A stretch of DNA of 64,000 bases from Candidatus Tectomicrobia bacterium. GTDB taxonomy: Bacteria; UBA8248. Where the stretch lies: the NCBI GenBank assembly GCA_016192135.1, contig JACPUR010000017.1, positions 248,001 to 312,000 on the forward strand, read 5' to 3'. Positions 1-64,000 of the stretch are shown in pieces (position 1 is the first letter of the stretch; the number at the start of each line of letters is the position of its first letter). The position numbers and the translations under genes were made by a program. The notes beneath the pieces are model-generated. The model was not told where the DNA came from and ran no database searches. It worked only from the letters and a program-made list of their open reading frames with translations.

Positions 1-2
1 GC

Positions 3-830
3 AAGGAAGACGGCGGGATCGTGGACGATCTCACCGTCTACCGGCTGGCGGAGGCGCGCTACATGGCGGTGGTGAACGCCGCCAACATCGAGAAGGACTG
101 GGCCTGGATGTCCGCCCGGAGGGTTCCGGGCGTTGAGTTCCGCAACCTCAGCGAGGAGACCGGCCTCCTCGCCCTCCAGGGGCCACGGGCCGAGGCTATC
201 CTGGCCCGGCTCATTCCCGGCGGCGGGGACCTGGGCGCCATCCCCTACTACGGCGCCGGGGGGCGGGATGTCGCGGGGCGCCGGGCGCTGGTTTCCCGCA
301 CGGGCTACACCGGGGAGGACGGCTTCGAGCTCTACTGCGCCGCCGCGGACGCCCCCGCCCTGTGGGGGGCCCTGATGGCCGAGGGCGCGGGGGAGGGCCT
401 CAAGCCCTGCGGGCTGGGGGCCCGGGACACGCTGCGGACCGAGATGAAATTCGCCCTCTACGGGAACGACATCGATGAGACCACGAATCCCCTCGAGGCC
501 GGGCTGGGCTGGGTGGTGAAGTTCAAGTCGGGCGATTTCATCGGCCGGGAGGCCCTGCTGCGGATCAAGGAGGCCGGGCTCTCGCGCAAGCTGGTGGGAT
601 TTGAGATGGTGGACCGGGGGATTCCCCGCCACGGCGCGGAGATCCTGGCGGGAGGGAGGAAGGCCGGGGCGGTCACCAGCGGGACGATGAGCCCTTCCCT
701 TGGCAAAGCCATCGGCATCGGCTACGTTCCCTTGACGCATGCGGCCGAGGGGTGCGAGATCGCCGTGGACATTCGCGAGAAGGCCCGGGCCGCCCGCGTG
801 GTGAAGACTCCGTTTTACCGCCGGGGGTGA
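3..830 (+). CDS. gcvT: Aminomethyltransferase, glycine cleavage T protein (5' truncated by window edge)
   Basis: T protein of the glycine cleavage system. It takes the aminomethyl group from lipoyl-GcvH and forms methylene-tetrahydrofolate and ammonia. The reading frame is already open at the first bases (KEDGGIVDD just before DLTVYRL), so the gene begins before the window; 275 residues remain of a family length near 360. Typical GcvT stretches are visible: NAANIEKD, TGYTGEDGFELYC, LGARDTLRTE and NPLEAGLGWVVKF, with a C-terminal beta-barrel ending in KTPFYRR. The GTG at position 21 is internal and not the real start. It heads gcvT-gcvH-gcvP, 74 bp before gcvH. Confidence 0.95.
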   Translation, partial: KEDGGIVDDLTVYRLAEARYMAVVNAANIEKDWAWMSARRVPGVEFRNLSEETGLLALQGPRAEAILARLIPGGGDLGAIPYYGAGGRDVAGRRALVSRTGYTGEDGFELYCAAADAPALWGALMAEGAGEGLKPCGLGARDTLRTEMKFALYGNDIDETTNPLEAGLGWVVKFKSGDFIGREALLRIKEAGLSRKLVGFEMVDRGIPRHGAEILAGGRKAGAVTSGTMSPSLGKAIGIGYVPLTHAAEGCEIAVDIREKARAARVVKTPFYRRG

Positions 831-904
831 AACCCCAGCCGCCTGGGCGGCGGGGAAGGGCAGCGCAGGTTTTTTTTCCCTATTCTCGGGGAGGCGCCGG
901 ATTA

Positions 905-1297
905 ATGGAGAAGTTTCCAAAGAACCTCAAGTACTCCAGGGAGCACGAGTGGGTGAAAGTGGACGGCAACATCGCCCAGGTCGGGATCACCGACTACGCC
1001 CAGTCCGAGCTCGGCGACGTGGTCTACGTCGAGCTGCCCGAGGTGGGGGCCGACGTGGAGGCCAACAACACCTTCGGCGTGGTCGAGTCGGTGAAGGCGG
1101 TTTCGGACCTCTTCGCGCCGGTCACAGGGTCCATCACCGAGATCAACCCGCAGCTCGAGGAGGAGCCCGAGCTGGTCAACAGCGATCCCTACGAGGACGG
1201 CTGGATGATCAAGATCGAGATGAGCGACACCTCCGAGCTGAACGACCTTCTCGACGCCGACGAGTACAAGACCTTCGTCGAGGAAGAAAGCAAGTAG
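905..1297 (+). CDS. gcvH: Glycine cleavage system H protein
   Basis: 130-residue lipoyl carrier that shuttles the methylamine intermediate between GcvP, GcvT and the L protein. The lipoylation site is Lys64 in ESVKAVSD, in the expected hairpin, and the length is normal for GcvH. I chose the ATG at 905 because MEKFPKNLKYSREHEW is the usual N-terminus; the frame is open further upstream but that part is not GcvH-like. It lies between gcvT and gcvP. The protein needs octanoyl or lipoyl transfer, for which the ligase-like gene after gcvP is an obvious candidate. Confidence 0.97.
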   Translation: MEKFPKNLKYSREHEWVKVDGNIAQVGITDYAQSELGDVVYVELPEVGADVEANNTFGVVESVKAVSDLFAPVTGSITEINPQLEEEPELVNSDPYEDGWMIKIEMSDTSELNDLLDADEYKTFVEEESK

Positions 1298-1387
1298 GGA
1301 GCCGGGTCCGGGGCGGGCCGAATGGGCGGCCCGGCGCCCGGGTGCGCGTCCGCGGGCTCCCTCCGCCCGCCTTGAGGATTTCTGGAT

Positions 1388-4292
<2,905 letters not shown>

Positions 4293-4300
<8 letters not shown>

Positions 4301-5120
4301 GGCTCCGCTCCCGGGCCGCTTCCTCGACACCGGCGCCGCCTCCGCCGCCTGGAACATGGCGGTGGACGAGGCGCTGCTCGAGGCCTGCCGGGCCGGGCTC
4401 GCCTCGGGCCGCCCCGCCGGGGAGATCGGCGCCGTCTTCCGCGTCTACGCCTGGACCCCGCCCGCCCTCTCCCTGGGGAGGAGCCAGTCCGCGGGGCGCG
4501 ACGTGGACCTGGAGGCCCTGAAGCGCGAGGGAATCGACCTCTGCCGCCGGCTCACGGGCGGGCGCGCCGTCCTGCACGATCGGGAGCTGACTTACTCCCT
4601 CATCGGCCCCGAGGCCCTGCTCGGGCGCACCATCGGGGAGACCTACCGCCGGGTGAGCGAGGGCCTGGCCGGGGGGCTCAGGCGGCTGGGCGTGCCGGTC
4701 GAGATGGCGCCCCCCGCCGCCGCGCCCCACGCCTCCCACGGCTCCTGCTTCGCCACCACCTCGGTATGGGAGCTGGCAGTGGGCGGCCGGAAGGTGGTGG
4801 GGAGCGCCCAGTGCCGGATGGGGGGCGCCGTCCTCCAGCACGGCAGCGTCCTCCTCCGGAACCCCGAGGCGCGCCTGGCGGGGCTGCTCCGCCCCCGGGG
4901 GCGGCAGGGGCCTCCCGCCCCGGCCTACGCCGTGGGGATCGAGGAGGTGCTGGGACGCGAGGTGCCTTTCCGGGAACTGGCCCGCCTCCTGAAAGAAGGC
5001 CTGGAGGCGGCGCTCGGCATGGAGTTCCGGGAGTCCGCCCTCGATCCAGCCGAGCGGGCGCGGGCCGAGGCCATCGCCCGCGATCGCTACGGGAATCCCG
5101 CCTGGACGCTGGCCCGGTAG
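4293..5120 (+). CDS. Lipoate/octanoate transferase family protein (LplA/LipM-like)
   Basis: Member of the biotin/lipoyl protein ligase fold family. The acyl-site lysine motif [10 protein letters not shown] is present (Lys146 counted from the ATG at 4356), as are [12 protein letters not shown] and [13 protein letters not shown] cysteine in GSCF (Cys131, same count) may be an acyl-carrying residue as in LipM-type octanoyltransferases; that is inference. Family similarity clearly extends upstream of 4356 ([14 protein letters not shown] precedes MAVDEALL), but that frame has no ATG, GTG or TTG back to its previous stop. A CTG at 4293, overlapping the gcvP stop, is the best candidate start. Position after gcvTHP suggests it acylates GcvH. 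LipM versus LplA activity is undecided. Confidence 0.8.
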
Positions 5121-5132
5121 CGGCGCGCTTTG

Positions 5133-5161
5133 TTGACACCCGCCGGGCGGGGCCGTATTTT
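5133..5161 (+). promoter_or_regulatory. Sigma70-type promoter for tRNA-Gly
   Basis: TTGACA at 5133-5138, 17-bp spacer, TATTTT at 5156-5161. The tRNA starts 16 bp after the -10. The -35 is perfect and the -10 matches consensus at 4 of 6 positions. Confidence 0.7.
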
Positions 5162-5176
5162 TTCCTGGGCAGCCGA

Positions 5177-5251
<75 letters not shown>

Positions 5252-5324
5252 ATTCGATCATCCGCCCGTCCTCGGATGGCGCTGGACGGCCTCCCCGGCG
5301 GGAGGCTTTCCGCCAGAGGGCTGG

Positions 5325-6194
5325 ATGTCTCTTGTGGTTTCCTCCTCGATCTCCGCCGCCACGCGCGTGATGGACCTTCATCTCCATTCCAGCGCATCCG
5401 ACGGCTGCGATTCCCCGCGCCGGGTCATGCAGCGCGCCCGCGCGGCCGGCCTCCAGGCGGTGGCCCTGACGGACCACGACACGGTGGCGGGGCTCGCCCC
5501 GGCCCGGGAGGAGGCCGCCCGCCTGGGACTCCAGTTCGTCGAGGGGGTGGAGCTCTCCTCGGCCCACGAGGGGAAGCTCGTCCACATCCTGGGGCACTTC
5601 ATCCGGCTGGACGCCCCGGCCCTGACCGGGCAGATCGATTTCTACTGCGTGAACCGCCGCGGCCGGATGGGGCGCATCCTGGAACGCCTGCGGGAGATCG
5701 GCGTGCCCATCGACGCGGGGGACTTCCTCCGGGCCTACGGGACCGCGTCGAGCATCGGCCGGGGCCAGCTCGGCGCCTACCTGGTCGAGAAGGGGCTGGT
5801 GGGGAGCCGCGAGGAGGCCTTCCGCGACCTCATCGGGGAAGGCTGCCCCGCCTACGTCTCGCTGGACTTCATCACCCCCTTCGAGGCCATCCGCATCATC
5901 CGCGAGGCGGGGGGCGTGGCCACCCTGGCGCATCCCATCCTGAGCGCGGCGGACGAGATCATCCCCGCGCTGGCGGGGGCGGGGCTCGCGGGCATCGAGG
6001 TGGAGCATCCGGCTCAGGACGATCTGGCCCGGACGCACTACCGGGAGATGGCGGCCCGGCTCGGGCTCCTGTGCATGGGGGGCTCGGACTGCCACGGCGG
6101 TCGCCCGGGGCCCGAGCGGATGGGGCGCCACAACCAGCCCCTCCGCCTCCTGGAGGAGCTGAAGGCGCGGCGGGGGCGGCAGGCGGAGCCCTGA
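5325..6194 (+). CDS. PHP-domain phosphoesterase (RNase AM / nucleoside bisphosphate phosphatase-like)
   Basis: 289-residue PHP-family metal-dependent phosphoesterase. The metal-ligand motifs are intact: DLHLHSSASDG, LTDHDTVAG, the acidic EGVELSS, HILGHF, LAHP and GGSDCHGG. The closest family role is the YciV/RNase AM type, removing phosphate from 3',5'-bisphosphates or trimming RNA 5' ends. The exact substrate cannot be read from sequence. I chose the ATG at 5325 because GAGGG lies 4 bp upstream; an ATG at 5370, directly at the PHP motif, has no ribosome binding site. The next gene begins 11 bp downstream and is probably co-transcribed. Confidence 0.85.
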   Translation: MSLVVSSSISAATRVMDLHLHSSASDGCDSPRRVMQRARAAGLQAVALTDHDTVAGLAPAREEAARLGLQFVEGVELSSAHEGKLVHILGHFIRLDAPALTGQIDFYCVNRRGRMGRILERLREIGVPIDAGDFLRAYGTASSIGRGQLGAYLVEKGLVGSREEAFRDLIGEGCPAYVSLDFITPFEAIRIIREAGGVATLAHPILSAADEIIPALAGAGLAGIEVEHPAQDDLARTHYREMAARLGLLCMGGSDCHGGRPGPERMGRHNQPLRLLEELKARRGRQAEP

Positions 6195-6205
6195 GAGGGG
6201 GGGCG

Positions 6206-7255
6206 ATGGCCCTTCGGGATCAATTTGTCCGGCGGTGGCGGCTCCTCCGGGCATTCGAGGAGGGAGGGGGATTCGAGGCGGCGGAATTGCTGAAAATCCT
6301 GGCACGGGACGAAAAACCGGGGGAGGGCCGGCCCTGGAGCCTCCGGACCCTCCAGCGCGACCTTTTCCACCTCATCCGGTCGGGCTTTCCGCTGGAGGGG
6401 GTGCGGAAGGGGCGGAAAATGGAGTATCGTTTGTCTGCTGCCTTCGTCGCCTCCGTCCCGGAACCCCTCCGGCCCTCGGAATGGGCGGCTCTTTATTACG
6501 CCCTCTCCGCTCTCAAGAAGGCGCCGGGGAGCCCTTTCCGGGAGGAGCCGCTGGGGCCCAGCCTGGGCGGGGTGCTGGCGCGGGTGCAGGCCTATGTCCC
6601 GGCCGGGCTCAGGGCCTACGCCGAGGGGATCGAGCCCCGCTACGTGGGGGTGATCGGGTCCCTGCGGGAGCAGGCCCGGCTCCGGCGGGTGGGCGAGTCG
6701 CTGGCCCGGGCCATCGAGGAGCGCCGCCCCGTCCAGCTCCTGGCCGTCCGGCCGGGGGAGGCGAGGCGGCGCTGGTGGCGGGTGGATCCCTACCTGCTGG
6801 GCTTCGAGGGCGGGGCGTGCCACCTCCTGGGCCGCGACGCCGAGCGGGACGCCATCGAGACGTGGCCGCTCGACGGGATCGAGACGGTGAGGGCCGGGCG
6901 GGGCGGATTTCAGCTCCCTCTCGGCCTGGACCTGAAGGAGGCCTTGGCCGAGCGCCTGCGCCGGGCCGGCGGGCCGGGTTGGAGCGTCCGGCTGAGGTTC
7001 AAGAAAGGGGCGTCGCTGGGGGGCGTCGCCGCGTTCCTGGCGGAAGCCTTCGGCCCCGCCCAGAGAACCGGGGGCCGTGGGGACGGCGAAGTGACCGTCC
7101 GTACCCCGGACCTCCTGGGCCTGCGGCGGTGGCTGGTGGGCTTCGGGCCGGAGGCGGAAGTTCTCGCCCCCCGCGAGCTGCGAATGGCGGTGGCTCAGGA
7201 CCTGGAGGCTGCTCTCGGGAAGTACCGCAGGAGCGAGCGCAGGCCGGAGGGGTGA
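6206..7255 (+). CDS. WYL-domain transcriptional regulator
   Basis: 349 residues. The N-terminal 60 or so form a helix-turn-helix-like region (SLRTLQRDLFHLIRSGFPLEG, typical of DeoR/WYL regulators). The middle holds the WYL core as WWRVDPYLLGFEGGACHLLGRD, followed by ETWPLDGIETV. The C-terminal part resembles the WCX extension. Such proteins bind DNA and sense nucleic-acid or nucleotide ligands through the WYL domain. It follows the PHP phosphoesterase by 11 bp, so control of a nucleotide- or RNA-linked function is plausible but inferred. The same frame stays open upstream across the PHP gene; that stretch is an out-of-frame shadow and not part of this protein. Confidence 0.85.
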   Translation: MALRDQFVRRWRLLRAFEEGGGFEAAELLKILARDEKPGEGRPWSLRTLQRDLFHLIRSGFPLEGVRKGRKMEYRLSAAFVASVPEPLRPSEWAALYYALSALKKAPGSPFREEPLGPSLGGVLARVQAYVPAGLRAYAEGIEPRYVGVIGSLREQARLRRVGESLARAIEERRPVQLLAVRPGEARRRWWRVDPYLLGFEGGACHLLGRDAERDAIETWPLDGIETVRAGRGGFQLPLGLDLKEALAERLRRAGGPGWSVRLRFKKGASLGGVAAFLAEAFGPAQRTGGRGDGEVTVRTPDLLGLRRWLVGFGPEAEVLAPRELRMAVAQDLEAALGKYRRSERRPEG

Positions 7256-7287
7256 AGCCGGCCGCCGCGTAGCGAGGAGGGCAGGAG

Positions 7288-7569
7288 ATGCGTCTGCGGA
7301 AGGAAATGATCGAGCGCGTTTCGGCTAAGGTGGTGGACCGCCTGGTCCGGCGCGAGCTGGTGGTGGAGGACGCGGACCTGGAGGAACTCCGCCACCGCGT
7401 GGCCCGCGTCATCGAGGCGGACCTGGCGGTGGAGGATCGGCTGAACGAGGAGGTGAAGGTCCTCCTCCGCGACCATCAGGACGAGATGGACAAGACCAAC
7501 GTGGACTACAGCCGTCTCTTCACCATGGTGAAAACCAAGCTGGCCCGCGAGCGGAACCTGGTGCTCTAG
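7288..7569 (+). CDS. DUF507 family protein (copy 1)
   Basis: 93-residue protein of unknown function, mostly helical and highly charged. Start MRLRKEMIERVSAKVVDRLVRR and the later NVDYSRLFTMVKTKLARER are typical of DUF507. A short purine-rich site (GAGGAGGGCAGGAG) precedes the ATG. It is followed 17 bp later by a diverged second copy, and the two were probably made by tandem duplication. No catalytic motif is visible and no function is proposed. Confidence 0.85.
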   Translation: MRLRKEMIERVSAKVVDRLVRRELVVEDADLEELRHRVARVIEADLAVEDRLNEEVKVLLRDHQDEMDKTNVDYSRLFTMVKTKLARERNLVL

Positions 7570-7586
7570 CGGCGGGAGGAGCGGCC

Positions 7587-7862
7587 GTGAAGCTGAGCCG
7601 CGAGAAGATCAACCACCTGACCAACCTGATCGTGAAGGATCTCGAGGAGTGGCGCGACTCGCCGCTCACGGGGGACCCCCAGGAGGTGCGCGTCAACGTA
7701 ATGCGCGCCATCACGAACGAGCTGATGATCGACGACGAGATCGAGGAGGAGGTGCGCCGCACCCTGAGCAGCTACTCGAGCCGCCTCGTCGAGGGCAGCC
7801 GGGACTGGGAGATCCTCTTTAATAAGCACTACGAGCAGGAGGCCCGCCGGCGCGGCCTCTAG
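7587..7862 (+). CDS. DUF507 family protein (copy 2)
   Basis: 91-residue DUF507 paralogue of the preceding gene. It starts with a GTG read as MKLSREKINHLTNLIVKDLEEW, shares the acidic middle (DDEIEEEVRRTL) and ends with DWEILFNKHYEQEARRRGL. GGGAGGAG upstream serves as ribosome binding site. It sits 14 bp before coaE, so the pair and coaE probably form one transcript. Function unknown; small soluble helical protein. Confidence 0.87.
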   Translation: MKLSREKINHLTNLIVKDLEEWRDSPLTGDPQEVRVNVMRAITNELMIDDEIEEEVRRTLSSYSSRLVEGSRDWEILFNKHYEQEARRRGL

Positions 7863-7876
7863 CCCGGCGCGACGGC

Positions 7877-8524
7877 GTGCTGCGGATAGGCCTAACCGGC
7901 GGGATCGCGAGCGGCAAGAGCGAGGTGAGCCGGGTCCTGGCCCGCCGCGGCATCCCCGTCATCGACGCCGACCTCATCGCCCGGGAGCTGGCGGCCCCCG
8001 GCTCGGATGCCCTCCGGGAGATCGCCGAGGCCTTCGGGGAAGGAGTTCTCGCTCCCGGGGGGGGGCTCGATCGCACCCGCCTGGGCGAGATCGTCTTCGC
8101 CGACGAGACCCGCCGCCGCCGGCTCGAGGCCATCCTCCACCCCCGCATCCGCGCCGAGCAGGACCGCCGCCTCCATGATCTCGAACAGGGGGGGGCTCCA
8201 ATCGCCGTGGTGGACGCGGCCCTCATGATCGAGGGAGGGGGCTGGAGACGGTTCGACCTCCTGGTGGTGGTGAACAGCCGGGAGGAGGACCAGATCGCCC
8301 GCCTCAGGCGGCGCAACGGGCTGGACGAGGCCGCCGCCCTGGCCCGCGTCCGGGCCCAGATGCCCCTGGCCGAGAAAGTAAAATACGCCCACCGGGTGGT
8401 GGAGAACCGGGGGAGCCTGGAGGACCTCGAAACCCAGGCGGAGGCCCTCGCCGACTGGCTCTTCGAGCAGGCCCGGCCAAAATCTTTTGGAAAGGATATT
8501 GACAAGAGCGGTCATCATGCTTAG
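7877..8524 (+). CDS. coaE: Dephospho-CoA kinase
   Basis: 215-residue P-loop kinase that phosphorylates dephospho-CoA at the 3' hydroxyl, the last step of CoA synthesis. The Walker A motif LTGGIASGKSEV is at the N-terminus, followed by IDADLIARE with the conserved DAD. The lid region contains RLRRRNGLDEAAALAR and the C-terminus has YAHRVVENRGS. GTG start. The last codons overlap a sigma70-like promoter that points toward rho. Confidence 0.95.
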   Translation: MLRIGLTGGIASGKSEVSRVLARRGIPVIDADLIARELAAPGSDALREIAEAFGEGVLAPGGGLDRTRLGEIVFADETRRRRLEAILHPRIRAEQDRRLHDLEQGGAPIAVVDAALMIEGGGWRRFDLLVVVNSREEDQIARLRRRNGLDEAAALARVRAQMPLAEKVKYAHRVVENRGSLEDLETQAEALADWLFEQARPKSFGKDIDKSGHHA

Positions 8525-8527
8525 ATT
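8499..8527 (+). promoter_or_regulatory. Sigma70-type promoter overlapping the end of coaE, probably for rho
   Basis: TTGACA at 8499-8504, 17-bp spacer, TAGATT at 8522-8527 (4 of 6 matches). It would give a leader of about 430 nt before rho. Confidence 0.55.
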
Positions 8528-8961
8528 GGAAACCAGTTCGGCAGGCCTCCCCTTTTTTGCCAATCGCCCAACCTCCGAACTCTATTTGTGAACATCCGGC
8601 GAAGCTGCACCGCCGGGAACCCGCCGGGAGCGGACTGGAGCCTCAGAGAGAACCGCCCCGGCAGGAGAGACTGAAAACACCGCTGGCTCAACCACGATAA
8701 CTTCTCGCCCATCACTCCCGATTTCTGGACAAAGTGGATTGGAACGGATCGCCGGGGGGTCGAACCAGGTCGCTGTGAGCGCTGTCTCCGCCCGACGGAC
8801 CCATGCCATGCGAAGACGAACCCTATGACTATGAACTCGCCGCTTGAGGCCGCGTTGGCCTCCCCGCAGCGGGTGTGGCGATAAGAGGGCTCTTCAAGCC
8901 TCCTCCCCACCCTGGGCGGCGGAGTTGAGTCCCACCTGGAGTTTTTTAGGAGAAAGATGGA
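8528..8961 (+). promoter_or_regulatory. Long untranslated leader of rho with a C-rich segment
   Basis: 434 bp without a convincing protein gene. 8546-8588 is C-rich and G-poor on the + strand (about 18 C against 3 G in 39 bases), the composition expected of a Rho loading site. A 6-bp hairpin GAGGCC/GGCCTC lies at 8846-8862. Rho genes are often controlled by autogenous attenuation in such leaders; its presence here is inferred from composition and length only. The ribosome binding site AGGAGA (8949-8954) precedes the rho ATG. Confidence 0.4.
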
Positions 8962-10254
8962 ATGGCGATAGCCTCTAAGGAACGTGACGTAAATCTGGCG
9001 GAACTGAAGCGCAAGACCATCGTCGAGCTGAACAAGATAACCAAGGACCTCAACATCGAGGGCACGAGCGGCCTGCGGAAGCAGGACCTCATCTACAAGA
9101 TCCTCGAGGCCCAGACCGAGCGCGAGCGCCAGGACGGCGGCGGCGGGGTCATCTTCGGCGAAGGCGTGCTGGAGATACTGCCCGACGGCTTCGGCTTCCT
9201 CCGCTCCCCGGCGTACAACTACCTGCCCGGCCCCGACGACATCTACGTCTCCCCCAGCCAGATCCGGCGCTTCAACCTGCGCACCGGCGACACGGTGGGC
9301 GGCGAGATCCGCCAGCCGAAGGAGGGCGAGCGCTACTTCGCCCTGCTCAAGGTCGAGAAGATCAACTACGAAGGCCCCGAGGCCAGCGCCGACAAGGTCC
9401 TCTTCGACAACCTGACGCCCCTCTACCCGAACCGGCGCATCCGGCTCGAAATCGCCGCCAGCGACATGAGCAGCCGCATCATGGACCTGCTCACCCCCAT
9501 CGGGTTCGGCCAGCGCGGGCTGATCGTCGCCGCCCCCCGGACCGGAAAGACCATGCTCCTGCAGTCCATCGCCAAGAGCGTCGCCACGAATCACCCCGAC
9601 GTGCACCTCATCGTGCTGCTCATCGACGAGCGCCCCGAGGAGGTCACCGACATGGAGCGCTCGGTCCGCGGCGAGGTCATCAGCTCCACCTTCGACGAGC
9701 CGGCCTCCCGCCACGTGCAGGTGGCCGACATGGTCATCGAGAAGGCGAAGCGCCTCGTCGAGCACAAGAAGGACGTGGTCATTCTCCTCGACTCCATCAC
9801 CCGCCTCGCCCGGGCGCACAACACCATCATCTCGCCCAGCGGCAAGGTGCTCTCCGGCGGCGTGGACTCGAACGCCCTCCAGCGGCCCAAGCGCTTCTTC
9901 GGCGCCGCGCGGAACATCGAGGAGGGAGGCAGCCTCACCATCCTGGCGACCGCCCTGGTCGAGACGGGCAGCCGCATGGACGACGTGATCTTCGAGGAGT
10001 TCAAGGGCACGGGCAACATGGAGGTGCACCTCGACCGGAAGCTCTCCGACAAGCGCGTGTTCCCCTCCATCGACATCAACCGCTCGGGCACCCGGAAGGA
10101 GGAGCTCCTGCTCTCGCCGGCCGAGCTCAACCGCGTCTGGATCCTCCGCAAGGTGCTCCAGCCGCTGGGCGTGGTGGACTCGATGGAGCTCCTGCTCGAG
10201 AAGATGCAGCAGACCAAGACCAACGAGGACTTCCTGGCCTCGATGAACAACTAG
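8962..10254 (+). CDS. rho: Transcription termination factor Rho
   Basis: 430-residue hexameric RNA helicase/translocase. The N-terminal helical bundle ([21 protein letters not shown]) is followed by the cold-shock-like RNA-binding domain with DGFGFLRSP and the [16 protein letters not shown] loop. Walker A is APRTGKT (residues 191-197), Walker B is [14 protein letters not shown], and the Q-loop/R-loop follows as [10 protein letters not shown]. The length is close to E. coli Rho, with no large insertion. AGGAGA about 7 bp upstream supports the ATG at 8962 over the ATG at 8957. An intrinsic terminator follows within 11 bp. Confidence 0.98.
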
Positions 10255-10264
10255 CGTCCCAGCG

Positions 10265-10300
10265 CCGCCCTCCCGGCCCCCCGGGAGGGCGGTTTTTTTT
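10265..10300 (+). terminator. Intrinsic terminator of rho
   Basis: Perfect 12-bp stem CCGCCCTCCCGG (10265-10276) and CCGGGAGGGCGG (10281-10292), 4-nt loop, then eight T at 10293-10300. Confidence 0.95.
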
Positions 10301-10326
10301 CGGCGGGCTCCGGGCGGCGGGCCGGG

Positions 10327-10355
10327 TGGACAAGCCCCGGCGAGTCCGTTATATA
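10327..10355 (+). promoter_or_regulatory. Sigma70-type promoter for rpmE-prfA
   Basis: TGGACA at 10327-10332, 17-bp spacer, TATATA at 10350-10355. It lies just after the rho terminator and about 95 bp before rpmE. Confidence 0.6.
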
Positions 10356-10449
10356 TTCCGCCTCCGGTGAGGCGTCCGAGGGCCCATCGGCGGCCGGAAC
10401 AGCCCGTTTTCCGGGCATTTACCCGCAAATGCGGCGGAGAGTCAGCGAG

Positions 10450-10887
10450 ATGAAGACCGATATCCACCCCGAGGTGTTCGAGGCCCGGGTCACCTGCAGC
10501 GGCTGCGGCACCACCTTCACCACGCTCTCGACGCGGAAGGAAATCCGGGTCGAGGTGTGCTCCAAGTGCCATCCCTTCTTCACCGGCAAGCAGGCCCGCA
10601 TCGTGGACACCGAGGGGCGCGTCGAGAAGTTCGTGAGGAAGTTCGAGGGCAAGGAGACCCGCGTCTCCAAGCGCAAGCGCCGCATCGAGGCGGCCGAGGC
10701 CGACCGGACCGCCCAAGCCGAGCGCGAGGCCCAGCAGGCCGCGCAGAAGGCCGCCGAGGAGAAGGCCAAGCGGGAGGAAGCCCGCCGCAAGCGCGCCGAG
10801 GAGCGCGCCGCCCGGCAGGCCGCCAAGGCGGAGGAGGCCGCTTCGCCCGAGGCGGACGGAGCCGGAGAGAAGCCGGCCGAGGCGTAG
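10450..10887 (+). CDS. rpmE: Ribosomal protein bL31 with long charged C-terminal extension
   Basis: Residues 1 to about 70 are a zinc-type bL31 of the large ribosomal subunit: [20 protein letters not shown], cysteines 16, 19, 37 and 40, and [21 protein letters not shown]. Residues from about 75 to 145 are an Ala/Glu/Lys/Arg-rich tail predicted to form a single charged helix ([20 protein letters not shown]). This doubles the usual length of about 70. The ATG at 10450 matches the family start; an upstream ATG at 10429 would add seven residues. It is followed 78 bp later by prfA, a common rho-rpmE-prfA-prmC order. Confidence 0.93.
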
Positions 10888-10965
10888 CCGGCCTCCGGCC
10901 GGAGGTTCCTCCCGGGGCTCGTCCGGCGCCTTCCCTCACCCCGTGCGCGGCGGAGCCTCTTCGGC

Positions 10966-12057
10966 ATGTTTGAAAAAGTCAATCAAATCCTCGAAAAACA
11001 CAAAGTCCTCGAGAAGCGGCTCTCCGATCCCGCCCTCGTGAAGGACCGCAAGAAGTTCGAGCAGACGGCCCGGGAGCACAAGGAGCTCGCCCAGATCGTC
11101 CAGGCCTACGGCGCATGGAGGCGGCTCCAGGACTCCCTCGACCAGGCCAGGGCCCTCCTCGCCGAGTCCGATGCCGAGATGCGCGAGCTCGCCCGCGGCG
11201 AGATCGAGGAGAAGGAGCCCCAGGCCGAGACGGCCGCGCTGCGCCTGCGCCAGCTTCTCCTTCCCAGGGACCCCAACGACGAGAAAAACGTCATCATCGA
11301 GGTACGGGCCGGCACCGGGGGCGACGAGGCGGCTCTCTTCGCGGCGGACCTCTACCGCATGTACAGCCGCTACGCCGAGTCCCAGGGCTGGAAGATCGAG
11401 GAGCTCTCCCGCAGCGAGACCGAGCGCGGCGGCTTCAAGGAGGTTTCCGCCCTCATCAAGGGCGAGGGCGTGTACAGCCGCCTCCGCTTCGAGAGCGGCA
11501 CCCACCGCGTCCAGCGCGTCCCGGTGACCGAGGCCCAGGGGCGCATCCACACCTCGGCCGCCACCGTGGCCGTGCTCCCCGAGGCGGAGGAGGTCGAGGT
11601 GAACATCGAGGAGAAGGACCTGCGCATCGACGTCTACCGTTCCTCGGGGCCCGGCGGCCAGCACGTGAACACCACCGACTCGGCGGTGCGCATCACCCAC
11701 CTGCCGACGGGGCTGGTCGTAACCTGCCAGGACGAGAAGAGCCAGCACAAGAACAAGGCCAAGGCGATGAAGATCCTCTCGGCCCACCTCTTGGACCTCA
11801 AGATCCGCGAGCAGATGGCCGAGCGCTCGGCCCACCGCAAGAGCCTCATCGGCAGCGGGGACCGCAGCGACCGGATCCGCACCTACAACTTTCCCCAGGA
11901 CCGTGTGACCGACCACCGCATCGGCCTCACCCTCCACAACCTCCCCGCCTTCATGGCCGGGGAGATCGACGAGATGATCCGGGGCGTGACCGAGAGCCAC
12001 GAGGCCGAGCGGCTGGCCGAGCTCGAGGAGACCGAGTCCGGGATCGCCGCCGGATGA
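10966..12057 (+). CDS. prfA: Peptide chain release factor 1
   Basis: 363 residues. RF1 releases the peptide at UAA and UAG codons. The GGQ motif is at residues 230-232 in [16 protein letters not shown], and the codon-recognition tripeptide appears as PVT in [13 protein letters not shown], the RF1 type. C-terminal [19 protein letters not shown] is conserved. It overlaps prmC by 4 bp; PrmC methylates the GGQ glutamine, so the pairing makes functional sense. Confidence 0.98.
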
Positions 12058-12935
12058 GCGGGGGGCTCGCCGTGCCGGCGCTCCCGAGGACGGCCGGGGC
12101 CGCCGCGGCGGAGCTCAGGCGGCGGTTCGCGGCGGCCGGGGTCGAGAACCCGGCCGGGGACGCCGAGGTCCTCCTCGCCTGGCTCCTCGGCTGCGACCGT
12201 GCCCGCCTCCACGCCCATCCCGAGACCGGGCTTTCACTCTCCCTCGTTGAGCGGCTCGATGCGGCCGCCGCGCGGCGCGAGCGGCGCGAGCCGCTGGCTT
12301 ACATCACCGGCGAAAAGGAGTTCTGGTCACTCCCGTTCCGGGTGGGACCGGGCGTCCTCGTCCCCCGCCCCGAGACCGAGCTCCTCGTCGAGCGGGGGAT
12401 CGCGCTTCTCAGGGAGCGGGAGGCTCCGCTCATTCTCGACCTGGGGACCGGCTCCGGCGCGGTCGCGGTGGCCCTCGCCCATGAGCTGCCGCGCGCCCGC
12501 GTCATCGCCACGGACGTGAGCGAAACTGCCCTCCGCTGCGCCCGGGAGAACGCCCGGCGCAACGGGGTGGAGAGCCGGGTGGAGCTCCTCCGTGCCGATT
12601 TATCCGGTGGGCTCCCGGAGGGCGCCTTCGACCTCGTCGTCTCGAATCCGCCCTATGTGCCGTCGGGCGAGATCGCCGGGCTGATGCCCGAGGTGTCGCG
12701 CCACGAGCCCGTGGAGGCCCTGGACGGGGGGCCGGACGGCATGCGCTTCCTGCGCGCCATCATCCGGGGGGCGCCGGCCCGCTTGCGCCCGGGGGGCGCC
12801 CTGCTCCTCGAGACGGCGCCCGGCCAGATCCCCCTGTGCTTGGCCGAGGCGCGTGCGGCGGGGGCGTTCGCCGAGCCCCGCGCCTGGCGCGACCTGGCGG
12901 GGCGGGAGCGCGTCCTCGAGGCGGTGAGGGCATAG
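12054..12935 (+). CDS. prmC: Release factor glutamine methyltransferase
   Basis: 293-residue SAM-dependent methyltransferase that N5-methylates the GGQ glutamine of release factors. The N-terminal helical domain is followed by [30 protein letters not shown], the SAM-binding LDLGTGSG (residues 131-135 hold GTGSG), and the catalytic NPPY at 198-201. The ATG overlaps the prfA stop as ATGA. The frame stays open further upstream inside prfA but that is shadow sequence. It is followed after 1 bp by murA. Confidence 0.96.
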
Positions 12936-12936
12936 C

Positions 12937-14193
12937 GTGGATCAGTTCCGCATCCAGGGCGGCGCGCCGCTCCGGGGGGAGATCGCGGCGAGCGGCTCGA
13001 AGAACGCCACCCTCCCCATACTGGCCGCCTCCCTCCTGGCGGAGGAGCCCTGCCTCCTGCGCGGGGTGCCGCGCCTCCGCGACATCGAGACCTTCCTCGA
13101 GCTGCTGGACGGCTTCGGCGTCCGCCACCAATGGACGGGCCGGGACGAGCTCCGGCTGGACCCGGCCCGCGCCCGCTCCGGCACCGCCCCCTACGACCTG
13201 GTGCGCACCATGCGGGCCTCGGTCATGGTGCTGGGGCCCCTCGTGGCGCGCTTCGGCCACGCGCGCGTCTCCCTGCCGGGGGGCTGCGCCATCGGCGCCC
13301 GCCCCATCGACCAGCACCTGAAGGGCCTGGAGGCGCTGGGCGCCGAGATCGGCCTCGAAGCGGGCTACATCGAGGCGCGGGCCCGGCGCCTTCGCGGGGC
13401 GCGGATCTCCTTCGACCTTTCCACCGTCACCGGCACCAAGAACCTGATGATGGCGGCGTCGCTGGCCGAGGGGGTCACGGTGCTGGAGAACGCGGCGCGC
13501 GAGCCCGAGGTGGGCGCGCTGGCCGATCTGCTGAACCGGATGGGCGCCCGCGTGCGGGGGGCGGGCACCTCGGTCATCGAGGTGGAGGGGGTGGAGAGCC
13601 TCCGGGGTTTCGAGGTGGACGTGCTGCCGGACCGCATCGAGACGGGCACCCTGATGATCGCGGGGGCCATCACCGGGGGGGACGTAAAGGTGCGCCGCTG
13701 CGTCCCCGCCCACGTGGACGCCCTTTCCATCCGGCTGCGGGAGGCGGGCCTGAGCGTCACCGAGGGGGAGGACTGGGTGCGGGTGGAGTCCCAGGGCGTC
13801 ATCCGGCCCGTGAACGTGAAGACGGCGCCCTACCCGGGCTTCCCCACCGACCTGCAGGCCCAGTTCATGGCCCTCATGGCGGTGGCGGACGGTGCCTGCG
13901 CCATCACCGAGACCATTTTCGAGAACCGCTTCATGCACGCGGCCGAGCTGGTGCGCATGGGCGCCCGCATATCGCTGGACGGGCGGACGGCCCACGTGGA
14001 GGGCGCCCCGGGCCTCCAGGGGGCGGTGGTGATGGCCACCGATCTGCGGGCCTCGGCCTCCCTCGTCCTGGCGGGGCTCGCGGCGTCGGGGGAGACGATC
14101 GTGCGGCGGGTGTATCATCTGGACCGCGGCTATGAAAGGCTCGAAGCCCGGCTCCGCTCCCTGGGGGCCGACATCGAACGGGTGGCCGAATGA
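12937..14193 (+). CDS. murA: UDP-N-acetylglucosamine 1-carboxyvinyltransferase
   Basis: 418 residues. First committed step of peptidoglycan synthesis, transferring enolpyruvate from PEP to UDP-GlcNAc in the cytoplasm. The catalytic cysteine is present: Cys117 in [11 protein letters not shown], so this is the fosfomycin-sensitive type. Other landmarks are [26 protein letters not shown] and [15 protein letters not shown] start 1 bp after prmC. It overlaps hisG by 4 bp; a murA-hisG junction occurs in several diderm phyla. Confidence 0.97.
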
Positions 14194-14885
14194 GCGCGAG
14201 GAAAGAGAAACCGGCGGCGGAGCTGGCCATCGCCCTGCCCAAGGGGCGAATCTTCCGGGAGGCGGCCGGGCGCCTGCTGAAGGCGGGCCTGCTGTCCAAA
14301 CCCATCTCGGACGAGAGCCGCATCCTCATCCAGGAGGACGCGGGGACCGGGTTGCGGGTCCTCATCCTGCGGAACTACGACGTACCGACCTATGTCGAGC
14401 GGGGGGCGGCGGACCTCGGGGTCATCGGGCGGGACGTCCTCCTCGAGCAGGGGCGGGACGTCTACGAGCCCCTGGACCTCGGCTTCGCCCCCTGCCGCCT
14501 CATGGTCGCCGCGCCCCGGGGGGTCGAGTGGGAGGAGCTCCGGCGCCGCATGGGGCTCCGGGTGGCCACGAAGTTCCCGAACATCACCGCCCGCTACTTC
14601 GCCGAGCAGGGGGTGCAGGCCCAGGTGATCCGCCTCTACGGCAACGTCGAGATCGCCCCGGCCACGGGGGTCGCCGACGTGATCGTGGACCTGGTGGACA
14701 CGGGGGGCACCCTGCGCGCGAACGGCCTGGAGCCCATCCGGGAGATCTTCCACGCGACGGCGCGCCTCATCGTGAACCGCGCGAGCCTCAAGACCAAGCA
14801 CGGCCGGGTGAGCGAGTTCATGGCGCGGCTCAAGAAGGCCTGCGCCCCGGACGGCGGCCCGCCCCGCCGCGCCCGCAAGCCGTGA
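14190..14885 (+). CDS. hisG: ATP phosphoribosyltransferase, short form
   Basis: 231 residues, catalysing the first step of histidine synthesis (ATP + PRPP to phosphoribosyl-ATP). Landmarks are [50 protein letters not shown] and [14 protein letters not shown]. The length shows the short form without the C-terminal regulatory domain, which in known systems works with the HisS-like subunit HisZ. No hisZ lies in the window and it must be elsewhere. The start overlaps murA as ATGA. Confidence 0.96.
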
Positions 14886-16201
14886 AGCGCATCCGCTGCG
14901 GGAGCGATGAGGCCCGGGCCGCCCTCGCGGCCCTGGCGGCCTCGGGCGGGGGCTCCCTCGCCGGGGCCGAGGCCCAGGCGCGCCCCATCGTCGAGGCCGT
15001 CCGCGCCGAGGGGGACGCCGCCCTTCTCCGCTTCACCCGCCAGTTCGACGGCGCCGACCTGGACGCTTCCCGCCTGGAGGTCTCCCGGGAGGAGATGGAG
15101 GCGGCCCTCGGGCGGCTCCCGGTCGATATCCGCGAGGCCCTCACCCTGGCCGCCAGGCGCATCCGCGAGTTCCACGAGGCCCAGCGGCCCTCGGCCGTCA
15201 CCACGCGCCCGGGGGTGGGGGAGCGGCTCCTGCTGCGGCCCATCCCGCTGCGCCGCGCCGGGCTCTACGCCCCCGGGGGGCGGGCGGCCTATCCCTCGAC
15301 CGTCCTGATGAACGCCCTCCCGGCCCGCGCCGCGGGGGTGAAAGAGGTCATCCTCTGCACCCCGCCCGGCCGGGACGGCGCCGTCGCGGACAGCGTCCTG
15401 GCGGCGGCGCGCCTGGCCGGGGTGGACCGCGTCTTCCGGGCGGGGGGCGCCCAGGCGGTCGCGGCGATGGCCTTCGGCACCCGGACGGTCCCCAAGGTGG
15501 ACAAGATCGCCGGGCCGGGGAACGTCTACGTCTCCGCCGCCAAGCGGCTCGTGCGCGGGGAGGTCGAGGTGGACAAGGACGCGGGCCCGAGCGAGGTGGT
15601 GATCCTCCTCGACGAGCCGCGCTGGGCGGAGTGGGCGGCGGCGGACATGCTCGCCCAGGCCGAGCACGACCCCGAGGCGATGGCGGTGGGCGTCGCGGTG
15701 GGCCGCGCCACCGCGGACGCGCTTGCGGCCGAGGTCGAGGCCCGGCTCCCGGCCGAGCCGCGCCGGGAGGTGATCGCCCAGGCGCTCGCCCGGCGGGGCG
15801 CGGTGGTCGAGGCCCGCACCCGGGAGGAGGCCCTGGAGGTGGCCGAGGGGCTCGCCCCCGAGCACTTGGAGATTCTCTGGGAGGGCGCGGAGGAATGGGC
15901 CGGAAGGGTCCGGTGCGCGGGGGCGGTCTTCTGCGGGCCCTGGAGCCCCGTGCCGCTCGGAGACTACCTCGCCGGGCCGAACCACGTGCTCCCCACGGGG
16001 GGCTCGGCGCGGTGGGCCTCGCCGCTGGGGGTGCTGGACTTCGTGAAGTGGTCGAGCCAGGTGGTGATGGGGCCCGAGGCGGCCCAGCGCCTGGCCGGAC
16101 CGGCGGCGCTCCTGGCGGAGCTCGAGGGGCTCCCGGCCCACGCCCGTGCCCTGCGCTTGCGGCTGGGCCCTCCTGGAACGCGGAGGGGCGATGGCCGATA
16201 A
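14882..16201 (+). CDS. hisD: Histidinol dehydrogenase
   Basis: 439 residues. Zn/NAD enzyme that oxidises histidinol to histidine in the last two steps of the pathway. Landmarks are [50 protein letters not shown] (zinc/catalytic histidine region) and the C-terminal [19 protein letters not shown]. The GTG start overlaps the hisG stop as GTGA. The frame stays open upstream through hisG, but only from 14882 does it match HisD. Confidence 0.97.
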
Positions 16202-16847
16202 TGGCGGCGGGAACCGGCGGGGCCGGAGAAGAGGAGGCGGTCCATTGGCGGCGAAGGGAGCGTCCCGGAAGGCCGAGGTGCGCCGCAAGACCACCGAGAC
16301 GGACTTCACCCTGACGATCGACCTGGACGGCGCGGGCCGGAGCGAGGTGAAGACCGGGATCGGGTTCTTCGACCACATGCTCGCCCAGATCGCCCGCCAC
16401 GGGCTGCTGGATCTCACCGTCCGGGGCAAGGGCGACCTGCACGTGGACGCCCACCACACGGTGGAGGACGTGGGCATCCTCCTCGGGCAAGGGCTGGCCG
16501 AGGCGCTGGGCGACCGGGCCGGGATCGCGCGCTACGCCGACGCGCGCGTGCCCATGATGGACGCCCTGGCCGCGGTGGCCCTGGACGCCGGGGGGCGCGG
16601 GAACCTCGTCTTCCGGGGCCGATTCCCGGAGCTCCAGGTGGGAGAGTTCGACACCGCGCTCGTGCGGGAGTTCTTCTGGTCGGTGGCGAACCACGCCGGG
16701 CTGGACCTCCATATGGAGATCCTCTACGGCGAGAACAGCCACCACATGGCCGAGGCCGCCTTCAAGGGCTTCGCCCGGGCGCTGCGCCGGGCCGTCGAGC
16801 GCGATCCGCGCGAGGCGGGCGTGCCGAGCACGAAGGGGGTGCTGTAG
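16191..16847 (+). CDS. hisB: Imidazoleglycerol-phosphate dehydratase
   Basis: 218 residues, monofunctional IGPD. Manganese-binding histidine clusters are visible: [24 protein letters not shown], and [19 protein letters not shown] near the end. The ATG at 16191 overlaps hisD by 11 bp and gives a basic, probably disordered N-terminal tail of about 25 residues rich in Gly and Arg. A TTG further in (at [14 protein letters not shown]) would remove the tail and is a reasonable alternative. It ends directly before hisH. Confidence 0.95.
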
Positions 16848-17525
16848 GTGGCGGGACCCATCATCGTCGTGGACTACCGGATGGGGAACGTGCGGAGCGT
16901 GCGCAACGCCCTCGCGCGCGTGGGGGCGGAGGCGGTGCTCACCTCCGATCCGTCGGCCCTCGAGGGGGCGTCGGGCGTGGTGCTGCCGGGCGTGGGCGGG
17001 TTCCCCGAGTGCATGAACGCCCTGCGCGAGGGAGGCCTCGTCCGGCCCCTGCTCGCCGCCATCGAGCGGGGGACGCCCTACCTGGGCATCTGCCTGGGGC
17101 TCCAGATCCTCTTCGAGGAGAGTGAGGAGTTCGGCCCCACGCCGGGGCTTGGCGTGCTGCCCGGCAGGGTGCGCCGCTTCCCGGAGGGGATGAGGGAAGG
17201 AGGCGGCGCGCTCCCCCTGAAGGTCCCTCACATGGGATGGAACCGCGTGCGGCTGGGAGCGCCATCCCCCATCCTGCAGGGGGTGAAGGAGGGGGAGCAC
17301 TTCTACTTCGTCCACTCATACTACGCCGAGCCGAGCGAGGCCTGCCGACCCTGGATCGCCGCCTCGTGCCGCCACGGGGTGGACTTCATCGCGAGCGTCC
17401 GCCGGGACAGACTGTTCGCCACCCAGTTCCACCCCGAGAAGAGCGGGGCGCGCGGGCTGGAGATCCTCATGCGGTTTGAGCGTGTCTGCCGCGCCGGACA
17501 GGCGGCGTGGCGGGCGGCGGGCTAG
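16848..17525 (+). CDS. hisH: Imidazole glycerol phosphate synthase, glutaminase subunit
   Basis: 225 residues. Class I glutamine amidotransferase that supplies ammonia to HisF. The catalytic triad is Cys82 in LGICLGLQILFE, and His195 and Glu197 in TQFHPEKSG. Its GTG abuts the hisB stop codon with no gap. hisF lies about 1.5 kb further on, separated by a cupin gene on the opposite strand and by hisA. Confidence 0.96.
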   Translation: MAGPIIVVDYRMGNVRSVRNALARVGAEAVLTSDPSALEGASGVVLPGVGGFPECMNALREGGLVRPLLAAIERGTPYLGICLGLQILFEESEEFGPTPGLGVLPGRVRRFPEGMREGGGALPLKVPHMGWNRVRLGAPSPILQGVKEGEHFYFVHSYYAEPSEACRPWIAASCRHGVDFIASVRRDRLFATQFHPEKSGARGLEILMRFERVCRAGQAAWRAAG

Positions 17526-17590
17526 CGACCACCTATACAACTGTGTCTTTGCGGCCCCTGTTCCCATACGGGACCGGCCGTTCATCCCCG

Positions 17591-18040
17591 CTACTTGGCG
17601 TTGACGGTCGTCGGTTTGCCCGTTTCCCCCATGAAGACCACGAGAACTTTCGCGGGCGTGGTTCCCTCGTTGAAGGCTTGGTGCCAAAGGTTGATGTCCT
17701 CGAGGAAGGACTGACCCGTCTTGTATGTTCGGGCCTCGTGTCCGTCGGCCTTCACCTTGAGCGTACCTTCGAGCACGTACACGAAGACGGGGACTGGATG
17801 CTGGTGACGGGCCGTCCGGCCGCCCGGTTCCAGCACGCCAACCACCGAGACAATCTCGGCGGCGCCGGTTTTGGGATATTCGATCTTGCCATTGCTGGCG
17901 GTCATGCCGGACTTCAAAACGGGCGTGGTTTTGAATCCTTTCGGCAGCGCCTCGTCATGCCCTCCTCCTTCGACGGTTCCGACGAAACCGGCGAAAATAA
18001 GTACCGCGCTCAGTGTGGCGATGGAGGCTAGAGACCGCAT
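17591..18040 (-). CDS. Secreted cupin-domain protein
   Basis: 149 residues. An N-terminal signal peptide (SLASIATLSAVLIFAGFVGTVEG, hydrophobic core at about 7-22) points to export. A single cupin barrel follows: GGRTARHQHP (His79, His81), YVLEGTLKV, and NLWHQAFNEG (His120). The glutamate that usually follows HxH by four residues is Val85, so one metal ligand seems missing. AGGAG lies shortly before the ATG. It interrupts the histidine operon on the opposite strand and its base composition looks less GC-extreme than its neighbours, which suggests insertion. Substrate unknown. Confidence 0.85.
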   Translation of the reverse strand: MRSLASIATLSAVLIFAGFVGTVEGGGHDEALPKGFKTTPVLKSGMTASNGKIEYPKTGAAEIVSVVGVLEPGGRTARHQHPVPVFVYVLEGTLKVKADGHEARTYKTGQSFLEDINLWHQAFNEGTTPAKVLVVFMGETGKPTTVNAK

Positions 18041-18196
18041 GGGGCTCTCCTTTGGCGGCGGTTTCCATTTTTAGACGGGCCAATGTACCAGGAAGAACGC
18101 CGGGCAAACCACGCGGGGAAAGACCTGAATCTGTGATATGGTCCGCCTCTTTCACCGCCTTTACGAAGCGCGAGACAGGCGGAAAGTGTCTTCGGA

Positions 18197-18225
18197 TTGC
18201 ATCCCCGCCGGATTGGGTTTAATTA
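18197..18225 (+). promoter_or_regulatory. Possible promoter for hisA-hisF-hisIE
   Basis: TTGCAT at 18197-18202, 17-bp spacer, TAATTA at 18220-18225. Weak, but hisA-F-IE needs its own start because the antisense cupin gene separates it from hisGDBH. The rest of 18041-18276 shows nothing clear. Confidence 0.3.
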
Positions 18226-18276
18226 GGGGAGCCAGGGGCTCCGGAGGGTTAAACTCCTCCTTTTTCCGAGGGTTCA

Positions 18277-19002
18277 GTGCTCATCATTCCAGCGGTCGAT
18301 CTAAGGGGCGGCAAGTGCGTCCGGCTCATCCAGGGCCGGAAGGAGAGCGAGATCGTCTATGGGGACGATCCCGTCGAGATGGCCCGCCGGTGGGTGGAGA
18401 TGGGGGCGAAGCGCCTCCATCTCATCGACCTGGACGGCGCCTTCGAGGGCGAGCCCGTCCACCTGGACGTCCTCGCGCGGGCGGCCCGCGAGCTCGGCGT
18501 GCCCGTCCAGTTCGGGGGCGGGGTGCGCAGCGAGAGTTCGCTGCGGGCCGTCCTCGAGGCCGGCGCGCGCTTCGTCATCCTGGGGACGAGCGCCCTCCGC
18601 GACCCGGATTTCCTGCGCCAGGCGGCACAAAACCACCCGGGCCGCATCCTGCTCGGCATCGACGCCAAGGACGGCGAGGTGCGCATCTCGGGCTGGGAGG
18701 AGGGCGAGGCCATAGGGCCCGAGGCCCTCGCGCGGCGCTTCGACGGCCTCCCGCTCGCGGGGGTCATCTTCACCGACATCCGGCGGGACGGCACTCTCGG
18801 GGGCTTCGAGCCGGCGGCCACGGTGGCGCTGGCCCAGGCGTGCGGACGGCCGGTATTCGCGGCGGGCGGGGTGAGCCGTTTGGAAGACATCGAGAAGCTC
18901 CTCCTCCTCTCGGAGAAGGGCGTGGCGGGCGCGGTGGTGGGCCGGGCGATCTACGAGGGCACGCTCGACCTTCGCGCCGCCCTGGAGATGGTGCCGTGCT
19001 AG
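18277..19002 (+). CDS. hisA: ProFAR isomerase (HisA)
   Basis: 241 residues, TIM barrel that isomerises ProFAR to PRFAR, the substrate of HisF/HisH. The catalytic aspartates are in [14 protein letters not shown] near the N-terminus and GIDAKDGEV in the middle. Phosphate loops are FGGGVRS and [15 protein letters not shown] start. It is the first gene of the second histidine block and overlaps hisF by 7 bp. Confidence 0.96.
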
Positions 19003-19766
19003 CCAAGCGCATCGTGCCCTGCCTGGACGTGAAGGGGGGCCGGGTGGTGAAGGGGGTGAACTTCGAGGGCCTGCGCGACGCGGGAGACCCGGTCGAGTGC
19101 GCCGCCGCCTACGACGAGATGGGGGCGGACGAGATCTGCTACCTCGACATCACCGCCTCCCAGCAGGCGCGCGGCACCCTCCTGGACGTGGTGCAGCGCA
19201 CCGCCGAGCGGGTGTTCGTGCCCCTCACGGTGGGGGGAGGCGTGCGGAACGAGGACGACGTGCGGGACCTCCTGCGTGCCGGGGCGGACAAGGTGAGCAT
19301 CAACAGCGCGGCCCTGCGCGACCCGGGCCTCCTCCGCCGCGCCGCCGAGCGCTACGGCAGCTCCACCCTCGTCTGCGCCATCGACGCGAAGCGGGTCACC
19401 GGCCCGGGCGAGCCGGCGCGCTGGGAGGCCTTCACCCACGGCGGGACGCGCTCCACCGGCCGGGACGCCGTGGAGTGGGCGGCGGAGGCCGCCTCGCTCG
19501 GGGCGGGGGAGATCCTCCTCACGAGCATGGACCGCGACGGTACCCGGGACGGCTATGACCTGGAGCTCACCCGGGCGGTGGCGGAGCGCGTGCCCGTCCC
19601 CGTCATCGCCTCGGGCGGGGTGGGCACGCTCGAGCATCTCTACGAGGGCATCGCGAGGGGCGGGGCGGACGCCGTGCTCGCCGCCTCGATTTTCCACTTC
19701 GGCGACTACACGGTGCAGCAGGCGAAGGACTTCCTGCGGGAGCGGGGGGTGGAGGTGCGCGCGTGA
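18996..19766 (+). CDS. hisF: Imidazole glycerol phosphate synthase, cyclase subunit
   Basis: 256 residues. TIM barrel that closes the imidazole ring using ammonia from HisH, giving IGP and AICAR. The N-terminus [23 protein letters not shown] contains the catalytic aspartate, and the second is in CAIDAKRV. Phosphate loops are [11 protein letters not shown] and [12 protein letters not shown] chose the GTG at 18996, inside the end of hisA, because GGAG lies 8 bp before it; the frame upstream of that is hisA shadow. AICAR made here can feed PurH, encoded elsewhere in the window. Confidence 0.96.
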
Positions 19767-20434
19767 GCGGGGTTTCCTTGCCCGAGGTGAAGTGGGACGC
19801 CCAGGGGCTCGCCCCGGCCGTCTGCCAGGACGCGGGGACGGGCCAAGTCCTCATGCTGGCCTGGATGAGCGCCGAGTCGCTGCGCCTCACTCTGGAGAAT
19901 GGGACGGTCCACTTCTGGTCGCGCTCGCGCCAGTCCATCTGGCACAAGGGCGAGACTTCGGGGAATTTCCTGCGCCTCGTCTCGGCCAGCCTGGACTGCG
20001 ACGGGGACGCTCTCCTCCTCTCCGTCCGGCCCGATGGCCCCGCCTGCCACACCGGCCGCATGTCCTGCTTCTTCAACCCGGTTCCCACGGGCCGGGAGGC
20101 GGAGGGGACGCCGGGGCTCCCCTTCGACCCCAACCTCCTGGAGGCGATCTACAGGCTCATCCTGGAGCGCCGGGACCAGGCCGACCCCGAGAAGAGCTAC
20201 GTGGCCCGGCTTTTCCGGGGAGGCGAGGACCGCATCCTCAAGAAGATCTCCGAGGAGGCCGGGGAGGTCGTCCTGGCCGTGAAGAACGCCAAGCCGGAGG
20301 AGATCACGGCCGAGACGGCGGATCTCTGGTTCCACTCCCTCGTCGCCCTGGCCCTGCGGGATGTCCCGCCCGGGCGGGTCCTCGCCGAGCTCGCCCGCCG
20401 CTTCGGGCGGGGGGGCCGGCCCGAGTCGAAGTAG
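19763..20434 (+). CDS. hisI: Bifunctional phosphoribosyl-AMP cyclohydrolase / phosphoribosyl-ATP pyrophosphatase
   Basis: 223 residues, fused HisI-HisE catalysing steps 2 and 3 of the pathway. The cyclohydrolase half (1-120) has [36 protein letters not shown] and the zinc-ligand [11 protein letters not shown]. The pyrophosphatase half (from about 125) has [27 protein letters not shown] with the metal-binding EExxE. GTG start overlapping the hisF stop. It ends the histidine genes; hisC and hisZ are absent from the window. Confidence 0.96.
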
Positions 20435-20492
20435 ATCTCCTGTCCGAACTTTGGCAAAATATGGCAGATTTTCGCTTTTTTTATTCAATTTG

Positions 20493-20521
20493 TTGACAAA
20501 ACTACCCCCTCTCCCTATATT
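20493..20521 (+). promoter_or_regulatory. Strong sigma70-type promoter upstream of mutS2
   Basis: Consensus TTGACA at 20493-20498, 17-bp spacer, TATATT at 20516-20521, in an AT-rich stretch (20455-20525) that stands out from the GC-rich surroundings. Transcription would begin near 20528. Confidence 0.8.
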
Positions 20522-20527
20522 AAATGT

Positions 20528-20739
20528 CGACCGCCAAGCGCCGGACAGGGCCGGGGGAAGCCCTTCAACCATTTGAAATAATTGGCCTAAGCGGGGATGG
20601 TGGCCTGCCGTCCTCTTTCTCTTCTCGCCCGGAAACCAGGGGGTTTCCAACTTTACATCCTGGGCAGCCGTTGTTTTGCCCGGACATGGCCCGGGTGCGG
20701 GCATCTTTCTGTGCCCCGGACTGAAACGAGCCGAACCTG
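20528..20739 (+). promoter_or_regulatory. Long leader (or small RNA) between the promoter and mutS2
   Basis: About 210 nt from the predicted start to the mutS2 ATG. It contains a perfect 7-bp hairpin, GGAAACC (20631-20637) with GGTTTCC (20642-20648) and a 4-nt loop, and a GC-rich CCCGG/CCGGG pair near 20680-20695. No T-run or known riboswitch core was recognised. Without a terminator it is best read as a leader. Confidence 0.35.
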
Positions 20740-23085
20740 ATGATGGATGAACGAACCCTCCAGGCCATCGAATTCCCGCGCGCGCTGGCCCTCCTCGCCC
20801 GCCGGTGCGTCTCGGCTCCGGGGAAGGCCGCCGCCCTGGCGCTCCGGCCGGTGGGGGAACCGGCCGAGGTCCGGCGGCTGCAGGAAGAGGCGGAGGAGGC
20901 CCTCCGCCTGCTGGGCGAGGGACTGAAGCTGCCACTCGTCCCCTTCGAGGATTCCGACTCCTGGCTCGAGGACATCCGGCGCCGCGGGGGCGCGCTCGAG
21001 GGAGAGCGCTTCCTGGACATCCTCCATCTCCTCGGGGCCGGGGCCGAGGCGGCGCGTTTCTTGAGCGAGAGAGCCGGACGCCTCCCGCGCCTCCAGGCGC
21101 GCATGGCCGGGGCCGATCTGCTGTTTCCCCTGGCGGCCCAGATCCGGCGGGTGCTGAACGAGCGCGGCGAAGTGCGCGACGAGGCGAGCCCCGAGCTGGC
21201 GCAGGCGCGCTCGGCCCTGCGGTCCCTGCGGGGCCAGATTCTCCGTCTGCTCGACCGGGTGATGGCGGAGCATCTGACCGCCATCCAGGAGGCGCTCGTC
21301 GTCCAGCGCCGGGAGCGCTACGTCGTCCCGGCCAAGACCTCCTTCCGCCGCAGCTTCGAGGGGGTGGTGCAGGACCGCTCGGCGAGTGGGGAGACCCTCT
21401 TCGTCGAGCCCCTGCAGGCCGTCCCCCTCAACAACGAGCTGGCCGAGGCGCGGGAGGCCGAGCGGGCCGAGGTGGAGCGCCTGCTGCGCGAGTTGACGGC
21501 GGCTGTCATGGCCTCGCGCCGGGAATTGGCGGATCTCTCGTCCCGGCTCGCGGGGCTCGACCTCATTTGGGCCAAGGGGTTGCTGGCCGTGGAGTGGAAG
21601 GGAATCCGGCCCGGTGAGAGCGGCCGAATCGTTCTTCGGGGGGCCCGGCATCCGCTCCTGGCGGCGGGGGCGGGCGCGGTCCCGCCCGGGGAGGTGGTGC
21701 CCATCGACCTCGAGGTGGGGGGCGGGGTGCGCCAGCTCGTCATCACGGGGCCCAATACCGGCGGCAAGACCGTCGCCCTGAAGACGGTGGGGCTGTTCGC
21801 CGCCCTGAACCAGTGCGGGGTGCCCCTGCCTGCGGGAGAGGGGACGGAGCTTCCCCTGGTCCGGAGGCTCTTCGCCGACATCGGGGACGAGCAGGACCTC
21901 CAGCAGAACCTGAGCACCTTCTCGGGCCACATGGCCCGTATCGCGGGGCCGGTGGCCGGGGCGGGCGAGGGCGACCTGCTCCTGCTCGACGAGCTCGGCA
22001 CCGGCACGGATCCCGCCGAGGGCTCGGCCATCGGGGTGGCGGTGCTGGAGCACCTCGCGGCGAGCGGGGCGCTCGCGGTGGCGACGACCCACCACGACGC
22101 GCTCAAGCACTATGCCTATGCCTCGCCTGGCGCCGAGAACGCCGCGGTGGAGTTCGATCCGGACACCCTGGCCCCCACCTTCCGCATCCGGATGGGGACC
22201 TCCGGCCCGTCCAACGCCATGGTGGTGGCTGAGCGTATGGGCCTCCCGGCGGGGGTGCTGCGGCGGGCCCGGACGCTGGCTGAGGAGGGGCCGGTTCGGG
22301 TGGACCGCCTCATGGCCCGTCTTGGGGAGGAGGAGGAACGCCTCCGGGGGCTGGAGCGAGCCCTGGTGGCCGAGGAGGAGGCGCTCCGGGCTGCCGAAGC
22401 CGCTTTCGAGACCGAACGGACCGAGGCGGAGGCCCGGCGGCGGGGGGAGGCGGAGAGCCTGCTGAAAGAGCTTCGCCGGGAGGCGGACGCCCTCATCGCC
22501 GAGCTTCGGGAGGCCGAGGGCCCCGAGGCCGCGCGCCGGGCGGCGCGGGAGCGCATCCGGGAGATGACGGAGCGGGCCGAGGCGGGGCTTCCGGAGCCCT
22601 CGGTCCACCGCAACGGAGCGCCTGAGGTTCCTCTGGAGGTGGGGGCGCACGTCCGCCTCCGCATGCTGGGGCGCGTGGGCGTCGTCCAGGCGGTGGGGAG
22701 CGGGGGAGTGCTCACCCTCAGCGTGGACGGCAAGACCCTGCGCGTGCCCGCGGAGGCGGTGGAGCCCGCGCCCGCCGGGGCCGCCGCGACCGGGCGGGCG
22801 GTGGTGACCCACGAGACGAGCGCGGAAAGCCGGGATTTCTCCCCCGAGTTGCACCTGCGCGGGGTGCGGGCGGCGGACGCGATCGAGGTCCTCGAAAAAT
22901 ATTTGGACGATGCGGCCCTCCTGGGTGTTCCCTCAGTGAGGGTGGTCCACGGCAAGGGCTCGGGCGCCCTGGCCAAAATCATCGCCGAGCGGCTGGAGGG
23001 CCATCCGCTGGTGGCCAGCTTTGGGCCGGCCCGGCCCGAGCAGGGCGGGTGGGGCGTGACGGAGATCGAGCTGGCCCGGCGCTGA
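20740..23085 (+). CDS. mutS2: MutS2 family ATPase/endonuclease
   Basis: 781 residues, full-length MutS2, linked in other bacteria to suppression of recombination and rescue of collided ribosomes. The core and lever regions are followed by the ATPase with Walker A in ITGPNTGGKTVALKT, Walker B in LLLLDELGTGTDPAEG, and ATTHHDALK. A charged coiled coil spans about 520-620. A C-terminal Smr nuclease domain starts near 704 with LHLRGVRAADAIE and has HGKGSGAL. Either of two adjacent ATGs (20740, 20743) may be used. dnaG follows after 29 bp. Confidence 0.96.
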   Translation: MMDERTLQAIEFPRALALLARRCVSAPGKAAALALRPVGEPAEVRRLQEEAEEALRLLGEGLKLPLVPFEDSDSWLEDIRRRGGALEGERFLDILHLLGAGAEAARFLSERAGRLPRLQARMAGADLLFPLAAQIRRVLNERGEVRDEASPELAQARSALRSLRGQILRLLDRVMAEHLTAIQEALVVQRRERYVVPAKTSFRRSFEGVVQDRSASGETLFVEPLQAVPLNNELAEAREAERAEVERLLRELTAAVMASRRELADLSSRLAGLDLIWAKGLLAVEWKGIRPGESGRIVLRGARHPLLAAGAGAVPPGEVVPIDLEVGGGVRQLVITGPNTGGKTVALKTVGLFAALNQCGVPLPAGEGTELPLVRRLFADIGDEQDLQQNLSTFSGHMARIAGPVAGAGEGDLLLLDELGTGTDPAEGSAIGVAVLEHLAASGALAVATTHHDALKHYAYASPGAENAAVEFDPDTLAPTFRIRMGTSGPSNAMVVAERMGLPAGVLRRARTLAEEGPVRVDRLMARLGEEEERLRGLERALVAEEEALRAAEAAFETERTEAEARRRGEAESLLKELRREADALIAELREAEGPEAARRAARERIREMTERAEAGLPEPSVHRNGAPEVPLEVGAHVRLRMLGRVGVVQAVGSGGVLTLSVDGKTLRVPAEAVEPAPAGAAATGRAVVTHETSAESRDFSPELHLRGVRAADAIEVLEKYLDDAALLGVPSVRVVHGKGSGALAKIIAERLEGHPLVASFGPARPEQGGWGVTEIELARR

Positions 23086-23114
23086 GGCGCGGGCGGCTTT
23101 GGAAGGAGCGGACG

Positions 23115-25007
23115 GTGGGACGCATCCCGGACGAGGTGGTGGAGCAAATCCGCGAGGGGCTGCCGATCGAGACCCTGATCGGCGAGTACATCCCCCTTCG
23201 GAAGGCGGGCACCACCTTCAAGGCCTTGTGCCCTTTCCACGAGGAGAAGACCCCCTCGTTCACCGTGAATCCGCGCATGGGCATCTTCAAGTGCTTCGGC
23301 TGCGGGGTGGGCGGGGACGCGGTTCGCTTCCTCATGCTCCACGAGGGACTGAACTTCCGCGAGGCGCTCCAGAACCTGGCCCGGCGCCAGGGCATCGACC
23401 TCTCCCGCTACGACGGCCCGGGCGGGGAGGCGGGCGAGGCCAGCCCGCGGGAGCGGATGCTGGCCATCCACCGCTTCGCCGCGGCGTTCTACCGGAACTG
23501 CCTGAAGGCATCGGCCGGGCAGCGGGCGAGGGCATATCTGGCCCAGCGGGCGCTGGGCCGGGAGGCCGAGGAGGCCTTCAAGGTCGGCTACGCCCCCGCC
23601 CGGTGGGACGCGCTGTGCCGGGCGGCGGGGGAGAAGGGCATCTCTCCCGAGGAGTTGGCCGAGGCGGGCTTGGCCACGCGGCGGGAGGAGGGGGCGGGAT
23701 TCTACGACCGGTTCCGGGACCGGGTGATGTTCCCCATCCTGGGGATGGAGGGGGAGGTCATCGGGTTCGGGGGCCGCTCGCTTCCCGACAGCGAGAGCCG
23801 CCACGCGACGGCCAAGTACATCAACTCGCCCGACACGGCGCTGTTCAGGAAGGGGCGGGTGCTCTTCGGGTTCCATCAGGCCCGGGAGGCCATCCGCGGC
23901 GGGGGACGCGCCCTGGTCACCGAGGGCTATTTCGACGTGATCTCGCTCTGGCAGGGGGGATTCCGGGCGGCGGTGGCGCCGCTGGGGACGGCCCTCACCG
24001 CAGAGCAGCTCCGCCTGCTCCGGGCCCAGGCCGAGGAGGTCGTCTTCGTCTTCGACCCGGACAGCGCCGGGCGCGCGGCCTCCGAGCGGGCGGGGGAGAT
24101 GGCCGGCCGGCTCATGCGGCTGGCCGGGGCTCCGGACCAGCTCGTGGCCGGGGAGGTGCTCCGGAAAAGTTTCATCGATCGGGAGGGCCTCGGGTCGGTC
24201 CGCCTGAAGGTGGTGAACCTGCCGGGGGGCGAAGATGTGGACGATTTGCTCCGAAATCAGGGCCCCGAGGCGTTCGCGCGATTGCTGGACGGGGCCAAAG
24301 GCCTTCTGGAGCATACGGTCCAGGCCAGCCTGGAGGGGGTGGGGCCAAATTCGGATATGGCGACCAAAATTGCGGCAGTTCAAAGGCTTATCCCCATATT
24401 AAGTGCTTGCGATTTAACAATTCGGAACCAATATTGCTCGTTATTGGAGCATCAACTCCATGTTCCGTACCAAAACGTACAGGACATGGTGCAGCGGATG
24501 CTGGACGAGGAAGGCCGGGGGAAGCGGACGGGCGCCGGGCGCGGCGAGCCGCTTCTGGGCCGGGCCGTGGCGCGCCCCCGGGTCGAGGTGGATGTCCTGA
24601 GGATTCTTCTCCACCGCCCGGAGCTGGCGGGAGACTCCGAACTGAGCCCGGCGCAGTTTCACGACCCGGCTGTCCGCGAGGCGGTGGGCCTGATGGTTTC
24701 CGCCGCCCGCGCGGGCGCCCCGCTCCGGCCGGCCTCCCTGGCCGGCCGCCTCGTGGACCCGGACGCGCGGGCCCTGGTGGAGGAGTTGGCGGCGGAGGAC
24801 GGCGCGCCGGAGGACCCCGAGGGGGAATTCCGCGATCACATGGATCGGTTGGGCGAGCGCTCCCGGCGCCGCCTGGAGGAGAGATTGAACCAGGCGATTG
24901 AGGACGCCCGCCGCCGCGAAGGGGAGGATTCCCCCGCGGTGCTCAGGCTGCTGGAGGAGAAGAATGCGCTGCTGCGCCAGCGGCAGCGGCATGCGACTCC
25001 CCGGTAG
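23115..25007 (+). CDS. dnaG: DNA primase
   Basis: 630 residues. Makes RNA primers for replication. The N-terminal zinc finger has Cys39, His42, Cys60 and Cys63 (CPFHEEKTPSF and CFGCGVGGD). The catalytic TOPRIM region follows with VTEGYFDVISLWQGG and VFVFDPDSAGRAA. The C-terminal helicase-binding domain is less conserved. The GTG at 23115 is preceded by GGAAGGAG. Codons around 24340-24480 are clearly more AT-rich than the rest of the gene. With rpoD directly downstream this is the classical macromolecular synthesis operon, but rpsU is missing. Confidence 0.97.
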   Translation: MGRIPDEVVEQIREGLPIETLIGEYIPLRKAGTTFKALCPFHEEKTPSFTVNPRMGIFKCFGCGVGGDAVRFLMLHEGLNFREALQNLARRQGIDLSRYDGPGGEAGEASPRERMLAIHRFAAAFYRNCLKASAGQRARAYLAQRALGREAEEAFKVGYAPARWDALCRAAGEKGISPEELAEAGLATRREEGAGFYDRFRDRVMFPILGMEGEVIGFGGRSLPDSESRHATAKYINSPDTALFRKGRVLFGFHQAREAIRGGGRALVTEGYFDVISLWQGGFRAAVAPLGTALTAEQLRLLRAQAEEVVFVFDPDSAGRAASERAGEMAGRLMRLAGAPDQLVAGEVLRKSFIDREGLGSVRLKVVNLPGGEDVDDLLRNQGPEAFARLLDGAKGLLEHTVQASLEGVGPNSDMATKIAAVQRLIPILSACDLTIRNQYCSLLEHQLHVPYQNVQDMVQRMLDEEGRGKRTGAGRGEPLLGRAVARPRVEVDVLRILLHRPELAGDSELSPAQFHDPAVREAVGLMVSAARAGAPLRPASLAGRLVDPDARALVEELAAEDGAPEDPEGEFRDHMDRLGERSRRRLEERLNQAIEDARRREGEDSPAVLRLLEEKNALLRQRQRHATPR

Positions 25008-25052
25008 GAAGCCTCGGGTCCACGGCCCGGATTCAGGGAAAAGGAGCAGAGA

Positions 25053-26852
25053 GTGGAAGAAATTGCGACGAACGAAAATGAGACCAAGATCACCGACGTC
25101 AAGGGACTGATCGATCTGGGCAAGGAGAAGGGCTTCCTCACCTACGACGAGGTGAACGACGTCCTGCCGCCCGAGGTCACGTCACCCGAGGCGATCGATG
25201 ACATCATGGTCCTCTTCAACGAGATGGACATCGAGATCCTCGATTCCGACGCGGCCGAGAAGCGCGTGGCCCGGAAGAAGGAATTCGCGGAGACGGAGGA
25301 GCGCGAGGAGCCCGAGGCCGCGGAGGCCCTGACCACCTTCGACGACGCCGCCTACGGCAAGACCGACGACCCCATGCGGATGTACCTCCGCGAGATGGGG
25401 CAGATCCCCCTGCTCAGCCGGGAGGGGGAGATCGAGATCGCGAAGCGGATCGAGGAGGGCCAGCTCGAGGTGAGCCTGGCCACGGTCAGCACGCCCGTCG
25501 CCATCAACGCCGTGCTGGAGCTGGGCGAGAGGCTCCGCAAGGGCGAGCTCTCGGTGGTGGACATGGTGGTCGTGACCACGGACACCACCGCGGACGAGGA
25601 CGACGCCAACAAGGAGAAGCCCTCCTACGAGGAGGACAAGAAGCGCATCCTGGCCTTGGTGAACCGGGTCAAGGTCCAGATCCGCCTGCTCGACAAGCTC
25701 CGCGCGCCCGACGGCAAGAAAAACGGCGGCGGGGCCAAGGGGCCGGCCGTCCTCAAGCACCTGGAGAAGGTGGCCGCCCTCATCCGCGACATGAACCTCC
25801 GGCCCGAGCAGGTGGACCGCATCGCCGACCGGGTCCAGGCCCTGGTCCAGTCCATCCACAAGTACGAGGACGAGGTGAAGGGCTACCTCGATCAGGTGGG
25901 CATGGACGAGGCGCAGCTTCGGGCCGCCGTGCGCGACATGGCCAAGGGCAAGGGGGGCGCGGTGCCCGTCGGCGAGAAGCGCATCCCGCTGAACATCCTG
26001 GCCGAGTATGACCTGCGCATCAAGAACGTGCGCCGCCGCATCAAGCAGACGGAGAAGGAGGCGGGCGCCTCGCGCGAGGAGCTCGAGCGTTCCCTCCAGA
26101 TGATCCGCCAGGGGCGGCGCAAGGATCGCCAGGCCAAGAAGGAGCTGGCCGAGGCGAACCTCCGCCTCGTGGTGAGCATCGCCAAGAAGTACACGAACCG
26201 GGGCCTGCAGTTCCTGGACCTGATCCAGGAGGGGAACATCGGCCTCATGAAGGCGGTGGACAAGTTCGAGTACCGGCGCGGCTACAAGTTCAGCACCTAC
26301 GCCACGTGGTGGATCCGGCAGGCCATCACCCGGGCGATCGCCGATCAGGCGCGGACCATCCGCATCCCCGTGCACATGATCGAGACGATCAACAAGCTCG
26401 TCCGCACCTCCCGGCAGCTCATCCAGGAGCTGGGGCGCGAGCCCTTCCCGGAGGAGATCGCGGTGCGGATGGATATGCCGGTGGACAAGGTCCGCAAGGT
26501 CCTCAAGATCGCCAAGGAGCCCATCAGCCTCGAAACCCCCATTGGGGAGGAGGAGGACAGCCACCTCGGCGACTTCATCGAAGACAAGAAGGCCGAGTCC
26601 CCGCAGGACTCCGTCATCCGCCTCAGCCTCAAGGAGGCCACCCACCGGGTGCTCCAGACCCTCAGCCCCCGGGAGGAGAAGGTCCTGCGCAAGCGCTTCG
26701 GCATCGGGGCGGAGAACGAGCACACCCTCGAGGAGGTCGGGCAGGACTTCGACGTCACGCGCGAGCGCATCCGGCAGATCGAGGCCAAGGCGCTCCGCAA
26801 GCTCCGCCACCCCAGCCGGAGCAAGAAGCTGCGCAGCTTCATCGAGGAATAG
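25053..26852 (+). CDS. rpoD: RNA polymerase primary sigma factor (sigma70)
   Basis: 599 residues. Region 1.1 covers about 10-80 ([21 protein letters not shown]). Region 1.2 has [22 protein letters not shown] long non-conserved insertion precedes region 2 ([29 protein letters not shown] and [19 protein letters not shown]). Region 3 follows, and region 4 ends with [13 protein letters not shown] and [21 protein letters not shown] start with AAGGAG 6 bp upstream. The many TTGACA/TATAAT-like promoters in this window match its predicted specificity. Confidence 0.98.
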
Positions 26853-26868
26853 AGGCGCTATTCCCTGT

Positions 26869-26913
26869 GGCCCTCTCCGCCCGCGGGTTTGACAACCGCG
26901 GGCGGGGAGGGCC
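26869..26913 (+). terminator. 18-bp GC hairpin after rpoD (terminator-like, no T-run)
   Basis: GGCCCTCTCCGCCCGCGG (26869-26886) pairs with 26896-26913 over 18 bp with a single G-U pair and a 9-nt loop. No T-run follows (ATAACAAC), so it may stabilise the rpoD mRNA end or pause polymerase. The loop contains TTGAC of the next promoter. Confidence 0.6.
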
Positions 26914-26918
26914 ATAAC
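26889..26918 (+). promoter_or_regulatory. Sigma70-type promoter for tRNA(CAT), -35 inside the rpoD hairpin loop
   Basis: TTGACA at 26889-26894, 18-bp spacer, CATAAC at 26913-26918 (4 of 6). The spacer is the 3' arm of the hairpin. The tRNA begins 80 bp downstream. Confidence 0.45.
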
Positions 26919-26998
26919 AACGATCCAAACGGGTTGGTCCGCCGGCCGCGGGGGAGGTGCCCTTCCGGCGCCGGTCCCCCAGCGGCGACTGTCCATCT

Positions 26999-27073
26999 GG
27001 GCCCATAGCTCAGCGGTAGAGCGGCCGGCTCATAACCGGCTGGTCCTTGGTTCGAATCCAGGTGGGCCCACCA
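26999..27073 (+). tRNA. tRNA with CAT anticodon, probably Ile2 (lysidine type) or elongator Met
   Basis: Cloverleaf with acceptor GGGCCCA/TGGGCCC, D stem GCTC/GAGC, anticodon stem GCCGG/CCGGC, loop CTCATAA (anticodon CAT at 27031-27033), T stem CTTGG/CCAGG, A73 and encoded CCA. The C1-A72 mismatch of initiator tRNA is absent, so it is not fMet. The GGGCC-type acceptor resembles isoleucine tRNAs, so I lean to tRNA-Ile2, where TilS would modify C34. Confidence 0.9.
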
Positions 27074-27101
27074 GTCTCGAGAGGGCGAGGAGTCCCTTCA
27101 G

Positions 27102-27851
27102 GTGCACCCCGAGCTTCGGGCGCTGATCGAGCTTCAGGCCGTCGACGACCGCATCGCCAAGGTGAAGCGGGAGCTGGGGGCCATACCCGCGCGCATCGAG
27201 TCCGAGAACCGGCAACTCAAGTCCTTCGAGGAGGCGCTCGGCGAGTCCCAGAAGGCGGTCGACGGTGTCAAGAAGCGGCAGCGCGACACCGAGAGCGAAA
27301 TCAAGGCCGCCGAGCAGAAGCTGCGCGAGACCCGGGGCAAGCAGGCCTTCGTGAAGACCAACGACGAGTTCCGCGCCCTCAACAACGAAATCGCCCAGCT
27401 CGAGGGCCGCGTCGCCTCCCTGGAGGACTCGGCGCTCGAGGTCATGGAGAGCCTCCCCGCGGCCGAGAGGCGGCTGGCCGAAGCGAAGGCCCAGCTCGAG
27501 AGCGCGAAGGGAGCGGTCAAGGGCGCGATCGGCCGGCACCAGGCCGAGCTGGAGCGCCTGGAGAAGAGCCTCGACACCCTCATGGTGGAGCGGCGGACCG
27601 TTCTCTCCGGCGTCAGCCGCCCCTGGCAGGAGCGCTACGAGAGGTTCTACAAGGGCCGGGGCGGCCTGGCCGTGTGCCCCATCATCGACCAGATGTGCCA
27701 GGGATGCCAGATGTCGGAGACGCTCCAGCGCTTCTTCGAGATCCGCGACTCCGCCGATACCATCTTCACGTGCTCGAACTGCGGCCGCATCATCTTCTAC
27801 AAAGAGAAGGATGCGGTCGCCGCGGCCTCCCACTCCGAAGAGGCAGAGTGA
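27102..27851 (+). CDS. Coiled-coil protein with C-terminal zinc ribbon (CT398/COG1579-like)
   Basis: 249 residues. Residues 1 to about 170 form a long antiparallel coiled coil rich in Glu, Lys and Arg (VDDRIAKVKREL, VKKRQRDTESEIKAAEQKLRE). The last 55 residues carry a four-cysteine zinc ribbon (CQGCQMSE and FTCSNCGRIIFY) matching the zf-RING_7 type. Proteins of this family are proposed to bind nucleic acid or secretion partners; the role is not established. GTG start 28 bp after the tRNA. The gene overlaps the RNase H gene by 4 bp, a pairing that recurs in diderm genomes. Confidence 0.87.
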   Translation: MHPELRALIELQAVDDRIAKVKRELGAIPARIESENRQLKSFEEALGESQKAVDGVKKRQRDTESEIKAAEQKLRETRGKQAFVKTNDEFRALNNEIAQLEGRVASLEDSALEVMESLPAAERRLAEAKAQLESAKGAVKGAIGRHQAELERLEKSLDTLMVERRTVLSGVSRPWQERYERFYKGRGGLAVCPIIDQMCQGCQMSETLQRFFEIRDSADTIFTCSNCGRIIFYKEKDAVAAASHSEEAE

Positions 27852-28267
27852 GCCCGGGCCGGCGTCTCCGGGTGCACACCGACGGGGCCGCCCGGGGAAA
27901 TCCCGGGCCGGCTGGCGCCGCCGCTCTCCTGTACGACGAGTCGGGCGCCTGCGTGGGAGAGGCGATCCGCTACCTCGGCGTGGCCACGAACAACGTCGCC
28001 GAGTACCAGGGCCTCCTGCTGGGGCTGGACCGGGCGATGGCGCTGGGGGCGGCCGAGGTCGAGGTGGTGACCGATTCCGAGCTCCTGGCGCGGCAGTGGA
28101 GCGGCCAGTACCGGGTCAAGCACCCGGAGCTGAAGGAGCTTTACGCGAAGGCCAAGGAGGCCGCCCGCCGTTTCGAGCGGGTGGAGGTGCGGCACGTGCG
28201 GCGGGGGGAGAACGCCGCCGCCGACGCCGCCGCCAACCGGGCCATCGACACGGCTTCGGGCGGCTAG
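27848..28267 (+). CDS. rnhA: Ribonuclease HI family protein
   Basis: 139 residues, RNase H fold that cuts the RNA strand of RNA-DNA hybrids. All four catalytic acids are visible: Asp12 in HTDGAARGNPGPAG, Glu52 in NNVAEYQGLL, Asp76 in VVTDSELL and Asp126 in NAAADAAAN. It is the compact (RVT_3-like) form without the basic protrusion of E. coli RNase HI. GTG start overlapping the previous stop. RNase P RNA begins about 23 bp downstream. Confidence 0.92.
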   Translation: MSPGRRLRVHTDGAARGNPGPAGAAALLYDESGACVGEAIRYLGVATNNVAEYQGLLLGLDRAMALGAAEVEVVTDSELLARQWSGQYRVKHPELKELYAKAKEAARRFERVEVRHVRRGENAAADAAANRAIDTASGG

Positions 28268-28290
28268 GCCGAGGGAGGAGAGAATCATTC

Positions 28291-28678
<388 letters not shown>

Positions 28679-28699
28679 AATATTTTCGAAGGATCCGAG

Positions 28700-29488
28700 A
28701 TGGCCGAAGATACCCTGTTGGTGGAGAAGCAGGGCGGCGTCGCCACGGTTGTCATCAACCGCCCCGGGCAGCACAACGCCATCATGCGCGCCATGTGGGG
28801 GCGCATCCCGGGCATCTTCGAGGAGCTCGAGAAGGACGGGGAGACCCGCGTCATCGTCCTCCGGGGCGCGGGCGAGAAGGCATTCGCCTCCGGCCAGGAC
28901 ATCTCCGAGTTCCGGGAGACCACCACCCCCGAGGCCGCCCGCGCCCACAGCGGCCTCCTCGACGGGGTGCTCGCGCGCATCGCGGCCATCCGGCTTCCCA
29001 TCATTGCCATGGTGCACGGCTTCGCGATGGGCGGGGCGGTGGGGCTCCTCGCGGTGTGCGACCTGCGCTACGCGGCGGAGGACGCCGTCGTCGCCGTCCC
29101 GGCGGCCCGGCTGGGCATCGTCTACCCCGAGCCCCTCACGCGGCTCATCATGGATCTCATCGGGCCGGCCAACGCCAAGGAGATGCTCATGACCGCCCGG
29201 CGCTACGCGGCCGAGGAGGCGCTGCGCATCGGGTTCCTGACCCGGGTGTTCCCCAAGGCGGAGCTCGGGAAGCAAACCTACGAGACCGCCCGGACCATCG
29301 CCACCAACGCCCCCATCTCGGTGCGGAACGCCAAGCAGATGGTGAACCTGATCCAGAAGGCGTCCCTCCCGCCCGAGGAGGCCGGCCGGGCCCGCGACCT
29401 CCGGCTCGAGGGCTTCAATAGCCGGGACTTCTCGGAAGGCGTGGATGCCTTCCTGAACAAGCGCGCCCCCGTCTTTCGCGGCGTCTAA
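28700..29488 (+). CDS. Enoyl-CoA hydratase/isomerase (crotonase) superfamily protein lacking both catalytic glutamates
   Basis: 262 residues with the crotonase fold: oxyanion-hole segments GEKAFASGQDISEF (CoA binding) and MVHGFAMGGAVGL. The two glutamates of true enoyl-CoA hydratases are replaced: the position in the GGGCEL pattern is Gly115 and that in QPEILLG is Ala135. It is therefore unlikely to hydrate enoyl-CoA and may be an isomerase, hydrolase, decarboxylase or a non-catalytic member. ATG 22 bp after the RNase P T-run. ilvA follows in 32 bp; no fatty-acid genes lie nearby. Confidence 0.85.
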   Translation: MAEDTLLVEKQGGVATVVINRPGQHNAIMRAMWGRIPGIFEELEKDGETRVIVLRGAGEKAFASGQDISEFRETTTPEAARAHSGLLDGVLARIAAIRLPIIAMVHGFAMGGAVGLLAVCDLRYAAEDAVVAVPAARLGIVYPEPLTRLIMDLIGPANAKEMLMTARRYAAEEALRIGFLTRVFPKAELGKQTYETARTIATNAPISVRNAKQMVNLIQKASLPPEEAGRARDLRLEGFNSRDFSEGVDAFLNKRAPVFRGV

Positions 29489-29520
29489 GAGGCGCCCCAG
29501 CGACTCGGAAAGGTTTTTTC

Positions 29521-30771
29521 ATGGATTCCCCCTCGACGGACGAGGTGAAGACGCTGGACGCGGGCCGGGTGGCCGAGGAGGCCGCCCGGGCCGCCGAGGT
29601 CATCTCCCGTTACCTCCGGCCTACGCCCTGCCGGCTGACCGAATATTTCTCCGAGCAGTTGGGCATTGAGATCTATCTCAAACCCGAGAACTTCCAGCGC
29701 ACGGGCTCCTTCAAGGTGCGGGGCGCCTTCTACGCGGCCAGCCGCCTGAGCCCCTCCCAGCGCCAGTGGGGCGTCGTCACCGCCTCGGCGGGCAACCACG
29801 CCCAGGGCGTGGCCTTCGCCGCCAAGGAGATGGGGATGCGCGCCCTGGTGGTGATGCCCGAGTACACCCCCAACACCAAGCTCGACGCCGTGAAGGCGCT
29901 CGGCGCCGAGGTGGAGCTCCACGGCGCCACCTTCGACGAGGCCTACGCCCGCGCCCGGGAGCACGAGGCCTCGCGCGGCCTGGTGATGATCCCGCCCTTC
30001 GATCACCCGGACGTCATCGCCGGCCAGGGCACCCTCGGGATCGAGATCCTGGACGAGGTGCCGGACGTGGGGACGGTCCTCCTCTCGGTGGGGGGCGGCG
30101 GGCTCATCTCGGGGGTGGCCTCCGTCATCAAGGCCCGGCGGCCGGACGTGCGCGTCATCGGCGTGGTGGCGCAGGGCGTCCCTTCGCTTCCCCGCTCCCT
30201 CGACGCCGGCCGCATCGTGGAGTCGCCCTCCGTCTCCACCATCTCGGACGGCATCGCCGTAAAGCGGGTGGGGGATTTCTGCTTCCCGCTCATCCAGCGG
30301 CTGGTGGATCAGGTCGTCACCGTCTCCGACGACCAGACGGCCCACGCCATCCTGGGGCTGCTCGAGCGCGAGCGGATGCTCGCCGAGGGCGCCGGGGCGG
30401 CGCCGCTGGCCGCCCTGAACGAGCGGCGGGCCCGCGTGAGCGGCAAGGCGGTGGCCCTGATCAGCGGAGGCAACCTCGACGTCAATCTCCTCTCCCGCAT
30501 CATCGGGAAGGGCCTGGCCCTGGCGAACCGCTACGCCCGGGTGCAGGTCCCCCTCCAGGACGTGCCCGGCGCCCTCGCCAAGCTCTCGAAGACCGTGGCC
30601 GAGTGCCGGGTGAACATCATCCACATCGAGCACGACCGCTTGTCCACCCAGGTGCCCATCAACCACACCATCTCCACGCTCTACCTGGAGGTGCGGGGAC
30701 GGGAGCACCTGGAGGCCTTGGTTCAGCGCCTTCTGGCCGAGGGCTACGAAGTGCGCCGGGAGGGGAATTGA
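29521..30771 (+). CDS. ilvA: Threonine ammonia-lyase with C-terminal ACT domain
   Basis: 416 residues. PLP enzyme that deaminates threonine to 2-oxobutanoate, feeding isoleucine synthesis. PLP-binding Lys65 is in TGSFKVRGAF, the phosphate-binding loop is SVGGGGLISGV, and SGGNLDVNLLS ends the catalytic domain. An ACT-type domain covers about 330-410 (VPLQDVPGALAKLSKTVAECRVNI), with one ACT unit and not the double domain of E. coli IlvA. It is followed by purH after 2 bp. The 2-ketoacid link to panB (ketopantoate synthesis) is only thematic. Confidence 0.92.
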   Translation: MDSPSTDEVKTLDAGRVAEEAARAAEVISRYLRPTPCRLTEYFSEQLGIEIYLKPENFQRTGSFKVRGAFYAASRLSPSQRQWGVVTASAGNHAQGVAFAAKEMGMRALVVMPEYTPNTKLDAVKALGAEVELHGATFDEAYARAREHEASRGLVMIPPFDHPDVIAGQGTLGIEILDEVPDVGTVLLSVGGGGLISGVASVIKARRPDVRVIGVVAQGVPSLPRSLDAGRIVESPSVSTISDGIAVKRVGDFCFPLIQRLVDQVVTVSDDQTAHAILGLLERERMLAEGAGAAPLAALNERRARVSGKAVALISGGNLDVNLLSRIIGKGLALANRYARVQVPLQDVPGALAKLSKTVAECRVNIIHIEHDRLSTQVPINHTISTLYLEVRGREHLEALVQRLLAEGYEVRREGN

Positions 30772-30773
30772 GC

Positions 30774-32318
30774 ATGGATTCGCCGCGCCGCGCCGTCATC
30801 AGCGTCAGCGACAAGCGGGGGGCCGCCGAGCTCGGCCGCGCCCTGCGGGAGGCGGGGTGGGAGATCCTCTCGACCGGCGGGACCGCCAAGGCCCTCCGGG
30901 AAGCCGGGGTGGAGGTCACCGAGGTCAGCCGCTTCACCGGCCAGCCCGAGATCCTGGGCGGGCGGGTCAAGACGCTCCACCCGAAGCTGCTGGGCGGCAT
31001 CCTGGGCCGGGCGGACCAGGCGGAGGAGATGCGGGCGAACGGCATCGAGCCGATCGGCCTGGTGGCGGTGAACCTCTATCCCTTCCGGGAGACGGTGCGC
31101 CGGCCCGGGGTCGCGTACGGCGAGGCGGTCGAGCAGATCGACATCGGCGGGCCCAGCATGGTGCGCGCCGCCGCGAAGAACCACGGGCGCGTGGCGGTCG
31201 TGGTGGACCCGGACGACTATCCCGAGATCATCGCCTGCCTCCACGCCGGGGGGGACTTCCCGGCCCCGCTCCTCCGGCGCCTGATGCGCAAGGCCTTCCA
31301 GCACACGGCGGCCTACGACGCCGCCATCTCGGCCTACTTCGCCGCCCAGGAGGCCCCGGAGGGAGGGGAGCTGCCCGAGAAGGTGGTGCTGGAGCTCGAC
31401 CGCGTCCGCAGCCTCCGCTACGGCGAGAACCCCCACCAGAAGGGTGCCTTCTACCGCGCGGGCGGGGCGGCGGGTTTCTCCCTGGCGGACGCCGAGGTCT
31501 TGGGCGGCAAGGAGCTCTCCTTCAACAACTACCTCGACCTGGCCGCCGCGGCCGAGCTCGTGGCGGACATGGAGGAGCTGGCCTGCGTCATCATCAAGCA
31601 CACGAACCCCTCGGGGGTCGGGCTGGGAGGCACGCAGGCCGAGGCCTATAAGCGCGCCCTGGCCTGTGACCCCATCTCCGCCTTCGGCAGCATCATCGGC
31701 TTCAACCGGGAGGTCGATCGCGGGGCCGCCGAGGCCATGCGGGAGCTCTTCGTGGAGGCGGTGGTGGCGCCCGGCTACGCGCCGGACGCGCTCGAGGTCT
31801 TCCGCAAGAAGAAGAACCTCCGCATCCTGCGCCTCCCGGGGCTGGGCGCGGCCCCGCCGGGCGGGCTGGACCTCCGCTCGGTGCCGGGCGGCGTCCTGCT
31901 CCAGGAGCGGGACCGGATCGGCCCGGAGGACTTCGCCTGGAAAGTGGTCACTCCCCGGGCGCCCTCGAAGGAGGAGGAGATGGCCCTGCGCCTCGCCTGG
32001 CGGGTGGCCCGGCACGTGAAGAGCAACGCCATCGTCCTCTGCGACGCCCAGGGCACGGTGGGGGTGGGCGCGGGGCAGATGAACCGGGCCGACTCGGTGC
32101 GACTGGCCGCCGAGCGCGCCCAGCTCCCGGTGAAGGGGACCTCCCTGGCGTCCGACGCCTTCTTCCCCTTCCGGGACGGGGTGGACGCGGCCGCCAAGTA
32201 CGGCGTGACCGCCATCGCCGAGCCCGGCGGCTCCGTCCGTGACGACGAGGTGATCCAGGCCGCCGCCGAGCACGGGATCGCCATGGTGTTCACGGGGCGC
32301 CGCCATTTCCGCCACTAG
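30774..32318 (+). CDS. purH: Bifunctional AICAR transformylase / IMP cyclohydrolase
   Basis: 514 residues, last two steps of IMP synthesis. The N-terminal MGS-like cyclohydrolase domain has SVSDKRGAAELGRAL, STGGTAKAL and GRVKTLHPKLLGGIL. The C-terminal transformylase has RYGENPHQKGAFYR, CVIIKHTNPSGVGLG and SDAFFPFRDGVDAAAKYG, and ends in GRRHFRH. It uses 10-formyl-THF, and the adjacent folC and folP make folate, so the cluster is metabolically coherent. ATG 2 bp after the ilvA stop; the upstream open frame is shadow. Confidence 0.97.
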   Translation: MDSPRRAVISVSDKRGAAELGRALREAGWEILSTGGTAKALREAGVEVTEVSRFTGQPEILGGRVKTLHPKLLGGILGRADQAEEMRANGIEPIGLVAVNLYPFRETVRRPGVAYGEAVEQIDIGGPSMVRAAAKNHGRVAVVVDPDDYPEIIACLHAGGDFPAPLLRRLMRKAFQHTAAYDAAISAYFAAQEAPEGGELPEKVVLELDRVRSLRYGENPHQKGAFYRAGGAAGFSLADAEVLGGKELSFNNYLDLAAAAELVADMEELACVIIKHTNPSGVGLGGTQAEAYKRALACDPISAFGSIIGFNREVDRGAAEAMRELFVEAVVAPGYAPDALEVFRKKKNLRILRLPGLGAAPPGGLDLRSVPGGVLLQERDRIGPEDFAWKVVTPRAPSKEEEMALRLAWRVARHVKSNAIVLCDAQGTVGVGAGQMNRADSVRLAAERAQLPVKGTSLASDAFFPFRDGVDAAAKYGVTAIAEPGGSVRDDEVIQAAAEHGIAMVFTGRRHFRH

Positions 32319-32325
32319 CCGCCCC

Positions 32326-33759
32326 ATGAGCCATCTCCCGGCCGCCTCCCTCCTGTTCGGAGAGGAAGTTTCCCCGGTGGAATCCTTCCGCCGGCTGGAA
32401 GTCTTCCTCAACGCGCTGGCGGCCCTCCCCAAGAAGTCCTGGCGCCCCCGCACCGACCCTCGGGGCGTCCGCGTCGAGGGGCCGGGCCTGCGGCGGGCCG
32501 AGGCGCTGCTGGAGCGGCTGGGGATGCCCGCTCCGGGACGCTCCGTCGTCCACGTCGTGGGGACGAGTGGGAAGGGCTCGACCGTCCTTATGATGGCGGA
32601 GGCCTTTTTCGCCGCGGGCGTCCGGACGGCGGCCTTTTTTTCCCCCCACCTGACCTCCCTCGCCGAGCGGTTCTGGATCAACGGCCGGTTCATGGATCCC
32701 TCGCAGGCCCGGCGGTGCGGCTTCCGCTTGGCCGAGGCCGCCGGCGAGATGGCCAAGGACGCCGAGCTGGGCCCGCCCTCCTACTTCGAGGCGACGCTGG
32801 GGGTTTTTCTTCTCGCCGCGGAGGAGGCGGGGTGCGAGATGATCCTCCTCGAGGCGGGGCTGGGGGGAACCTATGACGCGACGAACGCCGTCACGCCCGC
32901 CGTCCTCGACGTGGTGACCCCCATCGGCCTGGACCACACCGATCTGCTCGGGGAGACGGTCGCCCGGATCGCGCGGGACAAGGCGGGCATCATCACCCCG
33001 GGCGGGCGGGTGATATCGGGGGCGCGGCACGTGAGCGCGCGGCGGGAACTGGCCCGCGCTGCCCGGGAGCGCGGGGCGGCCATGTTTGTCCCCCCCGAGG
33101 TGCGGGGCCTCTCCTGGGACGCGGAGGGGTGCCGCTTCGAGCTCGCCTTCACCGGAGGGGAGCGGTGGGAGGGGATGCGCACCCGGATGTGGGGTGCGCA
33201 CCAGGCGGCCAACGCCGCCGTCGCGGCGGGGGCGTGCCGGCTGCTCGGGCTGGGGGAGGCGGCGGTGCGGGCGGGGGTGTCGGCGGCGCGGCTCCCCTGC
33301 CGCCTCGAGGCCATGCCGGGCCACCCCGCCGTCATCCTGGACGGCGCCCACAACCGGGACAAGGCCCGCGCGCTGGCCGAGGCGATGGACCGCTGGCCCG
33401 CGCGGCGCAGGCTCTTCGTCCTCGGTGCGGTGGGGGACAAGGACTACCGGGGCATGGCGCGGGTGCTGGCCCCGGCGGGCCACCGCTTCCTCGTTACCCT
33501 GCCGCCGGGCGGCGTGCCGCGCCCGGGCCTGCTGCCCGAGAGGTTCCGCCAGGCTCTGGTGCGGGCGGGCGCCCGGGAGGTGGAGGTGCAGATGGACCCC
33601 TGGAGCGCCTTCGAGGCCGCCCTCGCCGAGGCCCGGGAGGAGGATGTGGTGGTGGTGGCGGGATCGCTCTACCTCGCCGGCGAGCTCCGCCGCCGCTGGG
33701 TGCCGGAGAGCCGCATCCTGGAGACGGGCCGCGCCTTCCCGCCGGAGTTCGGAACGTGA
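32326..33759 (+). CDS. folC: Folylpolyglutamate synthase / dihydrofolate synthase
   Basis: 477 residues, Mur-ligase superfamily. It joins dihydropteroate to glutamate and extends the polyglutamate tail. The ATP loop is VVGTSGKGSTV, followed by FFSPHLTSLAERF, the metal-site ILLEAGLGGTYDATNAV, DHTDLLG and LDGAHNRDKARAL. About 25 residues longer than typical, at the N-terminus. It overlaps folP by 4 bp as GTGA. Confidence 0.95.
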   Translation: MSHLPAASLLFGEEVSPVESFRRLEVFLNALAALPKKSWRPRTDPRGVRVEGPGLRRAEALLERLGMPAPGRSVVHVVGTSGKGSTVLMMAEAFFAAGVRTAAFFSPHLTSLAERFWINGRFMDPSQARRCGFRLAEAAGEMAKDAELGPPSYFEATLGVFLLAAEEAGCEMILLEAGLGGTYDATNAVTPAVLDVVTPIGLDHTDLLGETVARIARDKAGIITPGGRVISGARHVSARRELARAARERGAAMFVPPEVRGLSWDAEGCRFELAFTGGERWEGMRTRMWGAHQAANAAVAAGACRLLGLGEAAVRAGVSAARLPCRLEAMPGHPAVILDGAHNRDKARALAEAMDRWPARRRLFVLGAVGDKDYRGMARVLAPAGHRFLVTLPPGGVPRPGLLPERFRQALVRAGAREVEVQMDPWSAFEAALAEAREEDVVVVAGSLYLAGELRRRWVPESRILETGRAFPPEFGT

Positions 33760-34646
33760 GGGAGGCGCTGACGTTCCTTCCGGGCCGGCGCACCCCCCCG
33801 GCCCCCGCCGGCTGCCGGGGACGCGTCCTGGACTTCACCCGCGCCCGGATCATGGGCGTCCTGAACGTCACCCCGGACAGCTTCTCCGACGGGGGCAAGT
33901 TCGTGGACCTTCACCGCGCCCTCGAGGCCGTGGCCCGGATGGCGGAAGAGGGCGCGGACATCATCGACATCGGGGGGGAGAGCACCCGCCCCGGGTCCGC
34001 GCCCGTGGACGAGGCCGGGGAGCTCCGGCGCGTCATGCCCGTCCTGGAGCGGCTGGACCCCTCGAAGGGACCCTTCCTCTCCATCGACACCCGCAAGCCC
34101 GGCGTGGCCCGCACCGCCCTCGACGCGGGGGTCCACATCGTCAACGACGTGGGGGGGTTGTCCGACCCGGGCATGCGGGAGGCCGCCGCCCGGACGGGGG
34201 CGGCCGCCATCGCCATGCACATGCGGGGCGAGCCGCGGACGATGCAGGAGAATCCGGTTTATGAGGACGTGGTGCGCGAGGTGTGCTCCTTCCTGGAGGA
34301 GCGGGCCCGCGGGGCCGAGGCGGCGGGCGTCCGCTCGGTGTGGGTGGACCCCGGCATCGGCTTCGGGAAGACCTGGGATCACAATCTGGGAATTCTTCGC
34401 CGGCTTCCGGCGTTCATGGCCTTGGAGCGGCCCCTGGTGATCGGGGTGTCGCGAAAGGCCTTCGTGGGAGCGATCACGGGTGTGCAGCGGCCGGAGGAGC
34501 GCGTCATCGGCTCCAAGGTGGCCGAGGCCTTCGCCGCCATGGCGGGGGCGGACGTCATCCGCACCCATGACGTGGGAGCCGCCCGGGAGGCCCTCCAGAT
34601 GGCCGCCGCCCTCGCGCGGGGAAGTGTGGCGGATCGCTCGCCATAG
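33756..34646 (+). CDS. folP: Dihydropteroate synthase
   Basis: 296 residues. Condenses p-aminobenzoate with the pterin pyrophosphate; the sulfonamide target. Landmarks are IMGVLNVTPDSFSDGG, DIIDIGGESTRPGS, IVNDVGGLSDPG, WVDPGIGFGKT and GVSRKAFVG. The GTG at 33756 overlaps the folC stop and gives an N-terminal lead of about 30 residues; shorter starts are possible. The folC-folP order is shared with many bacteria. Confidence 0.95.
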   Translation: MREALTFLPGRRTPPAPAGCRGRVLDFTRARIMGVLNVTPDSFSDGGKFVDLHRALEAVARMAEEGADIIDIGGESTRPGSAPVDEAGELRRVMPVLERLDPSKGPFLSIDTRKPGVARTALDAGVHIVNDVGGLSDPGMREAAARTGAAAIAMHMRGEPRTMQENPVYEDVVREVCSFLEERARGAEAAGVRSVWVDPGIGFGKTWDHNLGILRRLPAFMALERPLVIGVSRKAFVGAITGVQRPEERVIGSKVAEAFAAMAGADVIRTHDVGAAREALQMAAALARGSVADRSP

Positions 34647-34655
34647 GAGAGCACC

Positions 34656-35516
34656 TTGCTGGCGTATGTTTTCGAGTTCTGGTGGATGCTGCCGATCGCC
34701 TTTTGCGTGTGCCTGATGGCTACAAGCTCGAGCGTGGAAGGCGCCGTGTTCTTCGCCCCGATCTTCATCCTCGTGTTCCCTCGTCTGGCCGGCATCGAGA
34801 TCATTCCCATCGAGGCGGTCTTCCTCGCGCTCGCGACGGAGATTTTCGGCTTCGGGAGCGCGCTCATGGGCTATCTGAGGCGCGGCCTGGTGGACGCCTC
34901 CATCGCGGCGAAGGTCCTGAGCGTTTCGGTCCCGGTCGGGATCGGATTCGGCTTTTTGGCCCACTCCGTCCCCGGGGGGCTGATCATGGGCGGGCTCGGG
35001 ATGCTCATGCTGGCGCTCTCGGCGATGATGTCCCGGTCTTTCTCCGTTGGAGAGACCCCCGCGGCGAGGGTGGAGGAAGGGCATGGCCCTCCCACCCGCG
35101 TGGACGTTTTCGGCCGGCGTTATTGGTATTCCTACGAGCATGGCCTTTTCGGCGCCGCGTGGTCCGTGGTGGGGGGGATTTTCGTGGGCCTCACGGGGAT
35201 CGGGATCGGGGAGTTGGCGACCACGAGCCTCGTCATCCGCCACCGCCTTCCCGTCCGGGTCGCCATCGGAACCGGGATCTTGATCGTGTTCGCGACCGTG
35301 CTGCCCGCGACGCTCGTCCACGCATATGTTTTCTCTTCCAGCGAGATGAATGTCCACTGGAATATCCTCTTCATGACCATCCCCGCCGTGGCCTGCGGGG
35401 GCCAGGTGTCTCCCTTCATCAACAATCGGGTGGATGGGAATAAAATGAAGACTTTCCTGGCCGGGGTGTTCGTCATTGTTGGAGGTCTCCTGCTCTGGAG
35501 ATCCCTCCGGCCTTGA
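34656..35516 (+). CDS. TauE/SafE-type membrane permease
   Basis: 286 residues of mostly hydrophobic segments, about 7-8 predicted membrane helices (10-30, 45-70, 85-105, 106-125, 165-190, 205-235, 245-265, 270-285). The overall pattern matches the sulfite exporter TauE/SafE (COG0730) family, including GGIFVGLTGIGIGELATTSLV and AIGTGILIVFATVLPA in the second repeat. Substrate not predictable; the family exports sulfite, sulfoacetate and other anions. TTG start at 34656, 9 bp after folP, with GGAGAG upstream. Confidence 0.8.
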   Translation: MLAYVFEFWWMLPIAFCVCLMATSSSVEGAVFFAPIFILVFPRLAGIEIIPIEAVFLALATEIFGFGSALMGYLRRGLVDASIAAKVLSVSVPVGIGFGFLAHSVPGGLIMGGLGMLMLALSAMMSRSFSVGETPAARVEEGHGPPTRVDVFGRRYWYSYEHGLFGAAWSVVGGIFVGLTGIGIGELATTSLVIRHRLPVRVAIGTGILIVFATVLPATLVHAYVFSSSEMNVHWNILFMTIPAVACGGQVSPFINNRVDGNKMKTFLAGVFVIVGGLLLWRSLRP

Positions 35517-35536
35517 GCTCGCGCGCGGCACCGCGA

Positions 35537-35565
35537 TTGACACGGCTTCCACCGGCTCCTATTTT
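35537..35565 (+). promoter_or_regulatory. Sigma70-type promoter for the aldehyde dehydrogenase gene
   Basis: TTGACA at 35537-35542, 17-bp spacer, TATTTT at 35560-35565, 145 bp before the ATG. Confidence 0.65.
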
Positions 35566-35709
35566 TATTTAAGAGGTCTTGTTTCGAGTCTTTTCGCCTG
35601 CCCGAAAAATTCCCCCGTTTTGTCGCCTTTCTCGCACCCTAATCCTGGCGAAATACAGCAGCCGCGCAGGCGGTTTACGGCCTTGCCGGAAAGGCAGGAG
35701 GAAACCGAA

Positions 35710-37236
35710 ATGAAACTCGCCGATGTCATGCGCATCTTCAAATTGGACACGGGAGTCCCCGCCCTGGGCACGGGCCGGGGATTTTTCGCGGGCAAGGGAG
35801 ACGAAACGGCCTCCATCAGCCCGCTGGATGAGCGGCCGCTGGCAAGCTTCCATCACGCCTCCCGCGAGCAGGCCGAGGAGGTGCTCCAGGCGGCGCGGCA
35901 GGCATTTCATATCTGGCGCGGCGTGCCGGCTCCGGTCCGCGCCCAGGTTCTGCTCGATCTCGCCGGGGCCTTCCGGGAGAAGAAAGAGCCCCTCGCCCAT
36001 CTGATGACCTATGAGATGGGCAAGCCGGTGCGCGAGGCCCGCATCGAAATCGAGGACTGCGCCATCACGGCGACCTACGCGGCGGGGCTTGCCCGCAAGA
36101 TCGGCGGCATGGAGGCTCCGAGCATCCGGCCGGACGTCCAGCTCATGGAGAAATGGCATCCGGCCGGGCCGGTGCTGATCATCACGGCGTTCAACTTCCC
36201 CGCCTCGCTGTGGGCCTGGAACGCCTGCCTCGCCGTCCTGTGCGGGGACAGCACCGTCTGGAAGCCCGCCCCGCAGACCCCCCTCATGACCGTTGCCGTC
36301 CTGCGCATCGTGGCCGAGACGCTCGCCGGCCATCCGGAGGTGCCCGAGGGGGTTTTCAGCTTCATCATGGGGACGAACGAGGACGTGGCCGTCCCGCTGG
36401 TGGGCGACAAGCGGCTGCCCGTCGTGTCCGCCACGGGCAGCATCGGCATGGGACGCGCCGTGGGCAAGGCGGTGGCCGAGCGGCTGGGCACCGCCATCCT
36501 GGAGCTGGGCGGGAACGCCGCCGCCCTCTTCACGCCTAGCGCCGAGATGGAGCTCTCCCTCCGGCACGCCTTCTTCGCCGCCACCATGAACGGCGGGCAG
36601 CGCTGCACCGCGCTGCGGCGGCTGCTGGTCCATGAGTCCCGCTGGGACGGCGTGGTCGGGCGGCTGAAGACGGCCTACAAGAGCCTTCCGGTGGGCGACG
36701 TGTTCGGAGAGAACCATACCCTCTCCCCGTTGGTGGACCGAAAGGCGGCCGAGGGATTCGAGGGGAAGGTCCGCGAGCTCAAGGCCGAAGGGATCGAGAT
36801 GTTCACCCCGGGCACCGCGCTTCCCGACGACGGCACCTACGTCCCGCCCTGCATGAGCCTGCTGGAGAGGGACGCGCCCCAGCCTCAGGAGGAGACATTC
36901 GGCCCGCTGCTCTATGTCCAGCCGTACAGCACGTTCGACGAGGCCATCGAGAAACACAATGCCGTCCCACAGGGGCTGGCTTCGGGTATCTACACCAACG
37001 ACGTGGGGGAGATGCAGCGGTTCGTCTCGGAGCGCGGATCGGACGCGGGCTTGGTCGCGGTCAACGACATCACCGGCAACCTCGAGGTGGCGCTGGCCTT
37101 CGGCGGCACCAAGGATTCCGGCGTCCTCTCCGAAAAGGGCGGCGACAGCTGGAAGCACTACATGCGCCGGCAGAGCATCGTGGTCAATTACAGCGGCCAG
37201 GCGCTGCCGGCCGCCGGGGTCAGCTTCGGCAGCTAG
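35710..37236 (+). CDS. NAD(P)-dependent aldehyde dehydrogenase, ALDH7-like (aminoadipate-semialdehyde type)
   Basis: 508 residues. Catalytic Cys299 is in GGQRCTALRRLLVHES, the ALDH7 pattern (GQRCT..RRL). General base Glu265 is in LELGGN, Asn162 in ITAFNFP, and the nucleotide loop is ATGSIGMGRAV. The family oxidises alpha-aminoadipic semialdehyde/piperideine-6-carboxylate in lysine breakdown; other aldehydes are possible. A perfect AGGAGG lies 8 bp before the ATG at 35710. The frame is open 234 bp further upstream, but that part contains the promoter. Its own promoter separates it from the TauE gene. Confidence 0.9.
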   Translation: MKLADVMRIFKLDTGVPALGTGRGFFAGKGDETASISPLDERPLASFHHASREQAEEVLQAARQAFHIWRGVPAPVRAQVLLDLAGAFREKKEPLAHLMTYEMGKPVREARIEIEDCAITATYAAGLARKIGGMEAPSIRPDVQLMEKWHPAGPVLIITAFNFPASLWAWNACLAVLCGDSTVWKPAPQTPLMTVAVLRIVAETLAGHPEVPEGVFSFIMGTNEDVAVPLVGDKRLPVVSATGSIGMGRAVGKAVAERLGTAILELGGNAAALFTPSAEMELSLRHAFFAATMNGGQRCTALRRLLVHESRWDGVVGRLKTAYKSLPVGDVFGENHTLSPLVDRKAAEGFEGKVRELKAEGIEMFTPGTALPDDGTYVPPCMSLLERDAPQPQEETFGPLLYVQPYSTFDEAIEKHNAVPQGLASGIYTNDVGEMQRFVSERGSDAGLVAVNDITGNLEVALAFGGTKDSGVLSEKGGDSWKHYMRRQSIVVNYSGQALPAAGVSFGS

Positions 37237-37251
37237 CGCCGAGGGGGCCTG

Positions 37252-37280
37252 TTGACAGCGGACGCTCCCGCCCCTAGTCT
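37252..37280 (+). promoter_or_regulatory. Possible promoter for panB
   Basis: TTGACA at 37252-37257, 17-bp spacer, TAGTCT at 37275-37280 (3 of 6). 106 bp before panB. Confidence 0.45.
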
Positions 37281-37385
37281 TCCCCCGTTCAGCCCCAGGG
37301 CACCGGACCGTTCCGGCCGGGAGCCTGGTTTCGGGCCGGCTGGCGGGCTTTTCGAGCAGCGGCGTTCACCCCCGAGGGAGCGACC

Positions 37386-38198
37386 ATGGTCACCTGCACC
37401 CACCGCAAGAAAATCACTTCCGTCACCGTCCGCGCGAGCAAGGGCGGCGAGCGCCTGACCTCGGTGACGGCCTACGACTATCCCACAGCCAAGATCGCCG
37501 ACGAGGCGGGGGTGGACATCCTTCTCGTCGGGGACAGCCTCGGCATGGTGGTGCTCGGCTACCCGGACACCACGAAGGTCACCCTCGACGACATCCTCCA
37601 CCACACGAAGGCGGTGGCCCGCGCCAAGCCGCTGTCTCTCCTGGTGGCGGACCTGCCCTTCCTCACGTACGGGGTCGATGTCCGGGAAACCGTCCGGAAC
37701 GCCGGGCGGCTGATCCAGGAGGGCGGCGCGGAGGCGGTCAAGCTCGAGGGCGGGGTGCGGGTGCGCGAGGACATCCGGGCGGTGGTGGACTGCCAGATCC
37801 CGGTGATGGGCCACGTGGGGCTCACGCCCCAAAGCTTCCACGCCTTCGGCGGCTTCAAGATCCAGGGCAAGAAGAGCGAGGACGCGGACCGGGTGCTGCG
37901 CGACGCGGTGGCGGTCCAGGAGGCGGGGGCATTCTCGGTGGTCCTCGAGGGCATCCCCGCTGCGCTGGCCGGACGCATCACCCGCGAGATCGATATCCCC
38001 ACCATCGGCATCGGCGCGGGTCCCGCCTGTGACGGCCAGGTCCTCGTCCTTCACGACATGCTCGGCTTGTACCCCGACTTCCAGCCCAAGTTCGTGAAGG
38101 TGTATGCCAATCTGGGGGACGCCACCCGCTCCGCCTTCGAGCGGTTCTGCCGGGAGGTGCGAGAGGGCGTCTTTCCGGGGCCGGAGCATTCCTTCTAA
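37386..38198 (+). CDS. panB: 3-methyl-2-oxobutanoate hydroxymethyltransferase
   Basis: 270 residues. First step of pantothenate synthesis, adding a hydroxymethyl group from methylene-THF to ketoisovalerate. Landmarks are TAYDYPTAKIADEAGVDILLVGDSLG, the metal-binding Asp in VADLPF, VKLEGG, GHVGLTPQS and IGIGAGPACDGQVLV. The protein is of normal length. No panC follows. coaE at 7.9 kb belongs to the same CoA route. Confidence 0.97.
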   Translation: MVTCTHRKKITSVTVRASKGGERLTSVTAYDYPTAKIADEAGVDILLVGDSLGMVVLGYPDTTKVTLDDILHHTKAVARAKPLSLLVADLPFLTYGVDVRETVRNAGRLIQEGGAEAVKLEGGVRVREDIRAVVDCQIPVMGHVGLTPQSFHAFGGFKIQGKKSEDADRVLRDAVAVQEAGAFSVVLEGIPAALAGRITREIDIPTIGIGAGPACDGQVLVLHDMLGLYPDFQPKFVKVYANLGDATRSAFERFCREVREGVFPGPEHSF

Positions 38199-38243
38199 GC
38201 CCCTCACACGCGGCCCTGAAATCGAAAAACCGCTTCCTTTCAC

Positions 38244-38273
38244 AAAAAAAGAAGCGGGGTTTTTCCCCGCTTC
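38244..38273 (-). terminator. Intrinsic terminator for leftward transcription
   Basis: On the minus strand a perfect 9-bp stem GAAGCGGGG/CCCCGCTTC with a 5-nt loop (38251-38273) is followed by seven T (38250-38244). On the plus strand no T-run follows, so it serves a minus-strand transcript. No minus-strand protein gene exists to its right. Confidence 0.85.
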
Positions 38274-38662
38274 CATCCTTCCTCTTTCGAATTGACCATC
38301 TGACTGGTCTGCGGAAGGTTAGCCTCCCGCCTTTGCACCGGGCGCCTGGACACCCGCGGCAACCGTCAACTATGGAACCGGCCTACGGTCGTCGCTCCCC
38401 GGGAGGCCGGTGTTTTCCGCTCCCGAGGAGCTATCCTGCTTCACCACAGCCTCCTCCGGCCCAACGGCTTGCTCCTTTATGGGGAAGCGTGGCCGGCAGC
38501 GCTTCTCGCCGCTCTTTTAAAGACCAAGAGGTGGAAAAGTCTTGCCTTCCCTCTTACCGAAGGCTCTTTTCCACCTCTTGGATGAAGGGAAGAAAGGATA
38601 AGGCCAAGGGCTGAAGTTCTTTGTTCCACGAATTCCGCTCTCTCTGGCCTCATCCCCCCTCA
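38244..38662 (-). ncRNA. Candidate structured non-coding RNA between panB and mraZ
   Basis: About 0.4 kb on the minus strand bounded by a promoter-like pair (38669-38697) and a perfect intrinsic terminator. No plausible protein is encoded there. Strong secondary structure: 38524-38539 and 38566-38581 are a perfect 16-bp inverted repeat enclosing a 6-bp inner stem (GCCTTC/GAAGGC). 38405-38410 pairs with 38456-38461 (GGCCGG/CCGGCC) around an 8-bp GAGGAG-type stem with one bulge. I could not match it to tmRNA, 6S, SRP RNA or a riboswitch core. Start, end and processing are inferred. Confidence 0.4.
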
Positions 38663-38668
38663 TTATTC

Positions 38669-38697
38669 AATTTAAGAGCCAGGCCGGGAGCGATCAA
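38669..38697 (-). promoter_or_regulatory. Promoter-like pair for the candidate minus-strand RNA
   Basis: Read on the minus strand: TTGATC at 38697-38692, 17-bp spacer, TAAATT at 38674-38669. Each hexamer matches consensus at 4 of 6. 38641-38880 is distinctly AT-rich compared with the genes around it, and beyond this pair and the mraZ promoter I see nothing there. Confidence 0.35.
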
Positions 38698-38888
38698 GGC
38701 CCCCGATCGAGATAACCTGCCCGTTTCTCCCACCGCGCCGCGTTGTTTTCGTAATTCATTTAGAATCAGTTTCTTAGATGAAATTCAGTCAGATGATTCG
38801 CCCTTTATTTCCCCTATGCATAAATGAGCCATAACTCTCATTTTCATCGGGAAATACCTGAATTGCAGTTAATTCCTTAAGAATTCCG

Positions 38889-38918
38889 TTGACACTCTTC
38901 TTGGCCGGGGGGTATATA
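38889..38918 (+). promoter_or_regulatory. Promoter of the division and cell wall cluster (Pmra)
   Basis: TTGACA at 38889-38894, 18-bp spacer, TATATA at 38913-38918, immediately upstream of the MraZ boxes. Likely main promoter for mraZ through ftsZ. Confidence 0.8.
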
Positions 38919-38930
38919 CGAAGGCATTAG

Positions 38931-38955
38931 TGGGGGAAAGTGGAATAATGTGGGG
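38931..38955 (+). promoter_or_regulatory. MraZ operator: three boxes in 10-bp register
   Basis: TGGGG at 38931-38935, TGGAA at 38941-38945 and TGGGG at 38951-38955, each separated by 5 bp. This is the TGGGN-N5 direct-repeat array bound by MraZ in other bacteria; the middle box deviates. The third box overlaps the ribosome binding site GGGGGAG of mraZ, so MraZ should autorepress the cluster. Confidence 0.8.
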
Positions 38956-38964
38956 GAGCCGCCC

Positions 38965-39411
38965 ATGCTCATCAGCTCCCACGCCGTATCCGTGGACGCG
39001 AAGGGGCGCGTCAGCATTCCCGCCCGCTTCAGGGAGTATCTGAGCTCCACATACGGCGACCAGCTGGTGCTGCTCGACATGGACAACTGCATCTTCGCCT
39101 ATCCCCTTGAGGAGTGGAGGCGAAGATTCAGCGAAAAATTTCGGGACCTGCCCACTTACCGCGAGGAGGTCCGCCGCTACCTCCGGCGAATGTACGGGCG
39201 GGCGATGCAGTGCGAGCTCGACAAGCAGGGGCGCATCCTCTTGCCGGGGCGCATCCGGGAGGCGGCGGGAATCCAGAAGGAGGCCGTCATCGTCGGCCTG
39301 GAGAACAAGTTTGAGATTTGGAGCCGGGAGCGATGGGAACAGCAGGGGGAGGGGCAGCCCGGCCAAGCCCAGGAGGCGGCGGAACAGGGCTTAATCGAAC
39401 TGGAGTTCTAA
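38965..39411 (+). CDS. mraZ: Transcriptional regulator MraZ
   Basis: 148 residues with two AbrB-like swapped-hairpin repeats, each with the MraZ signature (DAKGRVSIPARF near residue 11 and DKQGRILLPGRI near residue 89). It forms a ring that binds direct repeats in front of its own operon; such boxes are present just upstream. The ATG at 38965 has GGGGGAG 6 bp before it. A GTG at 38950 would add five residues and fall within the third box. The C-terminal tail is Gln/Glu/Ala-rich. Confidence 0.95.
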   Translation: MLISSHAVSVDAKGRVSIPARFREYLSSTYGDQLVLLDMDNCIFAYPLEEWRRRFSEKFRDLPTYREEVRRYLRRMYGRAMQCELDKQGRILLPGRIREAAGIQKEAVIVGLENKFEIWSRERWEQQGEGQPGQAQEAAEQGLIELEF

Positions 39412-39523
39412 CGCTGCTTCCCCGGGGGGGGGATCACCGTTGCTTACAGCGACCATTCCACGCGCGCTCATACACCAGGCGGCGGCCTTCGCCGGCCGGC
39501 GCCTGGCGGGACCGGACCGAGAC

Positions 39524-40441
39524 ATGATCGCGTCTCACGTTCCGGTCATGGTTCAGGAGGTGCTTCACTTCCTGGCGCCGGCACCGGGGGCTGTGTTCTT
39601 AGATTCTACCTTGGGCGGAGGGGGACACAGCCTTGCGTTGCTGGATGCGATTCAGCCATCGGGTGTGCTGATCGGCCTTGACCGGGACGGAGACGCGGTC
39701 CATCTCGCCCGCCGCCGCCTCGCGCGCTTCGGTCCCGCCGCCCACCTCCACCACGCGCACTTCCGCGAGCTCAAGCGGGTCGCGGCGGAGGAAGGCTACG
39801 AGGCGGTGGACGGTGTCCTGTTCGACCTCGGCATCTCCTCCATGCAGCTCGACACCCCGGGCCGGGGGTTCCGCTTCGACTCGCCAGATCCGCTCGATAT
39901 GCGCATGGACCGCCGCTCCGGGCTCACGGCCGCCGACCTGGTGAACGGCCTCCCGGAGGGCGAGCTGGCCGATCTCATCTATCAGTACGGTGAAGAGCGC
40001 CACTCCCGCGCCATCGCGCGGGCCATCGGGCGCGCCCGCGCGAGGAAGGCGGTCGAGAGCTGCGAGGAGCTCGCGGCGATCGTCTCGGCCGCCGCCCGCC
40101 GGGGCGGCGGCCGCGGGAGGGCGCGCATCCATCCGGCCACCCGGACCTTCCAGGCCCTGCGGATCGCGGTCAACCGCGAGCTCGACGATCTGGAGGCGGC
40201 CCTGCGCGACGCCGTGGATCTCCTCCGGCCGGGCGGGCGGCTGGCGGTCATCGCCTTCCACTCCCTCGAGGACCGCATCGTCAAGAACGTCATGCGGGAC
40301 CTCTCGGGGAAAGGCGAGGGGGCCCGCCTGCGGCTCCTGGCCAAGAAGGTCGTCCGGCCGGGCGAGGCCGAGGTGGCGGCCAACCCCCGCAGCCGCAGCG
40401 CGCGCCTGCGGGCGGCCGAGAAGCTCGAGGGCGAAGGATGA
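39524..40441 (+). CDS. rsmH: 16S rRNA (cytosine(1402)-N(4))-methyltransferase
   Basis: 305 residues, SAM-dependent methyltransferase (MraW). Landmarks are SHVPVMVQEVLHFL, STLGGGGHSLALL (SAM loop), GLDRDGDAV, FDLGISSMQLDTPGRGFRF and FHSLEDRIVK. The ATG at 39524 gives the normal family N-terminus. A TTG at 39440 in the same frame would add 28 residues that look unconserved. It overlaps ftsL by 4 bp. Confidence 0.95.
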   Translation: MIASHVPVMVQEVLHFLAPAPGAVFLDSTLGGGGHSLALLDAIQPSGVLIGLDRDGDAVHLARRRLARFGPAAHLHHAHFRELKRVAAEEGYEAVDGVLFDLGISSMQLDTPGRGFRFDSPDPLDMRMDRRSGLTAADLVNGLPEGELADLIYQYGEERHSRAIARAIGRARARKAVESCEELAAIVSAAARRGGGRGRARIHPATRTFQALRIAVNRELDDLEAALRDAVDLLRPGGRLAVIAFHSLEDRIVKNVMRDLSGKGEGARLRLLAKKVVRPGEAEVAANPRSRSARLRAAEKLEGEG

Positions 40442-40794
40442 GCCCCGCCGCGGCGGCCGGCCGCCTGCGGCGGGAGCGCCGCGGAGGCCTTTCCCGGGCC
40501 GCGGATAAGGAGTTCCCCCTCGTCCCGGCGGCGCTGTGGCTGGGCATGCTGGCCCTGAGCGCGCTCGCCCTGGTCTGGCCGCACCTGGAGATGGTCAAGC
40601 TGGGCTATGAGCTGACGCGGCTCGAGGCCGAGCGGGACCGGCTGATCCAGGAGGGCCGGGTGCTCCGGGTGGAGGAGGCGTCGCTGCGGCAGCTCGACCG
40701 CATCGAGTCGATCGCCCGCGCCAAGCTGAGCATGGTCTTCCCGGTGCCGGAGCAGATCGTCTACGTGAAGGTCCCGCCGGGGAACTGGCGGTAA
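40438..40794 (+). CDS. ftsL: Cell division protein FtsL
   Basis: 118 residues. A basic cytoplasmic N-terminus, one membrane segment (about 27-47, LVPAALWLGMLALSALALVW) and a periplasmic coiled coil (ELTRLEAERDRLIQEGRVLRVEEASL) fit FtsL, which with FtsB and FtsQ activates FtsWI. Identification rests on topology and position between rsmH and the PBP gene, because the family is poorly conserved. Overlaps rsmH as ATGA. Confidence 0.88.
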   Translation: MSPAAAAGRLRRERRGGLSRAADKEFPLVPAALWLGMLALSALALVWPHLEMVKLGYELTRLEAERDRLIQEGRVLRVEEASLRQLDRIESIARAKLSMVFPVPEQIVYVKVPPGNWR

Positions 40795-40819
40795 TGGATG
40801 TGGATCGTTCCTCCCGCCC

Positions 40820-42682
40820 ATGGCAGGAAGCGGGCTCGTGAGACAGGGCCACCTGCGCCGGCTGATCGCGTGCGGCGTCCTCGTGGGGCTCGGCTTCGCC
40901 GCGCTGGCGGTCAAGCTTTTCCTGATCCAGATACGCGACCGGGAGTTCCTGGTCGCTTTCGCGGAGCGGCAGCTCCGGCGGACGCTCGTCGTGAGGCCCA
41001 AGCGGGGGGAGATTCTCGACACACGGGGCCGGCCCCTTGCCGTGAGCGTGGAGGCGCCCTCCTTGTACGCGAACCCGCAGGAGATCGAGAACCCCCGCGA
41101 GGCGGCGGCCGCCTTGAGCCGGGCCCTCGGAATCCCCGGGCCGGAACTCGATCACAAGCTGAGCGGGGACAAGCGCTACGTCTGGCTCCAGCGCAAGATC
41201 AACCCGGAGGAGAAGCGCAGGGTCATGGAGCTCGAGATTGAAGGCCTGGGCTTCGCCACCGAGAGCCGGCGCTTCTATCCGAAGCGGGAGCTGGCCTCCT
41301 CGCTGCTCGGCTTCGTCGGGGTGGACGAGAAGGGGCTCTCGGGCGTGGAGCGGGCCTTCGAGGCCCAGATGGGCGGGCAGGCGGGGCGAGTGGAGATCGA
41401 GCGCGACGCCCGCGGCCGGTCCATTCATCCGGAGGCGCGGGTCCTTCGCTTCCCGCGGGCGGGGGCGGACGTCCGGCTGACCATCGACGAGGTGCTCCAG
41501 TTCATCGTGGAGAAGGAGCTCGCGGCCCAGGTGGCGCAGGTCGGGGCGCGGCGGGGCATCGGGGTCATGGTCGAACCCTCGAGCGGCCGGGTCTTGGCCA
41601 TGGCCTCCGTGCCGGGGTTCAACCCGAACGCCTACGAGCGCTACCCGGCCGACCGCTGGCGGGACGCCGTCCTGCAGGAGGTGTACGAGCCGGGTTCCAC
41701 CTTCAAGCTGATCACCGCCGCCGCCTACTTGGAAGCGGGCGGGGATTGGCGCAAAATGTTTTTCTGCGAAGAGGGGCTTCTGCGGGTCGGGGCAGGCTAT
41801 ACTCTCCGCGACCACAAGAAGTTTGGTTGGTTGTCCGCCGAGCAGGTGATCGTCCATTCCTCCAACATCGGCACCTACAAGATGGGCGCGGAGGCGGGGC
41901 CCGAGCGGCTTTACCGCATGGCCCGCCGCTTCGGCTTCGGCCAGGCCATCGACATCGGCTTGGCCGGACAGGCGGAGGGAATCCTCCGCCCGCCCGCCCG
42001 CTGGTCGGGCACCTCGGTTGCGGCCGTCTCCATCGGCCAGGAGGTGGGCGTGACCCCGCTCCAGATGGTCATGATGGCCGCGGCCATCGCCAACGGCGGA
42101 ATGATGCCCGGGGCGCGCCTCGTCGAGGACGTGGAGCAGGACGGCCAGCCCCTGTGGCACCCGGCCCGGCGGGAGCCGCGGCGGGTGCTCGGCGCCCGCA
42201 CGGCGGCCGTGCTGGCCCAGACCATGCGGAAGGTCGTGGCCGAGGGGAGCGGAGGACAGGCCGAGGTGCCGGGATACTGGGCGGCGGGGAAGACGGGGAC
42301 GGCCCAGAAGCTCGACCGGGAGACCAAGACCTACAGCCGGAGCAAGTTCGTCATGTCGTTCGTGGGCTTCGTCCCCTTCAAGGACCCGCGCCTGGCGCTG
42401 CTGGTGATCATCGACGAGGGCCGGGGAAGAGAGGGCGCGTGGGGCGGTTCCGTGGCGGCGCCGGCGTGGCGGCGGATCGCCTGGCAGTCCCTTCGCTACC
42501 TCCGGGTTCCGCCCGAGGGGGCGAGGGTGCTGGAGGCCGCCGGGCAGGCGCCCGAAGCCCCGCTTCCGGTATCCTCCAAGGGTTTCTCGTTCGGCGAAAA
42601 AGTATCCTCGCTGGCCCGGACGGTTCACCACGTTCTTCATGGTTCCGCCTCCGCCCCCTCACCAGAGGAGCGCGGGCATTGA
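40820..42682 (+). CDS. ftsI: Septal peptidoglycan transpeptidase (penicillin-binding protein 3, FtsI)
   Basis: 620 residues, class B PBP. One N-terminal membrane anchor (about 13-35). The dimerisation/pedestal domain contains RGEILDTRGRPLA. The transpeptidase has Ser293-Thr-Phe-Lys296 (PGSTFKLI), Ser346-Ser-Asn348, and Lys490-Thr-Gly-Thr493. It crosslinks septal peptidoglycan together with FtsW. No PASTA domains. An alternative upstream start in the 25-bp gap to ftsL is not needed. Confidence 0.96.
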   Translation: MAGSGLVRQGHLRRLIACGVLVGLGFAALAVKLFLIQIRDREFLVAFAERQLRRTLVVRPKRGEILDTRGRPLAVSVEAPSLYANPQEIENPREAAAALSRALGIPGPELDHKLSGDKRYVWLQRKINPEEKRRVMELEIEGLGFATESRRFYPKRELASSLLGFVGVDEKGLSGVERAFEAQMGGQAGRVEIERDARGRSIHPEARVLRFPRAGADVRLTIDEVLQFIVEKELAAQVAQVGARRGIGVMVEPSSGRVLAMASVPGFNPNAYERYPADRWRDAVLQEVYEPGSTFKLITAAAYLEAGGDWRKMFFCEEGLLRVGAGYTLRDHKKFGWLSAEQVIVHSSNIGTYKMGAEAGPERLYRMARRFGFGQAIDIGLAGQAEGILRPPARWSGTSVAAVSIGQEVGVTPLQMVMMAAAIANGGMMPGARLVEDVEQDGQPLWHPARREPRRVLGARTAAVLAQTMRKVVAEGSGGQAEVPGYWAAGKTGTAQKLDRETKTYSRSKFVMSFVGFVPFKDPRLALLVIIDEGRGREGAWGGSVAAPAWRRIAWQSLRYLRVPPEGARVLEAAGQAPEAPLPVSSKGFSFGEKVSSLARTVHHVLHGSASAPSPEERGH

Positions 42683-44190
42683 GCCCGGCGACGATGGCCG
42701 ACCGGAAGGTACATTCATTCCTGGAGCTGGCCCGAGCGGTGCCGCGCGCCCAGGCGCGGGGCGGGGAAGGCCTGGAGATCGGCGGCGTGGCCTACGACTC
42801 GCGCCGGGTCTCGCCCGGAGATCTGTTCGTGGCCGTGCGCGGCTTCCAGTCGGATGGCCATCTGTTCGCCGCCGAGGCGGTGAAGGCGGGAGCGGCCGCC
42901 CTCGCGCTGGAGCGCGAGGTGGAGGGCGTCCCGGCGGAAGTCCCGCGCCTCATGGTCCCCTCGGGCCGGGAGGCCCTGGCCCTGCTGGCGGACGCCTTCT
43001 ACGGGCACCCCACCGGCTCGCTGTCGCTCGTGGGCGTGACGGGGACCAACGGAAAGACCACCACCGCCTTCCTGATCGAGTCCGTCCTCCGGGCGTCGGG
43101 CCGGCGGACCGGGCTGCTGGGGACCATCCACTACCGCATCGGCGACCGCGTCATGGAGCAGCCCCGCACCACCCCCGAGGCCCCCGACCTTCAGGCGTTC
43201 CTGAGCGAGGTCCTGGAAGCGGGCGGGACCCACGCGGTGATGGAAGTCTCCAGCCACGGCATCGCGCTGGAGCGGGTCAAGGGCTCGGAGTTCGCGTCGG
43301 TGGTCTTCACCAACCTGACCCAGGACCATCTCGACTTCCACGGGGACATGGAAGCCTATTACCGCGCCAAGCTGGCTCTGTTCACCGAGGGCCCTCCGGG
43401 GGCGTCCGTCATCAACGTGGACGATTCATACGGCCGTCGGATCGCCGGGGAGGCCCGCGGCGACCTCTGGCGATACGCGATTGAGGAGAAGGGCGCGGAG
43501 GTGAGCGCGCGGGAGGTCGCGCTCTCGGCCGAGGGGATGCGTTTCGAGCTGGCGCACCCGTGGGGCCGGACGCGCATCGAGACTTCCCTCATCGGACGGC
43601 ACAACGTGAGCAACATCCTCGCCGCCTCGGCGGCCTGCTTCTCGCTGGGGCTTCCGGCGGAGGAGATCGCGCGCGGCGTCCGCGCCCTCTCCGCGGTACC
43701 GGGCCGGTTCGAGCGGGTGAGCCTCGGCCAGCCCTTCCTCGTCGTGGTGGATTACGCCCACACCGAGGACGCCCTGCAGCGCGTGCTGGAGTTCGCCCGG
43801 CCCATCACCCGGGGGAGGCTCCTCACGCTGATGGGATGCGGCGGAGACCGGGATCGCCGGAAGCGCCCGCTCATGGCCGCGGCGGCCGTTCGGGCGAGCG
43901 ACTGGGTGGTGATGACCTCGGACAACCCGCGCACCGAGGACCCCGCCGCCATCCTGCGGGAGGTCGAGGCGGGAGTGGACCGGGTGCCCGGCGGGCGCGC
44001 CCGGGCGCGCTCCATCGTGGACCGGCGCGAGGCCATCCGCGCCATCGTCGCCGAGGCCCGGCCCGGGGACACGGTGGTCATCGCCGGGAAGGGGCACGAA
44101 ACGTATCAGATCGTGGGGCGGGAGCGCTTCCCCTTCGACGACCGCGAGGAAGTGCGGGCGGCGCTCCGTCTCCTGGGGCACGGAAAGTGA
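42679..44190 (+). CDS. murE: UDP-MurNAc-L-Ala-D-Glu:meso-DAP ligase
   Basis: 503 residues from a TTG at 42679 (498 from the ATG at 42694). The ATP loop is VTGTNGKTTTAFL, then VMEVSSHGIAL and TNLTQDHLDFHG. The specificity motif DNPRTEDP is the DNPR type that accepts meso-diaminopimelate. I prefer the TTG because GAGGAG lies 8 bp before it and it overlaps the ftsI stop, while the ATG has no ribosome binding site. It adds the third residue of the stem peptide in the cytoplasm. Confidence 0.95.
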   Translation: MSPATMADRKVHSFLELARAVPRAQARGGEGLEIGGVAYDSRRVSPGDLFVAVRGFQSDGHLFAAEAVKAGAAALALEREVEGVPAEVPRLMVPSGREALALLADAFYGHPTGSLSLVGVTGTNGKTTTAFLIESVLRASGRRTGLLGTIHYRIGDRVMEQPRTTPEAPDLQAFLSEVLEAGGTHAVMEVSSHGIALERVKGSEFASVVFTNLTQDHLDFHGDMEAYYRAKLALFTEGPPGASVINVDDSYGRRIAGEARGDLWRYAIEEKGAEVSAREVALSAEGMRFELAHPWGRTRIETSLIGRHNVSNILAASAACFSLGLPAEEIARGVRALSAVPGRFERVSLGQPFLVVVDYAHTEDALQRVLEFARPITRGRLLTLMGCGGDRDRRKRPLMAAAAVRASDWVVMTSDNPRTEDPAAILREVEAGVDRVPGGRARARSIVDRREAIRAIVAEARPGDTVVIAGKGHETYQIVGRERFPFDDREEVRAALRLLGHGK

Positions 44191-45599
44191 GCGAGGGAAT
44201 CGCCGTGGCCATGTTCACCGCAGCGCAGATCGCCCGGGCCGTGGGCGGCCGCGTGGCGCGCGGAAGCGAGGGGATGGAGGCCTCGGGCGTGAGCACCGAC
44301 AGCCGCACCCTCGCGCCCGGCGAGCTCTTCATCCCTCTCACGGGCCCGAACTTCGACGGCCACGACTTCATCGGGAGGGCGGCCGCCGCCGGCGCGGCGG
44401 GCGTCATCGTCCAGCGGGGCCGCTCCACCCCCTCCTTGGATGGGATCTTCGCCATCGAAGTGGAGGATACCCTCCGGGCGCTGGGAGACCTCGCCCGCTT
44501 CCACCGCGAGAGGCACGACATCCTGGCCGCCGCCGTCACCGGCAGCAACGGCAAGACCACCACGAAGGAGATGCTCGCCTCAATCTTTTCCCTGGGGGCC
44601 GAGACGCTGAAGAGCGAGGGGAACCTGAACAACCTGGTGGGACTCCCGCACCAAGTGCTGCGCCTGCTGCCCGAGCACTCCCGCGCGGTCTTCGAGATGA
44701 GGATGAACCAGCCGGGCGAGATCCGGCGCCTGGCCGAGATCGCGCTCCCCCGGATTGGGGTCATCACCAACGTCGCCCCCGCCCATCTCGAGGGCCTGGG
44801 ATCCATCGAGGCGGTGCGCGAGGCGAAGGGGGAGCTGCTCGAGGCCATGGGCGCGAAGGGGCGGGCGGCGCTGAGCGGAGAGGATTCCCACAGCCGCCTC
44901 CTCGCCCGGCGCTTCCGCGAGGCGGGGGGGGAGGTCCTCACATTCGGGTTCTCGGCGGACTGCGGCGTGCGCGGGAGCGACATTCGTGTGTCGGCGGGGG
45001 AGGGTACCCGGTTCGCCCTTCACGCCGGGGGACGGGAGGCCCGGGTCCGTCTCCCCGGCCTGGGCCGCCACAACGTGCTGAACGCCCTCGCGGCGGCGGC
45101 GGCGGCTTCGCTCGCGGGCTGCCCCATGGACGAGATCGCGCGGGGGCTGGAGAGGGCCGCGCCGCCCAAGATGCGGCTCGAGGTCCGGCCCCTCCCGCGC
45201 TGGGAAGGCTGCTCCCTCATCGACGACGCCTATAACGCGAACCCGGCCTCGATGCTCCAGGCGCTGGAGACGGCCGCCCAGCTCCGGGGGGAGGCCCGTC
45301 TCTTCGCCGTCCTCGGTGACATGAAGGAGCTTGGAGCCTACGCCGAGGAGGCGCACCGGGAGCTGGGCCGGGCGGCGGCCCGGCTGGCGGACGGCCTGGC
45401 GGGCGTCGGCCCGATGATGGCCCTCGCGGTGGAGGAGGCGCGCCGCGCCGGCCTGCCGCCGGAGCGGGCGCGCCGGTTCGAGGCGCCTGCCGAGGCGTCC
45501 GCCTGGGTGGCGCGCTGCCTCAAGCCGGGCGACTGGGTGCTGGTCAAAGGCTCCCGTTCGATGCGGATGGAGCGGGCGGCGGAGGCCTTGGAGGGCTGA
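44187..45599 (+). CDS. murF: UDP-MurNAc-tripeptide:D-Ala-D-Ala ligase
   Basis: 470 residues. Mur ligase that adds D-Ala-D-Ala to complete the pentapeptide. Landmarks are VSTDSRTLAPGELFIPLTGPNFDGHDF, the ATP loop VTGSNGKTTTKEM, SEGNLNNLVGLP, and IDDAYNANPASM. GTG start overlapping murE; an internal ATG at 44211 is possible. Its substrate maker ddl is not in this cluster. Confidence 0.96.
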   Translation: MSEGIAVAMFTAAQIARAVGGRVARGSEGMEASGVSTDSRTLAPGELFIPLTGPNFDGHDFIGRAAAAGAAGVIVQRGRSTPSLDGIFAIEVEDTLRALGDLARFHRERHDILAAAVTGSNGKTTTKEMLASIFSLGAETLKSEGNLNNLVGLPHQVLRLLPEHSRAVFEMRMNQPGEIRRLAEIALPRIGVITNVAPAHLEGLGSIEAVREAKGELLEAMGAKGRAALSGEDSHSRLLARRFREAGGEVLTFGFSADCGVRGSDIRVSAGEGTRFALHAGGREARVRLPGLGRHNVLNALAAAAAASLAGCPMDEIARGLERAAPPKMRLEVRPLPRWEGCSLIDDAYNANPASMLQALETAAQLRGEARLFAVLGDMKELGAYAEEAHRELGRAAARLADGLAGVGPMMALAVEEARRAGLPPERARRFEAPAEASAWVARCLKPGDWVLVKGSRSMRMERAAEALEG

Positions 45600-46684
45600 T
45601 GCTTTACTCCCTGTTCGTGGGGCTGAGCGACACCGTCTCGATCTTCCAGGTGTTCCGGTTCATCACGTTCCGGACCGCGCTGGCGGCTTTCACGGCCCTG
45701 CTCATGTGCCTTCTGCTCGGGCCTCACCTCATCCGCGCCCTGCGGAAGTTCCAGATCGGGGAGGAGATCCGCCAGGACGGGCCGAAGAGCCACTTCTCGA
45801 AGAAGGGCACGCCGACGATGGGCGGCCTCCTCATCCTCGCCTCCATCATCCTTCCTACCCTTTTGTGGACCGACCTGAGCCTTCGCCTCGTCTGGCTCAT
45901 CCTCTTCGCGACGGCGGCGTTCGGGTTCCTCGGGTTCGTGGACGACTACAAAAAGGTCATCCTGAAGGACAAGAAGGGCGTCCCGCCTTCCCGGAAGTTC
46001 CTCTTCCAGGGCCTCATCGGGCTGGCCATCGGGGCGGCGCTCTACACCGGCTGGGCCGTGCCGCAGTTCAAGCCGGTGGTGATGTTCCCCTTCTTCAAGA
46101 ACCTCCAGCCCGACATCGGCGCGTGGTTCATCCTCTATGCGGCGGTGGTGATCGTCGCCACGAGCAACGCCGTCAACCTGACCGACGGCCTCGACGGGCT
46201 GGCCATCGGGCCCTTCATGATCGCGTCGGGCGCCTACCTGGTGTTCAGCTACGTGGCCGGCCACGCGGTGATCTCGAAGTACCTCCTGATCCTCCCCGTG
46301 CGCGGCGGGGGGGAGCTCGCGGTCGTCTGCGGCGCCATGGTGGGGGCCGGCCTGGGGTTCCTGTGGTTCAACGCCTATCCCGCCCAGGTCTTCATGGGGG
46401 ACGTGGGCGCCCTCCCGCTCGGCGCCGTCCTCGCGACCATCGCCCTCGCCATCAAGCAGGAGCTTCTCCTGTTCCTGGTGGGCGGGTTGTTCGTGCTCGA
46501 GGCGCTATCGGTCATCCTGCAGGTCCTCTCCTTCAAGACGACGGGCCAGCGGATCTTCCGCATGGCCCCCCTCCACCATCACTTCGAGGAGAAGGGCTGG
46601 GTGGAGCCCAAGGTGACGGTGCGCTTCTGGATCGTGGCGGTGCTGCTCGCTCTGCTGAGCCTGAGCACGCTGAAGCTGAGATGA
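45599..46684 (+). CDS. mraY: Phospho-MurNAc-pentapeptide transferase
   Basis: 361 residues, integral membrane enzyme that attaches the MurNAc-pentapeptide to undecaprenyl phosphate (lipid I). About ten membrane helices. Conserved cytoplasmic loops are KKGTPTMGGLLIL, LGFVDDYKKV (the DDYKK motif), NAVNLTDGLDGLAIG, FMGDVGALPLG and the C-terminal MAPLHHHFE. The ATG overlaps the murF stop by 1 bp. Normal length. Confidence 0.97.
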   Translation: MLYSLFVGLSDTVSIFQVFRFITFRTALAAFTALLMCLLLGPHLIRALRKFQIGEEIRQDGPKSHFSKKGTPTMGGLLILASIILPTLLWTDLSLRLVWLILFATAAFGFLGFVDDYKKVILKDKKGVPPSRKFLFQGLIGLAIGAALYTGWAVPQFKPVVMFPFFKNLQPDIGAWFILYAAVVIVATSNAVNLTDGLDGLAIGPFMIASGAYLVFSYVAGHAVISKYLLILPVRGGGELAVVCGAMVGAGLGFLWFNAYPAQVFMGDVGALPLGAVLATIALAIKQELLLFLVGGLFVLEALSVILQVLSFKTTGQRIFRMAPLHHHFEEKGWVEPKVTVRFWIVAVLLALLSLSTLKLR

Positions 46685-48078
46685 GGAGCCTCATGGCGGA
46701 GAGCCGATCGGCGGAATGGACGGAGGGGATCCCCTCGCGGCGCGTGGTGGTGATGGGCATGGCCCGCACCGGCCGCGCCGCCGCCGCCGTCCTCGCCCGG
46801 CGCGGGGCCGAGGTGGTGGCGACGGACATGAAGGACATCCCCGGCCTGCGCGAGGAGCTTCCGCGCGAGGTGGCGCTCGAGCTGGGCGGCCACCGGGAAG
46901 AAACCTTCCGCCGCTGCGACGTGCTCGTGGTGAGCCCGGGCATCCCGGCCACCGACCGCTTTATCCGGCTCGCGCTCGCATCGGGGGCGGAGGTGATCAG
47001 CGAGATCGAGCTGGCGTGGCGGCTCTGCCCGGCGCCCGTCGCCGCGGTGACCGGGACGAACGGCAAGACCACCGCCACCACCATGCTCGGCGCCATCCTC
47101 GAGGAGGCAGGTTTCCGGGCCCCCGTGGGCGGGAACATCGGCCGGCCCCTCGTGGACGTGGTGGAGAAGGAGGGGCAGGAGGCGGACTTCGTGGTGAGCG
47201 AGGTGAGCAGCTTTCAGCTCGAATGGGCGCCCACTCTCCGGCCCCGCGTGGGTGTCATCACGAACGTGACGCCGGACCACCTCGACCGCCACCCGGACAT
47301 GGACGGTTACGCCGCGGTCAAGGCCCGGCTTCTGGCCAATCAGGGACCGGGCGACGCCAAGGTGCTGAACGCGGACGATCCCTTCACGGCCCGCTATCTC
47401 CCCGGCGGGCGCCAGGCGGCGCTCGCCTTCAGCCGGACGAAAATCCCGGAAGCCGGCGCTTACGTGGAGGACGGGTGGATTTACCTCCGCATCGGCGGAG
47501 ACCGGCAGCGGGTGTGCGCGGCCGGGGAGCTGGCGGTCCCGGGGGTGCACAACTTGGAGAACTTCCTCGCGGCCTGCGCGGCGGCGGGGTTCCTCGGCGC
47601 GGGCCCGGACGCCATGGCCCGCCTGGCGCGGCGCTTCAAGGGGCTCCCCCACCGGATGGAGCCGGTCGCCGAGATCGGCGGGGTGCGCTGGGTGAACGAC
47701 TCGAAGGGCACGAACGTCGGGGCCACGGCCATGAGCCTGGAGAGCGTGGAGGGGCCGGTGCTCCTCATCGCCGGGGGGACGGACAAGGGAAGCGACCTCT
47801 CGCCCATGATCGAGCCGATGCGCAAGCGCGTGCGGACCATGGTGCTCATCGGCGAGGCGGCGGACCGCTTCGAGGCGTTCTTCCGCGGGAGGGTGCCCGT
47901 GGAGCGGGCGGCCACCCTGCACGAGGCGGTGCGCCGCTGCGCGGCCGCCGCCCGGCCGGGCGACACGGTGCTTCTCTCGCCCGCCTGCGCGAGTTTCGAC
48001 CAATTCCGCGATTACGCCCACCGCGGGGACGTTTTCCGGGAGGCGGTGCGCGCGCTCGCAAAGGAGGGCGCGCGGTGA
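46681..48078 (+). CDS. murD: UDP-N-acetylmuramoylalanine--D-glutamate ligase
   Basis: 465 residues. Adds D-glutamate to UDP-MurNAc-L-Ala. A Rossmann-like N-terminus (VVVMGMARTGRAAAAVL) is followed by the ATP loop VTGTNGKTTATTM, the metal-site SEVSSFQLE, NVTPDHLDRH, and WVNDSKGTNVGAT. Start overlaps the mraY stop as ATGA; a second ATG at 46693 is possible. Mur-ligase order here is E-F-(mraY)-D, as in E. coli. Confidence 0.96.
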   Translation: MRSLMAESRSAEWTEGIPSRRVVVMGMARTGRAAAAVLARRGAEVVATDMKDIPGLREELPREVALELGGHREETFRRCDVLVVSPGIPATDRFIRLALASGAEVISEIELAWRLCPAPVAAVTGTNGKTTATTMLGAILEEAGFRAPVGGNIGRPLVDVVEKEGQEADFVVSEVSSFQLEWAPTLRPRVGVITNVTPDHLDRHPDMDGYAAVKARLLANQGPGDAKVLNADDPFTARYLPGGRQAALAFSRTKIPEAGAYVEDGWIYLRIGGDRQRVCAAGELAVPGVHNLENFLAACAAAGFLGAGPDAMARLARRFKGLPHRMEPVAEIGGVRWVNDSKGTNVGATAMSLESVEGPVLLIAGGTDKGSDLSPMIEPMRKRVRTMVLIGEAADRFEAFFRGRVPVERAATLHEAVRRCAAAARPGDTVLLSPACASFDQFRDYAHRGDVFREAVRALAKEGAR

Positions 48079-49232
48079 GGCGGCCCCGCATCGATCCGGT
48101 CATCTTCTTCAGCGCCCTGGGCCTCAGCGTGTTCGGGGTGGTGATGGTCTTCAGCGCGAGCCAGATCCTCGCCCTGGACCGCTACCGGGACGCCTTCTAC
48201 TTCGTGAAGCGGCACGCCATGTGGGCGGCGGTGGGATTCGCCCTGATGCTCCTCCTGGCCCGGGTTGACGTGAGGAGGCTCAGGCGGCTCGCCGTCCCGA
48301 TCCTCGTGCTCTCGTTCGTCGTCCTGGCGCTCGTCTTCGTGCCCGGCATCGGACGCTCCGCGGGGGGCGCCCGGCGATGGATCGTGCTGGGGCCGCTCTC
48401 CTTCCAGCCGGCCGAGGCGGCGAAACTGGGGTTGCTTATCTTCCTTGCGCACTTCCTCGCGGTGAAGAGCGACCGCCTGGGCGACTTCAAGTATGGCTTC
48501 ATGCCGCCGGTTCTGATCACCGGGGTGGGCGTGCTCTTGATCCTCGCCCAGCCGGACCTGGGGACGGCCATGCTCCTGGCCCTGGTGGCGGGGCAGCTGC
48601 TCTTCCTCGCCGGGGCGCGCTGGCGGCACTTGGCGGGGTGCGCGCTGGCCGCGGCGCCCGTCTTTTACTGGCTGGTCTTCTCGGTGCCCTGGCGCAAGCG
48701 GCGCATCCTGGCTTTCCTGGATCCGTTCGGCGCGGTGCGGGAGACGGGCTACCAGCTCGTCCAGTCCCTCCTCGCCCTGGGCCGGGGCGGCCTCACGGGC
48801 CTGGGGCTGGGGGAGGGGAAGCAGAAGCTCCTCTACCTGCCGGAGCCCCACACCGACTTCATCTTCGCCGTGGTCGGAGAGGAGCTGGGCCTCGTCGGGG
48901 CCCTCGCCGTGGCGGCGGTGTTCACCGTGATTCTCTGGCGGGGGTTGCGCGTCGCGGCCCGCTGCGAGGACAGCTTCCGCTTCCTCCTCGCCTCCGGCAT
49001 CACCCTCATGGTGACCGTCCAGGGGCTGCTGAACATGGCCGTGGCCTCGGGCCTCGTGCCGACCAAGGGGGTGCCGCTTCCGCTCATCAGCCTGGGGGGG
49101 ACCTCGCTCGTGTTCACCCTTCTGGCCCTGGGCCTCCTCCTCGCCGTGGAGGCCGGGACACGGCCCGCGCCGGCGCAGGCCGCGCCGATGGACGCGGCCG
49201 CCCCATGGTCCGCCGAGGGGAGGGCCGGCTGA
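48075..49232 (+). CDS. ftsW: Septal peptidoglycan glycosyltransferase FtsW
   Basis: 385 residues, SEDS-family polymerase that builds septal glycan strands with FtsI. About ten membrane helices. Signature stretches are GGARRWIVLGPLSFQPAEAAKLG, AQPDLGTAMLL, ETGYQLVQSLLALGRGGLTGLGLG, LPEPHTDFIFAVVGEELG and the late PLPLISLGGTSL. GTG start overlapping murD. The C-terminal tail is Ala/Pro-rich. Confidence 0.95.
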   Translation: MRRPRIDPVIFFSALGLSVFGVVMVFSASQILALDRYRDAFYFVKRHAMWAAVGFALMLLLARVDVRRLRRLAVPILVLSFVVLALVFVPGIGRSAGGARRWIVLGPLSFQPAEAAKLGLLIFLAHFLAVKSDRLGDFKYGFMPPVLITGVGVLLILAQPDLGTAMLLALVAGQLLFLAGARWRHLAGCALAAAPVFYWLVFSVPWRKRRILAFLDPFGAVRETGYQLVQSLLALGRGGLTGLGLGEGKQKLLYLPEPHTDFIFAVVGEELGLVGALAVAAVFTVILWRGLRVAARCEDSFRFLLASGITLMVTVQGLLNMAVASGLVPTKGVPLPLISLGGTSLVFTLLALGLLLAVEAGTRPAPAQAAPMDAAAPWSAEGRAG

Positions 49233-50317
49233 TGCGCCTCCTCATCGCGGGCGGGGGCACCGGAGGGCATCTCTACCCGGGCATCGCGGTGGCGCGCGCC
49301 TGGTTGCGCGGGGGGCCGGAGCGCCGGGTCCTGTTCGTGGGGACGGCCAGCGGAATCGAGGCCCGGGTGCTGCCCCGGGAGGAGCTTCCCCTGGAGACCA
49401 TCTCCGCCGCGGGCATCGTGGGCCGCTCGCCGGGACAGCAGATTGGCGCGGCCTTTCTCATGGCGAGGGGCCTCGCCCAGTCGCTCGGCATCATCGGCCG
49501 CTTCCGGCCCCACGTGGTGCTGGGGGTGGGAGGCTACGCCAGCGCCCCCGCCGTGGCCGCGGCCTGGCTCAGGCGCCGCCCGATCGTGCTGCTGGAGGAG
49601 AACGTCGTGCCGGGGATGACCAACCGGCTGCTGGGGCGGCTCGCCCGCCGCGTGGCCCTCGCCTTCCCGGGCGCGGCGCCCTACTTCCCTTTGGGGAAAG
49701 CCGTCGAGACGGGCCTGCCCCTGCGCGGGGAGTTCGGGGGCGAGCCGGCGCGGCCCGTGTCCTTCTGGGAAGGGCCCCTGCGGGTGCTCATCTTCGGGGG
49801 CAGCCAGGGGGCGCGTGCCCTGAACGAAGCGGTGATCGAGGCGCTCCCTCTCCTGGGGGAGCGCGCGCGGGCGATGCGCTTCGTCCACCAGACCGGGGAG
49901 GCCGATTTGGAGCGCACCCGGGAGGCCTACGCCGGGGCGGGGGCGGAGGCCGAGGTGGCGGCATTCTTCTACGACATGGCGGACCGGTTCCGGAACGCCC
50001 ACCTGGCGGTGGCCCGGGCGGGCGCCTCGACGGCCGCGGAGCTGGCTTCCATGGGGCTTCCGGCGGTGCTGATTCCCCTGCCCAGCGCGACGCATGGGCA
50101 CCAGGAGGCGAACGCCCGGCACCTCGCGGGGCGCGGCGCGGCCCGGATGGTCCTCCAGCGGGACCTGAGCGGCGCGTCGCTGGCCGCGCTGCTGAAGGAA
50201 TTCGACGAGGGGCGGCATCTGCTGGCCGAGATGTCCCGCCGCGCCAGGGAGGCGGCGCGGCCCGACGCCTCGGAGGCGGTGGCGGTCCTGTGCAAGGAGG
50301 CGGCGCGGGCGGCCTAG
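49232..50317 (+). CDS. murG: UDP-GlcNAc:lipid I N-acetylglucosaminyltransferase
   Basis: 361 residues, GT-B glycosyltransferase making lipid II at the inner membrane face. The first glycine-rich loop is IAGGGTGGHLYPGIAVA, then VVLGVGGYASAPAVAAA, EENVVPGMTNRLL, FGGSQGARALNEAV, and the UDP-GlcNAc-binding ARAGASTAAELASMGLPAVL. ATG overlaps the ftsW stop by 1 bp. A short gap separates it from murC. Confidence 0.96.
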   Translation: MRLLIAGGGTGGHLYPGIAVARAWLRGGPERRVLFVGTASGIEARVLPREELPLETISAAGIVGRSPGQQIGAAFLMARGLAQSLGIIGRFRPHVVLGVGGYASAPAVAAAWLRRRPIVLLEENVVPGMTNRLLGRLARRVALAFPGAAPYFPLGKAVETGLPLRGEFGGEPARPVSFWEGPLRVLIFGGSQGARALNEAVIEALPLLGERARAMRFVHQTGEADLERTREAYAGAGAEAEVAAFFYDMADRFRNAHLAVARAGASTAAELASMGLPAVLIPLPSATHGHQEANARHLAGRGAARMVLQRDLSGASLAALLKEFDEGRHLLAEMSRRAREAARPDASEAVAVLCKEAARAA

Positions 50318-50337
50318 GCCCGCGCCAGGAGACGGGA

Positions 50338-51768
50338 ATGATCGCACGCGCGCACACCACGCATCCCATGCTCCGGCACTCCCAGCGCGTCCACTTCGTG
50401 GGCATCGGGGGGACGGGCATGTGCGGGATCGCGGAGGTGCTGATCAACCTGGGGTACGCGGTGACGGGGTCGGACCTGGCCCAGAACGAGGCCGTCTTCC
50501 GTCTCCGCCGGCTGGGGGCGAAGATCGCCATGGGCCACCGCGCGGAGAACGTCGAGGGGGTGGACGTGGTGGTCTACAGCTCGGCCGTCTCGGGGGAGAA
50601 CGTCGAGGTGGCCGAGGCGCGGCGCCGGAAGATCCCCGTCATCCGCCGGGCCGAGATGCTGGCCGAGCTGATGCGGATGAAGTACAGCATCGCCGTCGCC
50701 GGGGCCCACGGGAAGACGACCACCACATCGCTTGTCGCCGCCGTGCTCGCGGCGGGAGGGCTGGATCCCACCGTGGTGGTGGGCGGGCGGATCAACGCCA
50801 TCGGGTCGAACGCCCGCCTGGGCGAGGGCGAGTACCTGGTCGCGGAGGCGGACGAGAGCGACGGAACTTTCCTGCGCCTCGTGCCCACCATCGCCGTGGT
50901 CACCAACATCGACGAGGAGCACCTGGACTTCTACCGGGACTTCCAGGCCATCAAGCAGGCCTTCCTGGAGTTCCTGAACAAGATCCCGTTCTACGGCTTC
51001 TCGGTGGTGTGCCTCGATCACCCGGCCGTGCAGGAGATCATCCCCGGCATCGAAAAGCGCTTCTTCACCTACGGCTTCGGGTCCCAGGCGGACTACATCG
51101 GCGAAGACTTCCACTACGAGTCGGGGGAGGCTGTTTTCTCCGTCCGGCGGCGGAACGAGCGACTGGGGGAGCTCCGCCTCCGCATCCCCGGCCGCCACAA
51201 CGCCTACAACGCCCTGGCGGCCGTGGCGGTCGCGTCCGAGCTGGATGTGCCCTTCGAGGCCGTTCAGCGGGGACTCCACGGCTTCGACGGCATCGGCCGG
51301 CGCCTCGAGCGCATCGGGGAGGCGGCGGGGGTGGCCGTGCTGGACGACTATGGCCATCACCCGGAGGAGATCCGGGCCACCCTGCGGGCGGTCCGGGAGG
51401 CATGGCCGGACCGCCGCCTCGTGGTCCTCTTCCAGCCCCACCGCTACAGCCGGACGCTTCACCTGGGGAAGGCCTTCCACACGGCCTTCTACGACGCCGA
51501 CCTCCTGCTCGTGGCGCCCATCTACGCGGCCGGCGAGGCTCCCATCCCGGGGGTGAGCGCCTCGGCCATCGCGGAGGGAGCCCGCGCCCATGGCCACAAG
51601 GCGTGCGAGGAGGTAGAGGGCGTCCACGAAGCGGCCGGGCGGCTGGCGGAGGCCGTCCGGCCGGGGGACCTGGTGCTCACGCTGGGGGCGGGGGACGTCT
51701 GGAAGGCGGGCCGGGAGCTCTTGGAGCGGCTCGCGCCCGGGGAGAAGCGGGAGGAAGAGGCGGGATGA
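50338..51768 (+). CDS. murC: UDP-N-acetylmuramate--L-alanine ligase
   Basis: 476 residues. First amino-acid addition to UDP-MurNAc. N-terminal HFVGIGGTGMCGIAEVL, ATP loop AGAHGKTTTTSLVA, EADESDGTFL, TNIDEEHLDFY and DDYGHHPEEIRATL. AGGAGA about 5 bp before the ATG at 50338 supports this start; the frame is open a further 48 bp upstream into murG. Overlaps murB by 4 bp. Confidence 0.96.
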   Translation: MIARAHTTHPMLRHSQRVHFVGIGGTGMCGIAEVLINLGYAVTGSDLAQNEAVFRLRRLGAKIAMGHRAENVEGVDVVVYSSAVSGENVEVAEARRRKIPVIRRAEMLAELMRMKYSIAVAGAHGKTTTTSLVAAVLAAGGLDPTVVVGGRINAIGSNARLGEGEYLVAEADESDGTFLRLVPTIAVVTNIDEEHLDFYRDFQAIKQAFLEFLNKIPFYGFSVVCLDHPAVQEIIPGIEKRFFTYGFGSQADYIGEDFHYESGEAVFSVRRRNERLGELRLRIPGRHNAYNALAAVAVASELDVPFEAVQRGLHGFDGIGRRLERIGEAAGVAVLDDYGHHPEEIRATLRAVREAWPDRRLVVLFQPHRYSRTLHLGKAFHTAFYDADLLLVAPIYAAGEAPIPGVSASAIAEGARAHGHKACEEVEGVHEAAGRLAEAVRPGDLVLTLGAGDVWKAGRELLERLAPGEKREEEAG

Positions 51769-52712
51769 CCGGCCTCGCGGAGGAAGAGATGGCCTTGGGC
51801 CTGGACCTCAAGCTGGCGGGGCTCGCCTGCGAGATCCGCTTCGGCGAGCGGCTGGCGCCCTACACCACCTTCCAGGTGGGCGGGCCGGCGGACGCCCTGG
51901 CCCTGCCCAAGGACGAGGCGGAGCTCGCCGGGCTCATCGCCCGCTGCCTGGCCGAGGGGCTGCCAGTGAGCGTCCTGGGCGGCGGGGCCAACACCCTGGT
52001 GCGGGACGGGGGCATCCACGGCGTGGTCGTCTGCCTCGTGAACGGGTTCCGGCAGCTCGGCGTGGCGGAGGAGGGCGAGGCCCCGATCGTCGAGGCGGGG
52101 GCGGGGGTGAAGATCTCCCAGCTCGTCCGGTTCGCGGCGGAGCGCGGGCTGGCGGGCCTCGAGTGCCTGGCGGGGGTGCCGGGGACGGTGGGCGGCGCCC
52201 TGGCCATGAACGCGGGCACGGCGGAGCGCTTCGTCGGCGAGGCGGTGGAGTCCATCCGGTGGGCGCGCCTGTCGGGCGGGGGCGTCGAGACGCTCCCGGC
52301 ATCGGCTCTCGCCTTCGTCTACCGGGAGGCCCGCTTTCCGGAGCCGGGCGTGGTGACGGCGGTGCGCTTCCGGCTGAGTCGGGGCGACGCCGGGGCCCTG
52401 CGTGCCTATCTCAAGGAGCATGCAGCGGTGCGCCGGGAGCGCCAGCCCTGGGGGGTGCCCTGCGCGGGCTCAATCTTCCGCAATCCGCCGGGGGAGCGGG
52501 CCGGCCGGCTCATCGAGGCGGCGGGCCTCAAGGGCCGGCGCGTGGGCGGCGCCGAGGTGAGCCGCGTCCACGCCAACTTCCTCGTCAACTGCGGCGGGGC
52601 GAGGGCGGCGGACGTGATGGAACTGATCGAGGTGGTCCGGGCGCGGGTGCGGGAGGTGCACGGCCTGGAGTTGCAGCTCGAGCTCAAGATTGTGGGGGAG
52701 GACGCCGCATGA
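51765..52712 (+). CDS. murB: UDP-N-acetylenolpyruvoylglucosamine reductase
   Basis: 315 residues. FAD enzyme that reduces the enolpyruvyl group made by MurA (encoded at 12.9 kb). FAD-binding landmarks are TTFQVGGPADALALP, VLGGGANTLVRDGG, EAGAGVKISQLVRFA and LAGVPGTVGGALAMNAG. The catalytic serine is in CAGSIFRNP. Length and the YREARF loop fit the type I enzyme. In many dcw clusters ddl follows murB; here ftsQ follows directly with a 4-bp overlap. Confidence 0.96.
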   Translation: MTGLAEEEMALGLDLKLAGLACEIRFGERLAPYTTFQVGGPADALALPKDEAELAGLIARCLAEGLPVSVLGGGANTLVRDGGIHGVVVCLVNGFRQLGVAEEGEAPIVEAGAGVKISQLVRFAAERGLAGLECLAGVPGTVGGALAMNAGTAERFVGEAVESIRWARLSGGGVETLPASALAFVYREARFPEPGVVTAVRFRLSRGDAGALRAYLKEHAAVRRERQPWGVPCAGSIFRNPPGERAGRLIEAAGLKGRRVGGAEVSRVHANFLVNCGGARAADVMELIEVVRARVREVHGLELQLELKIVGEDAA

Positions 52713-53602
52713 GCCGGACTACCCTCCGCTTTCCCGCCGTTCGGCCGGCCCCGGGCCCGGCGGGGGACGATATCCGCCCCGGCCGCGGGCTCACGCCCTC
52801 GAAGACGGGGCTCAGGCGGCGGAGCGCGGGCGCCCGGCGGAGGGGGAGCGCCTGGGTCCGCCCGGCCATCGGTTTCCTGGTGTTCGCGGAGATTCTCCTG
52901 CTGGGGGGGCACGCGGTGCGCTGGGCCAGGGTCAGCCCGCGCTTCGCCCTCAGCGAGGTCGTGGTGGAGGGCCATCGGGCGCTGGACGCGCGCGAGATCG
53001 TCCGCCTGGCGGCCGTCTCGCACGGGCGGAACATCTTTGACGTGGATCTCGAGGAAGTCCGCCGCCGGGTGGCGGCGAGCCCCTGGGTCCGCCGGGTGGG
53101 CGTGTGGAGGCAGCTCCCCCACGCCCTCCGCGTCGAGATCGAGGAGCGGCGCCCGGCCGCCCTGCTGCGCCGCGAGCCTCCCTTCGGGGTGGACGCGGAG
53201 GGGATGGTGCTGGGGGCGCTCCTCGAGAAGCCGGAGGGTTGCCTCCCGCTGTTCGAGGGCTTCGACCCCCGGTCGCTCCGGCCCGGAAGCTCGATCTGGA
53301 GCCGGGGGTTCGAGAGCCAGCTCGCGGCCCTCTCCCTCGCCGCCGGAACCCCGGCCCTCCGCGGGGGGTGCCTCTCCGTTCGGAGGCTGGAGGATGGGAG
53401 GCTCCGCCTCCGGGTTTTGGATGGCAAGCTGGACCTGCTCGCCCATGAGGAAGGACTCAAAAGCCAGGCAGCCCGCCTGCGCGCCGTGATTCAGGATGTC
53501 CTGAGGGAACCGCCCGCCTCGGAACGGATCGAGTTGGATCTCACGTTCCCGGGCCGCGTCGTCGTCCGGCCCATCGGACAGGATGGAGGAGCGAAAGGAT
53601 GA
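52709..53602 (+). CDS. ftsQ: Cell division protein FtsQ/DivIB
   Basis: 297 residues. A long basic Arg/Pro-rich cytoplasmic N-terminus (about 50 residues), one membrane helix (about 52-72), then a POTRA domain (FALSEVVVEGHRALDAREIVRLAAVSHGRNIFDVDLEEVRRRVAASPWV) and the FtsQ beta domain. It scaffolds FtsL/FtsB at the septum. ATG overlaps murB as ATGA and the gene overlaps ftsA by 4 bp. Confidence 0.93.
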   Translation: MSRTTLRFPAVRPAPGPAGDDIRPGRGLTPSKTGLRRRSAGARRRGSAWVRPAIGFLVFAEILLLGGHAVRWARVSPRFALSEVVVEGHRALDAREIVRLAAVSHGRNIFDVDLEEVRRRVAASPWVRRVGVWRQLPHALRVEIEERRPAALLRREPPFGVDAEGMVLGALLEKPEGCLPLFEGFDPRSLRPGSSIWSRGFESQLAALSLAAGTPALRGGCLSVRRLEDGRLRLRVLDGKLDLLAHEEGLKSQAARLRAVIQDVLREPPASERIELDLTFPGRVVVRPIGQDGGAKG

Positions 53603-54846
53603 GCAAACGGGGCGACGTGCTGGTGGGCCTCGACATCGGCACCTCAAAGATCTGCGTGGTCGTGGCCGAGGTGAACGAGGACGGCTCGCTCGAGATCGTC
53701 GGCCTCGGCAAGCATCCGTCCAAGGGCCTCAACCGCGGGTCGGTGGTGAACATCGATCAGACGGTGGAGTCCATCCGCGCCGCGGTGGAGGAGGCGGAGT
53801 TCATCAGCGGCACGCCCATCCGCTCCGCCTATGTCGGGGTGGCGGGCGGCCACATCCGCAGCTTCAACACCAACGGGATCGTGGCCATCAAGAGCAAGAT
53901 CGTCACCAAGGAGGACATCGACCGGGTGGTCGAGCAGGCGCGGGCGGTCACCATGCCGGCCGATCACGAGATCATCCATGTCCTTCCGCAGGAGTACATC
54001 GTGGACGAGCAGGAGGGCATCACCGAGCCGATCGGCATGGCCGGGGTGCGCCTCGAGTCCAAGGTCCACATCGTCTCGGGCGCCATCCCGGCCATCCAGA
54101 ACATCTCGCGGAGCGTGGAACGGGCGGGCCTCTCGGTGGAGAGGCTCGTCCTGCAGCCGCTGGCCTCATCGCTGGCGGCGCTCACCGAGGACGAGCGGGA
54201 CCTGGGCGTGGCCGTGGTGGACATCGGCAGCGGCACCTCGGACGTTGCGGTCATCAGCGGCGGGGCGCTCCGCTACACGGCGATCGTGCCGGTGGCCGGG
54301 AACCACGTCACCCGCGACATCGCCATCGGGCTCCGGACGCCCGACTACCAGGCCGAGCGCATCAAGAAGGAGTACGGCTGCGCCGTGGCCTCGCGGCTCG
54401 CCCACGACGAGGAGATCGAGGTGCCGAGCGTGGGAGGCCGGCCGCCCCGGGTGCTCAGCCGCCAGATGCTGGCGGAGATCATCGAGCCCCGCATGGAAGA
54501 GGTATTCACCCTCATCCGCCGGGAGATCCAGAAGAGCGGGATGGAGGATCTCCTCCCGGCCGGCGCCGTCCTGACCGGCGGGGCCAGCATGATGGAGGGC
54601 ATCGAGGATCTGGCGGAGCGCGTGCTGCAGCTTCCGGTTCGGCGGGGCGCGCCGCTGGGCATCGGCGGCCTCGTGGATATGGTGAACGGCCCCATGTTTT
54701 CGACGGGGGTCGGTCTGGCGATCTACGCGATGCGGACGATGGGCCCGCAGGGCCGGCGCGGCTGGCTTCCCGGCGGAGCCCGGAACGGTTCCATTCGAAC
54801 GGCGAAGGACAGGATCCGCCACGTGCTGGCGAGCATTTTCCGCTGA
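53599..54846 (+). CDS. ftsA: Cell division protein FtsA
   Basis: 415 residues, actin-like ATPase that tethers FtsZ to the membrane. N-terminal [17 protein letters not shown] (phosphate 1), SHS2/1C domain in the 90-160 region, [18 protein letters not shown] (phosphate 2) and [12 protein letters not shown] (adenosine motif). The C-terminal amphipathic helix [15 protein letters not shown] is the membrane-binding anchor. It overlaps ftsQ and is 52 bp before ftsZ. Confidence 0.97.
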
Positions 54847-54898
54847 GATTCGGGGTGCCGAGGGGGCGCTTCCCGGAATCGGGCCAAGGGGGGCAACG

Positions 54899-56044
54899 AT
54901 GAGCGACTTGATGTTCAACCTAGCGGAGGAAACCGCCTGCCGGGCGAGGATCGCCGTCATCGGCGTCGGCGGCGGGGGCGGCAACGCGGTCAACACCATG
55001 ATTGCGTCGGGCATGGACGGGGTGCAGTTCATCGCCGCGAACACGGACCACCAAGTGCTGGAACGGTCCCTCGCTCCGGAGAAGATGCAGCTCGGTCTCG
55101 CGCTGACGAACGGCCTGGGGGCGGGCGGGAACCCGGAGGTCGGCCGGAAGGCGGCGCTCGAGGACGCCGAGCGCATCGCCGGGCTCCTGGATGGGCTGGA
55201 CATGGTCTTCGTGACCGCGGGAATGGGCGGAGGCACGGGGACGGGCGCCGCGCCGGTCATCGCCCGCATCGCCAAGGAGGCGGGCATCCTGACGGTCGGC
55301 GTGGTCACCAAGCCCTTCGATTTCGAGGGGCCGCGCCGCCGGACCCAGGCGGAACAGGGCATCAACGAGCTGCGGGAGTCGGTGAACACCCTCATCACCA
55401 TCCCCAACCAGCGCCTCCTCGGCATGGTCGAGCGAACGACGCCTATCACCGAGGCCTTCCAGAAGGCGAACAACGTCCTGCTCCAGGCCTGCAAGGGCAT
55501 CGCGGACCTCATCACTACGCCCGGTCTCATCAACCTCGATTTCGCCGACGTGCGCACCATCATGCGCGACATGGGCGGCATGGCCCTCATGGGGAGCGGG
55601 ACCGGGACGGGCGAGAACCGCGCCGTCATCGCCGCCCAGAACGCCATCAGCAGCCCTCTGCTCGAGGAGGGCTCCATCCAGGGCGCCCGGGGCGTGCTCA
55701 TCAACATCACGGGCGGCAACGATCTATCCCTGTTCGAGGTGAACGAGGCCTGCAGCCTCGTCCACGGCTCGGCCCACGAGGATGCCAACATCATCTTCGG
55801 TTCGGTGATCGATCCCTCGATGGAGAACAAGGTCTGCGTGACGGTCATCGCCACCGGTTTCGGGCGGGAGGGCCTCCGCGAAGTGCCCCGGACGGAGGTG
55901 GAGGCGACCGGCACCGACGGGCGCAAGCTCTCCGTGCCGGCCTACGTCCGCATGCGGACCAATAAAAAGGATGCCGCCCTGAGCTATCAGCTGGAGGAAG
56001 ACGATCTCGACGTCCCAACCTTCCTCCGCAAGCAGGCCGATTGA
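54899..56044 (+). CDS. ftsZ: Cell division protein FtsZ
   Basis: 381 residues, tubulin-like GTPase that forms the division ring. The GTP-binding GGGTGTG signature is at residues 110-116 and the N-terminal [15 protein letters not shown] is typical. The C-terminal peptide [12 protein letters not shown], which binds FtsA, is present after only a short linker (about 25 residues), shorter than in E. coli. Last gene of the cluster before two strong GC hairpins. Confidence 0.98.
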
Positions 56045-56051
56045 CCCCCAC

Positions 56052-56088
56052 TGCGCCGCGCCGGGCGGCTTTTCCCCGGCGCGGCGCA
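56052..56088 (+). terminator. First GC hairpin after ftsZ
   Basis: Perfect 14-bp stem TGCGCCGCGCCGGG (56052-56065) and CCCGGCGCGGCGCA (56075-56088), 9-nt loop, no T-run. Starts 7 bp after the ftsZ stop. Confidence 0.6.
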
Positions 56089-56099
56089 TCCCCCGAAGC

Positions 56100-56131
56100 G
56101 GCCAGGGGGGGCCGGCGGGCCCCCCCTGGCC
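56100..56131 (+). terminator. Second GC hairpin after ftsZ
   Basis: Perfect 14-bp stem GGCCAGGGGGGGCC (56100-56113) and GGCCCCCCCTGGCC (56118-56131), 4-nt loop, no T-run. 11 bp after the first hairpin. Confidence 0.6.
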
Positions 56132-56159
56132 CCCACCCCTCCGCGCCAAGCCCCGTTTC

Positions 56160-56189
56160 TTGAGCCGGATTGCTCACTCTCACTATAAT
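56160..56189 (+). promoter_or_regulatory. Sigma70-type promoter for pgeF operon
   Basis: TTGAGC at 56160-56165, 18-bp spacer, perfect TATAAT at 56184-56189. 51 bp before the ATG. Confidence 0.7.
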
Positions 56190-56240
56190 GGCGGGTTACG
56201 CCGATTCGCCGCGGGGGCCTGAAAAGCCTGGAGCTCGCCG

Positions 56241-57035
56241 ATGCGCCATCTGGAAAGCCATGAGTCGGGCGGGGTGGAGGTGTTCCGCTCGCCCCTCCTG
56301 GACGCGCTGCCCTTCATCCGCCACGGTTTCAGCACGAGGCGAGGAGGGGTGAGCGAGGGGGAATTCCGCTCCCTCAACCTGGGCCAGGCCAAGGGGGAGG
56401 ATTCCGAGCGGGTCCGGGAGAATCGCCGGCGCTTCTTTCAGGTGGCGGAAATGGAGCCGTCCCGGGTGGCCGAGGTCCGCCAGGTCCACGGGACCGCGGT
56501 CGTCGCCGCGGACGAGATTCCCGAAGGAGCACGGGTGGAGGCGGACGGAGTGCTGACGGCCGAGCCGGGCGTGGCGGTGGCCGTCCAGACGGCGGATTGC
56601 CTCCCGGTCCTGCTCGCGGACGCCCGCCGCCGGGCGGTGGCGGCGGTCCACGCCGGGAGGAAGGGAATCGGGGCCGGCGTCCTGGCGGAGGCGGTTCGCC
56701 GGATGGGAGAGCGATTCGGGAGCCGCCCGGAAGACCTCGTGGCGGGGCTCGGGCCGGCCATCTCGGGGGCCTGCTATGAGGTAGGCGAGGAATGCCTGCC
56801 CCCCTTCCGGGAACGCTACCCGGACTGGCGGGACTTCTCCATCCCCCTGGGGCGGGGAAAGTGGCTCCTGGACCTCCCGGAGGCCGCGCGGCGCCAGTTG
56901 GCCGCCGCCGGGATTCCCGGGGAGCGGATCGGCCCCCCCGGGCCCTGCACGTTCTCCGAGTCGGCCCGCTTCTTCTCCTACCGGCGCGACGGCGCCCCGA
57001 CGGGCCGGCTGTGGGCGATCATCGTGGTGTTTTGA
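56241..57035 (+). CDS. pgeF: Peptidoglycan editing factor PgeF (laccase-domain, YfiH family)
   Basis: 264 residues. The family cleaves or prevents mis-incorporated stem residues in muropeptide precursors and was formerly called polyphenol oxidase. Metal/catalytic motifs are visible: RHGFSTRRGGVSEG, VRQVHGTAVV, QTADCLPVLLAD, AVHAGRKGIGAG and the C-terminal FFSYRRDGAPTGRLWAII. The place right after the peptidoglycan cluster fits its function. GGAG precedes the ATG. Confidence 0.9.
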   Translation: MRHLESHESGGVEVFRSPLLDALPFIRHGFSTRRGGVSEGEFRSLNLGQAKGEDSERVRENRRRFFQVAEMEPSRVAEVRQVHGTAVVAADEIPEGARVEADGVLTAEPGVAVAVQTADCLPVLLADARRRAVAAVHAGRKGIGAGVLAEAVRRMGERFGSRPEDLVAGLGPAISGACYEVGEECLPPFRERYPDWRDFSIPLGRGKWLLDLPEAARRQLAAAGIPGERIGPPGPCTFSESARFFSYRRDGAPTGRLWAIIVVF

Positions 57036-57061
57036 GGTCTTTTTTCCATGAGAAGCGGCGC

Positions 57062-57766
57062 ATGACCTCCCTCAATGAGCGCTTGGAAAGCGTCCGGGCG
57101 CGCATCGCCGCCGCGGCGCGCCGGGCGGGCCGCCGGCCGGAAGAGGTCCGCCTGGTGGCCGTCTCCAAGACCCGGCCGCCGGAGCGGGTGGCGGAGGCGA
57201 TCCATGCCGGGGTGGAGATTATCGGCGAGAACCGGGTCCAGGAGGCCCGGGACAAGCGCCTCGCCATGGACCCCGCTCTCGCCGGACGGGCCCAGTGGCA
57301 CCTGATCGGGAGCCTTCAGCGCAACAAGGCCCGGCAGGTCATTGGCCTATTCGACATGGTCGAGACGGTGGATTCCCTCCCGCTGGCCGAGGAGCTGGCG
57401 CGGCGGGCGGAGGCGTCGGGGGCGGCGCCCCTGCGGGTGCTCCTCCAGGTCAATACGGGGGAGGAGTCCCAGAAGGGGGGGGCGGCCCCCGCGGCCCTGC
57501 CGGGGCTGTTGGAAGGGGCCTCCCGGCTGGAGGCCCTCCGGGTGGAGGGCCTCATGTGCATTCCCCCCCTGGGCCGGGCGCCCGAGGAAAGCCGCCCCCA
57601 TTTCAGGCTCCTGCGAAAGCTCCGGGACGAGGCCCAGGGGAGGGGTTTCGCCTCCCTGCGGGAGCTTTCCATGGGCATGTCCGGGGATTTCGAGCTCGCC
57701 ATCGAGGAGGGGGCCACCTTCGTGAGGATCGGGACGGCCATCTTCGGCCCCCGGCCTCCCCGGTAA
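57062..57766 (+). CDS. yggS: PLP homeostasis protein (YggS/PLPBP family)
   Basis: 234 residues, single-domain PLP-binding TIM barrel without known catalytic activity; controls vitamin B6 and amino-acid balance. PLP lysine is Lys36 in LVAVSKTRP; IGENRVQEARDK, WHLIGSLQRNKA and LSMGMSGDFELAIEEGATFVRIG are signature stretches. The yggS-proC-yggT-divIVA order downstream of ftsZ is widely conserved. Confidence 0.95.
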   Translation: MTSLNERLESVRARIAAAARRAGRRPEEVRLVAVSKTRPPERVAEAIHAGVEIIGENRVQEARDKRLAMDPALAGRAQWHLIGSLQRNKARQVIGLFDMVETVDSLPLAEELARRAEASGAAPLRVLLQVNTGEESQKGGAAPAALPGLLEGASRLEALRVEGLMCIPPLGRAPEESRPHFRLLRKLRDEAQGRGFASLRELSMGMSGDFELAIEEGATFVRIGTAIFGPRPPR

Positions 57767-57853
57767 GCCCTCCTCTGGCAAGTTGACCGCCGCGGCCCGG
57801 TGGGTTGAAATGCGCCCCAGTCGATCCCTCATCCGGCACAAGGAGAACGAATC

Positions 57854-58678
57854 GTGGCGTCCGGCCGGCTTGCCGTCATCGGCGGCGGGAACATGGGGGA
57901 GGCCCTCGCCAAGGGCATGATGAGCGCCCGCTACGCGGGGGCGGATTCCCTGATCATCGCCGAGCCCGTCGAGGCGCGGGCCCGCTACCTCCGGGAAACG
58001 CACGGTTTGCAGGTGGTTTCCGGGGCGGCGGAGGCGGCGGGCCAGGCCGAGAAGGTGGTCTTCGCCGTCAAGCCGCAGGCGCTGGGGGCGGTGCTGTCTT
58101 CCCTGAAGGGGGTTATCGGACCGAGGCATCTCCTCATCTCGATCGTGGCGGGAGCCCCCACCCGGCGCTTCGTGGAGGCGTTCGGGGAAGGCACCCGGAT
58201 CGTCCGCGTCATGCCCAACACCCCCGCCCTCATCGGGCAGGGCGCCGCGGGCCTCGCCGCCGGCGGAGGGGCGAAAGCCGGGGACTTGGCCGAGGCCCGG
58301 AGAATGCTTGAGTCGGTGGGGAAGGCGGTCGAGGTTCCCGAAGGCCTGATGGACGCCGTGACCGGCCTCTCGGGAAGCGGCCCGGCGTATGTCTTCGTCT
58401 TCATCGAGGCCCTGGCGGACGGGGGGGTGCGGGCCGGCTTGCCCCGGGATCAGGCCCTCCTCCTGGCGGCCCAGACGGTGCTGGGCGCGGCCAGGATGCT
58501 CCTCGATACGGGGGAGCATCCGGGGCGCCTCAAGGACATGGTGGCCTCCCCCGGGGGGACGACCATCGCCGGGCTGCACGCCCTGGAGAGCGGCGGCTTC
58601 CGCAACGCGGTGATGGACGCCGTGCTCGCAGCGACGCGGCGGAGCGCCGAGCTGGGCAGGGGCGAGAGCGCCGTCTGA
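57854..58678 (+). CDS. proC: Pyrroline-5-carboxylate reductase
   Basis: 274 residues, last step of proline synthesis. N-terminal NAD(P)-binding AVIGGGNMGEALAKGM, then VVFAVKPQ, RVMPNTPALIGQGA, and the C-terminal dimer domain with DAVTGLSGSGPAYVFVFIEALADGGVRAGLPR and PGGTTIAGLHALE. GTG start with AAGGAG 8 bp upstream. The 87-bp gap from yggS shows no clear promoter. Confidence 0.96.
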   Translation: MASGRLAVIGGGNMGEALAKGMMSARYAGADSLIIAEPVEARARYLRETHGLQVVSGAAEAAGQAEKVVFAVKPQALGAVLSSLKGVIGPRHLLISIVAGAPTRRFVEAFGEGTRIVRVMPNTPALIGQGAAGLAAGGGAKAGDLAEARRMLESVGKAVEVPEGLMDAVTGLSGSGPAYVFVFIEALADGGVRAGLPRDQALLLAAQTVLGAARMLLDTGEHPGRLKDMVASPGGTTIAGLHALESGGFRNAVMDAVLAATRRSAELGRGESAV

Positions 58679-58698
58679 GCGGGCGAGAAGGAGAGCGA

Positions 58699-58995
58699 AT
58701 GTTCCTGTTCGGGAACCTCATCCACGCCGTGGCGGTGCTGCTGAGCTACGTTCTCACGATCTACATCTGGGTCATTATCATTCGCGCGTTGATTTCGTGG
58801 GTGAATCCGGATCCTTACAACCCCATCGTGCAGATCCTTCACCGCGTCACAGAGCCGGTGCTCGCGCCGGTGCGCAGGCGTTTGCCGGACTTCGGGGGCC
58901 TCGACATCAGTCCCATCGTGGTCCTGCTCATTATCTTTTTCCTTCAGAGTTTCCTGGTGGCGAGCCTCATGGACCTGGCTCGTCTACTTCGATGA
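58699..58995 (+). CDS. yggT: YggT family membrane protein
   Basis: 98 residues with two membrane segments (about 6-30 and 72-92) separated by a conserved basic loop; SWVNPDPYNPIVQILHRVTEPVLAPVRRRLP is the family signature. Family members are linked to osmotic tolerance and to division or protein-translocation machinery, but the mechanism is unknown. It overlaps or abuts the DivIVA-domain gene. Confidence 0.92.
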   Translation: MFLFGNLIHAVAVLLSYVLTIYIWVIIIRALISWVNPDPYNPIVQILHRVTEPVLAPVRRRLPDFGGLDISPIVVLLIIFFLQSFLVASLMDLARLLR

Positions 58996-59009
58996 CGGCG
59001 GGAGAGGCG

Positions 59010-59561
59010 ATGAGAATGACCGGCGAGGACATCCGGAGGCAGGAGTTCCCCATTCGGCTGCGGGGCTACAACCGGCTCGACGTGGACGCCTTTCTGCACG
59101 CGGCCGCCGACGCCGTGGACGAGCTGATGCGGCGGAACGAGGAGCTCGATGGGCGGTGCGCGGAGCTGACGGCGCAGGTGCAGGCCCTCAAGGAGCGCGA
59201 AGAAACCCTCCAGCGGGCCCTGGTGGCGGTAAACGACCTCCGGGAGGAGGCGGGCCGCCGCGCCCAGGAGATCCGCCAACAGGCGGAGCGCGAGGCCGAG
59301 CGGATGGCGGAGGAAGCGGAGGAGGCCGCGCGGAGGGTGCGCGAGGACGCGGAGTCGGAGGTCGTCCGCATGCGGGAGGAGGCCGAGGCCCTGCTCCACC
59401 GGCAGGGGAAGATGGTCCGGTCGATGCTGGACACCATCCGGGCCCAGCTTCGCCTGGCCGAGCAGGAGGACGAGCGCCTCGGCCACGATCTGGCGCGGCT
59501 CGAGGGCCGGGAGGGGGGTAAGGTCATCTCCATCTCCAAGGCGGAGGGAGATCGCCCGTGA
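59010..59561 (+). CDS. DivIVA-domain coiled-coil protein
   Basis: 183 residues. The N-terminus (GEDIRRQEFPIRLRGYNRLDVDAFL) matches the DivIVA membrane-binding domain: DI....F....RGY...EVD.FL. It is followed by a long coiled coil rich in Glu, Arg and Ala (about 40-165). Such proteins mark curved membrane at poles or septa. GGAG 5 bp before favours the ATG at 59010; an ATG at 58992 overlapping yggT would add six residues. In a diderm its partner set is unclear. Confidence 0.87.
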   Translation: MRMTGEDIRRQEFPIRLRGYNRLDVDAFLHAAADAVDELMRRNEELDGRCAELTAQVQALKEREETLQRALVAVNDLREEAGRRAQEIRQQAEREAERMAEEAEEAARRVREDAESEVVRMREEAEALLHRQGKMVRSMLDTIRAQLRLAEQEDERLGHDLARLEGREGGKVISISKAEGDRP

Positions 59562-59884
59562 TTCCGGTCCGCCGCGAGGCGGACGGGTCGAGTTTCGAGG
59601 TGCAGGTTCAGCCGCGCTCGTCGCGGGCCGCCATCGAGGGTGAGAGGGAAGGCGCCCTGCGGCTCCGTCTCACGGCCCCGCCCGTCGAGGGGGCCGCCAA
59701 CCGGCAATGCATCGAGCTCCTGTCCGAGGCGCTGGGCGTCCCCAAGAGCGCGGTCGTCATCGTCTCCGGCGCCACGGCCAGGCGAAAGCGCGTCCGGGTG
59801 CGGGGCCTGGAGCCGGAGGCCGCCGAGGCGAAGCTGAGGGCGCTTTGCCGGGGCGGCGCGGAAGGCGAGGGAGAAGGAAGGTGA
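59558..59884 (+). CDS. DUF167 family protein (YggU-like)
   Basis: 108 residues. Typical DUF167 core: [47 protein letters not shown] and [15 protein letters not shown]. Small alpha/beta fold of unknown function. GTG start overlapping the previous stop, and a 4-bp overlap with mtnA. The C-terminal Gly/Glu-rich tail is not conserved. Confidence 0.92.
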
Positions 59885-60933
59885 GCGAGTTCGGGAACTT
59901 TCGAACCCTGGAATACGTGGACGGTGCGCTCCGGCTGATCGATCAGCGCCGCCTGCCTACCGAGGAAGTGTACGTGGACTGCCGGACGGAGGAGGAGGTG
60001 GCCGAGGCCATCCGCTCCATGGTGGTGCGGGGAGCGCCGGCCATCGGCGTCGCGGCGGCCTACGGGATGGCCATCGCCGCGCGGCGGGCGGCGGGGGGAT
60101 CACCGGCGGAGCAGCGGGAGGCGCTGGAGCGGGCGGCGGTCCTTCTGGAATCCACCCGGCCCACGGCGGTCAACCTGTTCTGGGCGATCGAGCGCATGCG
60201 GGCGGCCGCTCGCGAGAGCCGCTCCTCCGGCGAGAAGCTGGCCCGGGAGCTCCTCGATCTGGCGGAGGAGATGCGCCGCGAGGACCATGCCGTCTGCCGC
60301 CGGATCGGTGACATCGGGGCGGATTTGCTGCCGGGCGGCGTGGCCCTCCTCACGCACTGCAACGCGGGCGCGCTGGCGACGGCGGGGTACGGGACGGCCA
60401 CGGGGGTGATCCGCAGCGGTTTCCGGGACGGGAAGGTGACGCGGGTATTCGTGGACGAGACGCGGCCCTACCTTCAGGGCTCGCGCCTGACCGCCTGGGA
60501 GCTCGACCGGGACGGGATTCCCGTCGTGCTCATCACGGACAACATGGCGGCCTACTGCATGCGTCTGGGCAAGGTGGGCGCCGTGGTGGTGGGGGCGGAC
60601 CGGGTGGCGGCGAACGGGGACGTGGCCAACAAGATCGGCACCTACGGGCTGGCCATCCTGGCCCGGGAGCATGGCGTCCCATTCTACGTCGCGGCTCCCA
60701 TCAGCACGATCGACCTGAAGACCGCGCGAGGGGAGGATATTCCCATCGAGGAGCGGCCGGGCCAGGAATTGAGGAGCATCGGCGGCCGGAGCATCGCACC
60801 CGAGGGAGTGGAGGTATTCAATCCGGCGTTCGATGTGACGCCCGCCCGGCTGGTGGATGCCCTGATTACGGAGCGGGGGGTGGTTAGATTCTCCCGCGGG
60901 GAGCGCCTGGAGAGGCTCTTCTCTGCTTCGTAA
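59881..60933 (+). CDS. mtnA: Methylthioribose-1-phosphate isomerase
   Basis: 350 residues, aldose-ketose isomerase of the methionine salvage pathway. Catalytic Cys160 ([17 protein letters not shown]) and Asp240 ([25 protein letters not shown]) fall at the family positions; [14 protein letters not shown] and [16 protein letters not shown] also match. GTG start overlapping the DUF167 gene. No other mtn gene lies nearby, so the product may enter a different salvage branch. Confidence 0.94.
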
Positions 60934-60954
60934 GGTGCCAAAATGCGGAATTGG

Positions 60955-60984
60955 TTGACTTTCCGGGCGGCCCGGGGCTATAAA
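60955..60984 (+). promoter_or_regulatory. Sigma70-type promoter for tRNA-Asp
   Basis: TTGACT at 60955-60960, 18-bp spacer, TATAAA at 60979-60984. 38 bp before the tRNA. Confidence 0.7.
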
Positions 60985-61022
60985 CCGGGACGCCCAGCCC
61001 GCCAGGCCGGGTATCTCATCGG

Positions 61023-61099
61023 GGGGCTGTAGCGAAGCCGGTTATCGCGCTGGCCTGTCAAGCCAGAGATCGCGGGTTCGAGTCCCGTCAGCCCCGCCA
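61023..61099 (+). tRNA. tRNA-Asp (anticodon GTC), CCA encoded
   Basis: Acceptor GGGGCTG/CAGCCCC, D stem GCGA/TCGC, anticodon stem CTGGC/GCCAG with loop CTGTCAA (GTC at 61057-61059), T arm with TTCGAGT, G73 and encoded CCA. Confidence 0.96.
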
Positions 61100-61110
61100 G
61101 CTTTCCTTCA

Positions 61111-61145
61111 GATGGTTGCGGATATCCGCAACCATCTTTTTTTTT
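61111..61145 (+). terminator. Intrinsic terminator after tRNA-Asp
   Basis: Perfect 11-bp stem GATGGTTGCGG/CCGCAACCATC (61111-61121, 61126-61136), loop ATAT, then nine T. Confidence 0.95.
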
Positions 61146-61212
61146 GCGTGCGGATCCCTTCCTCGCTTCTTTTGGGGCCCGGCTCCGGGACATTTCGTGA
61201 ATAATGGAATCC

Positions 61213-61221
61213 TGGTATACT
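61213..61221 (+). promoter_or_regulatory. Possible extended -10 promoter for the substrate-binding gene
   Basis: TGGTATACT: TATACT at 61216-61221 preceded by TG-N. No good -35. The leader to the ATG would be about 130 nt. Confidence 0.35.
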
Positions 61222-61360
61222 TCTTGTCTGAGCCCGTATCGAAATGGGGAGGTTTCCTGCGGATTCCGTGTGCCGGAATATGCAAGGGAGCCGGAATGTG
61301 CAGTCGCGGGGGATATTTTTTCCCAAGCCGCCGACATCACGAGAACAAGGGGAGGTTCGT

Positions 61361-62350
61361 ATGAAACGTGCGGGGAAATTCTGGGCTGGGTTGGCCCTGG
61401 CGGGCCTGATGCTCGCCTCGGGATGGAGCGCCGAAGGGGCGCAGAAATTCCGCGTCGGAATCCACCGCGCCCTGTTCGGCTCCTTCGAGGTTGTGGCCGA
61501 CCGGATGGGTTACTGGAAAGCGGAGGGCCTGGATTACAACGTCGCCTACTTTAAGCAGGGCAAGCTGATGAACCGGGCCATCATCCAGGGAGACCTGGAC
61601 GTGGGGACGACCGGGTTCGCCCCCTTCGTTACCTCCGTGTCGAAGGGCGCCAAGCTGACCGGCATCGCGGTGACGACTGATCTCTGCGCCCAGCAGCGCG
61701 TCATGGTCGCGAAGAACTCGCCCATCAAGAGCATCAAGGATCTGAAAGGTAAGACCTTCGCCACCCTCATCGGCACGAGCGTGGATCAGTCGTTTAGGAC
61801 CTATGTCCTCCCGCGCCACGGCTTGACCGAGAAGGACCTGAAATGGCTCAACGTCGTCACCACCGACCGGGTGGCGGCCCTGGTGTCGGGGAACGCGGAC
61901 GCGGCCCTCGTCGGGGATCCCCAGGCCGAGATCGCGGCTCAGAAGGGGCTGGTCAGGGATATCGAGGATTTGTGCGCTTACGACCGACCGCGGATGATGC
62001 ACATCGGCAATCCGCAGACGATCAAGGCGAACCCGGATCAGTACGTGAAGTATTTCAGGGGATGGCTGAAGGCGATGCAGCTGCTGAAGAGCGATCCCGA
62101 GAAGTTCGCCAAGGTCTATCACGAGGCCCTGACGGAGGTGGGCGACAAGACGGAGTATTCGGTCGTCCTGGCCACCCTGAAGCGGCTGACGACGACCCCC
62201 GAGTTCAACGACGAGATCCGCAAGAACCTGACCGAGATCGCCGCGATGCAGAAGAAGCTGGGCTGGATCAAGAACCCTCCGAATTTCTCGAAGGGCGCGG
62301 CGATGGATGATTCCATGCTGAAGAAGGCGTCCACCGCCAGCGCCAATTAG
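61361..62350 (+). CDS. ABC transporter substrate-binding protein (NMT1/SsuA-like)
   Basis: 329 residues. N-terminal signal peptide (MKRAGKFWAGLALAGLMLASGWSA) with likely cleavage near residue 27, so it acts in the periplasm. The NMT1/THI5-like bilobal fold is suggested by GDLDVGTTGFAPFVTSVSKGAKL, IKDLKGKTFATLIGTS and LVSGNADAALVGDPQAEIAA. Substrate unknown; relatives bind sulfonates, nitrate, taurine or pyrimidine precursors. GGAGG 5 bp before the ATG. The permease and ATPase genes lie just downstream on the opposite strand, an unusual convergent arrangement. Confidence 0.9.
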   Translation: MKRAGKFWAGLALAGLMLASGWSAEGAQKFRVGIHRALFGSFEVVADRMGYWKAEGLDYNVAYFKQGKLMNRAIIQGDLDVGTTGFAPFVTSVSKGAKLTGIAVTTDLCAQQRVMVAKNSPIKSIKDLKGKTFATLIGTSVDQSFRTYVLPRHGLTEKDLKWLNVVTTDRVAALVSGNADAALVGDPQAEIAAQKGLVRDIEDLCAYDRPRMMHIGNPQTIKANPDQYVKYFRGWLKAMQLLKSDPEKFAKVYHEALTEVGDKTEYSVVLATLKRLTTTPEFNDEIRKNLTEIAAMQKKLGWIKNPPNFSKGAAMDDSMLKKASTASAN

Positions 62351-62366
62351 TTCTCAAGCGGGCTGC

Positions 62367-62405
62367 GCAAAAAGCCCCGGGGCGTCCTGCCCCGGGGCTT
62401 TTTGC
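62367..62405. terminator. Bidirectional intrinsic terminator between the ABC genes
   Basis: Perfect 17-bp stem GCAAAAAGCCCCGGGGC (62367-62383) and its complement (62389-62405) with a 5-nt loop. The A/T tracts give a T-run in either direction, ending the + strand binding-protein gene and any leftward read-through. Confidence 0.9.
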
Positions 62406-62540
62406 CGCTTCGCGCCGGGCGCGGCGGGTCAACATGAGGACGCCCGCGTTCCTGGTGGCGGCTCTTCCTCTTGCCTGTGGCAGAGGGTCTTTCAAATAAA
62501 CTCTGGAGGACGAAGGTCCGGATTGTCCTTTTGTCCCAAA

Positions 62541-62568
62541 GGAAAAGCCCCGGGAAAAAATCCCGGGG
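62541..62568 (-). terminator. Terminator after the permease gene (minus strand)
   Basis: On the minus strand CCCCGGGA/TCCCGGGG (62561-62568 with 62548-62555), 5-nt loop, then CTTTTCC. 41 bp beyond the permease stop. Nothing else is seen in 62406-62540. Confidence 0.65.
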
Positions 62569-62608
62569 TCCGTTTCGGATCGGACGGATGGACCGAGGGG
62601 CCTGCGGG

Positions 62609-63526
62609 CTAGACCTTCTTGTTCTGCCCACCCATCGCTTCCATCATCCCCCACCGGATGACGGTCCGCTTTTCGACGGGCTGGAAGAGCACCTTCTCCA
62701 AGAGAAATCCGAAAACGCCCAGGATCGACAGCGCCACCATCATGAAGGCGATGTCGAGGAATTCCTGGGCGTCGAAGATGCCGGCCGAAAGCCCCCACTT
62801 GATCCCGCTGAAAGCCTCGGCGCCTACGCCGGCACGCCAGGCGCGGGCCATCCCGATCCGGAACCCGCTCATGATCATCGGAAGGGAGCCGGGGATGACG
62901 ACCGTGCGGAAGATGGTCATCTTGTTGGCATTCATGGACTGGGCGGCCCGGATCCAAACGGGATTGACGGTCTTCACCCCCGTCCATACCGCCATGGTAA
63001 TGGGCAGAAATGTGGCAAACCCAGTGATGATGATGACGGTCTGGTTTCCAAGGCCGAACCAGATTACCGCCATGGGCACCCAGGCCAGGGCCGGAATCGG
63101 CAGGAGCACGGCGATGAGGGGATAGCAGAACGATTCCCATAAGGCGAAGCGGCCCATCAGAACGCCGATGATGACCCCAAAGATCGCGCCCAGCAGGAAC
63201 GCAAACGGCAACCGCCAAGCGGTGTGGAAAGTGTGCCATAAGATGGGGCTCTGGAAGAAGTAGTAGAAATAATCGAAGAGCCCCAGGGCTGGATTTTCCT
63301 GAATCGCGTCCATCAGGGGGCCCATCAGAAGCTCCCACCCGCGATAGGCGATGGCGTCCAGGGTGGGGAAGAGCTGGCCCAGGTTCCCCTTCGCCTGCAT
63401 GGCGGCGATCTGCCATATGGTCAGGATCACCAGAAAAGGATAGGCTGGCCGCAGCTTCTGCCAGATCGAGGACGTCTTTTTCTTTTCAGTCATGTCCGGC
63501 GTGGGAAGAGTCTGGGCTTCCTGCAC
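62609..63526 (-). CDS. ABC transporter permease (SsuC/TauC-like)
   Basis: 305 residues, inner-membrane subunit of an uptake ABC transporter. About six membrane helices (34-50, 115-135, 140-165, 175-195, 215-240, 270-290). The EAA-type loop that contacts the ATPase is visible as IRAAQSMNANKMTIFRTVVIPGSLPMIMSGFRIGMARAW. Starts at 63526, 12 bp after the ATPase stop, so both form one leftward operon. Partner of the substrate-binding protein on the other strand, by inference from family and position. Confidence 0.92.
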   Translation of the reverse strand: MQEAQTLPTPDMTEKKKTSSIWQKLRPAYPFLVILTIWQIAAMQAKGNLGQLFPTLDAIAYRGWELLMGPLMDAIQENPALGLFDYFYYFFQSPILWHTFHTAWRLPFAFLLGAIFGVIIGVLMGRFALWESFCYPLIAVLLPIPALAWVPMAVIWFGLGNQTVIIITGFATFLPITMAVWTGVKTVNPVWIRAAQSMNANKMTIFRTVVIPGSLPMIMSGFRIGMARAWRAGVGAEAFSGIKWGLSAGIFDAQEFLDIAFMMVALSILGVFGFLLEKVLFQPVEKRTVIRWGMMEAMGGQNKKV

Positions 63527-63538
63527 GGTGTTGCCCTC

Positions 63539-64000
63539 TCAGGTGCGAATCAGCCGGTCGATTTCCCGCTGCAACTCGATGAACTCCAACGCGAGGGCGT
63601 CCCGGGGCCGGGCGAAATTCACCGGGATGATTTCACGGATGCGGCCCGGGCGCGGGATGAAGACCGCGACGCGGTTGCCCAAATAAACCGCCTCGCTGAG
63701 GTTGTGCGTCACATAGACGACCGTCTTCTTCGTCTTCTGCCACACGTCCACCGTCAGTTCCTGGAGTTCTTCGCGCGTCTGGGCGTCGAGCGCCCCGAAG
63801 GGCTCGTCCATGAGCAGGATCTGGGGGTCGAACGCAAGCGCCCGGGCAACGGCCACCCTCTGCCGCATGCCGCCAGAGAGGTTGTGGGGATAAAAGTCCG
63901 CAAACTCCTCGAGCCGGACGAGGCGGAGGTACTCCATCGCAATCTTCTTCCGCTCCTCGGCGGGTACTTTCCGGATTTCGAGGCCATATTCGACGTTCTT
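63539..64000 (-). CDS. ABC transporter ATP-binding protein (5' part outside window)
   Basis: The C-terminal 153 residues of an SsuB/TauB-like ATPase. The frame runs out of the window's right edge (KNVEYGLEIRKVPAEERKK before MEYLRL), so Walker A lies outside. Visible are the signature NLSGGMRQRVAVARALAF, Walker B ILLMDEPFGALDAQTR and the H-loop VYVTHNLSEAVYLGNRV. It powers the permease encoded 12 bp downstream. Confidence 0.95.
   Translation of the reverse strand, partial: KNVEYGLEIRKVPAEERKKIAMEYLRLVRLEEFADFYPHNLSGGMRQRVAVARALAFDPQILLMDEPFGALDAQTREELQELTVDVWQKTKKTVVYVTHNLSEAVYLGNRVAVFIPRPGRIREIIPVNFARPRDALALEFIELQREIDRLIRT

Follow-up and report, generated by a model that had tools for sequence, protein, structure and literature searches.

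The panB-mraZ interval of the window (the whole stretch of DNA analysed, 64,000 nucleotides) may hold a lineage-specific gene that stands alone and specifies a structured, non-coding RNA some 420 nt long, read leftward and convergent with panB. It is a candidate only, and we weigh the RNA reading about evenly for and against, because looking for orphan promoters and terminators is a proven way of finding genuine small RNAs: such searches found intergenic small-RNA genes in Sinorhizobium meliloti (PMC2573895), and sRNAscanner predicts small RNAs from orphan promoter and terminator signals (PMC2916834). Read from the sequence, the case is a plausible one in which the terminator is strong, the fold moderate and the promoter weak. 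A preliminary description had proposed a non-coding RNA of 0.35–0.42 kb, and a minus-strand unit of about 0.42 kb is still the best reading, with its orphan terminator, its stabler minus strand, its lack of a coding signature and its fit between panB and the mraZ spacer; on the other side, it matches no Rfam family, is absent from all relatives and has a weak promoter. The features of the interval are as follows.

38199–38700, no strand: species-specific block in the slot of cobT-cobS of same-genus relatives, running from the panB stop up to the conserved mraZ spacer
38225–38262, plus: weaker rightward hairpin of a putative panB terminator, sharing its middle arm with the leftward one (inverted repeat; fold −14.0 kcal/mol)
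38244–38273, minus: intrinsic terminator with a 9-bp stem and seven T, stem-loop at 38251–38273 (strict scan)
38244–38663, minus: putative RNA of about 420 nt, delimited by promoter and terminator (minimum free energy −202.6 kcal/mol)
38275–38522, minus: predicted 3′ multi-hairpin region, stabler on the minus strand (z about −2.8) than on the plus strand (−0.5 to −0.7)
38523–38582, minus: predicted second hairpin, a perfect 16-bp inverted repeat with a 6-bp inner stem (fold, repeat scan)
38587–38661, minus: predicted 5′ hairpin, in which GAGGGGGGAUGAGGCC pairs with a 3′ arm containing GGCCUUAUCC, beginning at the predicted 5′ end (fold)
38669–38697, minus: candidate promoter TTGATC-17-TAAATT with a predicted start at about 38662 (promoter scan)
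38889–38949, plus: conserved mraZ promoter TTGACA-18-TATATA with GTGGGGG repeats, outside the candidate RNA (promoter scan, comparison with relatives)

A species-specific block in the slot of cobT-cobS

The window comes from a 365-kb contig of a 3.9-Mb genome that is 97% complete, and was compared with two species of the same genus and 15 others of the same family. Both panB (37386–38198, Pantoate_transf) and mraZ (38950–39411, MraZ) lie on the plus strand, with 751 bp between them in the window. In the two same-genus species (G001 and G002) and in G003, the order is panB, cobT, cobS, spacer and mraZ where the contig reaches, with cobT recognized as DBI_PRT in G002 and as the same reading frame in G001 and G003, and cobS as PF02654, while many other family members carry cobS without cobT. 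The window's own spacer at about 38715–38949 aligns with the cobS-mraZ spacer of these relatives, the best part being 38844–38943 with a 77–78% match to same-genus DNA, and the segment from 38199 to about 38700 therefore corresponds to the slot of the genus mates' cobT-cobS. Judged by these alignments, the block is swapped cleanly for the two genes. The block was rejected as a recognizable decayed copy of cobT-cobS, as its local alignment scores to these genes equal those of shuffles. Set against L044, L045 and L046, 38199–38949 lacks the cobT-cobS that stands between panB and mraZ in the same genus, and a search of the whole genome did not find CobS; the species has likely lost a late step of cobalamin assembly.

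A blastn search with the block gave no match in the 17 relatives, in about 370 other genomes (386 genomes) or in phages and plasmids, and none was found in viral contigs or elsewhere in its own genome, where it is single-copy. A covariance model built on the first two hairpins, and searched against 41 genomes and the syntenic intervals, retrieved only itself. A 22-nt match in the distant genome G358, a weak covariance-model match in an unrelated Bacillota contig and two viral matches of an 18-mer (other short viral patterns giving none) were taken as chance, and an inverted-repeat pattern scan of the genome collection yielded three palindromes, all unrelated. The lack of a homologue wherever we searched, two same-genus species included, counts against an RNA gene. 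It is quite improbable, in our judgement, that the block holds a new class of large structured RNA (about 420 nt) that one lineage gained while giving up two cobalamin genes, and whose homologues exist only in unsampled organisms.

The same distribution suits another reading, which we think possible though on balance doubtful, in which an inserted element or horizontally acquired DNA displaced cobT-cobS and left a remnant, the terminator and the 16-bp repeat being leftovers in what is now non-functional spacer. A single copy in one species, standing in place of two genes of relatives, would be expected of such a remnant, and so would the perfect inverted repeat, as perfect inverted repeats are typical of mobile DNA. 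However, the searches above returned no match in phages, plasmids or viral contigs and no second copy of the block, terminal repeats around it were not found, neither the terminator nor the repeat is broken, and what remains of the minus strand after their removal is stabler than shuffled sequence.

Terminator and promoter signals

A strict terminator scan of the whole 64 kb (stem of at least seven perfect pairs, four or more consecutive T) returned six terminators, three per strand, and none in six second-order Markov shuffles. Five of the six lie directly 3′ of a same-strand gene, namely the frame 8962–10254, the tRNA-Asp ending at 61099, the frame 61244–62350 and the minus-strand frame that ends at 62609 and has two terminators after it. 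The sixth, at 38251–38273 on the minus strand, has no same-strand gene ahead of it and is hence an orphan; it reads GAAGCGGGG-AAAAA-CCCCGCTTC-TTTTTTT from 38273 to 38244. This orphan terminator is the strongest evidence obtained, and no other single observation argues as well for leftward transcription. The perfect 9-bp leftward stem and the seven T had been described before, along with the absence of a minus-strand protein gene to their right, and both observations stand, so that no protein gene explains the strong terminator; the statement that it works only leftward needs qualifying, as a weaker rightward hairpin overlaps it.

In that rightward hairpin, the middle arm GAAGCGG (38251–38257) pairs with CCGCTTC at 38231–38237 on the plus strand, and GGTTTTT follows. 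It lies about 33 bp past panB and is likely the end of the panB message, and by its sequence the element plausibly works in both directions. The shared arm, together with the weakness of the minus-strand promoter, fits a rather unlikely alternative in which the signal is a bidirectional panB terminator and a barrier against antisense transcription, and the remaining block is ordinary spacer with chance structure. Against this alternative, hairpin and T-tract are both stronger in the leftward direction, the whole minus strand is stabler than 82 background segments, and 500 bp of replacement sequence without a reading frame would presumably be long for a spacer.

The promoter pair was present as first described, with TTGATC at 38697–38692, a 17-nt gap and TAAATT at 38674–38669, and is the top minus-strand site in 38290–38949, but it is statistically weak, its score being matched by 65 of 300 composition-matched shuffles of the 660-nt region (22%) and by 7 of 300 for the nearest 150 nt. 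The mraZ promoter at 38889–38918 scores higher. As evidence for the candidate RNA, the promoter is weak, and its predicted start at about 38662 sits at the base of the first hairpin of the fold. A 19-nt inverted similarity (84%) was also seen between 38655–38673, at the predicted RNA start, and 38938–38956, in the GTGGGGG repeats before mraZ; the overall similarity of the block to the mraZ spacer was not above shuffles. Similarly, 38598–38657 resembles the mraZ upstream region of G002, while over the whole block the resemblance was not above shuffles.

Fold and coding potential

Folding of 38244–38697 gave a z of −6.6 on the minus strand (−5.7 in a repeat run) and −5.6 on the plus strand, compared with a mean of −0.6, a standard deviation of 1.2 and a minimum of −5.5 among 82 background segments of the same length. 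The most stable of these segments, 2060–2513 (z −5.5), lies inside a long reading frame. The perfect inverted repeat with an inner stem that had been reported was recovered in full, with 16 of 16 pairs between 38524–38539 and 38566–38581 and the stem GCCUUC/GAAGGC inside it, and only one perfect inverted repeat in the window is longer. Much of the fold signal comes from this repeat, whose stability is the same on both strands (z of the second hairpin −7.2 minus, −8.9 plus); that the strongest hairpin shows no strand preference in the folding model counts against an RNA gene. With the repeat and the terminator removed, the z was −3.9 on the minus strand versus −2.0 on the plus strand, and the predicted fold moderately favours the minus strand. 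The first hairpin region (38583–38663) reached a z of only −2.3. A long-range pairing of GGCCGG at 38456–38461 with 38405–38410, proposed earlier, is possible by sequence but does not form when the RNA is folded from its predicted start to minimum energy; the bases then pair locally near 38490–38495.

On the RNA reading, transcription would start at about 38662, next to the spacer of the divergent mraZ promoter, which is preserved, run leftward through the 5′ hairpin, a near-perfect 22-bp hairpin and the 3′ multi-hairpin region, and stop at 38244, tail to tail with panB. The product would be a regulatory RNA with a stable fold, acting in trans through exposed loops or protein binding and without Hfq. 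A Pfam search did not find Hfq in any of six family genomes, this one included; as a control, the search was positive in 5 of 14 genomes that are known. Since Hfq was not found, Hfq-dependent pairing by the candidate RNA seems unlikely, and an Hfq-independent mode is argued for the same reason. Such a trans-acting, Hfq-independent regulatory role is weakly suggested.

The short frames in the block have a GC3 of 0.45–0.68, versus 0.86–0.92 in panB, mraZ and the 620-aa gene at 40820, and none has a Pfam match; by these measures the block is without a coding signature. It is very improbable that the minus-strand transcript is a small-protein mRNA, leaderless or ordinary, encoding 48 aa from 38663 or 58 aa from 38653. 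An ATG does stand at the predicted start, but the GC3 of these two frames is only 0.45–0.50, they share the lack of a Pfam match, they contain the perfect inverted repeat, and about 230–270 nt would be left as 3′ untranslated sequence.

Comparison with known RNA classes

With Rfam 15, searched at gathering and at permissive thresholds, no family reached the gathering score for the block, which agrees with the earlier remark that it could be placed in no recognizable family; the best matches, at 19 bits versus thresholds near 60, are located on the terminator hairpin. An identity as RNase P RNA or 6S RNA was rejected, as both are encoded elsewhere, the former at 28296–28668 on the plus strand (class A, RF00010, 298 bits) and the latter on another contig.

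That the block encodes the tmRNA this assembly lacks, or some other universal RNA, has next to no probability. The similar size and an assembly without tmRNA speak for it, but the block is not matched by the same-genus tmRNAs (363 nt, 99% alike) or by those of the family, most of which are 75–87% alike to the same-genus ones, and the Rfam search together with the sister-species comparison refutes the identity. Neither tmRNA nor SmpB was found in the assembly (G000). Since SmpB, whose gene adjoins that of tmRNA in the sister species, is missing too, an assembly gap is the simple explanation of the missing tmRNA, and the two absences are probably a single gap. In the two sister species, whose tmRNA has the tag ADTELALAA, an integrase-like reading frame lies just beyond it, and in several members of the family the 3′ end of tmRNA is duplicated at a distance of about 1 kb (loci L081, L082, L107 and L108 for these observations). 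Both would be expected of a tmRNA gene that serves as an integration site. Compared with tmRNA (RF00023), the block is alike in length, as had been noted, and differs in having no tRNA-like ends, no tag reading frame, no model match and no similarity to the sister-species tmRNA.

The block is purine-rich with several GGA, like the CsrB/RsmZ-type protein-sequestering RNAs (RF00166 relatives). A match to RF00166 itself scored 14.6 bits (E 0.79), far below gathering, and a CsrB-like array was rejected, as the 17 GGA compare with 14.4 in shuffles and are mostly paired, with few exposed in hairpin loops.

If expressed, the candidate would be a young RNA gene with a bounded origin, found in one species only, with cobT-cobS in the same slot of two genus mates; as it is, the sequence offers one more plausible candidate for an orphan small RNA, from a lineage that only fragmented draft assemblies represent here. 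The closest comparison is with the intergenic bacterial small-RNA genes (PMC2573895, PMC2916834). The candidate differs from these in being longer than most, in not being conserved within its genus and in coming from a genome in which Hfq was not found, while it resembles them in the type of evidence behind it, in its intergenic position, in a putative promoter-terminator pair within the range of 40–500 bp and in having no reading frame.
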